DNA of 64,000 bases from Morchella semilibera (taxonomy: Eukaryota; Ascomycota; Pezizomycetes; Pezizales; Morchellaceae), in contig WBVU01000004.1 of assembly GCA_009192285.1 (NCBI GenBank), forward strand, positions 3,308,001-3,372,000, read 5' to 3'. This document shows, piece by piece, positions 1 to 64,000 of the stretch. Position 1 is the stretch's first letter; every line of letters starts with the position of its first letter. The notes under the pieces were generated by a model that was not told the DNA's origin, made no database searches, and saw only the letters and a list, made by a program, of their open reading frames with translations. The translations under genes were made by a program, and so were the position numbers.

Positions 1-1184
1 CGTTGCAATATCGTTATTCGTATCCACATCCACCCAACGGTTTATACTGGAGCTTTGAGTAGCTGTCCAGAGATAGTCTCCCGATACTACAACCTTGTTG
101 ACAGATTCTTGTTCCTGGCATACAGCTACACAAATGCCCTCCTCAATTTCGCTTGTCCGGACGTCGGTTTTTGCAACGAGCCCGGAGCGGTCACTCGAGT
201 GGAATATATCGAGAGCTGGATGAGAGGAGTAGAGAGACCATACACTGTCGCTGTGCATACTGAGTGTATGGAGGCATCGTCCTGCAGTTAGACTCCACAT
301 TTTGATTGTCGTGTCCGAGGATGCCGTTAAAATTATATTTCCTTGCTCGCTCACCAGGATAGCACGAACATTGTCTGTATGCCCAAGAAACTTTGTGATC
401 CTTTTGCTTGACCGCGGATCCCATACTCGGACAACACTTTCAGGACCACCACTTGCGAGGATTCCACCGGCACCCCCAATACCAAGTGAATAGACCGAGC
501 CCTTTGTGTTGAGCTCGTCGCCTATATCAATCTGTAGCTTTTCTCCTCCTCCATTAAGATCCCATATCTTAATTTTTCTGTCTAGCCCTCCACTGGCTAC
601 CCAATCTGAGTGCACTCCCGGGGTTGCCAAACACTTCACATAGTCACTATGTACACCGATTGTTTCTGCTGACTGCTGTTCAGCGTGTGGCCGCCAGAGT
701 TTCACTGTAAGATCCGAAGAAGCAGATACTAAGGCAGTGTTGGACTGGCACAGTGCGATGTCATTAACCCAGTGCGTATGCGCTTGTATCTGTGCACGGA
801 ATTTAGATGGTGGTGGAGGTGTGGGACGCGGGGTGAAAGTCGGCTCTGCGGTTCTCTCGGAGAGGTCAACCCCAATGTTCCAAGAGCATATAACGCCGTC
901 GCGACCAGCTGTATAACTGTAGTTGTATATCAGTCCCGATGTCCTGTAGTAGAGTTCCTCGAGGGAAAACTAACAGAATTCCTTGTTTATCTACTGCAAG
1001 GCTGTTGACGCCTAGGCGGTGGCCAGGAGAGTTCGCAAGAGGTAAAACTAGCAGGAACAGTGAGCGCGACCGGATACATAGCTATGTCTCGCATTCCAGA
1101 ATGAAGACGGTTTCTGCATCAGAGATAAATGCCTGGGCTAGAAGACTAACCGTAACTGATCCGTTGGCGAGCCTTGCGTGCCAT
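1..1184 (-). CDS. WDR48/UAF1-like WD40 repeat protein (5' part, runs off the left edge)
   Basis: Exons read on the minus strand are 1184-1151, 1047-975 and 916 to beyond position 1. Introns 1048-1150 and 917-974 have donors GTTAGT and restore one frame. The protein starts [18 protein letters not shown] and continues through [11 protein letters not shown], a pattern typical of fungal WDR48 homologues. WD40 blades follow, with recognisable strands such as [35 protein letters not shown] and [13 protein letters not shown], then [12 protein letters not shown]. In animals WDR48 (UAF1) is the scaffold that activates USP1/USP12/USP46; in fungi the homologue (S. pombe Bun107) partners ubiquitin proteases. 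That role is known for the family and inferred here. The C-terminal DUF3337 region would lie outside the window. The gene is divergent from dynein. Confidence 0.9.
917..974 (-). other. intron 2 of the WDR48-like gene
   Basis: A 58-nt GT-AG intron with donor GTTAGT, a CTGAT branch-point-like element and acceptor ACTACAG on the minus strand. Removing it joins ...KQGIL to YTAGRDG, the expected WD40 sequence. Confidence 0.85.
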
Positions 1185-2386
1185 CTTTTACCGGCGGAAG
1201 TCTTCAGGTAAACTGTGGGGGTGGTTGGAGAATATGATGGAGGTTCAATACAAAATATTGGCCCAGGATTTCGAATAAACTGAGTTTCTTGAGACTAGGG
1301 GAAGCCTCCCGTGTAATATATACCCGGCGATATTCGATATTTCACTGGTAGTAGTACTATGGTGAAGCGAACCGGGAAAGAGAGATGCAGTACTAGTACC
1401 GCCGCATCAGTATGCTCAAGGGTGCAGAAGGCCCATAGGGAGGCTCCCCACATCTATTCTCAGCCTCCCCCTCATTGTGGAGTAATATCCCCATAGGTAC
1501 TCATGCTTTTTCTCTAGACTGATCTCCTGCAGTCATGTGCATCCCGACCTGTCAAACCAGAAACTGGGAGAGGCACCCATCTTGCACGCGTACTACTACG
1601 TTAACCTCATAATCGATAAGTTGACAGCCATCTTGCACTAACGCGCACTCTAAATATTCAATACGAGTTTTAGTTAGATAGATGTAAATGGGGTATCCGA
1701 TGAGACGCGCATTGCTACCGTACTATGAAAATACATGTAGTAATACATGTATATATAAGTGTACATGCAGAACCTCCATGTAAACAAATGGTATGCAAGT
1801 AAAGCAGATGTAGTGGTTTATCTCCCCTTCAAAACAAATGGCCGAACTTATACTCTTTGTATAGATCTCTCTGACGCCGATTCTTATACCATTCCCGTGC
1901 TCTATGATTTCTATGACCTAGAGCACAGCAAATGAAGTATGTAGCTACATGCTGTGCAGTTGACTGTACCCCAATCTACACCCTTCCAGAAGAAAAAGTG
2001 GTTGCTACACAAATCCAACAACGGCGGCGCTGAACCCTGTCTCATCTGGGAGCTGGTGTGTATTAACTTCCCCTTGCTCCCATATCGCTATCGGGACAGC
2101 AACCAACTATACTCTTCTCCTCCATCAACCTCCCTTTCCACACAGGAGGTGGTATCATCGTCGGCCTTCTTTCTCCAGCCCAAACACACCTCCGCATTCC
2201 CTACATCTGCACCTACATCTATTATTGATTGTCACCAACTTTCTACCCCCGCTCACATACAATAGATCATACAGGCTTTATAATCTCCCCCAACTCATAT
2301 GCTACACTAACAGTGCAAAACTTACTAGCTAGATTTCGTACCGACGTCGGAGCCTAACAGTTTGGACGCTCTATACAGCTTTAATC
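1185..2386. promoter_or_regulatory. divergent intergenic region between WDR48-like gene and dynein
   Basis: About 1.2 kb with no convincing coding signal. It should hold both promoters. Several copies of ACATGT-type palindromes lie at 1731-1772. A pyrimidine-rich stretch at about 2100-2260 precedes the dynein start, as is common in fungal promoters and 5' leaders. An open frame at 1954-2265 begins at GTG and has no recognisable features. Confidence 0.5.
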
Positions 2387-5300
2387 ATGGACGGCCCTGT
2401 TGTGGCAGCTAGCAATACTACATTGGCCACTTCCCCATCTACCACTTCACTCCTACCAGCTTTCAACCCAATCCTACTCATCGACTATCTCACAGAGGTT
2501 CTTTCTGTCACATTAGGTGCTAGCAAACGAGACCTTGAGTCTAATGGGGGCATTTTGTCGGATCTCCGATACTCAGAGACTCTGTCAAAATGTTCAAGAT
2601 TTGCTACAGAGCCGATAGTAGCTCTCTATGCCTCCAAAGATGTACTTGAAAAGGAACCTTCCCCAGAGGATGTTTCGTGTATGTTTGTTTCTACTCCTGT
2701 CTGTTACAAGCCTTTGATTAAACATGGTTATAGCACCTATATCTTCTAGTCCAGCCTCAGTTACCTATATTTACTCCATATCATCGGAGATGTCCTCATC
2801 ACCTAGTACGGTGGCTTCATTAGCTATTATTAAGAGGCCGCAGCCCCTGGATCCTACCGTACCCCTTCATGCACAACTTCAGATCATGAATCTTCCTGGT
2901 ACGGTAGTCTTGAATAGTGGCACACAAGGATCCGTATCCCCATTTGAGATCTTACACTCCGTTGTACATTTGGCACTGGGCCCGTACTTTGATGCCTACA
3001 CCAAAGGCCAAGAGACTCAGTCGCATGGTCGAATTAATAGGTTTGCAGATGGGGAGGCAAAAACAGGTATTCCTGTTACGAAGAAGAAGTTGGCAGAGCT
3101 CGAACTCTCGCTTTTACATTTACAACAGAACATTGAGATTCCCGAGCTGTCGTTGGCTCTTCATCAAGTTGTTCAGGCAGCAGTTGATGAGGTACTTAAT
3201 ATCTAGATAGAAGTGCATCACATGTAAACTGATCAGGTGTACAGGCCCTTCTCAAAAACACTCGACCATCACTGGAGCTCATCCCTCCTCACCTACTTCA
3301 AGATAGTACCTTCCTAAATAATCTACAGTCTACAGTTAATGCTTGGATCAAATCGATTCAGTCAATCACAAAAATGTCTCGTGATACTGAAAGTGGGACT
3401 GCCACCCAAGAAATTAATTTCTGGCTGTCAATGGAGAGTGCATTAGAGGGCATCGAAGAACAGTTAAGAAGTGAAGGGGTGCTACTCACTTTAGAAATCC
3501 TAAAGCATGCAAAGCGATTCCACGCCACTGTCAGTTTCATCGCGGACACGGGACTCAAGGAAGCAACCGACAAAGGTTGAATTTTTTTTATTATTATCCT
3601 AGATTTTTCCTTTCATGAACCTGTATTAACTATGTGGTTCTTAATTAATAGTTCAAAAGTATAATCAACTGATGCGCGATTTTCCGCTCGACGAATTGTT
3701 ATCTGCCACTAGTCTGCAGAAAGTCCAAGATGCAATTGTCGGGATTTTCCTCCACCTCAACAAGAAACTTCGCATCTGTCCATATCCTATTCGCCGGGCA
3801 CTGCCGCTTGTCGAGGCCATCTCAGCAGATTTGGACTCCCAGATCCACACCCTACTCAGTGGACGTCGGTTGATGCACTTGGAGTATAGAGATTTTGAGT
3901 CACTTATGAATGTTGCTGAAGGGGTTTTCAAGACTTGGGAAGAAAACATTAAAGAGTTCACAAACGTTGCTAGGGATGTTACACGAAAACGATCCGAGAA
4001 ATTCATACCCATCAAAATCTCTGCCAGGCATCTCAAGACTCAGGAGCGACTTGCATATATTAAGGCATTTAGACATGGTCATGAGCAGCTGCAAAGAACA
4101 ATTGCGAATGTTCTCGGTCCAAAGTCATATGAGAACGGTATACCCACCATAACACCGGGAACTGCCGTGGCGAATGGAGTCGCTATGATCGAGGATATCG
4201 GCGATGTGGATGCCGTTGACGAGGTCGCCCAGGCCTATGCCGTGTTGAAGGATGTTGATGTATTGGATGTTACGCCAGAGGGAACGGAAATCTGGATTGC
4301 CGCAGAAAACGCGTACAATGAACGGACATCGCGTGTTGAGAACTCGATTATCGCAAGGTTGAGGGATAGGCTTGCCACCGCAAAAACAGCGAATGAGATG
4401 TTTCGTGTGTTTTCCAAGTTCAATGCTCTTTTTGTTCGCCCAAAGATTCGGGGTGCTATTCAGGAGTATCAAACACAGCTTATCGACAGCGTGAAGCAAG
4501 ATATAGCGGCCCTCCATGAGCGTTTCAAGCAACAATATGGCCACTCAGAGGCTCACGCGATGGCTCAATTACATGACTTACCTCCTATATCTGGAGCGAT
4601 TATATGGGCAAAGCAGATCGAGAGGCAATTGAATGCTTATATGAAAAGGGTAGAAGATGTATTGGGTCGTGGCTGGGAAATGTACCATGAGGGCCAGAAG
4701 TTACAGGGAGAGAGCAACACATTCAAGAAAAAGCTAGACACAAGACCAATCTTCGAGTCGTGGTTGCATGATGTTACAAAACGAAATCTATCCATCTCTG
4801 GGCGTTTGTTTAGTATCACAAGGAACAGAGCTGCCGGAAACACACTTGAGCTCACTGTAAACTTCGATCAACAGGTTATCGCGTTGTTTAAAGAAGTTCG
4901 AAATCTTATATGGCTTAATTACCAGGTTCCACACTCAATCAACAACATCTCCAAGGAAGCAAAACGGGTATATCCCTATGCGGTTAGTCTGATGGAAACA
5001 GTAAGGACCTATGCACAAACGAATAGAAATATCATGGAAATGTCGGATGTATCAATTCTACTCAGCGGATACCAGAATGATGTCAACAGTCTCATCACAA
5101 AGGGTATTCCCCTCAAGTGGGAATCATTTGTACATTCTTATGATCTGCATCTGAGGCAACTGCAATATCTACCCAACGGAAATATTGACCCAACGACATC
5201 ACTTGCTGGAAGGGAGAGTAAGCATGTTCAATTTGTTCGCGACTTTGCTGCAGCGGTATCAATCCTTCAGAGTAAGACCGGAACCCTAGGAAGTATTCAC

Positions 5301-8300
5301 GACACGACTCAAAAATCTATGGCCGAATTGCGAACTTGCCCATATGACCACGACGCTTTCCAACAGAAACTCGAGATCATCCAGACCGCTGTCGATCAAC
5401 TCAACCTAGAGAACTATGTCAACCTTCCGCATTGGGTTGGCGAATTAAACAGTAAGATTGAGGAAATATTCCTCAACAGGCTTACGGAAGCAATTGTCTT
5501 ATGGATCGAGGTATTTAAGGATGCAAAAGGCGATGAAGGTGCAGATGGGGATATTCAGAGGAAGAGGTTTAGTAAAATTGAAAGCGAAGATATGGAGATA
5601 GTTTCCAAAGAAAATGGCGCCTACAACCCGAGGATGAAAAGACTAGTGCATGAAATTAGTATTAGGAATCAGGTCATTTACCTAGACCCTCCATTGGAAT
5701 TCGCACGGGCAAGTTGGTATAGTCAGTTGCACCAATGGCTAGGGATTGCGTGCAATTTGAAAAAGTTAAAGGCCAGTCGGTATGAGATGAATATCAACTT
5801 GGCGGCTGGGGGAGACTCGGAGATGCTATTTTCTGATTTGGTGAGTGATAATAATATCAATAAATCCTTACATAGACTGATGATGGTAGCCTGCAAACTG
5901 CGCTTCTACGCTATCTGATGCGTATGAAGCCATTGAACAGAAGCTGGCAGCAGTTGGAGCGTACGTGGATGAATGGCTTAGGTTCCAATCGCTTTGGGAT
6001 TTACAATCAGAACAGGTATATGATATTCTCGGGGACAACTTGACTAGGTGGTTGCAACTGCTCCAGGAAATCAGAAAAACTCGGTCTACGTTCGATACTT
6101 CGGAAGTAAGTCGTTCTTTTGGCAACTTAACCATCGACTATGAGCAAGTCCAGACGAAAGTCAACGCCAAGTACGATCAATGGCAACACGATATCCTCCT
6201 CAAATTTGCCAATAAACTTGGCTATCGTATGCGAGAAGCACATGCTGAGATTGGGAAAGCAAGACGTGATCTCGAGGGACAATCGCTTGAAGCTTCATCG
6301 ACTGCACAGGCCGTCGCGTTCATCACCATTGTCCAGCAATGTAAGAGGAAAGTCAGGACGTGGGCACCCGAAGTGGAGTTATTTAGACAAGGAGAGACAA
6401 CACTTTCGAGACAGAGGTACCAGTTCCAGGGCGATTGGTTATTTGTTGATCAGATTGACGGCGAATGGGGCGCGCTGAACGAAATATTGGCGAGGAAGAG
6501 TAAAATCGTACAGGACCAAACAGACGCGCTCAGAGCAAAGATTCTGGCGGAGGATATGGTGGTAACCGATAAAATTAACAACATTGTTGGAGAATGGAAC
6601 GATCAGAAGCCAGTCTCTGGGACTATCGCGCCCGAGGAAGCCTCACACACGCTTAAAGAGTTCGAGGCCAGGCTTTCCCAACTCAAATCAGAGTCTGAGA
6701 TGGTTTCAAAGGCTAAGGAGGCTCTTGATATTGCTGCTGGTCCTGAAAATATTCTTGTCTCCATCCTTGAAGAGGTACAGGACTTCAAGTCTGTTTGGTC
6801 TGCACTTTCAACAATTTGGAAGAGCCTGAACGATCTTCGAGACACGCCTTGGTCTTCTGTCCTCACTAGGAAAATTCGACAGGGTCTTGAGGGCCTTATT
6901 AATATGACCAAAGAGATGCCTAGCCGTATGAGACAGTATGCTGCATTTGAGCATATTCAGAATGTACTCCGACAACTTGTTAAAGTTAATCCCTTATTAT
7001 CTGAGATGAAATCTGAAGCTGTCCGGGAGCGACATTGGAACAAAATATTCAAGGCACTGAAACCGGGACAGAGAGTTTATCTTAGTTCGCTCACATTAGG
7101 GGCTGTCTGGGATTTGAATTTGACCGCTAGTGAGCCCGTTATCAAGGATATAATTGCCCAGGCGCAAGGAGAGATGGCGCTTGAGGAGTTCTTAAAACAG
7201 GTTTTTATCATATATCCTACATTTTATGAAACTACTTGCTGATGCCTTCTTAGGTCCGAGAGACGTGGACTAGCTACGTGCTAGACTTAGTCGGATACCA
7301 AAACAAATGCCGTTTGATTCGTGGATGGGATGATCTTTTCGCCAAGTGTAGTGAGAATCTGAACTCGTTACAGGCAATGAGGCATTCACCTTACTACAAG
7401 GAATTTGAAGACGAAGCCTCATCATGGGAGGATAAGCTTAATCGCGTCCATGTCCTATTCGATATCTGGATCGACGTGCAGCGCCAATGGGTTTACCTTG
7501 AGGGTGTGTTCACTGGAAATGCCGACATCAAGCATCTTTTACCTATTGAATCATCACGATTCCAGAATATCAATTCCGAATTCTTTACCGTTATGAAAAA
7601 GGTGTATAAATCGCCTTATGTTCTCGACGTCCTCAACATTTCAGGTGTCCAGAAATCTCTCGAACGTCTCGCAGAGCTTCTAAATAAGATACAAAAAGCT
7701 CTTGGCGAGTATCTTGAACGCGAGCGTGTCCAATTCCCTAGGTTCTATTTCGTTGGTGATGAGGATTTATTGGAGATTATCGGTAACAGCAATGACTCTG
7801 TCAGGATCCAAAAGCATTTCAAGAAGATGTTTGCCGGTCTTAACGGATTGATTCTAGACGATGATTCTACAATTCTCGGATTTACTTCAAAGGAAGGCGA
7901 AGAAGTCAAATTGAAGAAGGAAATTTCACTGATCAAGACACCAAAGATCAACGATTGGCTGACTGCACTGGAGAATAACATGAAGCTTACTCTCGCAGAG
8001 TTATTAGCAGAGGCTGTGAAAGATTTCAAAGAGATTTTTACTGCAAAAGAGTTAGACCAGGAGAGATTTACGGAATATATTGCGAAGTACCCTGCACAGA
8101 TTTTGGTTCTTGGGACACAGGTGGTGTGGACGACGGTTGTGGAAAAGGCACTGAGTGATGGTGGAGGCGATCTGTTTGAGCTATATGAACAAGAGGTTAG
8201 GGTGCTTTCGTTGCTTGCTGCCACCGTTCTAGGGGATCTGGGTGCAATACAGAGGAAGAAGTGCGAACATCTGATTACCGAATTTGTACATCAAAGAGAT

Positions 8301-11300
8301 AGTATCCACAGGCTGGCAAAGTCTGGGGCCAACAGTACGGAGGATTATATTTGGTTATTGCAGATGAGATATCATTATGTGGAGGAAGGCGATTATCTCA
8401 ACAGGCTCAAGATCAGGATGGCAAACGCGGAGTTGGAATACGGATTTGAATATCTTGGTGTGGCAGAGAGGCTCGTCCGCACACCATTGACGGATCGCTG
8501 TTTCTTGACACTGACGCAAGCCCTCTGTCAGAGGCTTGGAGGGTCTCCATATGGCCCCGCTGGTACTGGTAAGACAGAGTCTGTCAAAGCGCTCGGCGTA
8601 CAGCTTGGGCGATTCACTCTTGTCTTTTGTTGCGATGACACTTTTGATTTCCAGGCTATGGGAAGAATCTTCTTGGGTATTTGTCAGGTTGGTGCTTGGG
8701 GTTGTTTTGACGAGTTCAATCGACTCGAAGAAAGAATTTTGTCGGCTGTCTCACAACAAGTCCAGAATATTCAATTGGGGTTGAAAAAGGCGATTGAGAA
8801 TCCAAATGCCCAGATCGAACTCGTTGGAAGGCAGCTCAAGGTTCACCAAAACACCGGTATCTTCATTACCATGAATCCTGGATACGCCGGCCGTTCGAAC
8901 TTGCCGGATAATCTTAAAAAGCTCTTCAGAAGCGTTGCAATGTCCAAACCAGACAAAGAACTCATTGCAGAAGTCATGTTGTACTCCCAAGGTTTCGCCC
9001 AAGCAAAGTCACTTGCGAAGCAGACTGTGCCATTCTTTGATCAGTGTGCTAAACTCTTGTCAAAGCAAGCACATTACGATTTTGGATTACGTGCCTTAAA
9101 AAGTGTCTTGGTCAGTTCGGGTGGGCTAAAGAGAGCTAGGCTAGTAAATGATGGGGTTGGTGCGGACAAAGTTTCGGACGCGGATTGGGAAGCACAGATT
9201 ATTGTGCAGAGCTTGAGAGAGACTATTGCACCTAAGCTGATTAGAGATGATGTTGAAATTATGAAAAGGTAGTATTTATCTCTATTTACAAATGGATCCA
9301 TGCTAAAACCCTTTTAGAATCGAGAATGAATCTTTCCCGGGGATTGAATATATCCCTGGAAATCTGTCAAAGTTAGAAGATGCGATCAGGAATATTGCTG
9401 CAGCTCAGAACCTGGTAGTTACGGATGTTTGGATGACAAAGATTTTGCAGCTTTATCAGATACAAACCATCCACCACGGTGTCATGATGGTCGGAGATTC
9501 GGGGTCGGGGAAATCTGCTGCATGGAAAGTGCTACTTCAAGCTTTACAGATCGTTGAGGGGCAAGAAGGTGTGCACCACATTATTGATTCGAAGGTTATG
9601 TCCAAGGAGTCATTATACGGAAGTCTTGATTCAACAACAAGGGAGTGGACTGATGGGCTATTCACGAGTATTCTGCGAAAAATTGTGGATAATCTTCGCG
9701 GGGAGGATTCGAAAAGGCATTGGATTGTGTTTGATGGTGATGTCGATCCGGAGTGGGTCGAGAATTTGAACAGGTACACACACCCCAGTCCGCTTGTCCA
9801 ATACCTGTGGCTCATACTAATCGTCTGCAGTGTTTTGGATGACAACAAACTTCTGACATTACCTAACGGAGAACGTCTGAACCTACCGGCAAATGTCCGT
9901 ATTATGTTTGAGGTTGAGACCCTGAAGTATGCAACTCTAGCTACCGTTTCACGTTGTGGTATGGTATGGTTCAGCGAGGATACGGTTACATCGATGATGA
10001 TGGTCAAACACTACCTCAAATCTTTAAGAACAATCGTGTTTGACGACCTTGATGAAGATAACACTATTAGCTCCGGGCAAGTTTCCGTCAAAGCCTTGTC
10101 AACTCAATCTCACATGGCCGAATTACTCACTCAACTATTGGAGAATGACAACTTCATTGCGGATACACTGACGGAGGCGAAAAAATATAACCATATCATG
10201 GAATTCACTGAGGCTAGAGTTCTCAACACTATGTTTTCGTTGCTCAACAAGATTTGCCGAAATATGATCGAATACAATATCCAACATGTCGATTTCCCAC
10301 TCGAGGATGAGCAAGTGGAGGCCTATGTCTCTAAGAAACTTCTCTTGGCAATGGTCTGGAGCTTCACTGGTGATTGTCCGTTGGCTGACAGAGAGTCTTT
10401 TGGTCGATACGCGTGTGGCTTAACTACAATTGAGCTGCCGCCGCTCGGCGAAGGAGGAGCGATCATTGACTACGATGTTTCGTTACCGAGAGCTGAATGG
10501 ACACCTTGGCAAGATCAAGTGCCGCAAATCGAAATCAATACGCATTCGGTTACGCAAACCGATATCGTTATTCCCACCCTGGATACTGTCAGGCACGAAG
10601 ATGTACTCTATTCCTGGCTGGCAGAGCATAAACCGTTGCTTCTCTGTGGTCCTCCTGGTTCCGGTAAAACGATGACATTATTCAGTGCTTTGCGGAAGCT
10701 ACCAAATATGGAAGTAGTTGGTCTCAATTTCTCCAGTGCTACGACACCTGATCTCCTCATCAAAACATTTGAACAATACTGCGAGTACAAGAAAACTTTG
10801 AACGGAGTTATGCTGTCTCCTACGCAGATTGGGAGATGGTTGGTTATATTTTGCGATGAGATCAACTTACCTGCCCCTGATAAGTACGGGACTCAACGTG
10901 CCATCTCTTTCCTCAGACAGTTGGTAGAGCAAAATGGATTCTGGAGGACTTCGGACAAAACCTGGGTCACATTAGACCGCATCCAGTTTGTCGGTGCTTG
11001 TAATCCTCCCACCGACGCTGGCCGTACGCCGATGGGGGCGCGTTTCCTTCGCCATGCACCTCTCATCATGGTTGATTACCCAGGAGAGATGTCTCTGCAG
11101 CAAATTTATGGAACTTTCAACAGCGCTGTTTTGAAGATTATCCCTAGTCTTCGTGGATACTCGGAACCCCTCACTAAGGCCATGGTGCAGTTCTATCTAG
11201 AGTCACAACAGAAATTTACTCCAAAAATCCAGCCACATTATGTTTACTCCCCTAGAGAATTGACTAGATGGGTCCGTGGATTGTATGAGGCACTTCGACC

Positions 11301-14300
11301 TTTGGAAACGCTTACGGTGGAGGGTTTGGTTAGAATTTGGGCTCATGAGGCGTTGAGGTTGTTTGAAGATCGTTTAGTTGGGGAGGATGAGAGGTTGTGG
11401 ACTAGTGATGCGGTAAAGCGAGTTGCACTGCAACACTTCCCGGGTATTGACGAGCAGAGAGCACTAGGCGGACCTATCCTATTCTCTAATTGGTTATCAA
11501 AGAACTACGTGCCTGTTGAACGTGAACAGCTGAGGGATTTTGCCAAAGCAAGACTGAAGACTTTCTGCGAAGAAGAAGTAGATGTGCCATTGATCTTGTT
11601 CAATGATGTTTTGGAGCATGTCCTTCGGATTGATCGGGTTTTTAGGCAACCTCAGGGTCACCTAATATTAATCGGAGTCAGTGGAAGTGGAAAAGTAAGC
11701 AGCGGCGCCCTCCTTCCCTTACTATTTCCTACTAATTATTGAACTCAGACTACGCTTTCCCGGTTCGTTGCCTGGATGAATGGTTTGAAAGTTTTTCAGA
11801 TCAAGGTTCACGGTAAATATTCTGCCGAGGACTTTGACGATGATCTAAGGGATGTGCTCCGACGATGCGGCTGTAAAGGCGAAAAAATATGTTTCATCAT
11901 GGACGAGTCAAACGTACTAGACTCAGGTTTCTTGGAGCGGATGAATACCTTACTTGCTAATGCAGAGGTCCCTGGTCTCTTTGAGGGTGACGAATTCGCC
12001 GCTCTGATGACGGCGTGCAAGGAGGGGGCTCAGCGGCAGGGCTTGCTTTTAGACTCTCAAGAAGAGTTATATAAGTGGTTCACTCAGCAGATTGTCAAGA
12101 ATTTGCACGTTGTTTTCACGATGAACCCGCCTGAAGAGGGCCTTTCCTCCAAGGCGGCAACTTCGCCCGCGCTCTTCAATCGTTGCGTACTGAACTGGTT
12201 CGGTGATTGGTCGGATCAGGCCTTTTACCAAGTCGGCATGGAACTCACTCAATCTCTTGACCTAGACCGTGCTACATACAGAGCACCCGACAGTATCCCG
12301 GTAGCTTACCGCGAACTTGTATTGCCACCTTCACACAGGGAAGCCGTTGTCAATGCTATGGTTTATATCCATCACTCACTACATCGGTTCAACTCAAAGC
12401 TCCAAAGACAACAAAATAAGACAACCTTCCTTACTCCCCGCCACTTCCTTGACTTCGTCGCACAATATGTCAAGCTTTATAACGAAAAACGTGAAGACCT
12501 AGAAGAGCAACAGCGGCACCTGAATGTTGGTTTGGAGAAGTTGAAAGACACGGTGGATAAAGTCCGTGACCTGCGTGTCAGTTTGGCGTCAAAACAGCTC
12601 CAACTTGAAAAGAAGAGTGCCGAGGCAAACGAAAAACTTCAAAGAATGGTCGCAGATCAACAAGAAACAGAGCAGAAACGTGCGGCATCTCTTGAAGTTC
12701 AGGCAGCGTTAGAGGTACAAGAGAGGGAGGTTGCAGAACGTCGGGAAATCGTTCTTAATGATCTTGCCATGGCTGAACCTGCAGTTATCGAGGCCCAAAG
12801 ATCTGTCAGCAACATCAAAAAACAACATCTTACCGAAGTAAGGGTCATGGGTAAACCTCCGCCAGCTGTTCGTCTTGCTATGGAGTCTGTGTGCACACTT
12901 CTGGGCCACAAGGTAGATGGTTGGGCTGGTGTCCAAGCAATCATTAGACGAGATGACTTCATTTCTAGCATCGTCAACTTCGACAACGAGAGACAAATGA
13001 CCAGACCGCTTCGCCAACGCATGATGAAAGACTATCTCTCGCAACCAAACTATTCTTTTGAGGCCATGAACAGGGCCAGTAAGGCCTGCGGGCCCCTGGT
13101 GCAATGGGTGGAGGCTCAGGTCAACTACTCAGAGATCCTCGATCGCGTTGGGCCCCTGAGGGATGAAGTCGATCAACTAGAAGAGCAGGCCAAACAAACA
13201 AAAGCCCAGGCTCAGGAAATGCAAGATACTATTGCTGAACTGGAGCAGAGTATTGGGAGATATAAGGAAGAATATGCTGCTCTTATTAGCGAAACCCAAG
13301 CCCTCAAGACCGAAATGTCCCGAGTGCAGTTCAAGGTGGATCGCAGCGTCAAACTTCTAGATAGTTTATCCTCGGAAAGGACTAGATGGGAGGATGGAAG
13401 TAGATCTTTCGAAACACAGATTGGGACTCTTGTTGGGGATGTTCTTGTCTCTGCGGCCTTCTTGGCTTACAGTGGACTTTACGATCAACAATACCGTAAG
13501 GCGATGTCAGATGATTGGCTACACCACCTTTCATTATCAGGGATTGAGTACAAGCAACATAACCCAATAACAGAATATCTCTCCACTGCAGATGAACGAC
13601 TAGTATGGCAAGAGAATGGTCTTCCGGTAGACGACCTATGCACAGAAAATGCCATCATCCTTAAACGATTCAACCGGTATCCTCTTATCATCGATCCTTC
13701 TGGCAGAGTTACAGACTTTTTAGTAAACGAGAGCAAGGAAAGACGTCTTACTGTTACCAGTTTCCTTGACGACTCTTTCACCAAACAATTAGAAAGTTCA
13801 TTGCGTTTCGGTAACCCTATACTCATACAAGATGCAGAACATCTTGATCCAATCCTCAATCACGTCTTGAATAAGGAGTATCAAAAAACTGGTGGGCGCG
13901 TTCTGATCCAGCTTGGAAAACAAGAAATCGACTTCTCTCCATCATTCAAACTATTCTTGTCGACTCGTGACCCGTCAGCTACTTTTGCTCCCGATATTTG
14001 CAGTCGTGCGACATTTGTCAACTTCACGGTTACTCAGAGCAGTTTGCAAACACAATCTTTGAACCAAGTCTTGAAATTTGAGAGGCCTGATGTTGATCAA
14101 CGCAGAACAAACCTGATGAAACTCCAAGGTGAATTCAAATTGCACCTCAGGCAATTGGAGAAACGTCTTCTCCAGGCATTAAACGAATCCCGTGGAAACA
14201 TCCTTGACGACGATCGTGTTATTGATACTTTGGAAACACTCAAGACCGAGGCGGCAGAAGTCTCTCGGAAGATGGCTGAGACGGATGGAGTGATGACCGA

Positions 14301-16107
14301 GGTGGAAACTATTACATTGCAGTATCAAATCATTGCGCGCGCTTGCAGTGCTGTTTTTGCGGTACTTGAACAGCTTCACCACTTGAACCATTTCTACCAG
14401 TTTTCGTTGCAGTAAGTTGATAATATGGACAAGAGTTTATGGTTTAAAGCTAATAAATATTCATCATAGATATTTTCTCGACATATTCCATACAGTTTTA
14501 CATGATAACAAGGAGCTACAAGCTGAGAAAGATTATAATGCCCGTATCCAGATTATTCTCCGCTCACTCTTCATCACCACATACCAACGCACCTCATTAG
14601 GGCTCCTTCAGAAAGACCGTGTTACTTTAGCGATGCTCCTTGCTCAGGCATCCCCCTATAAAATGGACAAATCTCTTCTTGATAGGATCCTAGACGAAGG
14701 GCTCCCTGGAGTTGACGTTTCGACTGAAACTAACCGAAAAGAAGAGATCATGGGGCGTACATCAATGCTTCCAATTTTCAGGGACCGTATTGGTGATATT
14801 TCTTCGCAGGACTGGGAAAGGTTCTTTGAGGAGGAGATTGCCGAGAACTTCACCCCTACCATTTGGGACGAGAAATTGCCAGGTTTGTAATCATCCCCCA
14901 AATCTAGAATCGATAATTAACCTTTATTTTTTAGTGCTTGACAAAGAACTACACAAGCTTTTACTGGTCAAGCTTTTTAGAGTAGATCGATTCGTTCCTT
15001 CTGCGGAGAAATTTGTTTCTGTGGTATTTGGTAAAGAGCTCTTGGATGCCTTTGGAGACCTTAAACAGGTTGTCTCCGAAGTTTCTGCTACCACTCCCAT
15101 TGCTCTAGCCTCATCCCCTGGTTTCGACGCGAGTTACAAGGTTGATAGTTTGGTGGAGCAAGTCGGGGCAACATGTACCAACATCGCTATGGGATCCAAT
15201 GAAGGGCTTGCCACGGCAGATAAAGCGGTCAGCAATGCTGCCTCTTCTGGATCTTGGGTTCTAGTTAAGAATGTCCATCTTACTCCCGCATGGCTACAAT
15301 CCTTGGAAAAGAGACTTGACGCCCTTCGACCTCACCCGAATTTCAGGCTTTTCCTTTCCATGGAATCATCACCAAAAATACCCATAAATCTTTTGCGCGC
15401 ATCTCGGGTCCTCATGTACGAACAGCCGGCGGGTGTTCGTGCGAACATGAAGGACTCGCTACAGTCCCTCTCGATGCGTCCAGCAAAACAGCAGCCAATA
15501 GAAAAGGCCAGGGTCTACCTACTTCTCTCCTTTTTACACGCGGTTGTGCAGGAGAGGCTTCGTTATGCTCCCAATCTTGGCTGGAAAGGATGGTGGGAAT
15601 TCAATGATAGTGATGTAAGCTTTAGTCCTCAAAGCCTTAAGTCAAAAGCTAACAACTTCGTAGTACGAATGTTCTGCCCATATCATTGATACTTGGGTTG
15701 ATCATGTCGCAGCTGGTCGAACAAATGTCGCACCTACAAAACTCCCCTGGGACATGATTCGTACACTTATCACAGAAACCTACGGCGGAAAAATTGATGA
15801 CGAGGGTGATTTTAGTCGTCTTGGCCAACTTGTCAAATCTGTCTTTACCCCTGATGCTTTCAATACCGACTTCAAGTTGGTTGATATTGTTGAAAATCCC
15901 CTTTATGTTCCGGAGGGAATCGGCATGCCAGAGTTCATACAATGGGTCAACTCCTTGCCAGAGAGGGAGCCACCGACATACTTGGGGCTACCGGCAAATG
16001 CGGAGAAATTGCTATTGGTTGGTCACGGAAAAGCTATGATCGAAAATTTGGACACTATTACAAATATGCTAGAAGAAGGGGAACAGGTCATGGCAGATGC
16101 AGCGTAG
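2387..16107 (+). CDS. cytoplasmic dynein 1 heavy chain
   Basis: Twelve exons: 2387-2678, 2761-3191, 3245-3575, 3652-5840, 5890-7200, 7254-9268, 9318-9773, 9831-11694, 11749-14411, 14470-14882, 14935-15614, 15664-16107. They sum to 13,089 nt (4,362 aa), the usual size for fungal dynein heavy chains such as A. nidulans nudA. The N-terminal half is the tail and linker. The motor has four P-loops: AAA1 [10 protein letters not shown] (about residue 1952) with Walker [14 protein letters not shown]2 [10 protein letters not shown] (about 2249), AAA3 [10 protein letters not shown] (about 2615) and AAA4 GVSGSGKTTL (about 2957, split by an intron). A coiled-coil stalk follows, with the microtubule-binding tip starting near [13 protein letters not shown] (about 3330), then AAA5, AAA6 and the C-terminal domain. 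The protein is a minus-end-directed motor moving nuclei, vesicles and endosomes. No frameshift or missing catalytic residue was seen over 13 kb. The start is chosen because the first exon matches the family N-terminus. Confidence 0.97.
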
Positions 16108-16772
16108 TTATTTTTCTTTTATTTCTTTTGTTCGCATGAATATTTTTTGTAGGATAGTATAGCAGTTTTCTTAACATGGCGTGTTTTTTTCTTTTCAGCG
16201 CTATTACATGTTGGACTGAAGATATAGGGTTTTTTTTCGGATTTTGAATTACACATCTAGAGAAATAATAATGTGATATCTATTATCAAATATCGGCTAC
16301 CTTCATCGATCGTCACTCGAATCCTTCTGTTGGTTGAGGTACTGGGGCCAATGATAGGGCAGTGAACAATACGAGACCTGCCGACTAATTGGCTAAGTAC
16401 AATAAAGATCATAAATACATATATGAGAATTACTGCATCCTGACATGTATACCAAAACAATATCTTAAGGACTTGACTGTTCCCCGGTATTGACCTAAAG
16501 TGATCGCATATCCTCCTGGTTCGGAAGTTACCTTACACCTTTGTTGCTAGGCTACTTATTAAACGGTTAACGCGTTCTATTAACTGTTCCACAGTACTAC
16601 GCGGCCACATTTTATACTCCGTATGAGAGAAATGCACAATCAAGAGATGCCGACCTTTCTTCTTGGTAAAAGGAAATTTATTTGCACAATTACTTTTGTT
16701 CCCCAAATTCCAAATGATACTGGTAAAAAAAAAGAAATATGGTACAGCCACCAACAAGCTCCAGCTTTACAA
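16108..16772. other. convergent 3' intergenic region (dynein / BRX1)
   Basis: Presumed 3' UTRs of two converging genes. It is T-rich just after the dynein stop (16110-16240). No gene or repeat is supported. Confidence 0.5.
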
Positions 16773-17799
16773 CTAAGCAAACAAAATCGATTCATCCAGC
16801 TCCCCTTTTGGTCGACCTGGCTCGAGCCCCAATTCACCCCTCTTCGTCTCTAGCCTTTGCTTCTCCTCAGTTCTCGAGTTATATTTCTGGGCTTTCCTGT
16901 TTCTAATTTCCGAACGGACGGCATTCGGCGACACAAACTCCTTGTTCTCATAAATTACCGGCCCACCAAAAGAACCCTCAAGGATGATGATTGGTGTCAT
17001 CACAAAACGGGGACCAATTTCGACAAGTGAGAGTTCTGTTTGCTCTGATGGTTTTTTGGATTTAGGTTTATCGGCAGCGTCTGCATCGTCGGTTTTTTTT
17101 GCAGCTTCGACCTCCGATACTTGGTAGTTCCTGAACCAGATCTTTCCATCGGCAATTGTAAAACTGAGGACATGATCGATGAAAGGTTTACTCTTCCTAG
17201 CTCCTTTAGGAACACCGAAGATATGGAGAAGGACTTCCTTTATCAGTTTCATAGCGGGTGTCTTGTCAAAGGTTGCGTCAAAGCTGAGAATTGGTCGAGA
17301 ACCCTTCAGGGCATTCCCGGTAAAATGGAGCTCCTCCATTGTGTGCACTACAAGACTTAGCAAACTAGCTTCAAAAAATTGACTCAATGGAATGGACAAA
17401 ATACAGTTCTGTATGTGAAGCTTGATACAAGGTCCATTTGGCGCTTTGCTCATCCACATGTAAAGATCCTGTCGTTTCCGCGCTTCAAAAAAGAGAACGT
17501 TGTTGCAGTTGTACAGGTCTGCAATCTCATTCAAGTGGTAGAGCTTTGACTTCGTGTCTAGTTTGGCGTCTTTACGGCCATGGGGGAGCATAGCGACCAA
17601 GTCGTTAAGAAGATGGCGATGTCTAGATATCTTGTTGGCACCCAGATAAAAGAAAGGTGCCCAGCAGAAGCAATACATACCTATAAGTTACTCCACGAGA
17701 AGTCAAGACCAGAACCCTCTGCTTGTTCTTTTTGGTACCATCTTGTTCTTTGGGAATTTTAGCGCCAGTCTTAGAAACGGATTTATAAACGGATGCCAT
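16773..17799 (-). CDS. BRX1: Ribosome biogenesis protein BRX1 (Brix domain)
   Basis: Exons on the minus strand: 17799-17681, 17622-17405, 17347-16773 (912 nt, 303 aa; yeast Brx1 is about 290 aa). The protein begins MASVYKSVSKTG and carries the Brix-domain signature: RVLVLTSRGVTYRHRHLLND, LLPHGRKDAKLDTKSKL, LYNCNNVLFFEARKRQDLY, HTMEELHFTGNALKGSRPIL and FGVPKGARKSKPFIDHVLSF. The second intron (57 nt, 17348-17404) keeps the frame open, but the family sequence QNLHTMEELHF appears only after splicing. Brx1 acts in the nucleolus in early 60S subunit assembly, with Ebp2. The tail is basic. The gene converges with dynein. Confidence 0.95.
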
Positions 17800-18450
17800 T
17801 ACGAGAAATTGGGCGGGTTTGTGCTGTAAGATTGTGGTAGATGAACTGCACACGGTCAATGGGTATTTTTTACGACAGGGTTCAGGTATGGCCGGGTAAC
17901 CTTGGCAAATATGGGGCTTATGTAAATATATACCCGGGGGTCCCGAAAACGACTGACCTTAGTTACATGTACCTACCTTTTTATTGAGGCTTCGTTGAGG
18001 CCAAAATTGGGTCGCGCGTGGTTTAAATTGTGAGTCGTAAGTTGAGCCGTTGCATCATTTTAGAACCCCTCTCCCCCAATTAACCCTCCGTCGCTCCCAG
18101 CGGTCCGGAAGTTGTAAAACCGTTTGGCAAGTGCAACCATAACTAGAAAGCAGCAAATTTGGAAAAAGCTCTCTGAAATCCCAATCAACTATATCAGACA
18201 CCAGCCCTAGAACCATCTTTTGCAGACTTAGAAGGACTATTGGGCCAGATTTGCTGTAGGGTTTCATGCGGTTAGGCTATAGTTTGCTATCCTACATTGT
18301 ATCTCTTGATGAACATTGGATCAATAAGTATACATCTCAGTACTATGTATTAATACCCAGGGGAGTGACATTTCTTAATTTCTATCCCAATTTGTCGAGG
18401 TGAGAGTCCTAAAAATTATATTTAGACATTTTTTTTTACCGAAATGATAT
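17800..18450. other. intergenic region upstream of BRX1
   Basis: The BRX1 promoter should lie here, with the upstream flank of the first tRNA-Phe. No ORF with recognisable features was seen. Confidence 0.4.
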
Positions 18451-18456
18451 GCGCTA

Positions 18457-18487
<31 letters not shown>

Positions 18488-18538
18488 TGTTCAGTCAAGT
18501 TAATCTGAAGGTCACCCGTTCGATCCGGGTTTGGCGCA
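18451..18538 (+). tRNA. tRNA-Phe (GAA), copy 1, with 15-nt intron
   Basis: The sequence folds as a tRNA: acceptor stem GCGCTAA pairs with TTGGCGC, the D arm contains AGCTCAGTTGGGAGAGC, the anticodon arm is CAGA-CTGAAGA-TCTG, the T arm has GTTCGATCC, and the discriminator base is A. The anticodon is GAA. A 15-nt intron (18488-18502) sits one base 3' of the anticodon, the canonical eukaryotic position. It contains TTCAGTC, complementary to the anticodon region GACTGAA. Spliced length is 73 nt. A T-run follows at 18543 as a likely Pol III terminator. Confidence 0.96.
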
Positions 18539-19924
18539 TTACATTTTTCCCCGGTAAAGTGACCCACGGTCACTATAATCTTTTTTACCAAGGTGCTAAA
18601 ACCAGTCAGAACACTACTTGTATCTATATTCAAGTTATGAACCCAGTACACAAGACCACATGTAAATAATTGTAGGTTTAAATGGACTACGGTGCTTGGC
18701 ACCTGGGAAAAACTCGAGATTATTACTGCGAGCCTTTATATCCTTCCTGAAATAATTGTGGCAAGGTCTAGACCACTACTGTATTATGTCATTACTGCTT
18801 CTTTGCCAAGGCAATTATTGTTATAAAAGGGCCATCGAATTCTCTCCTGTATAGGATATAAAGGATTCGTTGCCGGACTCAGGTTCCTTATTGTCTATTT
18901 CGAGTGATAATGCATGACGTCAAACTTATTTAATAATGCCGTTGGATCACCCACGTGGTTTGTATGATTAAACCCTACTAGGTACACAAATCTAACTACA
19001 TGTACTTACATACCACGCACTCTGTATCGGGGCAGTCTTACTCGCCCCCAATCCTCGATCATGTCTCGTCAGGCATCACTGTTCAACCCCAGCTTGAAAA
19101 CTGGAACACAATTTCATATCTTACAGCCTTAATGGAGCATTTGGGGAAACGTAGAACCCCCCCTTCCCAGGATGCCTCCCGCCGGTAATCAAAATTATAA
19201 TTTGAAAGAGCTCGCCCAAAGCAGAGAGGACCTTGCAAGTTATTACTATATCGATAGTGTCTTCGAAGTACATACTTACTAGGCCAATTCTCTTCGAAGT
19301 CATGCACGTCAAAGAAACCTTCAAGAGTCTAAAAAACCTCTGAAAGTGTGCTACAGACGACCCCTGACGAAACACTCTACAGATGTAGGTATGCGTAGAT
19401 CCAGCCTCGAGCTTGGGCTAGGCTGGGTGATACTTTGCGTTACAGGAACGATATGGGACTCTTTCATCATAGAGGTCACCGAGCATGATCCTCTGTGCAA
19501 GGAGGACACAAGAATACATGTATTTTTGTGGGACGAGTTAGAGCATATCGATGAAATTTTTGGTACAAGGATATAATTGTGGCAGCACATTGTCACCCAA
19601 GTCTCTTTATACGTTAAAAATAATACATTCGAAGTAAAGGGAACTACAATTCACCCCTGATTCTTAGTACCTGTTTGGCTTAACTATGAGCGTGGAAATT
19701 CCCGCCCTGACGACAGCGCGCGGCCAACTTGGAGAGCTTGACTGTTTAGCTGATCTCAAATCTCTGGTATATAACCTAATATACCAAAAGGCACCCTAAA
19801 AAAAAGGCCTCCAAAGGCAGTACAGTAGTCTTATTTACGTATATCAAATTTTAAAAAGGGGTTATTATTCCCGGAAAAGGTCTTCCATAGAATACTTTTT
19901 ACTCCGGGGCAAAAGATGAACTGA
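18539..19924. other. intergenic region between tRNA-Phe copies 1 and 2
   Basis: About 1.4 kb with only short open frames and no recognised gene. ACATGT-type palindromes occur at about 18656, 18998 and 19519. No terminal repeats of a transposon were seen. Confidence 0.4.
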
Positions 19925-19975
19925 TGCGCCAAACCCGGATCGAACGGGTGACCTTCAGATTAACTTGACTGAACA

Positions 19976-20006
<31 letters not shown>

Positions 20007-20012
20007 TAGCGC
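19925..20012 (-). tRNA. tRNA-Phe (GAA), copy 2, with intron
   Basis: The reverse complement is identical over all 88 nt, intron included, to the copies at 18451 and 20104. The intron is in the same place after the anticodon GAA. A T-rich tract lies downstream on the minus strand (about 19911-19918). With copy 3 it forms a head-to-head inverted pair separated by 91 nt. Confidence 0.96.
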
Positions 20013-20103
20013 GTTTATTGTGAGCTAGTTTGAGAATTTTCCGGGACTAATTTAGTTAAATGAAAGTTTGCTCATTAATTTACATTCCATCTCAAATGCC
20101 AAT

Positions 20104-20109
20104 GCGCTA

Positions 20110-20140
<31 letters not shown>

Positions 20141-20191
20141 TGTTCAGTCAAGTTAATCTGAAGGTCACCCGTTCGATCCGGGTTTGGCGCA
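20104..20191 (+). tRNA. tRNA-Phe (GAA), copy 3, with intron
   Basis: All 88 nt are identical to copy 1, including the 15-nt intron complementary to the anticodon arm. A TTTT stretch follows at about 20203-20206. Flanking sequence is not shared with copy 1, so the duplicated unit appears to be the tRNA itself. Confidence 0.96.
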
Positions 20192-20701
20192 CTAATTTAT
20201 CCTTTTGCTACTTTCCACCTGCGTAGGCCCTCTTTAGATTTAGTTGAGGAGCCATTGGACCCTTGTTCTAAAGTGTCCTCTCTAGAAATCTAAATAAGGA
20301 GTCGTTATATAAGGTTTAATAGAGACTTTCTTTTTTTGAAGCAGGAGGAAGAGGCCTAGATAAACGTTTAAATCCTCCGTGTTTCGATATATAAAGGTGA
20401 GAGGATGCAGATACATGTACTGTAGACATGCGCCCCCACGCCTTTTGAGACATGTATGTAACAGTAACACCACCCCCCCCCCCCCCCGGCTCGGCGTACA
20501 CCATTCAGAGCCCAAGCAGTGTCCACGTGCCCGAGTGCATTGCCATGATGCGGATCTCCCTGCCCAGACGGCGAGTCCGCGTAAAAAGCTTATTTTGTCT
20601 TGTCAGTTATTATTTACGGTCTGGCATCCTTTCAACCATCTCTATTTTCTGGAGACTCCTCATTCCCCCGACTCTCTCTCTCCAACCCCCAAACCGTTAC
20701 G
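20192..20701. promoter_or_regulatory. upstream region of the GNAT gene, with C-homopolymer
   Basis: Contains a run of about 16 C at 20472-20487 and a pyrimidine-rich leader at about 20630-20695 just before the GNAT start. No other gene is supported. Frames through the C-run are low complexity. Confidence 0.4.
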
Positions 20702-21429
20702 ATGACTTCACAATCCACCGAGTCGGAGCCAGTACCGGAATTGAATATCTCGACCACCACCTCCGAAGATGAGCTGCTTGCGGGCCACAAGCTCATCACC
20801 GATTCGGTTGCGCAACAGCGTGCCACGATGGTACGCTCACTGCTGTATGGGCAGCCTCATCTCACGATTCCACCGTATATTCTCCTGCTCGCGTGGTTGT
20901 GCTCGAATAACAATATCGCAACTGCGATACTGTTCTGCGCGGGTTGTACCATCGCCATCTTGAGTGCCGCCGGAAGATTTACGGATGGGTATATTGCTGA
21001 GGCAGAGAAGCTAGCGAGCAAGCGCGGGTTTCAGATGATTATGAAGACCGAGGGACATGAGGTTGTAGTTGCGAGGTGGGGCCCGGAGAAGGAGGTAATT
21101 GGTGTTGCTGTGGTAGATGTTGGGAAAGAACACGGAGTTTTGAAGGCATTGGCAGTAAGATTGAGGTATCGCAAGCGAGGTGTTGGAAGGGGGCTCCTGG
21201 AAGAAGCAGTAAGAGTTGTGAGGGCAAAAATTGGGGCGGAAGCACCGGTGATATTTGCAGATCATCATCCAAGTGAGTTATCTGAATCGATCACTTTCTA
21301 GGCTGAGCTAATAGTTTTTCTTGCTTAGACTCATATAGGCTTGTTTCAGTGCCAAAGATATTTAACACCGTATTTGACAAGGAGGAGGCAAAGGTTCGTG
21401 TTATGTTGAATGATGTGGCGAAGACGTAG
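20702..21429 (+). CDS. GNAT-family N-acetyltransferase with N-terminal membrane segment
   Basis: Exons 20702-21272 and 21329-21429; the intron of 56 nt has donor GTGAGT and acceptor CTTAG (223 aa). The start is set at MTSQSTESEP, preceded by a pyrimidine-rich leader; the open frame extends further upstream without family support. A hydrophobic region (about residues 56-87, containing PYILLLAWLC and ATAILFCAGCTIAIL) suggests one or two membrane helices. The C-terminal half carries the acetyl-CoA-binding motif A in ALAVRLRYRKRGVGRGLLEE, matching the R/Q-x-x-G-x-G/A signature of GNAT enzymes. The acceptor substrate cannot be told from sequence. It converges with the DCN1-like gene. Confidence 0.8.
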
Positions 21430-21859
21430 CCACTATAGGATCCAGGTTTAAAAGCTTCTTTAGAAATAATATTGGAAACAGACTTACAGCCTAACGGCTG
21501 GACAAGCCTCACATAAGTCCTCTTTGAAATAATGGAAAGAAAATCAACCCATTCATAGATCATAATACGTGGTATCGAAAGGTTTAACGAAAGGAAAGAA
21601 ATAAGTGCCTACATTCCTTGCAGAAAATAGATGAAGGGGTAAAATAATGAGGGAAAGCAATGGAACATAAAGTATAGAAGGCCACCAATTTACGAGTTCA
21701 TAGCCCCAAGACCCATGCCCCATAGCAGAAAGAGAGCGAAATTAAAAAAAAAAAAGAAAAAAGAAAAAAAAAAAAAAAAAACTACAATGGGTGAGGGCAA
21801 AGAGCAAATCACATCTACACAATACTTTCCACTTTAAATCATCAATGGTAGTGATTACT
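21430..21859. other. convergent 3' region with A-rich tract
   Basis: Presumed 3' UTRs of the GNAT and DCN1-like genes. An A-rich tract (21743-21780, broken by G) is the only notable element. No duplicated flank was found around it, so it is not called a retroposon. Confidence 0.4.
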
Positions 21860-23089
21860 TTAAGCTTCTACTTTTTCTGCGCTTACTAAAGGATACTTTT
21901 CTTTCCTCCATGCAATGTAATTGTCCATGAGCGTAGGCCCTGTGTTGCTTCAATTAGCCTTGGGCAAAAAATTAAATGTTAAAATTTGAGAAACCTACAT
22001 GTGCTCTCTTCCTCATTAAATCCCGCAAAATCCCATGGCATGTGTTTATTGAATGGTAGAAATTGTTCGTACTGATCCCTGGTAATAACCTGCAAAGGGC
22101 TCTGGCTTAAAAATTCCACAAAAGACTTTCTATGTGGGAAATCTGTGTCTTTCTCTTCACACTCTGATGAATTTTCTTCAGGTGTCCAACTTAGAGAATA
22201 CCTATTGATGTCCAACAGGCTCGTAAATAACTCCTGTGCCACTTCAATCGCAAGATTCTTGACATCCACGGGTTTGAAGTAATTGAAACAAAAGATATAG
22301 AATGTGGTGAATGATTTGTTTGAGTGTAACGGGTAAACCTCCTTGAGAATTGAAGGTAGTTTTCGAATAAGAGCTTCGTTTGAATCGGCACTAGAGAAAC
22401 TGTCAGTATTTGGCTCGAAACCATATTGGACGAAACCTTGCCTTAATAGGCCCATCCCATACAAAAATTCCTCCTTTGAAATGATAAAAGTCTGCTTCGA
22501 TTTACATATCCAGGCAATGATATAAAATATTATGCCTTCGGTCGAGATACCGAGCTCATTTAGCCATGCTGGAATGGTATTGTAGGTGATATTTCCTGTG
22601 GATTGAGGATCTACGTGAACGCAAAAATGTTAGCCTTGTACATGTCGGTCTGTAATACGAGGTACATAAAAGGTTCCACAAAAACATACCCTCTAAGCTT
22701 TCAAACCAATTCTCACAAGTTTTAAGTGAAAACGGCTGACCAAAAACCCAAGAGTTAGAAACCCACCACCGATTCACAAACCGTGTGAGAGAACTTACTG
22801 TATTAGCCTTCTTCTTCGAAGTGGTCGTCCTTGCCTTCTTCATAGGGCTAGCAGCAGCCTTCTTCTTCGGCCCCGTTTTGGCTTTAACCCTCACCTCCGG
22901 AGTCTCCTCCGAATCCGAGTCGGATGGGAGAGGAGCCACCGTGCGCTTCCGCTTCCCAACTATGCTAGCTTTTTTTGAATCCATGGTAGCGGTGGTCTCT
23001 ATAGTGGCAACACCAGCCTTGGTTTGTGATCTTGACGATCTGGTGGGGGTTGCTACCGACGATGCCTTTGAGTTCTTCTTCGGAGGCAT
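21860..23089 (-). CDS. DCN1-like protein (defective in cullin neddylation, PONY domain)
   Basis: Exons on the minus strand: 23089-22799, 22735-22690, 22610-21999, 21939-21860 (1,029 nt, 342 aa). Residues 1-97 are basic and low in complexity (MPPKKNSKASS...), probably disordered or nuclear-targeting. No UBA domain is visible. The cullin-binding PONY domain follows: IPAWLNELGISTEGIIFY, FIISKEEFLYGMGLLRQG, LIRKLPSILKEVYPL, FYIFCFNYFKP. It ends in NEEESTWPTLMDNYIAW, which appears only after removing the last intron (21940-21998) and matches the family's C-terminal WP..L(D/M)(D/E)... block. An acidic loop insert (EENSSECEEKDTD) sits inside the domain. The family acts as a scaffold E3 co-factor promoting NEDD8 transfer to cullins. 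Confidence 0.9.
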
Positions 23090-23698
23090 ATTTGAGAGAA
23101 ACAATGATGGAAGAGTGGAATGAAGGAGTGAAGAAGTGAAGAAGGGGAGAAGGGTGAAGAGAGAAGAGAGAAGAGTAAAGAACAAGGAGATGCTAGTATA
23201 AATGTCACCTCCTAACAACCAAAAGCTAAATAAGTGACGACGGCAGCGTAAGGATGCAGATAAGTGAGGCTCAAGCAAGTGTCCGGGGACACGCTAGGTG
23301 CTGGTGGCATGTACATTATACATACAGTTACAGATAGACGCGTTGCTGCATGTATTCGCAAAGCCTTCTTTTCTGAACAGACTAGGAAGGCGTTGGTTGA
23401 CAAGAGAAATCACCAAATCGCATACAAAACGAGGCGTTGCTTTGCGAGGGAACTACATAGATATTGCCAACTGTCTATATGTACTGACGAATTAGCCAGA
23501 TAGCTCAAGATATCAAATCTCCAAAAAAGTTTTCAATCCTCACAACTTAGCCTCATATGCAGGCTCCAGCCCCAAGCCCTCAACCCTAGCGCTCGATGCT
23601 GCAGTAACCTTGCATCGTGTAACATCCATCTCGGAAGGAAGAAAACATTAATTCAGATCAGAGCCTCACCCCACTATATCCTGCTGGCACTCTCCACA
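23090..23698. promoter_or_regulatory. divergent promoter region (DCN1-like / uL11m)
   Basis: 609 bp between two start codons. The DCN1 side is purine-rich on the plus strand (23100-23190), i.e. CT-rich in the gene's own sense. No separate gene is supported. Confidence 0.5.
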
Positions 23699-24321
23699 AT
23701 GGCAAAGAAGAACATCACCGTAAACCAGATAGTCAAGTTGATTGTCGGCGCTGGCCAGGCCTCGCCCTCACCGCCTGTCGGTCCCGCTCTTGGATCCCGT
23801 GGTGTAAAGTCTATGGACTTCTGCAAGGTACCCCCCCTCTCATAGTAGCTATCTACTACCTAAGTTTACCTATACTAACAGCCCTAGGAATTCAATGCCA
23901 GAACTGCACACATCGAAACCGTAGGTTCACAGCCTTGACCTGACACTCCGGTAACTAACCTACCATAGGGAATCCCGATCCCCGCGCGTATCACAGTCCG
24001 GCCCGACCGAACCTTCTTCTTCGACCTCCGCACCCCCCCGACATCATGGCTCCTCCGGAAAGCTGCCGGAGTGCCTGAGATTAAAGGAAAGATGAAGGGC
24101 GCGCACAATCCCGGAAAGGAAACCGTGGGTGAAGTCTCACTGAAGCACATCTACGAGATTGCAAAGATCAAGAAGAGTGTAAACACCCCCCCCCCTCGTA
24201 GTATGGTAAAGAGGAATGACAAGTTACACAGGAAGAGCGCTTATCCGGGTTATCGCTGGAGGCATTAGCAAAGTGCGTTATCGGCACAGCAAAGAGCGCC
24301 GGTATCAAGGTCGTCCCATGA
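23699..24321 (+). CDS. MRPL19: Mitochondrial large-subunit ribosomal protein uL11m
   Basis: Exons 23699-23827, 23888-23920, 23969-24178 and 24232-24321 (462 nt, 153 aa). Exon 2 is only 33 nt. The protein begins [20 protein letters not shown] and has the L11 signatures [51 protein letters not shown] and [12 protein letters not shown], ending [21 protein letters not shown]11 binds 23S-type rRNA at the GTPase-associated centre. The lack of a bacterial neighbourhood and similarity to fungal mitochondrial L11 support a mitochondrial role. No classical presequence is visible, as is usual for this fungal family. Introns 1 and 3 contain C-runs very close to the donor. Confidence 0.94.
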
Positions 24322-25047
24322 TCGCACCCACGACTTTTATATGTATAATATATTCAGCCACCCCACCAATCACCAATTATCACCCGGTGAAAATTCGATT
24401 CCTTGTTTGGTCGAAGTGTGCTAGGCTTAAGTACATGTATGCAAGCCCTCCCGGGGCTGCATATGTATGTATCATTGATATCCAAACCATTTATAGATGA
24501 ATCAGGCAATTTGTAACTTCAAAGGACCTGCTCAATAAAAATACCCACCGCTCTAAGATTTTTGTACAAGTTTGCCAAAACGAAAAAGGAGAAACGGAGA
24601 TAAAAAAAATTCACTACAAAAATAGATTAAACCAAAAAAAGCCCCCCAATCCAATTGTATAAAAGAGTAATAATGAAAAGTATCAACGAAAAATAATTCC
24701 CAACAGCAAAACTACCAAATAACAGCCCTTTAGCGAGGAAGAAAGATAGAATCGAAGAAACATTCTAAGAGAAAGGAAAAGCCCCAGCCAATGGCAAACC
24801 CAAGGGATCCGTAAAAAATGACGGTAATATAACTAGGATAGTCATAATAGGTATGAAAGCAACCGAACCAGAACGAAGCAGGAAACAAAATCAAAAGAGA
24901 CCCTAGAAGAAACCCGTAATGAACTGGTGGAGGGACTGTATGAATTGCCCCCTTGTTCCATTCCATTATAAACACTTACACGCCTTAATCGATGGATGTA
25001 ACGAATACAATAGTGTACACACCCAAACGCTCTACGTCCATATAACT
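24322..25047. other. convergent 3' region (uL11m / kinase)
   Basis: Presumed 3' UTRs. A minus-strand frame at 24730-24975 could encode a small hydrophobic protein and is listed separately. The rest shows nothing recognisable. Confidence 0.4.
24730..24975 (-). CDS. possible small membrane protein (doubtful ORF)
   Basis: An 81-codon ATG frame (or 77 codons from the second ATG) rich in aromatic and aliphatic residues. It has two likely membrane stretches (GFLLGSLLILFPASFWFG and ITVIFYGSLGFAIGWGFSFL). It starts 72 nt past the kinase stop on the same strand, so it may simply lie in the kinase 3' UTR. No family is recognised. It could be chance. Confidence 0.2.
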   Translation of the reverse strand: MFIMEWNKGAIHTVPPPVHYGFLLGSLLILFPASFWFGCFHTYYDYPSYITVIFYGSLGFAIGWGFSFLLECFFDSIFLPR

Positions 25048-27525
25048 TTATTTCGTGCTTTTTGTCGTGCTCACATTACTCCCACCCGAGGTTCCTTCGA
25101 GTGTATGTATGTGACCAGGTGCCTTGTTAACTGTTCCGCCCACTTCTTGAGTGCAGTACGGTAGATTGCCAATCCATTCATCATACCAGATCTCTTCAAG
25201 TGTCGCACGCCTCTTAGGGTCTAGATCCAGCATCCTCCCGATAATATGTCTGGATTCTCTGGGTAGGAGCCTCAAGAGACGATATGGGCCCTTGATTTGC
25301 TGTCCTGATCCTTGGACTGTAGCAGGCGCAGGGTTGTTAACAGTGCCTTCGGCCTCCTTGGCATTGTTCCCTGCAGCCACAGCAGCGGTCCGATTTTGAT
25401 GGCTTTTAGACGTAGGCAACGGAGGTGAGGATGATTGGACGTTCTGTGGTGGGTCTGGAGGCGATGAAAAGAGTTTGAAAGAGTTATCTGATTGCCGAGG
25501 CGCCTTCCAAGGGAATCGTCGAAGCGTCATACAGCAGAAGATAATGGCAAGGGACCAGATATCTGCTGGCTGCGGGTCATACTTGATCTCACCACATACC
25601 TCGGGTGCGAGATACGGATCTGAACCAACGATACCTAGACAAAGTATTAGTGAAATTCACTTTGGGATAACTGTGTAGATGAAATACTCACCACAAGCTT
25701 CGACAATATCGTTTTCGAAGGGATAACGGAACACGCTGGCACTCCCAAAATCGATGATTTTTAAAATGCCGAACTCGTTCATAACTACGTTATCCAACTT
25801 CAAATCCCTATGAGCTAGTCCCATATGGTGAAGATATGTGACTCCACTGAGAATCTGCATAAAGCAGCACGCAACTTCCTCTCTCGACATCTTCCCAGTC
25901 ATGACCGTCGCGAAAAGATCATATGGACAGTACTCCATGACCTCATACCATTTTCCTTTCTCTTGGACAATATCCAGCGTCTCGATAATGTTACCGTGAT
26001 GAAGAGTTGATCCAATACAAAACTCTGCTGTGACCTTTTTGGCATATTCTCGCTCGCTTTCGTAAGTGTGTCGGGGACGGAACTCCTTCACGGCGAACGT
26101 GACCCCATCACTAGACCGTTTCATCAACCTCACCGAACCTCCAGCACCTGATCCCAGCACCTTCCCGAAACGACCATACTTCTTATTGAGGCCGTGATCG
26201 TCTGCAAAAGGCGCGGGAGTTGATGTTGACGATTTTGAACTCTTGATAGAGCTAGCTCCGGGAGAACGTGACCGTTTCTGGGACGACTTGAAAAACCTCT
26301 TCAGTTCTCCCATCGAGCCTTGCTTCTGCCCTGAATTAAGCGTTGAACTACTATCATTGGAATGGTGTTTCCCAAGAGAATGCAACGAAAAGTGGGAGTG
26401 GTGTTTCTTTTCAGGTTTGAGTCCACTCGATTCACCTAAACCTAGAAGATTTGAGCTTGAACCCCGCGTATTCTTCCCAAAAATAAACCTCGGCTCAATC
26501 TCCTCGGGTTTCTTCTTTGTCGGTACAGGCCTCCGACTCCGCGCATATGGATCATCGAGCTCTCCAGCCGGAGTAAAAGGTCTCATCGGTGGAACCCGTG
26601 TTGGAGTCTGAGAGCCACTTCCCGAAGGTGTCCCCGAAGGGCTATACTCTGACGGAGCCTTCGAACTATCCCCGCTACCTATCATAAAAGTAGGTTGCTC
26701 GGACGAGGATGATCCCGGATACCCCGCAAAATAGGAGGGCTGCTGAGGAGTCCCCGAAGAAGAGTGTGGGCGTTGTTCTACAACTTGCCTTGACACAGAG
26801 CTTGTTGTAGCCGAGCTTGACCTTGGCGGGGAGGTTTGCGGAGTCATTATTGAGGGATCTCCGGGAGCCAGTTTTGTAGGGTCTAGAACCTGTTGCCCGC
26901 CTCGGGCTTCTTCCGAGCGGGTGTGCCGAAAACCGGACTTGTCATGGGTGGAGGCTGGAGTGAGTGGTGGGGAATGCATCGGTTTGTCTGAAGAATTTGT
27001 TGTTTGTATGTCAGGACGTCCAGGATTGCGGGAAGGGGAAGAAGAGTCTCTAGAGGGGACCTGATATATTATAATAAGTTAGTATGCGTAAAGTTTAAAT
27101 CCAGTCTTCTTGAATTGATAACGGGCGATAAGAAAGCCCAAGCAATAAAAAATCCAGCAAATACAACACCATTATGCAAAGAAGGTCTGAATCTAGAATT
27201 TGATTGGAAAGTAGGGATAGCAACATACACGAGAGGGGGGTAATGAGAAAGGCTGATAATCGAAGAGGCTTAACCTCCGTTGCTGTAGGGAAGTGGCCTC
27301 GATACCGTCGATAACACCCTCGATATCTGGGGGGATTCTAGCAGGCCTATGATGTGGAGGAGCAGAATCGAAACCTTCTGGGATAGAGAAAGTTGGTATC
27401 CGATCGACGTTATTCCCCGGAGTAGAGGAGGAGTGCAAGGAGGAGGGAGTCGATAAAGCCTTGGGTCCCTTTTCATCCGGACCCCTCCTCGATAGCTCAT
27501 CATTAGCGTATTCCTGGGTTGCCAT
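25048..27525 (-). CDS. Serine/threonine protein kinase, HAL5/Hrk1-Oca2 (NPR1) subfamily
   Basis: Exons on the minus strand: 27525-27229, 27060-25692, 25634-25048 (2,253 nt, 750 aa). Residues 1 to about 390 are Ser/Pro/Thr-rich and probably disordered. The kinase domain starts near 398: glycine loop GSGAGGSV (about 402-409), catalytic Lys in FAVKEF (about 424), HRDLKLDN (about 516), DFG in IIDFGSAS (about 536) and APE in DPYLAPEV (just after the last intron). All key catalytic residues are present. A Ser/Pro/Asn-rich insert (about 600-650) interrupts the C-lobe, as in fungal HAL-type kinases. Relatives regulate plasma-membrane transporters, the H+-ATPase and ion homeostasis; that role is inferred. 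Intron 1 (168 nt) is long for this window. Confidence 0.9.
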
Positions 27526-30500
27526 TGCTTGCTTGCTTGCTGCTGACGAGTTTGTTTGAGAGGTAGGCGTGTTTGAGAAATGGCCTAGTCAGTTAGTTAG
27601 TTTCCCTTCCGTGTTGTATTCGTTGTATCTTCGCTGCCGCTGCTTTGCTGCCACTGCAAGTTCTTGCTGCAGTTGCTCTTTCGTCCCACGTCTCTCTCCC
27701 CCCTACCAGCTATTTCCTTGTCGAATCAGGGCTGATGTGGTGATTTAGTCTACTAGGGTAGGTATTATTCTCTTTCTACTGTCCTATCTCTTGGTCCGTC
27801 TATTTTATTGTTTTTTTTTTCTTACCCGGATGCCCAGCTTGGTTCGAAAGACGAGCTCTCGGTTCTAAGGCGTGGGGTCCCGGAAATCGACTCGTTTCAG
27901 CAACTAAACAGACTGTACAAAGTGAGGGATAACAGAAATAGGACGAACTGAAAGGAGGGGCCGAAAAATACGTAGGTAAGAGTTGAGAGCGTGATGTGGG
28001 GGAACTGAATGGAAAGGAACAAAAGATCTCCGGGGATTTTTCTAAAACGATTCCAGTCATAGCAATCTAGCAATCTGCCGAACGCAGCATCCACATGCGA
28101 CCGGGTGCTTGCCCTGAGTGCCGTTACTATGGTTGCCGCGACACCCGATCAGACCTTTTGCGCAGTAAATACAATATATTTCCCTCTTTGGGATAGCCTT
28201 GTTCTTGGATGGTTCCGAGCCCGGGCAAGAGAGTTCGATCGAAGAATCGTTGTATTTACCATTACCGGAGGTGGTGTTCACTTGCAGCATGTGTAACTTG
28301 ATATCGCTGATCTAAATGGCCAGGATATGAGTGCCATATCTTCTAGAGTGCTCTCTAATGTAAGCAGTGAGCAGCTCGTATTAGGTACAGTACCTACATC
28401 ATACATCCAAGTGGAGTATGTATGTAGTACCTACACAAATAATATTATATTATCCTTATTATTACCCATCCATTGCCGAAAAACCCCCGGACCCCCAGCA
28501 CAATCATGTGGGGGAAACGCTGAAGTGTTTCCACAGAATGTTCCCCATGATACGTAGGGCACCTTTACTACGCAGAACATCACATCCCCCGCCGGCCGGT
28601 GAGAGTCCGACCCCCGCCGTCGCTACAATTCAACATTATTTGTTGAAATGATTCTGTTGTCGCCGTCATCGTATCATATAGCCATCGGTCAGGATCCTCC
28701 CGAATTGGGGGGGGGGGGGGGACGGTCTTTTTAATGCCAGCAAGAAGGCAAGCATTTCAAGCAATAGATAAAGACTCAGCTGGACCAGGACCACATTCTT
28801 GCGTTGTTCTATCGCTTTTGAAACAGAGCCGTCTCAGTATCTAAACCGGCATCAAACGCATCCGACACAAAAAAAAATGACAGGACCGGTACCAATGATA
28901 GCTAAGGGATAAATGGCTAAACCGTCGGTACATGTAGATATGCAGAAGCTGAAAGTTCCGTGCCTTCTTGCCAAGATACGTCGTCACTTCGGGGGCCGTC
29001 GGGCCTCGGCCCTTTGTATTCCCGGGATCGATCCGGCATGGCTGCATATCCCCACAACAACTTCTTGAGGACGAACCACACCAAGTACGGTACTGTAATT
29101 AAGATGCAGGGTCAGGAGATATAAATCCTCATAGCAGAGCCGGGCTGGACAGAGAATTAAGCTTAACGTGCATTTGGAGACAGTCGCAAATACTTCCGTT
29201 GGTCTGCTACGGTTAGCGAAGCATGGTCAGTCTCCTGGTTATAAAACATGTGTCGCAAATTCGACTAACATCCCAACATGGAATCTTCGATCGACGAGTG
29301 ATTCTTCATGATCTAGAGAGGTTGTTTCCTAAAAAAAAAAAAAAAAAAACGTTCAAATAAACCTGAGGAGTAACAGTTGTCCCTTGAAGTCAATAAATCT
29401 CCTTCTTAGTGGAATGCGGGGTTGCTGTGGTAAAGATGATACTATTTTTAGTATAACTTTAGGAAGGGAAGCGGGGGTAGTAACACACTCAGTACAAGAC
29501 TGCACTAGTAGTCACAAATCATCACTCGGTGAGGATAATGCCTCGTGTAGGCGTTTTGATACTAAAGAGTTAAAATAGAGCCTAATTATTAGAGGTACGT
29601 GATTGGCTAATACTTGATGGAAGGCATATGGGAAGGCCTGGGACGTAAAATAAACTCCATTCTCGAAAGTGTGGTGTGAGTGCGTGCCTATAGTACCAGC
29701 ATATATAGCCTTACCATATGCATCGATCCAGATCTAGATCTATGGATCGTGGCCTGGCTCCGCTATCTGTCAAAATATAATACTTACATGCATTTGGGCC
29801 CTTTGATATCGAGGGCCCTGTAACGTGTCCATGATCAACCGCTTGATGCAGCGCCGTTGGCCCTTCACACATGTCACATTAGGATCTGTCCACCCTCCAG
29901 CCCCCAATCAACAGTAGGAACACCGCCGAAATTTCTCACCCCTGCCATCAAGATAATGGGTGGCCTGTGGCGAGTAGTAGTTTGGTTGTCCCCTTGCTCG
30001 AACCTCCGCGGTTGAAAATCTTCATATGCAGTGCTGATACTTATATTTATAACTAGACGGCCCGCGAAATCCTTGTACACCCTCGCCCATGCCATTTTCT
30101 TGTATGAACCCAACTAGGAACCAGGCCTCAGAGATAGCGGCGCAATGAAAGCAAACTATCCTGCCCAAGGAACGAGGGTGCACTGCATGCATCGGTACCG
30201 CTATTTAATGTCAATTTGCCTCGAATGAATGCAAGATAGGAGAGTGTCATCCCGAGCTTCGGCTTTGGCAGCCACATCCACGCCCATATCCATACAGCCG
30301 GGATGTTTCCAGCGTAGTAGACCCATGCGTTTATGGTAATTGAGGCCTCAGCTTCACTGCTCGTCCTCTACATATCAACCAGCCCTATATGCTCCACGGA
30401 TAATGTTTCGTATGCCGGTGGCCGCGGGTTCATATCCTCCAACAGCAACTTCACCACAGTCATCAATACGCCGGCGCTACTAGACATAGGCACTCTTAAA

Positions 30501-32647
30501 TATTGTGGGGGGTTGAGTGAAACTTGGAAAGCCAGTGGGGGTGCTCGAGTGGGGGCATATCTGGATGTCTCAAGAGGCAATTACATAATCACTAACGTAG
30601 GCTCGATAAAGATCTCACTTGAGAAGAGAACGAGGAAAATAAACAGGCGCTCGATCATTTGAGAGTTGAGGATCGTAGGTTAAAAGTATATTCTTGAGGA
30701 CACTTTTTATCCGAGTGGTAGTGTATAAATCCAGTTGCTAGTCTCCAGAACGATCCTCTATCACCTTAAGAGATAACCAATCTAATTCAATCTTTGATTT
30801 TGTAAACCTTCTTTGTTGTTCGACAAAGCCATAATGAAATTCACGCTCCTACAACAGCCTCCCTATTGAGGCTAAATACGTATGTAGTCGAGTATCCCTT
30901 AAGTTTTAAATTGCTGACCCTATATTATAGAGGTGAGAATTTGTAGGGGGGTCAATTGATTATTTAATAGGAGAGATAACATACATGTATGCATCAGTAT
31001 GAAATATCTGTGCTAATTGTTCCTAAGGCCGTATGTAGTTCTTTTAGAGAAGGGGGGTGCATTGGATCGGATTACTCACCCGAAAAAAAAATGTCTGTTG
31101 TATTTTGAATGATAACTGGCGCTGCTAAGATATCAACAGACTTTATTACCTTGGAGGGTATGGCGGATCTACTCATAAGTACCTAGAAACGAATGAAATC
31201 ATGATGGGGAAAAAAAAAGAAAAAATTTAACCCTACTCTCCTTTTCTCGGAAGCCGACAGCCCAAGAAAGTAATGCATTGAGCTACCTGAGTGATAAGTT
31301 CTAGGCTAGCGGGGTCCTGACAATGATAAGCCGGACCATAGCGAATTAACCAATCAACCGATCACTCAGTTGGATCATAGACTATCACTCGTTGAAGTCT
31401 GCCAGTCCGAGGACGTGCCATTTGAAAATAAAAACTAAAAGGGCATGTTTGGCGCAATATATACTTCAGTTACCTAGGCTACTGCGAAGTACTGGGTTTT
31501 ATATCCTTCATTTACAACTAGGCTTCTTATATATATAAGACTTGGGTGGCAATGAACATATGAGTGTAGAAACAGGTAATACTATGCGGTACTCTCCTAA
31601 AACCCATTGACTATCCGATGGGCCCCATAGTCTCAGGCTTGTTCTACCATCCCTTTTCTCATCATCTAACTTGCTAGATTAAAAGGTTAGTAGGTCGTTG
31701 AAGTGTAGCCTTTGTGGTACAGGCAGCTAACCACAACCCTAACCCTAACATGAATATGATTATGGGAGGTCCTTGCGCCGCTGTAAAGAATTGCCCCCCG
31801 TTGGGCTATTACTTTCAAGGGGGACCGAACAGAATGGGTCAACTTCATAAGGCTGGCGTCGTAGTAAGAGTGGTACTCATTGACCAGTCCCTGGAACTCA
31901 CACCACCCCCGCCCCCCAGGTTTACGGCATGGGGGGGGGGGGTTGGTTGGTCAGGGTTAGGTTCGACTACTACATATGTAGGTTTTGTACAGGATCTAGC
32001 ACTGTACTCTCACGCTGAAGTCGTTAGCATAAAGAAAGGATAATTGATCTATATCACAAAATAGTGGGCGGCCTCAAAGACAGCAGCAGGGTTAGGGGAG
32101 CCCAAGAACATTACATAATGTAGGAGCGGACAAAGTTATGTAGCTGACTGCAGTACAATCAAGACTGCGTTATAATTAGATGTATATACCCGGATTATAT
32201 GATAATATATCCTAACATATATACCAAAGAGTAAGTCCCAAGACAGACAGTACGCATATCCTCGGAAGTCGCGTTTCGCCATCTATCTTAGTGGTCCGAG
32301 TGATCTCTGATGCTTAAGGCCCAATGTACGAGTGATATTCCATGCACCAATCATGTGCTACATTGAAATCTAACGTTATGATCCCGCCCCATAAAAAAAA
32401 AGAAGAGAGCTAAAAAGAGAAGAAAGGGAAGAAAAGTACACCGCTCGCCACTAAGCATACAGGCGGTCCCTATAACCAAAAACCGCAATGAAAACACAAC
32501 CGAGTCAAAAAGGGTAATAATAAAAAAAAAAACCATTTAGTCCGAGAGCACGCCAACCCGCAAATTCATCCCATCATTAAAAACAAATATAAAAAAAGAG
32601 AAAGGGAGAAGTGGAGGCGAGAAAGAGAGAAAGAGAGAAAGAATGCC
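27526..32647. other. about 5 kb intergenic region without a supportable gene
   Basis: No frame here shows a known domain or a convincing exon chain; the longest open frames are about 110 codons and low in complexity. Contents noted: the kinase leader with CTTG repeats (27525-27545), a G-run at 28709-28722, an A-run at 29333-29350, and a short telomere-like stretch CCCTAACCCTAAC at 31737-31749. The AGATCTAGATCTATGGATC patch near 29730 is partly palindromic. The region could hide non-coding RNA or decayed repeats. Confidence 0.45.
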
Positions 32648-34212
32648 TCAAATGCTCTGCTCCATCTCGCTGATATACAGAAGTATGTGTGCCTTCATCT
32701 TTGCGAACTCGGCGTGCGCGGCGTTGACCTCCTCCTCGACCTTCTCCTTCATGTCGGCCATCTCCTTCTCGATCTTCTCGATAATGATCTTCTTCTTCTC
32801 CATGTCTTTGTCGCGCTCGGCGCGCTCCTTGGACAACTGCTTGTAGGCCTCCTTGAGTTCACGCATCTTTTTCTGTGCGCTCGAGGACTTGGCTTCGCCG
32901 GTTTCGCGCATGCGGGTGATCTTATCGGTTGCGTTTTGGAGCTGGCGTTGGAGGCGCTATGCGGGGTTTATTAGTTAGTGGATGTAGTTTTATTCTGAAA
33001 CGTGACCTAAATGGGACAAACCTGCTCGCTCCTTTCCGCTTCCCGTACCTCCGTCTGCTTCTGCGTCAGCACGTCAAAGTGCCTTGCCGCCTTCCTCGCG
33101 CTCTCCTCCTCTTTCACCAGCTCGGCCTCGCACTCCTCCATGATCTTGATAGCGGCCATCACGTCCGACTCGACCACCGCAAAACTGTCCGCACTTGTCT
33201 GCAGCGCCCGCCCTTTCCTCTCGAGCGCATCCGCCTCTGCCTTCTCCGCCGCCAGCGTCGCGCCCATATCCACAATGACCCCTTGCAGCTTCTCGGGGGA
33301 GTCAACAATATAGGGCCTGATCTTCTCTGCCTCTTGCTTCGTCTTTGTGATAAAAAAGGACCTATCCTCCAGCTTCTTGACATGCGCCTCCTTCTCCGCC
33401 TTCAGCTTATTCCACTCGGCCGTCAGCATCTTCTCGCGCTTACTCATGCCATATAACTCCTCCGTGAGCGCCTTCACGTCCTTGCGCGCCTCCTCAATCA
33501 TCGGCTCTTCGCGCGCTCTCTGCATCTTGAGCGCCTCCAATCGTGCCGCTAGCTCCTCATTCTCGTTGGTCCGCGCCTCAATCGCCTCCTTGACCTTCTC
33601 CGCCTTTGCAAAGTGTTCGTCGATCTCACCACCCTTGCCCTCACGGAAGCGCGTAAAGTTGATGACGTAGCTGAGGATCTTGATGAGACGTTTTGAGTCT
33701 GGCTTGGCCAGGTCGTTGAAGGTGAAGTCGTTGATGTCGCACTCATGCATGAGCGTACGCAGCGAGGTGTAGAAGGCCATTAGCGCACTAGCGTCGTGGA
33801 GCGTCTCGGGGTGGTCGAGCTGCTCGCTGGCCGAGCGGAGGATGGGCTCAACGGTCTCACGGCGTACACCCATAAGGAGCTCGGCGAACATCTCGAAGAC
33901 GAGTTGGATCTTTTGTGGCATGGGACGGCGCAGGTCGTCGAGGGAAAAGGTGACGCCAAGCTCGGAGATGCAGTCAACAATTGTGCTCTCGGGCTACATA
34001 GCGGGGGAGGGGGGAATGTTAGTCTTCATCTTTAGAGTAGGTAGGTTGGTTTCTAGAGCCATAGTCAAGGCTGTAGGGGGGTTGTAGGAGAGGAGAGGAC
34101 GGACTATCATGAGGTAGCTGTCAGCTTGTGGGGTGGCCTGTTTTCGGGTGCTGGGTGGGGGTTGGTTCTGTGAGGAGCGAAAGACATTGCTCTGGCGTGG
34201 ATTGTAGGACAT
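32648..34212 (-). CDS. NUF2: Kinetochore protein NUF2
   Basis: Exons on the minus strand: 34212-34105, 33993-33022, 32956-32648 (1,389 nt, 462 aa, the usual Nuf2 length). It begins MSYNPRQSNVFRS, typical of Pezizomycotina Nuf2. The N-terminal calponin-homology-like domain includes STIVDCISELGVTFSLDDL, MPQKIQLVFEMFAELLMGV and IKILSYVINFTRFRE. From about residue 190 to the end it is long heptad coiled coil, which pairs with Ndc80. Nuf2 is part of the NDC80 complex that attaches spindle microtubules to kinetochores. The first intron (33994-34104) is the least certain: its donor is GTCCGT, but splicing there restores the family sequence, and a CTAAC branch element precedes the acceptor. An unspliced read hits a stop at the acceptor. 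Confidence 0.93.
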
Positions 34213-34604
34213 TGGTGCGATTCCAGAACTGGTTCAGGTATCTATATGAATCTCTGTTTTATAGTTATTTGAGTTATGTGGGGTTTGTTTGTTTGTTGAA
34301 AAGATTGAATTATCACAGTTGGATGAGTGAGCGTGCTTTGGTGATTGTGGGGGAATCAATGGAGCGTTGTTAAACACACTAACGCTGACCGTTGCCATGC
34401 ATCCTGCAGTAGTGACTAACACAATGAGATTGTTCTTTCCGTGAACGGTGAACGTGCCTTGCCTACTAATTTGAAACGTGAAGATAAGATCACACGAACT
34501 GATATTGATTGATTAGACTTCCCAGTCAATCAATCAAGAAACATCCCTCCACCCATCATCACATCTCATCATATCTCATCATATCATATCTCCATACATA
34601 CATT

Positions 34605-34632
34605 GCCTACAATCAATAGCCTACAATCAATA
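34605..34632. repeat. 14-bp tandem duplication
   Basis: Two exact adjacent copies of GCCTACAATCAATA (34605-34618 and 34619-34632) in the region upstream of NUF2. Confidence 0.8.
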
Positions 34633-35322
34633 GCACCCGAATTCCAGGTCTCGATCAAACTCAAGACAGTACCCAAGCCCCCTCCCTCTCTTGAGCAGCA
34701 CTGCAGCACTTCAGACTAAAGTTCACCCCAGCCCTTTAGTTCTAGCAACCCCATCTACCAATTATCCAGAGGTCCACTGCACGGTATCTACAATGTATCT
34801 TCACGCCCGCCCCCATTCCAACTTCCAACAATAGCACGATAACGCATGGCAATCTACATTCCGGAAGCAATAGTACTAAACCGGGCGACTATAACCGGTT
34901 GTTATCGCAGGGTTGGGCTTTCACGCCGGTTTTCGTCGCTTGTCTTCGGTTCGCAAGCTCGCAGAGCCTCCGCTGATCTGTGGATTGGCATACATGCATG
35001 CACTTCATGTACCATAGAGTAAAAGTATATGTAGGTAGGTATAGCTGAGCAGGCAGGTATAGTAGATAGGATACATCTTGACCTGAAGATGGGAATAGAA
35101 CACGAGCCGTCAGCCCAACCAACCATGAGAATCGCACCGTGCGCTCATCCATCCCCTTGGATCTCTGTGGAAGCTGATAGTTGGGAGCCTGGAGGTGGTA
35201 GAGGTGGGATTAGGTAAAGGGATAGAGGGAGGCAGGAGAGGGAGAGGAGGTTTAGTAAAGGGTGGGAGGGGGGACGAAGGGGAGGGAGAGCAGTGTCATC
35301 GGCATCATGGAGAGCATCATGA

Positions 35323-35463
35323 TGAACTAACTGGCAGCTTTTTTTTTTTTTTTTTTATTTCATATAGTTCAATTAATTCTAGGTACATGAACATTGCATG
35401 CAGGGCAAACCCTATGGCATAAAGAGCACCTATCCCCAAACAACCTGAACTAACTGGCAGCTT
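35323..35463 (-). mobile_element. retroposon-like insertion with A-tail and 18-bp target-site duplication
   Basis: The 18-mer TGAACTAACTGGCAGCTT occurs at 35323-35340 and again at 35446-35463. The 105 bp between them begin directly with a run of 16 T (35341-35356). Read on the minus strand this is: duplication, about 89 bp of unique sequence, a 16-18 nt A-tail, duplication. That is the signature of target-primed reverse transcription of a short RNA by a LINE-type machinery. The insert (35357-35445) has no ORF and no tRNA-like promoter box that I can recognise, so the source RNA is unknown. It may be a 3'-end fragment of an mRNA or a short SINE. Confidence 0.6.
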
Positions 35464-36045
35464 CATTATACTTTCTTATAGTCACGCGCCCTCCTGCACT
35501 TACCTTGGAGTGGAAGTTCTCTCTCTCATAGGTCGTCACAGGACTGGGGTGTTTTAGCTAAAATGTGAGTTCCGAGTGAGTGGATGGTCGACGAGAGTGG
35601 CAGCAGCAGGAGAGACATTTGAGAAATGTCTATCTCTAGCTATTATCTCTACATGTTATTGTATCTACAATCAGTTTCCCAGTTTGGGCGATTTTGAACC
35701 ACTTTGGTTTTAATCTTGCCCTGGTTCTCTCTCCTCTCACCGACTTTCCCTCGGAGACTTATTAGCTAGCTATTTCCCCCATGGGATTGAAAAAAAGCTT
35801 TCTACTCATTCCGCTGACTCTCCTCTTTGTCTTGTCCCCATACCCTATGCGTGTTCTGTGTGGTTAGCTACCTACTCGAGAATCGTAACTAGAATTTTGT
35901 CTACCCCCCTCTCACATACTCATCTGTCATAGACATCACCACCACCTTACCCTATTCACACAATATTGAGATCTTACATACCTCAATCCACCCTCCTTAT
36001 ATCATCTATACCCGCTCTAGAAGCCACGCAAAAACAGCATCCGAA

Positions 36046-37216
36046 ATGCCAGCATTAACCGCCACTCAAACCACCTACATCCTACGGCATCCTACACCCG
36101 CCGAGCTCACCCGTATCCGCACACAGCACTCGACCTGCTGGGCTGGCGCCCTCACCGTCTCCCAGTATCTAACACGTGAGGACCACATTGCCTCTACAAA
36201 ACTCACCTGCAATGGGGGCATGACACAATGGGTCCTTGTTGATGCCACAAACCCAGAGCACGTCCTGGCCTCGTGCGAGGCGATCCAGAAGAAGGCCGTT
36301 ATCTCCCACCCGCCGGTCGATGGCGAGAGGCGAGTGCCCGTGAAGGGCGTTGTGGCTTATGGGGTTGGGAGTGTTTTTACGCCTCCAGAGTGCCGTGGTA
36401 ATGGGTATGCGAAGGTGATGCTGACGATGCTGGGGGAGAGGTTGAAGAAGCACAATGGGCAGAATGCCGGATTCTCAGTACTGTATTCGGATATTGGGAA
36501 GGTATAGACCCGCCCCCCCCCCCACCCAACCTCTTTCCCGTCTGGTATTGTGGTAGCTGATGTCCAGATAGAAGTTCTACGCAAATCTTGGGTGGCTTCC
36601 GCACAAGTCCTCACACTTTGAGCTACCGGTGGGCTCTTCTCCGCGAGTTTATGAATCCAGAGTGCGTCCATTGTACCGCGATGATATCGCGCCCCTGTGC
36701 GCACTCGACACGACCGCCTTACACGCCGCAATGTCGACACGGCACCACAAGACTCGAATCGCTTTCCTGCCCGACCACGGTACAATGGACTGGCACTTTA
36801 ACCGTGAGGAATTTATCGGTGCCTGCGTGCACCCGTCCCTCGGGTCGCCCAAGGTCAAGGGTAGCATCACCACCTCCGGAATGCGCTGGGTGATCTGGGG
36901 GCGCGATTTTAGCATCGCGGGGCCAAAACTCTACATCCTCCGGGTGGTAGATTTCGGGCCGGAGGAGGGGCGGAAGGAAGATCTGATGGCACTGTTGAGC
37001 GCCGCTGTTGAGGAAGCGCTGCGCTGGAGCTTGGGGAAGGTTGTGGTGTGGAATCCAGCGGAGAGTGTGTTGGAGGCAGCGCGGGCGGTGGATGACGGTG
37101 TTGCGATTGTCGACAGGGAGACGGACTCCATTCCCAGTCTAATGATGTATGGCAAGGGGGGGAGTGGGGAGACGGAGGTTGAGTGGGTGCTGAACGAGAA
37201 GTATGCGTGGTGTTGA
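36046..37216 (+). CDS. LYC1-like N6-L-lysine acetyltransferase (GNAT fold)
   Basis: Exons 36046-36501 and 36572-37216 (1,101 nt, 366 aa). Splicing at 36571/36572 gives SDIGKKFYANLGWLPHKSSH; the intron has a C-run near its 5' end. Family-like segments include SQYLTREDHIASTKLTCNGG, TQWVLVDATNP, HVLASCEAIQKKAV, an acetyl-CoA-binding motif FTPPECRGNGYAKVMLTMLG and a C-terminal domain (MRWVIWGRDFSIAGPKLYIL, ...EVEWVLNEKYAWC). Yarrowia LYC1 acetylates lysine as the first step of lysine catabolism; that is the likely reaction by family. No targeting signal is evident. It is divergent from NUF2. Confidence 0.87.
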
Positions 37217-39782
37217 GTTGGTTTATGTAGGACCATATGCCATATGTACTTTAGTGAGGGGTGATGAATTTGCTTTTTATCACTTTTTTTTTGCTTGTTA
37301 TGTGGGTTGTTTGGTTTATTTGTGTGTGGTTGTGCCTTTTTTTCTTCTTCTTCTTCTTTGCTTTTTTTCCTTTCTTTTCTTCAGGTTGTTTGGAGCCGGC
37401 TGGCTGGGCTGGGTGGGAAATTTTGCCAATTGGCTATCATCATGGGTAATTAAGGGTCTGCTGCAATGGGAATTGAAGAGAATTGGATGGATGGATGGAA
37501 ACGGGAGCACACTTTTAATTGTTTTATTTTTATCCTTCTTTTCTTTTCTTTTCTTTTGTTCTTCTTCTAGTTCTTCTGTCTGCTTTCCTTTTTGCCCTTT
37601 TTGCGCTCTGCTTCCTTTGGTGAATGCGTGGACGGTGATTGCTGGGGTACATACGATCATACATTATCATTACCATTACCTACATACCTACATGTATTCT
37701 ATCATTGCACACATCACATCAGCAGGCCCGGGCGCCCTGGGGTAAACGTTGAGAAGGCTGATTGATTGATGTTGATGGGCGAATGGGAGTGGTGTAATTT
37801 CAGGGCAGCAATGATATGTGCACTTGCAGTGGTTGCTGATGATATTGTGCAGATTCAGTGGATATAAATGCGCTTGCATTGTAGTTTCTTTTCCTGCTCC
37901 ACTCAGAATAGCTGCTTACTTAGTCGATACTGTGGGGTTATGAGGCATGTATAGAGTAGATATTTCCACTCCGGGCACTCTCCTCCGGCTCGCTCGGCGA
38001 TAGCATATATACTGGGAGTCAATTGATGGGAAAAGAGCTAGAGGAGGGGTGATGATGATGGTGATGATGCGGAGGGGGAGGGGGAGGGCTCACGAGATGG
38101 GTTTTTGGCCTCAGTGATATTATTATTATTACATGTAAGTACATACCTATTAATCCATTCTAGAGTATGTAAGAGTAGAGTAGGTACATGGCCTAGCACC
38201 CGGTACATGATCACCATACGTTGATGTAGGACTGGACGGAGTGGTTATTGACTACTATTGCTTACTTACTCAGACAATGATACAGAGACCAGAGACTCTC
38301 GAGCTCCAATTTCTAGCTAAGAATTCCCAAACCGCCCCCAAAAAACAAAAGCCCCTCTGCCACCCTGCTATACGGTACCTCGCTTCCGCTTCCAACCCTC
38401 CGTGTCGAGACATTCGATTGTACGCCCTGCCCTGTTGTTCCCTCCGTTCACCGCGCGCGCGTTGATTTTGATTGATAGAAAAAGAAAAAAAAAAGAGAAA
38501 AGAAAAAAAGAGAAAAAAAAAGCAATCGCACATAATCCCTATCTAATCCAATCGCATCGGATCGATCAGATAGCGCACGCCGGTATATCTAAAGATAATC
38601 TCGAAAGATACATGGTAGATTATGTACCCAAATTGGGGGTGGAAGGGTGGAAGAAGGGGGGGGGTGAATGACTGACCCCGGTTGTGTGCACTGTGCAGCA
38701 GCAGCAGCAGGAGCAGTGCCGGGGACGGGAACCCCGTGACAGACACGTTGTGCTGCAGCCAATCAGAATGTAGGGAGATCTGCTGACTTTGAGGATTGAT
38801 ACTAGAGGCTGGCTAGGACCCGATATTTTGGGAGACTCGGACTGGGGGACTCGGGAGAGAGAGAGAGATGGAGAGAGAGAAAGGTGAAGTAAGAGAGTCA
38901 AGAGAGCCCAATCTTATCATATCATATCATAATCACAATCATATCTCCATCAATCTAGGTCTGTAGGCACTTCATAGTTCAATGTATAGTAGCAGAACCG
39001 CATAGCCAGGGGGGAGCTCTGTAGCTGCTGAGCTTTCAATTGCAATTCTCAATCTCAATTCCTCAATTCCCAGTTCAATTGTATGTGAGAGTAATGATAG
39101 TGGTCCACTACATACTTATGAGGCCGAGGGTTAATTTGTTAAGGGCAAGAATTTTTTTTTTTTTTTTTCCTTTTAATTTCTTGCACCTGTTTAAATTCCC
39201 GCGGTCTGAACCCGGCGGCGGCGGCGGTGGTGGTGGGTGGTGCTGGTGCTGGTCGTGGTGCTGGTCGTGCTTCTTTTTCTTTTTTTTCTTTCCCTTACAA
39301 ATTGCTTTCCTCAAACAGCTGTTCACTTTTTTTTTTTCTTCTTCTTCGTGAGTGAGAGAGACATTGAGAGAGAGAGACACAGAGAGAGAGAGAGAGAGAG
39401 AAGGAGAAATAGGAGGATCCCTTTTTTAATGATCACGCTATTATACAGCCTCAAAAGTCGCCCTTCTTCTGATTCTTCAACAACCTTTTTCCCTTCTCCT
39501 TCTTCCTGATCGTCGATTCTTCCTCTTCAAGTATCTCCTACAACCCCCCTCCCCCCCCCAGCTAGTCTGGTTGCTCCTGGAAGATATTTATATAAAAATC
39601 GTTTTTTTTTCCCACTCATTCTCATCATCGATCCACTTACTACTCACTATATATCGGACCCCCCCCCCATCATCGATCCACCACCACCACCGCCGCCGGG
39701 CCCGTTAACACCGTATCTCCCCCCCCCCCTCTCTCCCCCCCCACCCCCCTCCTCGTATATATTTCCCAATATAACCCGCGCC
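37217..39782. promoter_or_regulatory. upstream region of the SreA-type gene
   Basis: 2.6 kb of low-complexity DNA: T/C-rich 37280-37600, A-rich 38470-38522, GA repeats at 38855-38882 and 39350-39403, a T-run at 39151-39168, and C-runs at 39660-39740 just before the start codon. Frames here are low-complexity shadows. The 3' UTR of the LYC1-like gene and a long promoter or leader for the GATA factor are expected. Confidence 0.4.
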
Positions 39783-41346
39783 ATGCCGGGGAAGCTTCTA
39801 TCAGCGTCTCTATCGTCCCTTTCTGTGACCTCTCCAGCCACTATGACATCTGCTGCAGCCCCTTCAACGCCCATGTCCATGCCCATGTCCATGGCCAGCA
39901 GCAGCAGCAGCAGCACGCTCACGCCTACGACCAACACCACCACAGGCTCAAATACTAATACAAGCAGCAGCAGTGGTGGTACTACAACAACACCCACAAC
40001 CACAACCACATCTACCCTCCACAACCTTTCAACATCTCAATCTTTACAACCACCTCTACAACCATCCACAACCACTACATCCACAACAACATTAACCTCA
40101 GTAACTGCTTCACCATCAACAACAACAACTGTACCCATTCATCCACCTGCCCCTACGTCCTCAACTAAATCTACAAATACCCTCCTACCGCCAGTCGCAG
40201 TAGACACCCATTCCCGAGAAGCTATGACGCCATCTGCCCTTGCGCTCGACCACGCGGCGCACTCACCCCACATCTCCATCGCAGCGCAGGACCACGACCG
40301 GAACAGCAGTAACGGTGGTAGTAGCAGTGTCGGCGCAGTAGGGGGAGGAGCTAGCATAGTGGATCCGGCCCTGACCGCCGTCACCGCCGCCGCCGCCGCC
40401 ACGCCCTCGGAGGAGGATACAGGTATGCAGCAGCAACTGCAGCAGTTGCAGCAGGTGGTCCAGCAGCATACACAGCACGCAAAACAACAGCAGCAGCAGC
40501 CGCAGCATCAATTACAACCCGTCGCTGTCGCAGCTGTCGCCGCCGCTGCTGCTAATGCTGCACCCCCGGCTACACCAACGCCTACGGCCCAGTCGCAACC
40601 GCAGACACCACTTGACAGTCCCGTACCGCCGCTGGTGAGTCCGGCGAGTGGGCAGACGTGCAGGTAGATGGACTTCTCTTCTAATTCTTCTCCTCCCACT
40701 CACCTTTCCACCCCCCCCCCCCCCCCACACACACACGCTAACCTCTCCCCCCTCCTTCCCCATCCCCTCGTTTCAGAAAACTTTTTTTGTTGCACTTTTC
40801 ACGGGGTGCACTTTTCACTTTTCGCTTTTGGGGGTTTCTGACTAACTCGATTTACTATTTCCTTCCCCCCTTGTCTACAGTAATTGCCGCACCACACGTA
40901 CTCCGCTCTGGCGCCGCGCGCCTGATGGTCAGACAATTTGTAATGCTTGCGGTCTCTACCTAAAAGCTCGAAACCAGGCCCGTCCCACAAATCTCAAACG
41001 CCCACCCCACGGTTCTACAGTCGGGAATGTCCAGTCCTCACTCGGGGCTACCTACGTCGCTGCCGACCACGTCGTCTCCGGGACGTGTCCTGGTGGGGGT
41101 AGATGTAACGGGACAGGTGGGGCAGAAGGGTGCAATGGCTGCCCAGCATTTAATAACCGGGTGAGCAAGGCTGCGCAGTTCACAGTAGGAGTGGCAAATG
41201 GCGCAGCAGGAGGGTGTGGAGGTGGTGGTGGAGGAGCTGGAGGAGCTGGTGGAGGAGCTACTGCAGGTATCCCGACGGACCCTGCACTGACGAATGTTCC
41301 CTCACCTTCGCCGGCTCCTCAGCAGCAGCAACAGCAAGCACCACAG

Positions 41347-41384
<38 letters not shown>

Positions 41385-43095
41385 ACAACAGCCAGCCAGG
41401 ACTGGATCACCACCATCGAATACGACAGTGGTAGTAGCTTGCCAGAACTGCGGCACAACAATAACACCTTTATGGCGCCGAGATGAAAGCGGTCATACAA
41501 TCTGCAATGCTTGTGGTGAGTGAGTTCATTATTATCCAATCAGGTTCTTTGAGAGCTTTCCCTTATCAGATCGTACGATGGACGTCGGGAGGGAGTGTTT
41601 AGCCGAGACCCTGTAGGTTGTGTTGAATCTGCAGTGTCACCCGCCCCCATCCGCCCACTTCTAGTGCTTTCCTCCCCCCTGTCATATCCGTTTGTTTCGA
41701 TCATCTGATATGATATGATTGATAAGCCCCCTCCGTTATATCATGCATGGATCCTCATATGCCTATACCTATATTGCCTTGCCCGAGGGATTTCCTTGCA
41801 CGCCTTCCCACCCACCCACCCCCCAGTCTATTTACATTTTTACATTTTTTGCAAATTTGGTTTTTCTATTACCATACTCGGATGCGGGAGTTGTGTTTTT
41901 GCACTCTTCGTGTTCAATTTGGAATTTTTTTATGATAATTGTAATATTCGAAACATGACACTGAATATCGCCATGGGATTGGTACCTCTACAGGCCTTTA
42001 TCACAAACTTCACGGCGTCCATCGGCCCGAGGCCATGAAAAAGAGTATTATCAAACGGCGGAAACGAGTGGTAGCCCCTGCGAATGGTGGGTTTACCACC
42101 GCCAACCCAGCTCCCGTGCAGGGAGGAGGTGGTGGAGTGGTCGGGATTGATAACGCCCATGGCCAACAGCAGCAGCAGCAGCAGCAGCATCAGCAACAAG
42201 TACCGGCTCAAAACACACTTACAGGTATGTAGGTGTAGGCTACTCTTACTACTTGCTCTTTTCCCTTCCCTCCTTACCTTGCCTTCCCCGTTCCCCACTC
42301 CTCTTCCCGTCCAAAGCAAGATCCAAGGATATAGATGAATGTAAGTGTACAATGCACTGACACGAAACGATCGTAGGCCTTAATAACGGATCAGACGATG
42401 ACACGGAGATGACGGACTCTGGCGGGAATGCCCTGAGACAACCACCGCACCCTGGCCAACCAAGGCATTTCGCACCGCCGCCGATCGACTTTACGACCAG
42501 TTTCCGGAGCCAAGCAGTAGCTACACAGGGAACCAGTAATGAAGGCGGAGGAGGTGGAGGAGGTGGAGGCCCAGGAGGAGGAGGAAACCTTAATAACAGC
42601 GCTCCCGTCGCCCCTTCCATGACCTCCTCTTCTACTCACAACCACCATCAAGACTCCTCACTGGCCCCAATATCCCCACACAACGTCGCCGATAACCCAC
42701 AGCCCCCCCACAACCAGCGAAAAAGAAGTCTTTCAATCGCTGAGGCCGACAATCTCACCTCTGATCAACGTCTCCACTCAATCAGCTCAATCCTTAATCC
42801 TCGCAGTCAGCTCTCAACAATGGGCGACGTACCTATCGAGCCAAGTCTCCTCGCCCTCGGCGCAGGCACAATGGCGGACCTGACGGACGAGCAACGCAGA
42901 GCAATCTTGTTGCAGCGCCGCCACGACCTCGAGCGCGAGAGTAAGCGCATCAAGGAGGAGCTTGAGGGCTGCGAGCGCGAGCTCCAGAGACTTGGCGGCG
43001 GGGAGAAAATGATCAATGGTGTCATTGGTGTCACTACCGGCGATAACGGTGCTGCCATCACCACCACCAGTGGCAACACCGCTGTCCTGGTCTAG
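39783..43095 (+). CDS. sreA: SreA/Urbs1-type GATA transcription factor, iron-dependent repressor of siderophore biosynthesis
   Basis: Exons 39783-40663, 40881-41515, 41994-42224, 42377-43095 (2,466 nt, 821 aa). Residues 1-290 are Ser/Thr/Ala/Gln-rich. Finger 1 starts at C293: [20 protein letters not shown] then ICNACGLY, a C-x2-C-x17-C-x2-C finger. A conserved cysteine-rich centre (from about C363) has spacing C-x5-C-x8-C-x2-C ([19 protein letters not shown]), diagnostic of iron-sensing SreA/SRE/Urbs1 factors. Finger 2 starts at C481 and continues [16 protein letters not shown] after splicing of intron 2. The C-terminus has [12 protein letters not shown] and a short coiled coil (about 750-795). 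The family represses siderophore and iron-uptake genes when iron is sufficient. PolyQ tracts occur around 455-475 and in exon 3. Introns are unusually long (217, 478 and 152 nt); the 478-nt one carries GATA sites. Confidence 0.95.
41562..41726. promoter_or_regulatory. cluster of GATA elements in intron 2 of sreA
   Basis: Plus-strand text at 41562-41572 reads CTTATCAGATC, whose reverse complement contains ATCTGATAA, the published consensus for Urbs1/SRE-type factors. ATCTGATAT follows at 41703-41711 and TGATAAG at 41720-41726. Use as an autoregulatory element is inferred. Confidence 0.45.
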
Positions 43096-45000
43096 AGCAG
43101 TGTAGAGAGCGGAAAAGTATGATCTTTTTGTATGGAGTCAATTATTTCCCCCCCTGTCTCCTTTGGCTAAACAGATGTATGCTTTCCGGGGGATTTTTTT
43201 TTCATTATTTCACTATTTTTTCTCTTTGGATTTGGCATTGGCTTTATTTTTTGAAGTGTGCGGGTGAGAGAGAGGGATTGGATTATGGCGCGAGCTTTTT
43301 TCTGCGATCCTCTGTTTCGGGTTGTTTTTTATTTCCTGTTTCTTTTTTTTTTTCTCCCTCCTGTTCTTTTATGGGGAGAGAAGAACTTCATCTCTTCTTA
43401 GAAAGGACGGGGACAAGTGGGAGAGTTGTGGATGCTTCAATTGTGTCGTGGGAAAGGAAGGGAGGGAGGGAAAGGGGGTGTGGGGGGGGGGGGGCGGAGG
43501 GCATGCAATGGGGTTTTTGGTGTTCGTATTTATTTGTTTTTTTCTTCTCAAAGTTCGAGTCAGTCCAGTTCAAACAGCCCGCATAGATGGTGTCGCGTAT
43601 CGTGAAATAGCTGTATCCTACCTATTAAGACCTATTAAGTACATGTGAAAATAGCACTGTGTCCGTTATAACTAAATCTTGGGACTGCGTCGTGAAAGAG
43701 AGAGAAAAAAAATGCACCTGCCACTATATATATATAATATATACCGTTACGTACCCCCCCCCTCCTCCCCATCGAATTGACCGGCCAGCCGCCAGCGCGG
43801 TGGTGTCGTGTCGTGCCCCCTACCCACCCCACCCGCACCCCCGGAGGTGTAAGGGGGCGGAAATGATTCTTTAGACGTGAAATTTTCTTATCAGATCGAG
43901 TCTCCGACATGGGTTCTCACTCTTGTGTGCAAGCTGTTTCTACAACAGGGGGAGGGGGGCCAAGTTTAAGGTACGGTTTTTCTTTTTTTTTCTTTTTGTG
44001 TTTTTTGTTTCGAGTGTGCGTGCGGGGTAGGGTATAGGGGGGGGGGGGTGAAAGAGTTTTTTCGGGGGAGGGGAGGGGGGGGGTGTTTGGTGGACGCGTG
44101 GATGGGGGCTTGTGCCAAGGTTGTTTGTGGGCTTGTGGCTGATGCTGATGCTGGTGCTGATGGGGTGGGGGGAGGAGGACGGAGGAGGAGGGAGGAGGAG
44201 GGAGGAGGAGGAGGAGGAGGAGGAGGAGCAGAATGGCGGATCGATGTGGTGCTTGAGGGTGGGTGGGGGGGTTAATAGAGTGGAACTGGGCCGGGCAGCT
44301 GGTAGGGTCGTAGTTTTTGGTCTCAATTCTGCAACTTGCTGGACTGTGGAGAGGGGGGGGGGGGGGTAATTGGCGGGTGTGGATCTCTTTTTTTTTTTTT
44401 AAATCTGATCCCACGGCCGGCGTATCCAAGAGTAATTATGAAGCCGCCGCACATAAAGTGTGCGGGATCGATGCCCGGATCAGGGTGTAGGGATGTGTAT
44501 GTTGCACTTTGGGTACGTCTTTGACCGGGCGTAGAGTGCTGGGACTACTGTATGTCTAGGCCCAGGTCCACATATGTGGATTCAAAGTGATTGGGAATGG
44601 GATGAGAGGTATGTGTGTGACTTGTGTGATCTGGAGATCTGACCTACGTACGTTGAGAGACTGACTGGAAGAGGGTCTTGAAGATATATTGATGCGTGGG
44701 TCCTGGTTCTGGGCGATGTTAATATATTAGCCCAATAAGAATCACTACTATGCAAACCTACATGTATATGTTACGGTTACTGGGGTTAGGCTATTTCCTG
44801 ACCTAATCACGGCTGTGGTGGATCTAATATTTAGGATTCCCTGTATGCTGGCTGTCTCACAAAAACAGAAATTTTTTTCTTCGTAACTAATACAAGGCCT
44901 CAACAGTACTCCAATTAAGCTGGCTTTAACTCCAGCAAGATAAAAGCATAATCAACACCGAGATAACCAATAACAAGAACCAAGCAATTCATCCATCATT
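43096..45000. other. convergent 3' region (sreA / permease)
   Basis: 1.9 kb of low-complexity DNA. A G-run lies at 43483-43494 and a GGA microsatellite at about 44168-44229. A second CTTATCAGATC copy is at 43887-43897. Long Pro- or Gly-rich frames here are shadows of these tracts. No gene is supported. Confidence 0.45.
44168..44229. repeat. GGA/GAG microsatellite
   Basis: About 60 bp of imperfect (GGA)n on the plus strand in non-coding DNA. Confidence 0.85.
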
Positions 45001-46929
45001 CTATCCAACCAAAGATCTTCTTACTTTAGTCCACCATGGCACCTTTTCTCCCTCGATAATCGCCGTATTATCTTGTCTCCTCCCGGTATACAAGTCCATG
45101 TCCTCCAAACGCACCCACTTGGTCTTATTCCAGAACTTGTACACAACAAAGAATAGTACTGACACTGGCAAAAGAATATAGTTTATTACAAAGTCCTTTG
45201 CGCTGAATGGGTTCAAGAAGGCAGTGTACCCTATCGACGACCATTCACTATCAGCCTTGTTTCACGGATGAGGGGGAGGATACAAACCCTGGAAAAAGAC
45301 CAAGAATATATTGGCCCCCAACGCAGCATAAGCACCATACGGATACCAGGCAGCCTGAAATGGTAATGCTTCAATGCTTTGTCCCTGCACTGCCATCGCC
45401 CTTCGGAAGCGGATGTGCACAAACATAATCGTCGCCCACACCATGAATGTTGATAAGCCACTGAGTGTTATAAGAGCTTCATAAAGCTCACCGGCACTCC
45501 CAGAGAGTGATAAAAATGATATACAGGCCCCGAAATTCGACAACAGGAGTGCTGCCCAAGGGACACCGCGGTTATCAACTTTGGAGAAGATCTTTGGCGC
45601 TTTGCCGGTGCTGGCCATGAATAAAATCGTTCGGGAGGCGACATATAGCGATGAATTACCTGCAGAGAGAACTGAGATGACGATGAGAGCGTTAATGAGG
45701 TGGGCACCGACGTGGATGCCAGCGGTGTCAAGGGCAATAGTGAGGGGTGAGCGGGCGGTGCGGGAGGTGGAAGATAGAAGGCGGGGATCGTCGTAAGGCA
45801 TTAAAATGCCAATGAAGAACATCATCCCCACGTAAAACTATCAAATCTTTAGCAATGGCTTAAATAGCTTCAGCGGTTGACTCACGATTAGGATCCTCCA
45901 GAAAACCTGCCTGATGGCTCTTGGAACTGCCCTCCCCGGATTTCCGGCCTCTCCAGCTGTTATACCAACCATCTCCGTGCCGGCATATAGCGTGCCGGCA
46001 ATTACAAACGTCCTTGCAACCCCATTGATGCCATCCGCAAAGGCGCCTGGATCCTTCCAATACTTAAATCCAATCTTCTGCGGCCCAATTCCACCCGCAG
46101 ATATCACGATAGCAATAACAAAGAAAATTGTTATCGAGATAACCTTAATCAGACTTAACCAAAACTCCACTTCTCCGTATGCTAGAACCCCTAGCATAGA
46201 CAAAGATAAAAATAGCACCCAGAACATCAGGATCCATGCCCACTGTGGGACAACATCGGACCAGTACATCACAACGAGGGAAATCGCATTATATTCATTC
46301 GCAAGGACAGTAACCCAGAGGTACCAATACCCCACCCAAGAGCAAATGCAAGAGAATCATCGACAAAACGTTCGGCATATTCGACAAAGGAGCCAGTTAC
46401 GGGAATGAGTGTTGCAAGCTCGCCAAGTGATTGCCTGTGTAGCTTGACGTTAGTAGTGGGACAAAATGATTATAATAACTAATAAGGAGGGTACATGCAT
46501 TACAAAAAAGACGATGAGTCCGACGAGGGCAAAGGAAATTAATATTCCAGCGGGGCCTGCAAGATGAAGTGCATTTCCGGAGCCCACCAGAAGGCCCGGT
46601 CCGATGATACCTTGATGGGTGTCAATAATTTGGCGCTTAATTAAAAGTGCATACGACATAGTTCTAGGTTCCTTATTTAAGGCATCAAAAATCATGAGTT
46701 ACATACCCCCGATAGCTGTAACAAAATATTGATTAGTATGGTTACGCGACCGTCATAATAACCTCAAACATTGGAACACTTTACCAATCATCTGCAAGTG
46801 CCTCGACTTTAACTTTCGGTGTAGCCGCGATCCATGAGGATCACCATGCCCTGATCCTGCCTCGGAGGCAATTTTCGCATCTCGCGCCGCCTCTTGCCCC
46901 TCAATTGACTTTTCAATATCTGGACTCAT
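45001..46929 (-). CDS. amino-acid permease (yeast amino acid transporter family), with a one-base frameshift
   Basis: Exons on the minus strand: 46929-46785, 46715-46707 (9 nt), 46610-46499, 46434-45886, 45837-45288, 45230-45001. The start is MSPDIEKSIEGQ. Family blocks are RHLQMIAIGGIIGPGLLVGS, FFVMQSLGELATLIPVTGSF, VEYAERFVDDSLAFALGW, GYWYLWVTVLANEYNAISLV, GITAGEAGNPGRAVPRAIRQ and NRGVPWAALLLSN, with a cytosolic tail ending at 45001. About twelve membrane helices are expected. The exons sum to 1,595 nt, one short of 532 codons. The break lies at 46330-46333, where four G (minus strand) separate LAFALGW from GYWYLWV and five are needed. Intron 3 is GC-AG. The protein would import amino acids across the plasma membrane with protons. 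Either the gene is broken or the base is missing from the assembly. Confidence 0.88.
46435..46498 (-). other. GC-AG intron 3 of the permease gene
   Basis: The donor reads AT|GCATGT on the minus strand and the acceptor is TACACAG|G, length 64 nt. This is the only splice that yields VMQSLGELATL in frame. The nearby GT donor (GTACCC) leaves the wrong phase. Confidence 0.7.
46707..46715 (-). other. 9-nt micro-exon of the permease gene
   Basis: Exon CTATCGGGG lies between introns 46716-46784 and 46611-46706 and supplies the A-I-G of QMIAIGG, a conserved segment of the first membrane helix in this family. Confidence 0.75.
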
Positions 46930-48016
46930 TTTGATTCCTAAGAGAATTAAAATAATAGAAGTCAAATAAGGTCAAGGAGTTTACTACAGAGTTTTGCTGA
47001 AAGGATGGATGTTGTGTAGTGCACTAGCTAAGTAGTACTAATCATCAAAAGACCAGTTCACCAATACTGGAAATATTACAGAACCCAAGAAACTGCAGAA
47101 AAGACGCAAAAATTTTAAAGGAAAGGAAACAAGTAATCCCCAACAACTCCAATCCGAACTTCACACTGCAGCGGTCTGGAGAGGTGCAGGCCATTGGAAA
47201 AGTTCGTAATGGCGCAATATATATAGTGGGTAACGTAAGGCGGTGTGGGGGTTACTATGGGGGTGCTCGCGCTTCGTTCCGGCTTAGGCTCGGGAGCGTT
47301 GATGTCACGAATATCATACGTCTCTTATCGGGGAGGCGAGATCTGGGGTTAGATCCTAGCAGTTTCGGGACCTTCTTAATCTGGGGCTAGGGTTACGCTT
47401 TACCGTTCTACCTACTCGGACACTTTACCGGGAGATACCACTAGGGATATATATTACAGTTATAGTTACATATGTACTTATCTATTAGGACAAATATTTT
47501 ATAATCATGGTGATTTAAATAAATAAATACTCGTACGGTCTAGTAGCCGTTGCAGGGTACATCTAGATGCCCATGTTGGCATGTAGATAGGTAAGCCTGA
47601 AGATTACACAAGAAAACCAATAACATCCACAAATATTTAAAGATGTCATGCTTCGAATGCTTCACATTCCTATCAAGCACCAAACTGAAGCTTCATTCAC
47701 AACATTAACACATCTAATTGGGGGGGGCGCTTTAATTAAGCATCCATAGCATAGCTATATATATTTGTTTAATGTAACTAGAACAACGTTTTCTGCTACT
47801 TTACTAAACGGTTGGTGAGAGTTTCACAACCCCATCTCGTCGTACTTGTATGTATGTAAGCCAAGTAGGGCTTCGCTTAAGGGAAGCCACCCTACCAAAA
47901 CCACACACTAGCCCACATGCAGCTTAGCATATCGGTATCCAATAGATAAGCTTTTAAGCCTCACAACCACACTAGTCTTCTCTACTACCAACGTCAACAA
48001 GAATCGTATCACCAAA
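46930..48016. promoter_or_regulatory. divergent intergenic region (permease / WRAP53-like)
   Basis: 1.1 kb. No gene is recognised. It contains the promoters of both neighbours and a G-run at about 47719-47725. Confidence 0.4.
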
Positions 48017-49446
48017 ATGTCTCTACTGAATCAGCCAAAACTTGTCGCCTCAACTGGAGGGGTCTACAACTGCCGGGTTGGGGGGAGGCAAGGAGCAGTA
48101 GGAGGCGGGAGGGAGAGTAATCTGTTCAGGAGCGCACAATGGTAGAATACGGACCCTTTAGCTACATGTAGTTAGTAATTGGCTAACAATTCAAGAGGTC
48201 CCCGGATGGTACATGTATCCTCACTTCTAGCGAGGATAACGAGTTGCGGACATGGATAGTGTACGCTACCGCTCTCTTTTGTAATAACCATACTAACAGC
48301 ATAATTAGCCCTGCGGACCTCCTTGACCCGTCAGAATCTCCCAAAAACCTCGAGCCGTTCTCCTCCATTCGTACTGCAGAACCTGTATATGCGGCGGCTA
48401 TATATCCATATATGCAACTATCCACCCCGTCTACATGCTGTTTCATCGCATCTTCACGCGATCACCCAATACAGCTCTATGATTTGCTCACGCCCACCAC
48501 CCGTGCGAGCTATCCACTGATCGATCCAATGACGGAGAAATATCACACCCCCGCATCGCTTCTTTTTGTCCCGTCGAACCCTAATCGGTTTATTGCAGGG
48601 ACAACATCGCAGATATCGTTTTTTGATATTCATCGCAATGGAGAGGGACCGGTGGTTGCCTTGAAGACGATCCCTACTAGGAGGAGTGTTCAGACTGGAC
48701 ACACGATGAAGGGTATTATATCTGCGCTGGCAGTATGTCCCGGAGGCTCCGATGGAACCGGAGTGCTAGCGGCAGGGACATATGGGAGACAGGTGGGGCT
48801 GTATTCAACAGAAGGAACAGGAGAAACCATTGGTGTATTTGGACTAGGCGAAGGTGATGGTGCAGGAGTTACGCAATTGGTGTGGAGTCAATGCGGAAGA
48901 TATCTGTATATTGCAGAGAGGAAAAGCGATGTAATTTCCGTGTATGATATTAGGGTTGCGGGGGAAAAGGTTGAGAGTTTTAGGGGTAGAAGAGCGAGGA
49001 CTAATCAAAGGATGGGAATTGATGTGGCATATTCTTTGCGTGGCGAAGTAGTAGGCGGTGGAATCGATGGAAAGGTGAGGGTCTGGGAGGCCGGACATGG
49101 TAGAGGGGGTCCAGAGATCGGCCATGCGAACTTTGAGTGGCAGGCGCACGATGATGTGGTTAGTAGTGCGGTGGTACACCCTGGAGGAGCAGTGTTGGCA
49201 ACCTGCTCGGGTTCGAGAAAGCCAGCGACCTTGGAAGAAGGTGAGGGGGAGGGAAATGAGGGAAACGGTTGGGATAATAGTCTGAAGATTTGGGCGCTAT
49301 TACCTATGAGTCAAGAGGGCGGGAGCGATAAGGAGCATCACGGCAGCATATATATATACGATAAGGTGGATAACGAAACAATTGAGGGGGCTATTGAGCA
49401 AAAAGATACCGAAGCTATTGTAGATACATGCCATAGTCAAGTATAA
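48017..49446 (+). CDS. WRAP53/TCAB1 (Swt21)-family WD40 protein
   Basis: Exons 48017-48141 and 48198-49446 (1,374 nt, 457 aa). The intron (56 nt, donor GTAGAA, acceptor CAAGAG) joins FRSAQ to WSPDGTCILTSSEDNELRTW, matching the family's KWSPDG..ILT.S.DN block. Further blades include EPVYAAAIYPYMQ, CFIASSRDHPIQLYD, GIISALAVCPGG, VLAAGTYGRQVGLYS, QLVWSQCGRYLYIAERKSD and NQRMGIDVAYSL. In animals TCAB1 binds box C/D-H/ACA scaRNAs and telomerase RNA in Cajal bodies; fungal Swt21 is linked to spliceosome assembly. A nuclear RNP role is inferred from family. The C-terminal 70 residues are Glu/Gly-rich and less conserved. Confidence 0.86.
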
Positions 49447-50401
49447 TATCAATATTTTTTCGACTTCTTATATAAAAGTACTTTTTAACCTGATCCCAAA
49501 GGTCTGTCACACATGTAACGATCAACAAGTATGGTTTAAATTAGACTTTCTGTGGGACCTGAATCATGGTGCGTCACTCGATAATATGAGGGTCACTGAC
49601 AGGATGTATGGTTCCCGAGTGGCTGCAGGTTAAACTATAGCCATCCCGTCCCCACGATAATTGCTGTTTTTCTTTACCAGTCACACGACAATAAACTCCT
49701 GTCCCCGCTCCAGGACTAATGATGTTGCGGGAATCACGAGCAGACGGGTGCCTGCATTAAAAGTGAAGCACAGAGTTTTCATCGTGCAACAAGAGGTCTT
49801 AATGTTCACCCATACATTATATATGATGTACCTGCCAAGTAGGATTAGTGGGGTTCACGGCCCTATATTTGAAGAAGGGGCCGAAACGTATGGATTTCCC
49901 GGCAAGATTTTTTGGATTTGGGAGTTTTTGTTCTTAGTTTTCCTCCCCCAAACTTCCAGAACAGATAAGAAATAAGAAAGAAAAATTAAACTAGAAATAA
50001 GAAATATATGTAGGAAGGAAAGATAAGAATGGTCTTCAGTCTCTTTCTTGGTGGTGCCATTTTTGAAACTGGCTCCAGGTCGTTTTTGGCTTTGGGAGTG
50101 AAGGGGAGATTTACAATTTAATCTTCCCGTACTTTCTATGTACCCCCGCGCTAATAAATATCCACCATCTCATCTCTTTCTGTCATCCCCACCTCCATCC
50201 TCATCCCCACCTTCATCCTCATCCCACCTTCCCTTCATTCCCACCTTCCCTTCATTCCCACCTTCTCTTCATCCCCACCTTCTCTTCATCTGTTGTTGAT
50301 CAAGATCAACCGTTACGTTCATTAACTATTTTCTGTCCTTTAAACTCCCCAAACTTCTTTACAATATACAAAGTGATAGCAATCACATCTACGTTCAAAA
50401 T
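49447..50401. promoter_or_regulatory. upstream region of the AA9 gene
   Basis: 955 bp. CT-rich from about 50160, with a 17-bp tandem repeat at 50223-50290 placed 110 bp before the start codon. No other gene is supported. Confidence 0.45.
50223..50290. repeat. four 17-bp tandem repeats in the AA9 upstream region
   Basis: Copies at 50223, 50240, 50257 and 50274. The first two are CCCACCTTCCCTTCATT, the last two CCCACCTTCTCTTCATC. Related, more degenerate copies precede them (50187-50222). Confidence 0.9.
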
Positions 50402-52066
50402 ATGCGTCTTCCCATTTTACTTCAAGCCATCAGTCTTCTGGGGCTAGGGAGTAGCGTCAATGCCCATCATATGCTCACAAACGTCTTCATTGGTGGAATC
50501 AACCAAGGTGATGGAGTTGCTGTCCGCATGCCACCGACCACCGACCCGGTAGTCGATATGCAGTCCACTGACATGGTATGTAACGTCGGCGGCTTGAAAT
50601 CACTCCGGAGGGCCGTTATCGTCAATGCAGGGGACCCTGTTACTTTCCAATGGCGTCCTTGGCCAGATGGATCACAAAATCCACCAATTGCAGATTCTCA
50701 TCAAGGTTTGCTCTTATCCTCTCCTCTTATTCGAATTAACTTTATTGACATGAATAGGCCCTTGTGCTGTTTACATGAAGAGGGTTAATTCCTTCAAGGA
50801 TGCGCCAAATGGCCCCGGTTGGTTCAAGATTTGGCATGACGGTTTCAGAAATGGAGAATCTTGTACTCAAAGATTGAGAGCTTCTGGAGGAAGGATGACC
50901 GCCACTATTCCAAAGGATCTTGCTGGGTAAACCGCTTTGAACAGCTTCCTCGTTACTATACCAAGAATATGCTAACTTTCCAATTATCAAATAGTGGTCT
51001 TTACTTGATCCGTACTGAACATCTTGCTTTGCATCAAGCTGTAAGTAGACACAAACATATCCCCGACTTATCTTATGAGCTAACATTGGCCCTTTTTGTA
51101 GCAAAATATTGGTGGCGCTCAGTGGTATATTGGGTAGGTGTACTCAATCTCTATCATTACCATTATAGCCTTAATAACTGTTCTTTAGATGTGTCCAAGC
51201 TATTGTTTACTCCACCGGCGGTGATGCTCACCCCGCTAGTGTCTCTATTCCTGGATATTGTGATGCAAGACACCCGGGCGTCCACTTCGACTACTGGAAA
51301 AACACTAGACCCACTTCTTATACCATCCCGGGCCCAGCACCATATGTAGCTACCAACGCCGGTGGTGGCCGAAGGGTTGCTCAGGAGTTCAATCATAAAA
51401 ACCCAAACTGCCCAGTCGGTAATGCGGATTGGTGTTCAACTCCCTTACCGGCGTACACAAACGAGGCCTCTTGCTGGGCAGTATGTTATCCCTATCCTCA
51501 TCCCCAACTTATTTAAAAGACATTTGTTAATAAAATGATAGTCTTCTGGAAACTGCTGGGAACAAGTGACTGCTTGCTACGATACCGCTCCGGCAACTGG
51601 AAATAAAGGCTGCACCGACTTTGAGAAATACTGCACATCGACACAAGACCACTGCAGAAAATGCGTCGGGGGAGTATGTCGCGGAACTTTCCCTCCTCCC
51701 CAGAAGCGTAGCACTTTTCCCAGCTCTGGTGGAGAAGCTCCTCAAGAAGGCAGTGCCTATAAGCGTGTCCGCAGAACTGCTTTCTCCGCCCTAGTGACAG
51801 TGCGTCTTGACAAGAAGGAAATGGCGTCCCAAACTTGTGCTCTCATCTATGGGAATTGCAACAAAAAAGGGGTTCTTGAGACATGTGGGCTCTTTGCGCG
51901 GGCGTGCGCCAGTGCGGTCGTTGAAGGTGTGACAGAGCAGTTCCCGGATAAGGCTGAGAGAAAGTGGCAGGCCTTGTGGTTGTACCAGCTCGTATGTGAT
52001 CATGAGGGCCTGGATAAAGACGCCTGTAGAGAGAAGTTTTTCAAAGTATTGAAGGGGTTTGAGTAG
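50402..52066 (+). CDS. AA9 lytic polysaccharide monooxygenase, secreted, with long Cys-rich C-terminal extension
   Basis: Six exons: 50402-50705, 50758-50926, 50995-51040, 51102-51133, 51189-51480, 51542-52066 (1,368 nt, 455 aa). Signal peptide 1-21 ends VNA; the mature N-terminal residue is H22, the first ligand of the copper histidine brace. H100 (DSHQGP) is the second ligand. H171 (LALHQA), Q180 and Y182 (GGAQWYIGC) match the conserved second-sphere His/Gln and axial Tyr. Other AA9 blocks are RMPPTTDPV, DMVCNVGG, GWFKIWHDGF and GGLYLIRTEHLALH. The enzyme oxidatively cleaves cellulose or other beta-glucans outside the cell. After the core (about residue 235) there is no CBM1; about 200 residues follow with many cysteines (CWASSGNCWEQVTACYD and a helical segment near TCALIYGNCNKKGVLETCG). 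I do not recognise that extension. Confidence 0.92.
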
Positions 52067-53480
52067 GGGATAGCTCTGTTCATACACACTTCTTTTTCTT
52101 TCTTTCCTAACGTTTTAATTCCATTGGTTAGGTTCATGCATGTAGAGTAACGCTTGAAATGATCATAAACTGTTCTCTATGCATACACAGGTTTCATATA
52201 AATTAGAGGAGTTTGATGCCATTGGTTGCAACTGTTCAACAGTAATATTTCTAGTAGTATCACAAGCCGTGCTCCACAGATAACTCCGGTACTGCACGTG
52301 GGTGCATCAAGCATTAGACTTCAGTTATGAATATCTCAATGTATTATGTACTCCGCGGTTATAGTCCTTCAGTAGTACACTCACTATATAACTGGCTATA
52401 TATGACCATACGGAAGTCAGGTGAAATTAGGTTTTATACTGTGTTTGCACCTGTCGACGCTTTGCCCTATAATCTGTGACTACAGTATGAAAAACGCGGC
52501 GAAATAACAACCACCGGGCTACGGAATTTAGTGGCGGATGCATGTACAGAATTAAGCAGGTATTGAAGGAAAGTACTAATACCGTATTCTTAGAGAACCC
52601 ACCCCTCTTTTGGGACAGTATAAATGGCTAAGTAGGTTCAGTTTTACGAGTCAATCCCCTATCATCCCTCTTCATGGCCCAACCGACCAACCAATCAACC
52701 AACCTCACGCGTTCGAGTATATCAAACCAAGCAAACAAAAAAACCTCGAGCACGTCCAACCCGAGTGATACCATATGATCGACTCCATACCAGCGCATAG
52801 CTGCACAAGGTGAATCACTCCATATCGGCCGCTTTGTGGGGCCAGCTGGTGGTGTCAGTACATAATCGGCGAAAAGCAAACGAGCTCTCATGATGAGTAA
52901 AGTAGGTAGGTAGGTACCCGTAACAGCCGACTCCCTGCCTGCCCCCCGCGGCCGCCACACATGTATTTGCTTTGTACACGAGCATCTGGTGCGGGAGCTG
53001 TACGTGTATATATGTCTTTTAAATAACACTGCCAAGAAGGAGAATCTTAGAGGGTACCGGCCGGTGTTTTGGCAAGCCCACAGTCTTGATAGTTCAATAC
53101 ATACAAATCCGCCATACAAACCTAGCCTCAATGTGATTATTGAGGTTGTGAGGGGCGTTGCAAAGCATAGATCTTGGCTCGGTTTATCGCCCATGGAAAT
53201 GTGGCTTGTTAGTCTCTGAATTATGATCTGCGAAGTAATAATTAATGTGGGAGAGTCGTTCGTGTGGGGGAGGTCCATAGATTCATGTATCACTCCGCAT
53301 ACATATGTGGGTTTCGAATATCCGTCTCGATAGAATTGCATGTAGCGCTTGGATAGATACAATGATTCCCCCCTTCAGCATTCAACGCCCCAACGTTGAA
53401 AAATTCCATATGTATAAATATTTTGTATCCACCCGTCTATATGAACTATATCTCGACACAGCAAACTTCTACGAACAAAT
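52067..53480. other. intergenic region with one long orphan frame
   Basis: 1.4 kb. A 244-codon minus-strand frame (52628-53362) is open but starts at TTG and shows no known domain; it is listed among the findings. Otherwise nothing was recognised. Confidence 0.4.
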
Positions 53481-53894
53481 ATGACCAAATTACTTCAGAC
53501 CTCCGAGCACGAACACAACATCATCTTCAGGGTGGAGGAACTGCAAGAGCAACTAGATGCTTTACAGACTTCTTACGACGAGCTAGTGGGGCTCTGCCAG
53601 TACCTAGAGTATAAGCAACAGGCCAATAGCAAGAATATCAAGCTCACTGAAGCCGCGTTTCGTGGTGCGTTGGGTAGGATGGACATCGATGTATTTGATT
53701 CTTTTAGAGCACAGGGACCCACGGACTCTGGACTGGCGAGCAGCAGATACAATGCCCGGGCAGAAGCACAAAGATCAGAGGAAGAGATTGAGGGAGAGTT
53801 GCAGAACGTGTATACAAGATTGGAAGATATTTTGTGGGAGATGGCGGATGTTGAGACTGAGTTGGCGGACCTTGAAACGGAGCTGAGGGGTTAG
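53481..53894 (+). CDS. small coiled-coil protein, function unknown
   Basis: An uninterrupted 137-aa frame starting at an ATG with A at -3. It is acidic and heptad-rich at both ends: VEELQEQLDALQTSYDELVG near the N-terminus and EEIEGELQNVYTRLEDILWE, ADVETELADLETELRG at the C-terminus, with a hydrophilic middle. Codon use resembles a real gene more than chance. No family is recognised. It converges with the DUF7102-like gene. Confidence 0.5.
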   Translation: MTKLLQTSEHEHNIIFRVEELQEQLDALQTSYDELVGLCQYLEYKQQANSKNIKLTEAAFRGALGRMDIDVFDSFRAQGPTDSGLASSRYNARAEAQRSEEEIEGELQNVYTRLEDILWEMADVETELADLETELRG

Positions 53895-54434
53895 AGGAGA
53901 ATAGAGGTGATCCTATGGACATTGATATTTAACCATCTTAGGACTTTGGGCCTGTGGAAACAACAAGGGATTCTATGAAGGTCTATGTTGCCCAGAAACA
54001 AAGTCGGTTTAGTATCGGGTGGTGGTTTGGGTCGTCTTTGGGGTGAGTGAATCGATGGTAGCTAGAGAATAAAGGAGGGAATTAACACAGGTCAGCTTGA
54101 AAACCCGTTTCTTTATTTCTTGATCCATGTACGTAGCGGGTACTAAGCGGTAATAGTACGTTCATTACCTCTTGCATGTCTAAATACTCAGCTAGTCTTG
54201 AGTCTCCAATAGCTAGTAGTAAATGATTATAGCATACCCTAGGCTAGACTGCCCCAAAAGACTAAGCCAACCCAAGTGAATCAAACGTGCACACTGAAAA
54301 CCGAAGCCGCCAAGAGATGCTTGATGAGCTAGTTCCATGCTATATAGGCCAATGATATTATTAGTTCGAGTGATCGGTAAAATATGCGTTATACCTCCAT
54401 CAGCTTAGACATAGCATTCGTTCATATCTCTCCC
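53895..54434. other. convergent 3' intergenic region
   Basis: 540 bp with nothing recognisable beyond presumed 3' UTRs. Confidence 0.4.
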
Positions 54435-56916
54435 CTATGTATTAGTATCCCACTCACCCTCCACCCTTTCTAGCACCCTCTCGATCACTCTTTCACCTAC
54501 AAGCCCACTGAAAGCCATCCGCTTCTCACCACTACTCATGGCTAAAAACGCCCTCAGCCCACCATCCCTGCAATATCTCAACACAACCTGTGCAGCAAAT
54601 GCATTGAATCCGGCTTTTCTCAGGAACCTTTCCCAAAGTGTTTCATCCTCTAATAACTTCTCCTCTTTACCCTCCCTTACCATCAATGATACTACCCATT
54701 TTGCAGCTACATCATCGTCTTCTTTCAAGATTCGTATGTTAACACCTGCCCGCAGACCTGCCGCAAAGCCGATGAAGCCTGCGACGGTTTCTGAGTCGCT
54801 CCCATGTACGGTACCAAGAACTATCACAAATAGACGCTCATAGAGTAGAGAAACACTCAAAACACGCTGCCTGGCTGTGTTGAGAGTCTGTCCCGGCATT
54901 GGGGCCTGTCTTATTTTCTGCAGACTTGTAAAAATGAGCCCACAGAGTGGTGAAAGTATCAAGTCTGCCTCTACAGAGTCTTTATGGGAAGAAATAATGC
55001 CGGCAAAGTGGTCAGTAATGGGAACTGTAAAGTCCCGCTCTATAATTGTTGCAGTGGGGTAGAGATCAAGTATCAGGCGAAAAAGCCGTCTTTGAGAAAG
55101 GAGAGTAGTCGAAGCAATAAAAACGCCAGGAGAGGATGGGAGGATAATTTGAGGCAGGGGGAAGGTAGGAGCCTCATTAATTAGAACAGGCGGGACTGCT
55201 CTCCTTATTTCAGCCTTCTCTCGCTCCGTAGCTTCCTGTATTGTGATCGTCCGTGATACTACTTCAGAGGATAATTTAGGCTTCTTAGAAACTCGTGAGC
55301 GTAGTGCCATGAAGGTATCTAGAGGGCTAATAGATAGTGGTGCTTCCTCATTTGGTTTCCTTATACTCCCAACCCCATCTTTACCGGTTGCTATAGGGTG
55401 TGTTGGTTTCTTGATTTTCGATCCCCTCCGCCTCTTACTCTTCAGCAATGTCTCCATGTCTGTTTTCGCTGTAAAAACTCCCGCCTCTAGCTCATGTTCC
55501 TCGTCTTCGTGCCTTGCAAGCCCCATGGTCCTCAAACCTTCTAAAAGTTCATTCTCCGCCTTTTCCCCGTCACCCAACAAGATTATAACCTCATCTATAC
55601 CTTCCGCATTCCCTAAATCCTCAGTGGGGGCTTTGGCAGCGCTCTTAGAGAAAGGCCGCCATGAAAGGTCCATGCCCACGCTTGCGGCTCCGCCCCAATG
55701 TCTTGCCGCAGCGCCTGCCCAAGCTTTAAGATCCCTTAGTCTTTCCAGCCCACCCCTAACATTATAATTATCCCAAGGCAACGCTGGTATTGAGAGGCCA
55801 ACAAACGGGACGTCCACTCTGAGTGTGGAATCGGCCTCCTGTAACTGTTCTTGTGCAAGTTCCTGGCTCATGCGTACTAGTATTTTTGGGTCCAGTGAAG
55901 CCTCTATCTCCTCTCCCGGAGGTGTGCTTATTCGCGGCGGTATCGGCAGATCCGCAAAGCGAACTTTCTTGACTGTAGGCACGGGGGGCGTAATGGGAGC
56001 TTCTATGAGTAGAGTTTCTGGACGTGGGCGCTTCCTAATTGGAGACTGTATAGTGGGTGTTGTTTGGAGAAAATCGGGGGAGGACTCCAAATAATGTGAG
56101 TCGAGGAGCGAGTCCGCAGCTATAAATGGTGCGGCAAGCTCAGAAACTAGGAGTGCGGTTTCTCCGCCGTCGAGGGGCTTGAGATCTAGAGTTGCGGAGA
56201 GCCTTATGGGTGATGGGGTGATGATTGGTGATATTGGAAGTAGCGGCGGGGTCATGAAATGTGAATTCGTTGACTATAAATAATTCAGTACATGAAATCA
56301 AGACTCCTGTTAGATAGAGCCTAAGTGCCAGGTAAAGCCCAACCTTGCAATACTGTACCTCCTGCTGGATCACGTCCGTGGTAGAAGGCGGTTTCTCAGG
56401 CCTATGGATACTCTGCAGGAACCCCAGAACCTCGGAGCCAATGACCATCTTCTCGGTTTCAATGCCCCGTACATAATCCGATACACGGTGTCTCACATCC
56501 CTCTCCCACTCGATTCCTGAGTCTTCGTCTCCGCTTACTGATGGTTTAAAGCTCAAGACATCCTCACTGACGCTGTGTACCTGTTTCCTTTCTTGCTCTT
56601 GTACTGACGGCTCTTCGATGCGGAGCTTTGAGGGCCATCGGAAGTCTTCTAATAGAAGGTGCTGGCCCCCATCTGGGGCTCTTATGATGGATGAAAGATA
56701 AACCGCGGTTGTATGGTTAAGTATGAGTTTTTCGTTGTGATCAATGTCTAGCGGTAGGTTGTCAAGATCATCGCTAGGTGAGAAAACGAAAGGATCACGG
56801 ATATCGGTGATTGGGTCGATTGGAGGGAGACGACAAAGTTCTCTAGGCAGTGGGCCCAGACGATAATCTTGAGCAAGGTAATGACGGGTGTATAATAGTA
56901 AAGATTCGTCTGCCAT
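54435..56916 (-). CDS. DUF7102-like protein of Pezizomycotina
   Basis: Exons on the minus strand: 56916-56359 and 56273-54435 (2,397 nt, 798 aa). The start is MADESLLLYTRHYLAQDYRL; an open frame continues upstream without an ATG-supported family match. The intron of 85 nt has donor GTACAG and acceptor TTATAG. The middle is Pro/Ser-rich and probably disordered (TPPLLPISPII, basic RRRGSKIKK). The conserved C-terminal domain includes LILDLYPTATIIERDF, ADLILSPLCGLIFTSLQKIR, VAGFIGFAAGLRAGVNIRIL, WVVSLMV and FLRKAGFNAFAAQVVL, which resembles the DUF7102 family as I know it. An XPF/ERCC4-like fold is possible from the RDF...ADLILSP...LQK pattern, but that is speculation. Function unknown. Confidence 0.75.
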
Positions 56917-57310
56917 TTGAGCGATTTGGCCAACAACCTCTGAATCTAAACATTTAGTTCTTGGCGATAGTTTTTGGTGTGAAAATCCCGCCAAGAACTC
57001 GAAATTTGTGCTCGAAATTGAAAAACAGATAGGAAGGATGGAGTTGACACGTCTATTCATAAATCCTCCAAGATGGGCATACAAGGTGACGTATTTTGTT
57101 TAGCGTTGTACTTTTAGACCTTAGTTTATCAAATAGGGTTTTTTTTTTTTTTTTTTAGCAAATATCAATTTCTACTATGAACAAATTTAAAAGACCGCTC
57201 CCGCTGATGCGCCCAACATGAAACAAAAATAATGAGAAAAGAGAAAAAAAAAAAAAAAAAAGAGAGAAGAAGCAAAATCCTAATGATAGCTCTTAAAAAA
57301 AGAATTGGAC
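56917..57310. other. intergenic region between two minus-strand genes
   Basis: The DUF7102-like promoter and the 3' UTR of the TauD-type gene. It has a T-run at about 57139-57158 and an A-run at about 57246-57260. Confidence 0.4.
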
Positions 57311-58621
57311 TTAGTCGTTATAGTTTGACTGCCTCGCGCCATTCTTGTTGACTTGCGGCCTGCCCGCTGCTGCGTTCAACTCCTCCTCCTGAGACTTTCC
57401 CTTAGGGTCGAAAACTGGGCGTTCACCGTGAGGGGTGACACGGACCGCATGGCGCATGTGGGGAGCGAATCCGTATGAAGCAGAGTGGTTCTAAAGTAAC
57501 GTTAGAAACACATATGTCATGGCAATTGATATTAGCAGTGCATGAAACATACGCAAGAACGGTTGTCCCAAATGGCAACGCTGTCAGCCTCCCCATCTGA
57601 ACCTGGCGTGAAGCTCCTGCGTCGAAACAACAATGTTGTTCAGGTATTCCAGGATTATGTCGCTCTCCATCTTTGGGACACCGACAATTTGCTTGACGAA
57701 TCCTGGGTTCACAAACAAGCTCTTCCAACCAGTGACAGGGTGTGTGCGGATCAGTGGGTGCTCAGTGATGACAGGCTCGCGGCGAACAGGTCTACCAGCC
57801 GCACGAGAGCCAACAGCCTGCTCCTCGGCCGAATGCAATGCTGTGAGACTCTCGAGATACTTCTGCATAGGCGCAGAGAGGCAGTCGTAGGCAGCATATT
57901 GAGATGACCAGAGGGTATCACCTCCACCCCTCTTGGGGGCCCATTGAGAAGCCTGAGAGAGGTGTACGATGGGGGTTGGATCTCGTAGGTTACCTGAGGA
58001 AGATGTGTTAATGCATCTTTCTGTTTTACATAGGGAATGATTACAAACATCGGAATGCCAGAGGTAAGATGGTGCAAAAAGTGCTCTCTGATCAAGACTT
58101 TTTGCATCAGTGTACACAACGTGTACCTCTTCGAGCCCAGCCCTCTTTGGCATGGCGGTAGTCGCATGCTTATGGAGAGTACCAAAATATCTTCCAAGAG
58201 CCAATTGGTCTTCAATAGTGAAATCCTTCTGATTACGGAAGAAAACGACACCTCTGAACGCAATCAAACGAGCAAGATCGTTCTTCTGCGCATCGTTTAA
58301 GTCCTTGAGTTGCACACCATGAATTTCTGTCCCAATCTTGGGTGTGTAGTCAAAACAGTCGGTGGCTGCAGCAAGTAGATTTTTATATTCCGGGTCGCCG
58401 AGAAGGCCCTTATCGCTGTAAGGGACCTCCTCTAGCGGGGGCCACGAAACATCTGGGAATGAAGGCTTGAGGTCTTCGAATTCATAATTCTCTACCTCTT
58501 CGACCTTGGTATACCCTGGTGTAAACCGGGGTGCCTGTTTGGTTGAATCAATCTCATTGAGAGATTTTGTGACTGGGGCTATCTTGAAGCCGTTCGAGGC
58601 ATCAACCGCACCTGGTGCCAT
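57311..58621 (-). CDS. TauD/TfdA-type alpha-ketoglutarate-dependent dioxygenase, with two one-base frameshifts
   Basis: Exons on the minus strand: 58621-58049, 57993-57553, 57490-57311 (1,194 nt, 397 aa if both breaks are read through). It begins MAPGAVDASNGFK. Family blocks are IGTEIHGVQLKDLNDAQKND, FRGVVFFRNQ, WHSD (Fe ligands H and D), YEIQPPSYTSLRLLNGPPR, GGGDTLWSSQYAAYDCLSAP, HPVTGWKSLFVNPGFVKQIV, DSVAIWDNRSCNHSASYGF (third Fe ligand H) and MRHAVRVTPHGERPVFDP. Two breaks occur in exon 2: after GPPR at a run of four G (57927-57930; five expected), and before DSVAIWDNR at 57591-57594 (four G; three expected). They compensate, so about 112 codons are read in another frame. Relatives convert taurine or other sulfonates to sulfite and aldehyde. 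It is either a pseudogene or has base errors. Confidence 0.88.
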
Positions 58622-61232
58622 TGTCAGAAGATAGTTGAATGGAAAGGATTATAAGAAAACTTCAAATTTTGAAGCTCGAATTACAGTTCCGTATGCTCGA
58701 AATCTATAAAATCGAGGCACGGCGTAGGTGGGTAGGACCCTTTTATAAGACGACTTGTCGCACCATGGGAAAGACGAATGACGACTTCACCATCCATTTG
58801 CTTTATAATTAGTCGCGTGCCATATAAGCCCTAGTCTATAGGGGATCTCTACAACCCTTGTAAACTGTAATATTGTAAAACCAAATTTCTTGGTGCCTTA
58901 CAACGGCAGGTAATGACCATCAAATACTCCAAAGGATTTGTCGCCGAGGGATTCCCCTGCCCCGTGATGGGACGAAGCATTGACTTGTCCTTTCCACTTA
59001 GCTTCAGTGCCTTTAATCCCAACAATCCACAAGGCGCTCCCCGCAACGCAGGGAGGCCTAGAAGCGGTTTCTTTACCCGGAGGCTTGAATTCCCCAACAC
59101 ATGTGAAAAACTTGAAGCTGATAGCCCATGATTGGCCCGAACGAGTGGTGGCCAACCTTATCGCTTATGCACACGGCACAGGTTTTATGGACAGGCGACG
59201 TTGTGCTAGGGTTTCACTAATCTACTTACATACAATCACGAAATCGCACGCAACCACCTCCCCCAGATTCGTGCTCAGTTTCTCAGCAGTTGTAAAGGTT
59301 GGAACCACTGCTCAGATATAAGGGCCAGCCTCTGTCATTTGAAAGTCAGAGCTGCGTCAGTCGCCGTCCGGCATCCGAAACGGGATCTGATATTTCCGGT
59401 AAGTACATGTAGGTACTTAACTTCATGATCCAGTCTACGACGATAAGCACGCTAACCTCTTTCAGTATTGAAAGTTAAAATCGATCACTCCAAGCCTAGT
59501 GCATGGACCACCGAGACGTGAAACTAAAGCAACCTCCACCATTAAGATGAGCACGGGTACTCGACTCGCTGTGGCCGAGAAGGGGATCCCTCCTCCTAGG
59601 AGGCACATCATACAAGCATTCGTAAGCGAGTGCCAGCTTGCAAAAAGATACTCTACCCAAGTGGTCTCTCAGGGAGAGCGTTGAAAATCACACATTTCCA
59701 AGCATAGAGTATTGACAGCTGGACAAATACTCTGCGCGCTTCAAACATATTACAATATAATACTGGAGTGCTACATGTAGGACCCCTCGACACCACTTGC
59801 AGCGTTTCAAAGCCGATTGACAAACTGGCCAACGTGAGGGAAATACCTGTCTCAAGAGGCGCAAGAGAAGTCGTTATTCAGGCGCTTCCCCATGGAACTT
59901 ATCATCCTCGCTGGTGCGTTGGATCGAGATCTGGGCGACCACCGAGTGGACACATCGCAGCCCTACCATGAGATCTATTTTCAAGGGCTCGGGCCGTGCC
60001 TTCTCACCGCAGACACTGCGCAGGCTGTGGTGACTACAACATGAAAATCAACGGACTTGGATTTTCAGTTACCAAAGATCTGCGGGGTCAACCAGTAATC
60101 ACCGCTCTGAAGACCCTATAATAGGGACTTGTGGGCTAGCGTATCCTAGTATGATCATGTATAATGGTCAAAATCATGTATAATGGTCAAAATCAAACCG
60201 CCACCACCTTGCCTTGATACATTTGAGGCTCTCGATCTCAAAGTTGGAATATAATATAGGTTATACAACGTTGATCGAAGACCACTTGGATAGCGGAGGA
60301 ATCTGAAGTCACAATTTATCACTCGGCCAATGATTAAGTGCCTTGCACGAGTTAGTCTGATGCACCCAAGGTAGCTGTTCCCACCGCCGGAGCACCCGAG
60401 GACAGAAGAGGTGATATCAAATGACCTGTTCACAGGAGAAATCTTACACTCAATACGTAGTTGGTGGCCTAAGAGAGCCATATCAACACCCCGGGATTTG
60501 CTTCTGGCTCATACGCACCCTGAAATGCGGCCCAATTTGCAGTGCTTAGAATGTAACCTCAGCGGTCTGTAAAAGGCGGTGTACGGACACTGGAGCATTG
60601 GTGGCTGGTTACTAAGACCGGAGTCCCTCCTCAACTCAGCTGTAGGGTTTTGAACGATGCGGTAAAGAATCTCGAGGAGTAAAACATTTATGTAAAGGAG
60701 ACTACACGGCAAAACTACGTGTAGACACGCAATGCTGCTAGTACGTGCGTATATACAGGCGTTCGGTAAAGGGTTGTGATAATAAGTGCATGTATATACT
60801 AAGCACTAGCCAGCTTAGAAGCCAATTAGGCCCTTGGTTGTAAAACCTGAAGCAATAAATTAAATGTTTTTTTCGCTGGGCTGGATTGAACGCCCACATA
60901 TATTGATTACACTAGAAGCGTCGAGTGACCATCCATGTATCCAAGATCCAGTTCCGGCCACAAAGAACAAAGAACAAGAGTCAAGACATTAATTCCCGCA
61001 TTATCCTGCAGAAAAGCAAACACACAGACAAAGTCTTTGTTGTTGTTATTGCTACACGCCAAGACCCAACCAAAGAGCCTCAACACCAACGAAATAGCGA
61101 GATCGAGCCCGGGAGAGCGAGAACCATAAACAAGAGAAACAGACCACCACCACCAACACCATTCCCATCTTCGCAAGGACTTTTAATCCCCTCGCTCCGA
61201 GTCTCTCTCTCTCTCTCTATACATACGTAATA
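58622..61232. other. 2.6 kb intergenic region upstream of NUP49
   Basis: No coding gene is recognised. Frames of 60-110 codons exist on both strands without family features. A 19-bp exact tandem repeat is at 60154-60191 and a (CT)n tract lies just before the NUP49 start (61203-61218). Confidence 0.45.
60154..60191. repeat. 19-bp tandem duplication
   Basis: ATCATGTATAATGGTCAAA is repeated exactly twice, head to tail. Confidence 0.9.
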
Positions 61233-61990
61233 ATGGCTCTTTTCAACCGCATCAACACGTCCACCCCGGCCACACCGTCACTTTTGTAACCCCCCCTCAC
61301 CCAAGAGAGAGAGAGATTAATTGATCTACTGCTAACGCCCACCCAGCGGGACCACAAACACCCAGCCCCAGCAAACACCCTCCCTATTCTCCACCACGAC
61401 CACCCCAGCAGGCGGACTATTCGGCGGCGGCGGCGCGTCATCCACAACACCAGCGTCCACGGCCGCCCCCGCCAGCGGCGGCCTCTTCGGGGCAGCACCG
61501 CAAGCCCCAGCCTCAACCACAGGCGGGGGGGTCTCTTCTCCCCCGCGCCGGCAACGGCGCCGGCCGGCGGCCTGTTTGGCGGGGGGGCTGCCGGGGGACT
61601 GTTTGGGGGCGCCGCGCAGCCGGCCACTACCAGTGCTCCGGCCGCGGGCGGGGGGTTGTTTGGCGGTGGTGCTGCGCCGGCTGCAAATACCGCTGCTACT
61701 ACCGGGGGGCTGTTTGGTGGTGGTGCGGCAACGGCGGCCGCCGCGGGTGGGGGGTTGTTTGGGACGCCGGCGCAGAAGCCGGTTGGGTCGTCGCTTTTGT
61801 GGGTTTTTGTCTTCCCTCCTGCTTTTTTGCTTTGCTTGTTGGGTGGCGTTGTACTGACTTGGAATAGCTCGCCTGCTCCGGCTACGGGTGGGAACGCCTT
61901 GCAAACTGGAGGGGGGGGAGGGGCTTTTGGCTTGGGGTCGAGTACGGCGCAGAAGCCGGGATTGTTTGGGCTCGGGGGACAGCAGCAGGG

Positions 61991-62022
<32 letters not shown>

Positions 62023-62043
62023 GACAGCAGCAACAGCAGCCCG

Positions 62044-62075
<32 letters not shown>

Positions 62076-62862
62076 AATGTGATTCCTGCGGCAACGGTTG
62101 ATGTCACCAGGCTCACGGCTACAACTCGGTTTCGGCGACTGCCACGAGAGTGTTCAGATGGAGCTCGAACAGCTAGAGTAAGCCACCGACCGCCAATATT
62201 CCTCCCCCCGAGAGTTGTATAACAATTGCTAACTGAGCTGCCATCACAGGAAGCACATTCAAGACCAGATCCGCGCCGCCCAAGAGCTCAGCGCCCTGTT
62301 CCCGAGACACCGCACAACCGTCGAATCCATCCCATCCGACACCAAAGTCCTCGCGCACAAGCTCTCCACCACAAAGTCCTTCCTCACCGCCGACCAGTCC
62401 ACCCTGCAGGCCGCGCAGCAGCACCACGCATCCGACAACGACGCCGCAACGCTCTCGATCCGCTGCCTGGACCTGTTCCGGCTCCCGCCGCAGCAGCGAA
62501 CGCAGTACTTTCAGCGCTCGGAGCAGGAGAACGAGGTGACCAGCAACGGCCCCATGATCGCATACTTCAACAGCCACGCCGCGGCCATGGACAAGAAGCT
62601 GCGCAGCTTCCTGGAGAGCGTCGGCGAGGTCGAGGCGAGCCTGAGGAGCGTGGAGCAGCAGGCCGCCGTCGGGGCTAGCGGCGCGTGGGTCAATAGGGAG
62701 GACCTGACGGGCGGCGCGACGGGCGGCGCGGGCGGCAGGCAGGACGCCATGAAGCTCAATAGGACGCTCAGGGAGTTTAACGATGCGTTGAAGGACGTGA
62801 GCGGGAGGATTGTGGATGTGAAGGATGGGCTGAGGGAGCTGAAGGCGGGGGGGAAGAGGTAG
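61233..62862 (+). CDS. NUP49: Nucleoporin NUP49 (GLFG repeats plus coiled coil), with two one-base frameshifts
   Basis: Exons 61233-61285, 61347-61798, 61868-62177, 62250-62862 (1,428 nt, 475 aa if the breaks are read through). It starts MALFNRINTSTPATPSLFG. The N-terminal half has GGLFGGG-type repeats that form the permeability barrier, then a Gln-rich tract (CAG repeats 61981-62074). The C-terminal half begins VIPAATVDVTRLTATTRF, continues HESVQMELEQLEKHIQDQIR and forms the coiled coil that joins Nsp1 and Nup57 in the central channel. Two breaks: a run of seven G at 61525-61531 where eight keep GLF in frame, and TTT at 62130-62132 where two T give TRFGDCHE. They compensate. NUP49 is normally single-copy and essential, so sequence error is more likely than inactivation. 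Confidence 0.9.
61981..62074 (+). repeat. CAG microsatellite encoding polyglutamine in NUP49
   Basis: Imperfect (CAG/CAA)n interrupted by GGA and CCCGGG. In frame it encodes long Gln tracts. Confidence 0.9.
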
Positions 62863-63862
62863 ATAGTGTTTAATGGGATAGTTTTTTTTTCTTTCTTCTT
62901 TTTTCTTCTTTTTTCTTTCTCTTTTAAAGATGTGACGGTGGGATAATCAATGATTTGTGGTCCAATAAATACCCTCTCGTTCTTTACATCGTAGGCACTG
63001 TTTGTGTGTGTGTCTCTGCTGGCATAAAACGTTGCACTGTGAAGCGGTTTACTCGTAGATGAACGTACCTCCCACCCGGGATGCAAACCACAGTACCAAA
63101 ACGAGGGGCGGGATCACTACAGCCCTGTCCTGGCACCCTACTATATTGCGTCTGCACCATTTCTCCTGCGCATACTCAACACTGGTAGGTGGGAGGTATT
63201 GTAGCTCTCTGTTGTAGCCACAGTAGTGGGAGGGTAGAAGAACCCCTGACCCGGGGGTGCCGGGCTGTATGGACAGCACTCTTTCACCCCATTTGTTCAG
63301 ACGGTGTGTATGGTAAGGGTATAGCTATGCCGGGCTGTATTCTAGAGATAAAACAGCAAGGAACGGGTGCCTTTCCTCTCGTGGGTCAATTATTAACCTC
63401 GTCCTACAGCAATTACATTACAGCATCGCTCCCGTGTGGTGCATGAGAATACTACAATGCCACTCACCCGAGTGTGGGTGTATACTGCAATGCCACATCC
63501 ACTGTCTATCACTCGTCGTTCTCACGGGCCGTCCACTCGCATATTGGTGGGCTTGAAGTAAAGCACGGTAGCCTTGCGCTCTCATTACCGCCTTTGATTA
63601 ATCATATCATGGCCATGTAGCTGCCAATTACTGTTCACATCATCCACCCGTAAGTACAAGCAAGTGCACCTGAATAGATCCATCTCGTCGATGCGGCTCA
63701 AGACCAATCCCAAACGCCAAGACATCACTTCACCGTCTTTGTTGTGACGACGCGGATTGTCTCTTCTCAATCATCAAACATCACCAACTCTCCGTTCTTC
63801 TCATCTCATACAAACATCACCAACTCTCACACAAACACCAAACCCTCCCTCAGATTACAAGC
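62863..63862. promoter_or_regulatory. intergenic region after NUP49
   Basis: 1 kb. T/C-rich tract at 62886-62928 (NUP49 3' UTR), then the promoter of the gene starting at 63863, with CATCACCAACTCT repeats at about 63779-63835. Nothing else is recognised. Confidence 0.4.
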
Positions 63863-64000
63863 ATGGACCAAATCGACGAGGACGAGTTCTACGGCGACTC
63901 CACCACCCCCGCCCAGCCCACACCCCCCACCACCCAGCAGCCACAGACACAGACACAGACACACACGCCCGCGCCCCAGGCCGCCACCACCGCCGCCGGT
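63863..64000 (+). CDS. unrecognised gene, 5' fragment
   Basis: An ATG opens a frame that runs off the right edge: an acidic start (MDQIDEDEFYGD), then Pro/Thr/Gln-rich low complexity. Similar acidic ...DDEFYGD starts occur in fungal RNA-binding proteins of the CPSF6 type, but 46 residues are too few to call. Confidence 0.55.
   Translation, partial: MDQIDEDEFYGDSTTPAQPTPPTTQQPQTQTQTHTPAPQAATTAAG

Follow-up and report, generated by a model that had tools for sequence, protein, structure and literature searches.

The locus

A short A-tailed insert framed by a direct duplication (Table 1) was analysed in a 64-kb window (the whole stretch of DNA under study). The insertion site is intergenic. A minus-strand frame with a Nuf2 domain lies on one side of it (33007-33921) and plus-strand frames lie on the other from 36046 onward, with a LYC1-like GNAT domain at 36629-37213. 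The nearest first ATG of these plus-strand frames, which are frames and not gene models, is about 0.58 kb from the insert. Both flanks are single-copy in the genome assembly to which the window belongs, so that a second allele of the insertion site is absent from the assembly and a segmental duplication is disfavoured.

By exact search, TGAACTAACTGGCAGCTT occurs exactly twice in the window, on either side of the insert. The plus strand carries a run of 18 T at 35339-35356, the first two of which also end the first 18-mer, and the minus-strand tail is thus 16-18 A long. Read on the minus strand, the order is duplication, 89 nt, A16-18, duplication, which agrees with the exact 18-bp repeat around about 89 bp reported in the preliminary description. 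AATAAA is present at the insert end. The tail model R1, whose training set includes the window copy, matched the insert with 82.4 bits.

Exact 18-mer pairs spaced 18-300 bp were sought throughout the window. Fourteen pairs were found; a filter for complexity, which required 10 or more distinct 3-mers, left eight of them. These eight fall at three places: the insert locus, 60154 (19-bp spacing, six of the eight pairs) and 63775 (36-bp spacing). Only the insert locus has a spacing that fits an insert of about 100 bp.

Table 1. Features of the insert locus and places in the genome with paired endonuclease and reverse transcriptase (RT) domains
Feature	Position	Strand	Basis
First copy of the target-site duplication, beside the poly(A)	35323..35340	.	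18/18 exact against 35446-35463
Poly(A) tail (T run on +), 16 nt plus 2 T shared with the duplication	35341..35356	-	Direct reading
89-nt 5'-truncated 3' end, very probably of a SINE-like non-autonomous retroelement	35357..35445	-	Identity to L010 and L011; tail model R1
Conserved tail signature CCATAGGG-loop-CCCTGCA, possible short hairpin	35399..35417	-	41 genome places
Second copy of the target-site duplication, beside the truncated 5' end	35446..35463	.	18/18 exact against 35323-35340
Exo_endo_phos_2 with RT	C12:1098476, C13:1097411, C7:721176, C7:156064, C3:1846294, C3:916621, C1:5552718, C20:1255896		Endonuclease match partial at C12, C13 and C20

Copies of the insert in the genome

A search with the 89 nt in the genome itself (56.8 Mb), as proposed in the preliminary description, returned at least 40 matches including the insert, and the copies carry A-tails and varied duplications. 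The size of this genome and these element families, like the preliminary description, point to a fungus. Thirty-nine five-kb regions covering the 40 listed places were taken, and 38 of them match the insert by blastn at E ≤ 1e-4. At the same threshold L047 gave no blastn match to the 89 nt; its tail-model match is weak (20.4 bits). The signature CCATAGGG-N3-9-CCCTGCA was found at 41 genome places, six of which are, by coordinates, second members of contig pairs (C12/C13, C21/C22), and the reversed control gave none. An A-rich tract of 6-28 nt, short interruptions allowed, stands at the same position in all 38 loci measured; this count includes four second members of contig pairs and excludes the second fragment of L029 (L029b). 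Family members elsewhere in the genome have the same 3' end and other flanks. Among GTDB genomes, an exact 40-mer from the window was found in none, and the tail pattern in two bacterial contigs, which were taken as chance.

The contig pairs C9/C10, C12/C13 and C21/C22 contain collinear, near-identical stretches, and the surroundings of L018 and L019 are identical in 3500 of 3500 columns. On the paired contigs the matches recur at small repeated offsets, as if the assembly held two haplotypes in part.

Target-site duplications

The sequence right after each A-tract was compared with up to 2.3 kb upstream. Removal of the pair duplicates L012, L015, L019 and L044 and of L029b left 34 loci. Seven long LINE copies (L018, L020, L021, L023, L024, L025 and L030), whose 5' ends lie beyond the sequence compared, stand outside the resulting count of 27; their 3' flanks were still included in the 272 controls, each of which set the 3' flank of one locus against upstream sequence from a different locus.

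A score of at least 12 (12-18 bp, at most one mismatch) was reached at 18 of the 27 testable distinct loci, the window locus included with 18, and in 0/272 control pairings. Dispersed A-tailed copies with differing flanking duplications bear out the footprint of LINE-type retroposition that had been proposed from the window alone. The nine loci that did not reach 12 were L016, L017, L026, L029, L033, L034, L041, L043 and L045. L016, L029 and L043 scored 11, as did 4/272 controls; the matches of L029 and L043 sit at the expected place and that of L016 away from its head. The other six scored 6-9, the same as controls. When only exact matches were allowed, 11 or more was reached by 12/1900 controls.

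The 5'-truncated copies with a score of at least 12 comprise eight of 51-114 nt (the window copy and others of 51, 63, 73, 76, 89, 94 and 114 nt) and copies of 322, 385 and 1245 nt, the last being a truncated LINE copy.

Full-length elements

Among the copies compared, those closest to the insert, with 88, 87 and 85 of 89 nt identical, belong to full-length elements. These have a conserved 96-nt head and a tail of about 86 nt followed by poly(A), and their basic size from head to tail end is 718-825 bp. L010, L011, L013, L014, L022 and L037 share the start nucleotide (CAACCCTC, CAACTCTC or CATCCCTC), which adjoins the duplication; the common start holds within 1-2 nt, the possible overlap of the duplication with the first letters. 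At the same head boundary, L029 and L031 have duplications with one mismatch.

L029, L031 and L037 are longer (1485-2125 bp), and a stretch of about 148 bp is common to L029 and L037 in inverted orientation. L017 is split, its head signature lying 6.6 kb from its tail; between them is a frame with integrase and chromo domains of the LTR-element type. L029 also contains a repeat of about 630 bp twice, in opposite orientations. This repeat, perhaps a small DNA transposon, is likewise present in the LINE copy L021 and in L026.

The frames of six full-length copies (110-269 aa) contain no reverse transcriptase detectable with Pfam at E ≤ 0.1. The sole Pfam match in these copies, in L011, is weak, below the cut-off and irrelevant. 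A stop-free sense frame of 263 codons spans the whole of L010 (L010:1777-2565) and has no Pfam match. It is broken in the six other copies checked, where the longest frames have 110-173 codons (L011 173, L013 170, L016 156, L022 142, L012 132, L014 110). Over 122 codons L010 and L016 differ at 32 nucleotides, distributed 9, 14 and 9 over the three codon positions, and 22 of the 27 changed codons are non-synonymous. From this pattern the L010 frame does not look constrained. A coding element was rejected, given the lack of a Pfam match, the broken frame in other copies and differences that show no constraint; the SINE-like family is read as non-coding.

L012 (C22:598 kb) and L014 (C21:597 kb) are the same insertion with the same duplication on two collinear contigs. 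Their flanks (about 3 kb) differ by one substitution, and the element of about 0.8 kb shows 20 substitutions together with 34 gap columns. This divergence would be explained by an assembly error or by gene conversion between copies.

Head, RNA structure and transcription

A 31-base head signature (at most three mismatches) was found at 27 genome places, and its reversed control at none. In 13 of the 27, a family tail in the same orientation follows no more than 7 kb downstream, the tail places for this pairing being drawn from the matches of the insert (at least 40) and the 41 signatures. Among the 14 heads without a family tail, the eight examined for their body (seven loci after one pair duplicate) are joined to a different body, termed family B. 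The bodies diverge, but the head is conserved. Family B, which was first recognized in L058, is located at C17:338571, C11:1887980, C7:93444, C16:30043, C22:1620878, C23:1860020 and C21:645121 (= C22:646169), and its frames are short or broken. That the head is the 5' end of the LINEs found was rejected: 0/27 head signatures lie within 10 kb upstream, on the same strand, of the RT matches listed (at least 58, from 56 scored of 165 candidates).

Folding of the first 118 nt of L011 is more stable than that of shuffled sequences (z -4.36). Across five distinct heads, one of 24 pairs changed on both sides, which 364/500 shuffles also reach, and the covariation score was reached by 59/500 shuffles. 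Three tails folded singly were no better than shuffles (z 0.15, 0.06 and 0.47). The tail hairpin consensus has no covarying pair, because the AGGG/CCCT pairs of the signature never vary, and its loop length differs between copies. We make no claim for a head structure, and the tail hairpin is only possible.

A Rfam search of eight loci (E ≤ 1) gave no 7SL, tRNA, 5S or ribozyme match; three sub-threshold matches were to two microRNA families and SmY. ARAGORN found 0 tRNAs in 10 loci. A known structured RNA as the identity of the insert was rejected after the Rfam search, and so was an HDV-like ribozyme at the 5' end: the Rfam search to E = 1 yielded no ribozyme, and none was seen by eye.

With no tRNA, 5S or 7SL match at its head, the family falls outside the classical Pol III SINEs. 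Runs of 4-13 T occur within all six full-length copies checked, and A and B boxes, sought by eye only, were not recognized. Pol III terminates at T runs, and internal runs of four or more make full-length Pol III transcription unlikely. Pol II would then be the transcribing polymerase, with the head as a possible internal promoter. The preliminary suggestion of a new fungal SINE stands in so far as the insert is the last 89 nt of a SINE-like element; it falls in that the insert is not a whole SINE and the element has no small-RNA head.

The resident LINE

The LINE copy L018 has an open frame of 806 aa in the part examined, with a Pfam RVT_1 match at E = 4.7e-25. By sequence, the nearest solved structures to its protein are the R2 and LINE-1 proteins. 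An Exo_endo_phos_2 endonuclease domain lies in line upstream of RT at eight places (Table 1). A genome search with RVT_1 gave 610 candidates, the best 150 of which appear to be LTR elements for the most part. The LINE protein had no relative among viral contigs.

Over its last 86 letters, which include a few A, L022 is 97.7% identical to the L018 tail. The L011-group or window-type tail is about 85% identical to the nearest LINE tails and was found in none of the LINE copies read. In the usual SINE/LINE pair, the non-autonomous RNA takes the LINE protein via a shared 3' end. By analogy, mobilization in trans by the LINE protein, with the non-autonomous RNA using the shared 3' end, is likely here, and the resident LINE would have supplied the enzyme. 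The lesser likeness of the window-type tail to the LINE tail leaves room for another partner.

Source and origin of the window copy

The 89 nt of the window copy match L010 in 88 positions, L011 in 87 (one gap), L013 in 85, L014 and L016 in 84, and L022 and the LINE copies L018 and L020 in 74-75. Of 33 aligned tails (an alignment that excludes L012, L015, L019, L044, L029 and L047) and of the 41 signatures, only that of L010 has the same TTTG loop. Because of the 88/89 identity and the loop common to L010 only, an L010-like element is, on sequence grounds, the most likely source.

The insert is very probably a dead-on-arrival, 5'-truncated copy from a non-autonomous, LINE-dependent (SINE-like) family of about 0.8 kb. 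A rival reading, a 5'-truncated copy of an autonomous LINE itself, appears improbable. The LINE tail is related, and a truncation inside it leaves nothing of the remaining element, but the window-type letters (GTGC, AATGTTCATG, ATTAATTGAAC and the TTTG loop) agree with the non-autonomous group and not with the aligned LINE copies. The identity is 88/89 to L010 against 75/89 to the LINE copy L018, and among the matches listed, identity of at least 93% across the greater part of the insert is confined to copies L010-L017, which include no LINE.

A processed fragment of a host mRNA mobilized by a LINE, which the preliminary description had offered as an alternative, is very improbable. Poly(A) and AATAAA at the insert end and the stop-free frame across L010 would suit it, but its copy number, with a common 3' end recurring at dozens of sites, largely contradicts it, as does the finding of full-length elements; the L010 frame itself has no Pfam match, is broken in the six others and differs mostly by non-synonymous changes. 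The nearest copies lie in full-length elements and the LINE has a related tail, so the insert is best taken as a truncated LINE-mobilized element and not an mRNA fragment. A chance repeat or tandem-duplication artefact next to a homopolymer, to which a simple A-run with nothing further might point, was rejected with near certainty, since other family members have the same 3' end with different flanks and no control reached 12 in the duplication test.

The insertion of the window copy is genuine and its mechanism ordinary. It is probably recent, as had been surmised from the perfect duplication; the pure A-tract and the 88/89 identity to the nearest full-length copy agree with this. The copy has no evident function.

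The genome holds a repeated family of full-length and truncated copies with a LINE-like tail and duplications, and a LINE coding for endonuclease and RT. The features that can be tested for a LINE-mobilized non-autonomous element were found: duplications of variable length (about 10-20 bp), poly(A), 5' truncation, a resident LINE, a shared 3' end and no RT of its own. The order of the insertion steps is inferred. A transcript of a full-length element near L010 (C20:511 kb) would have been polyadenylated and taken up by a LINE endonuclease/reverse transcriptase by way of its poly(A) and LINE-like 3' tail. The intergenic site would then have been nicked, with priming on the poly(A) (target-primed reverse transcription) and synthesis halting at 89 nt. 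The 18 bp would have been duplicated when the staggered break was repaired.

Comparison with known systems

Eg-R1 of Blumeria is, by analogy, the closest system. The passages of PMC6022598 that concern it describe a non-autonomous element with no A or B boxes and with internal poly(T) that belongs to eight elements whose 5' region is described as conserved; its insertions number more than 3000 and are without genomic poly(A) stretches. The Eg-R1 and BG_Non-LTR elements of Blumeria graminis (PMC6022598) resemble the family described here in being non-autonomous and SINE-like with internal poly(T), no reported Pol III boxes and a conserved 5' region. The likeness is one of description and not of sequence; in contrast to Eg-R1, the family here has clear A-tails and dozens of copies.

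Mg-SINE/MGL and SINE2-1_BG/Tad1-24_BG are given as fungal SINE/LINE pairs in PMC3747384. Mg-SINE of Magnaporthe is similar as a fungal non-autonomous element with a LINE partner (MGL), but it is described there as tRNA-derived, whereas no tRNA-like head was found here. In Magnaporthe, chimeric retroelements from the same LINE machinery are also described, one with 14-bp direct repeats (PMC2104539). In Aspergillus fumigatus, the 3' end of AfuSINE2-1a resembles the 3' UTR of a resident LINE, I-1_AF; according to the same account (PMC5063351), it differs in being tRNA-derived, with family sizes of 140-493 bp, and in ending with ACT repeats and not poly(A). Stringent and relaxed types of LINE tail recognition are distinguished in PMC5135761. 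The SINE-like family was not met by name in a text search of the literature, which was made without sequence and hence gives no evidence of novelty.

A broader reading is held as a tentative possibility. The window copy could be a fragment of a modular Pol II non-autonomous class with a shared, possibly folded 5' head and at least two bodies, the one with a readable 3' end carrying a LINE-type tail. The head might serve as an internal promoter, a protein-binding site or an undescribed ribozyme, and Eg-R1-type elements of powdery mildews could belong to the class. An apparently recently active non-autonomous retroelement family and its probable LINE partner have been identified, with duplication-bearing copies from 51 nt to full length. 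Further work might best be spent on the conserved head: should it prove to be a module common to fungal Pol II SINE-like elements, it would offer a concrete target for testing what transcription or capture needs.

A second tail match in the window

The window contains a second, far shorter match to the tail model on the plus strand at 31179-31205, with 18.3 bits and a within-window E of 8.9e-5; A-rich sequence continues to about 31227. No clear duplication was seen around it. The match consists of GTACCTAGAAACGAATGAAATCATGA followed by an interrupted A-tract and resembles the tail of L041. It is possibly an old, ultra-short copy of the SINE-like family.
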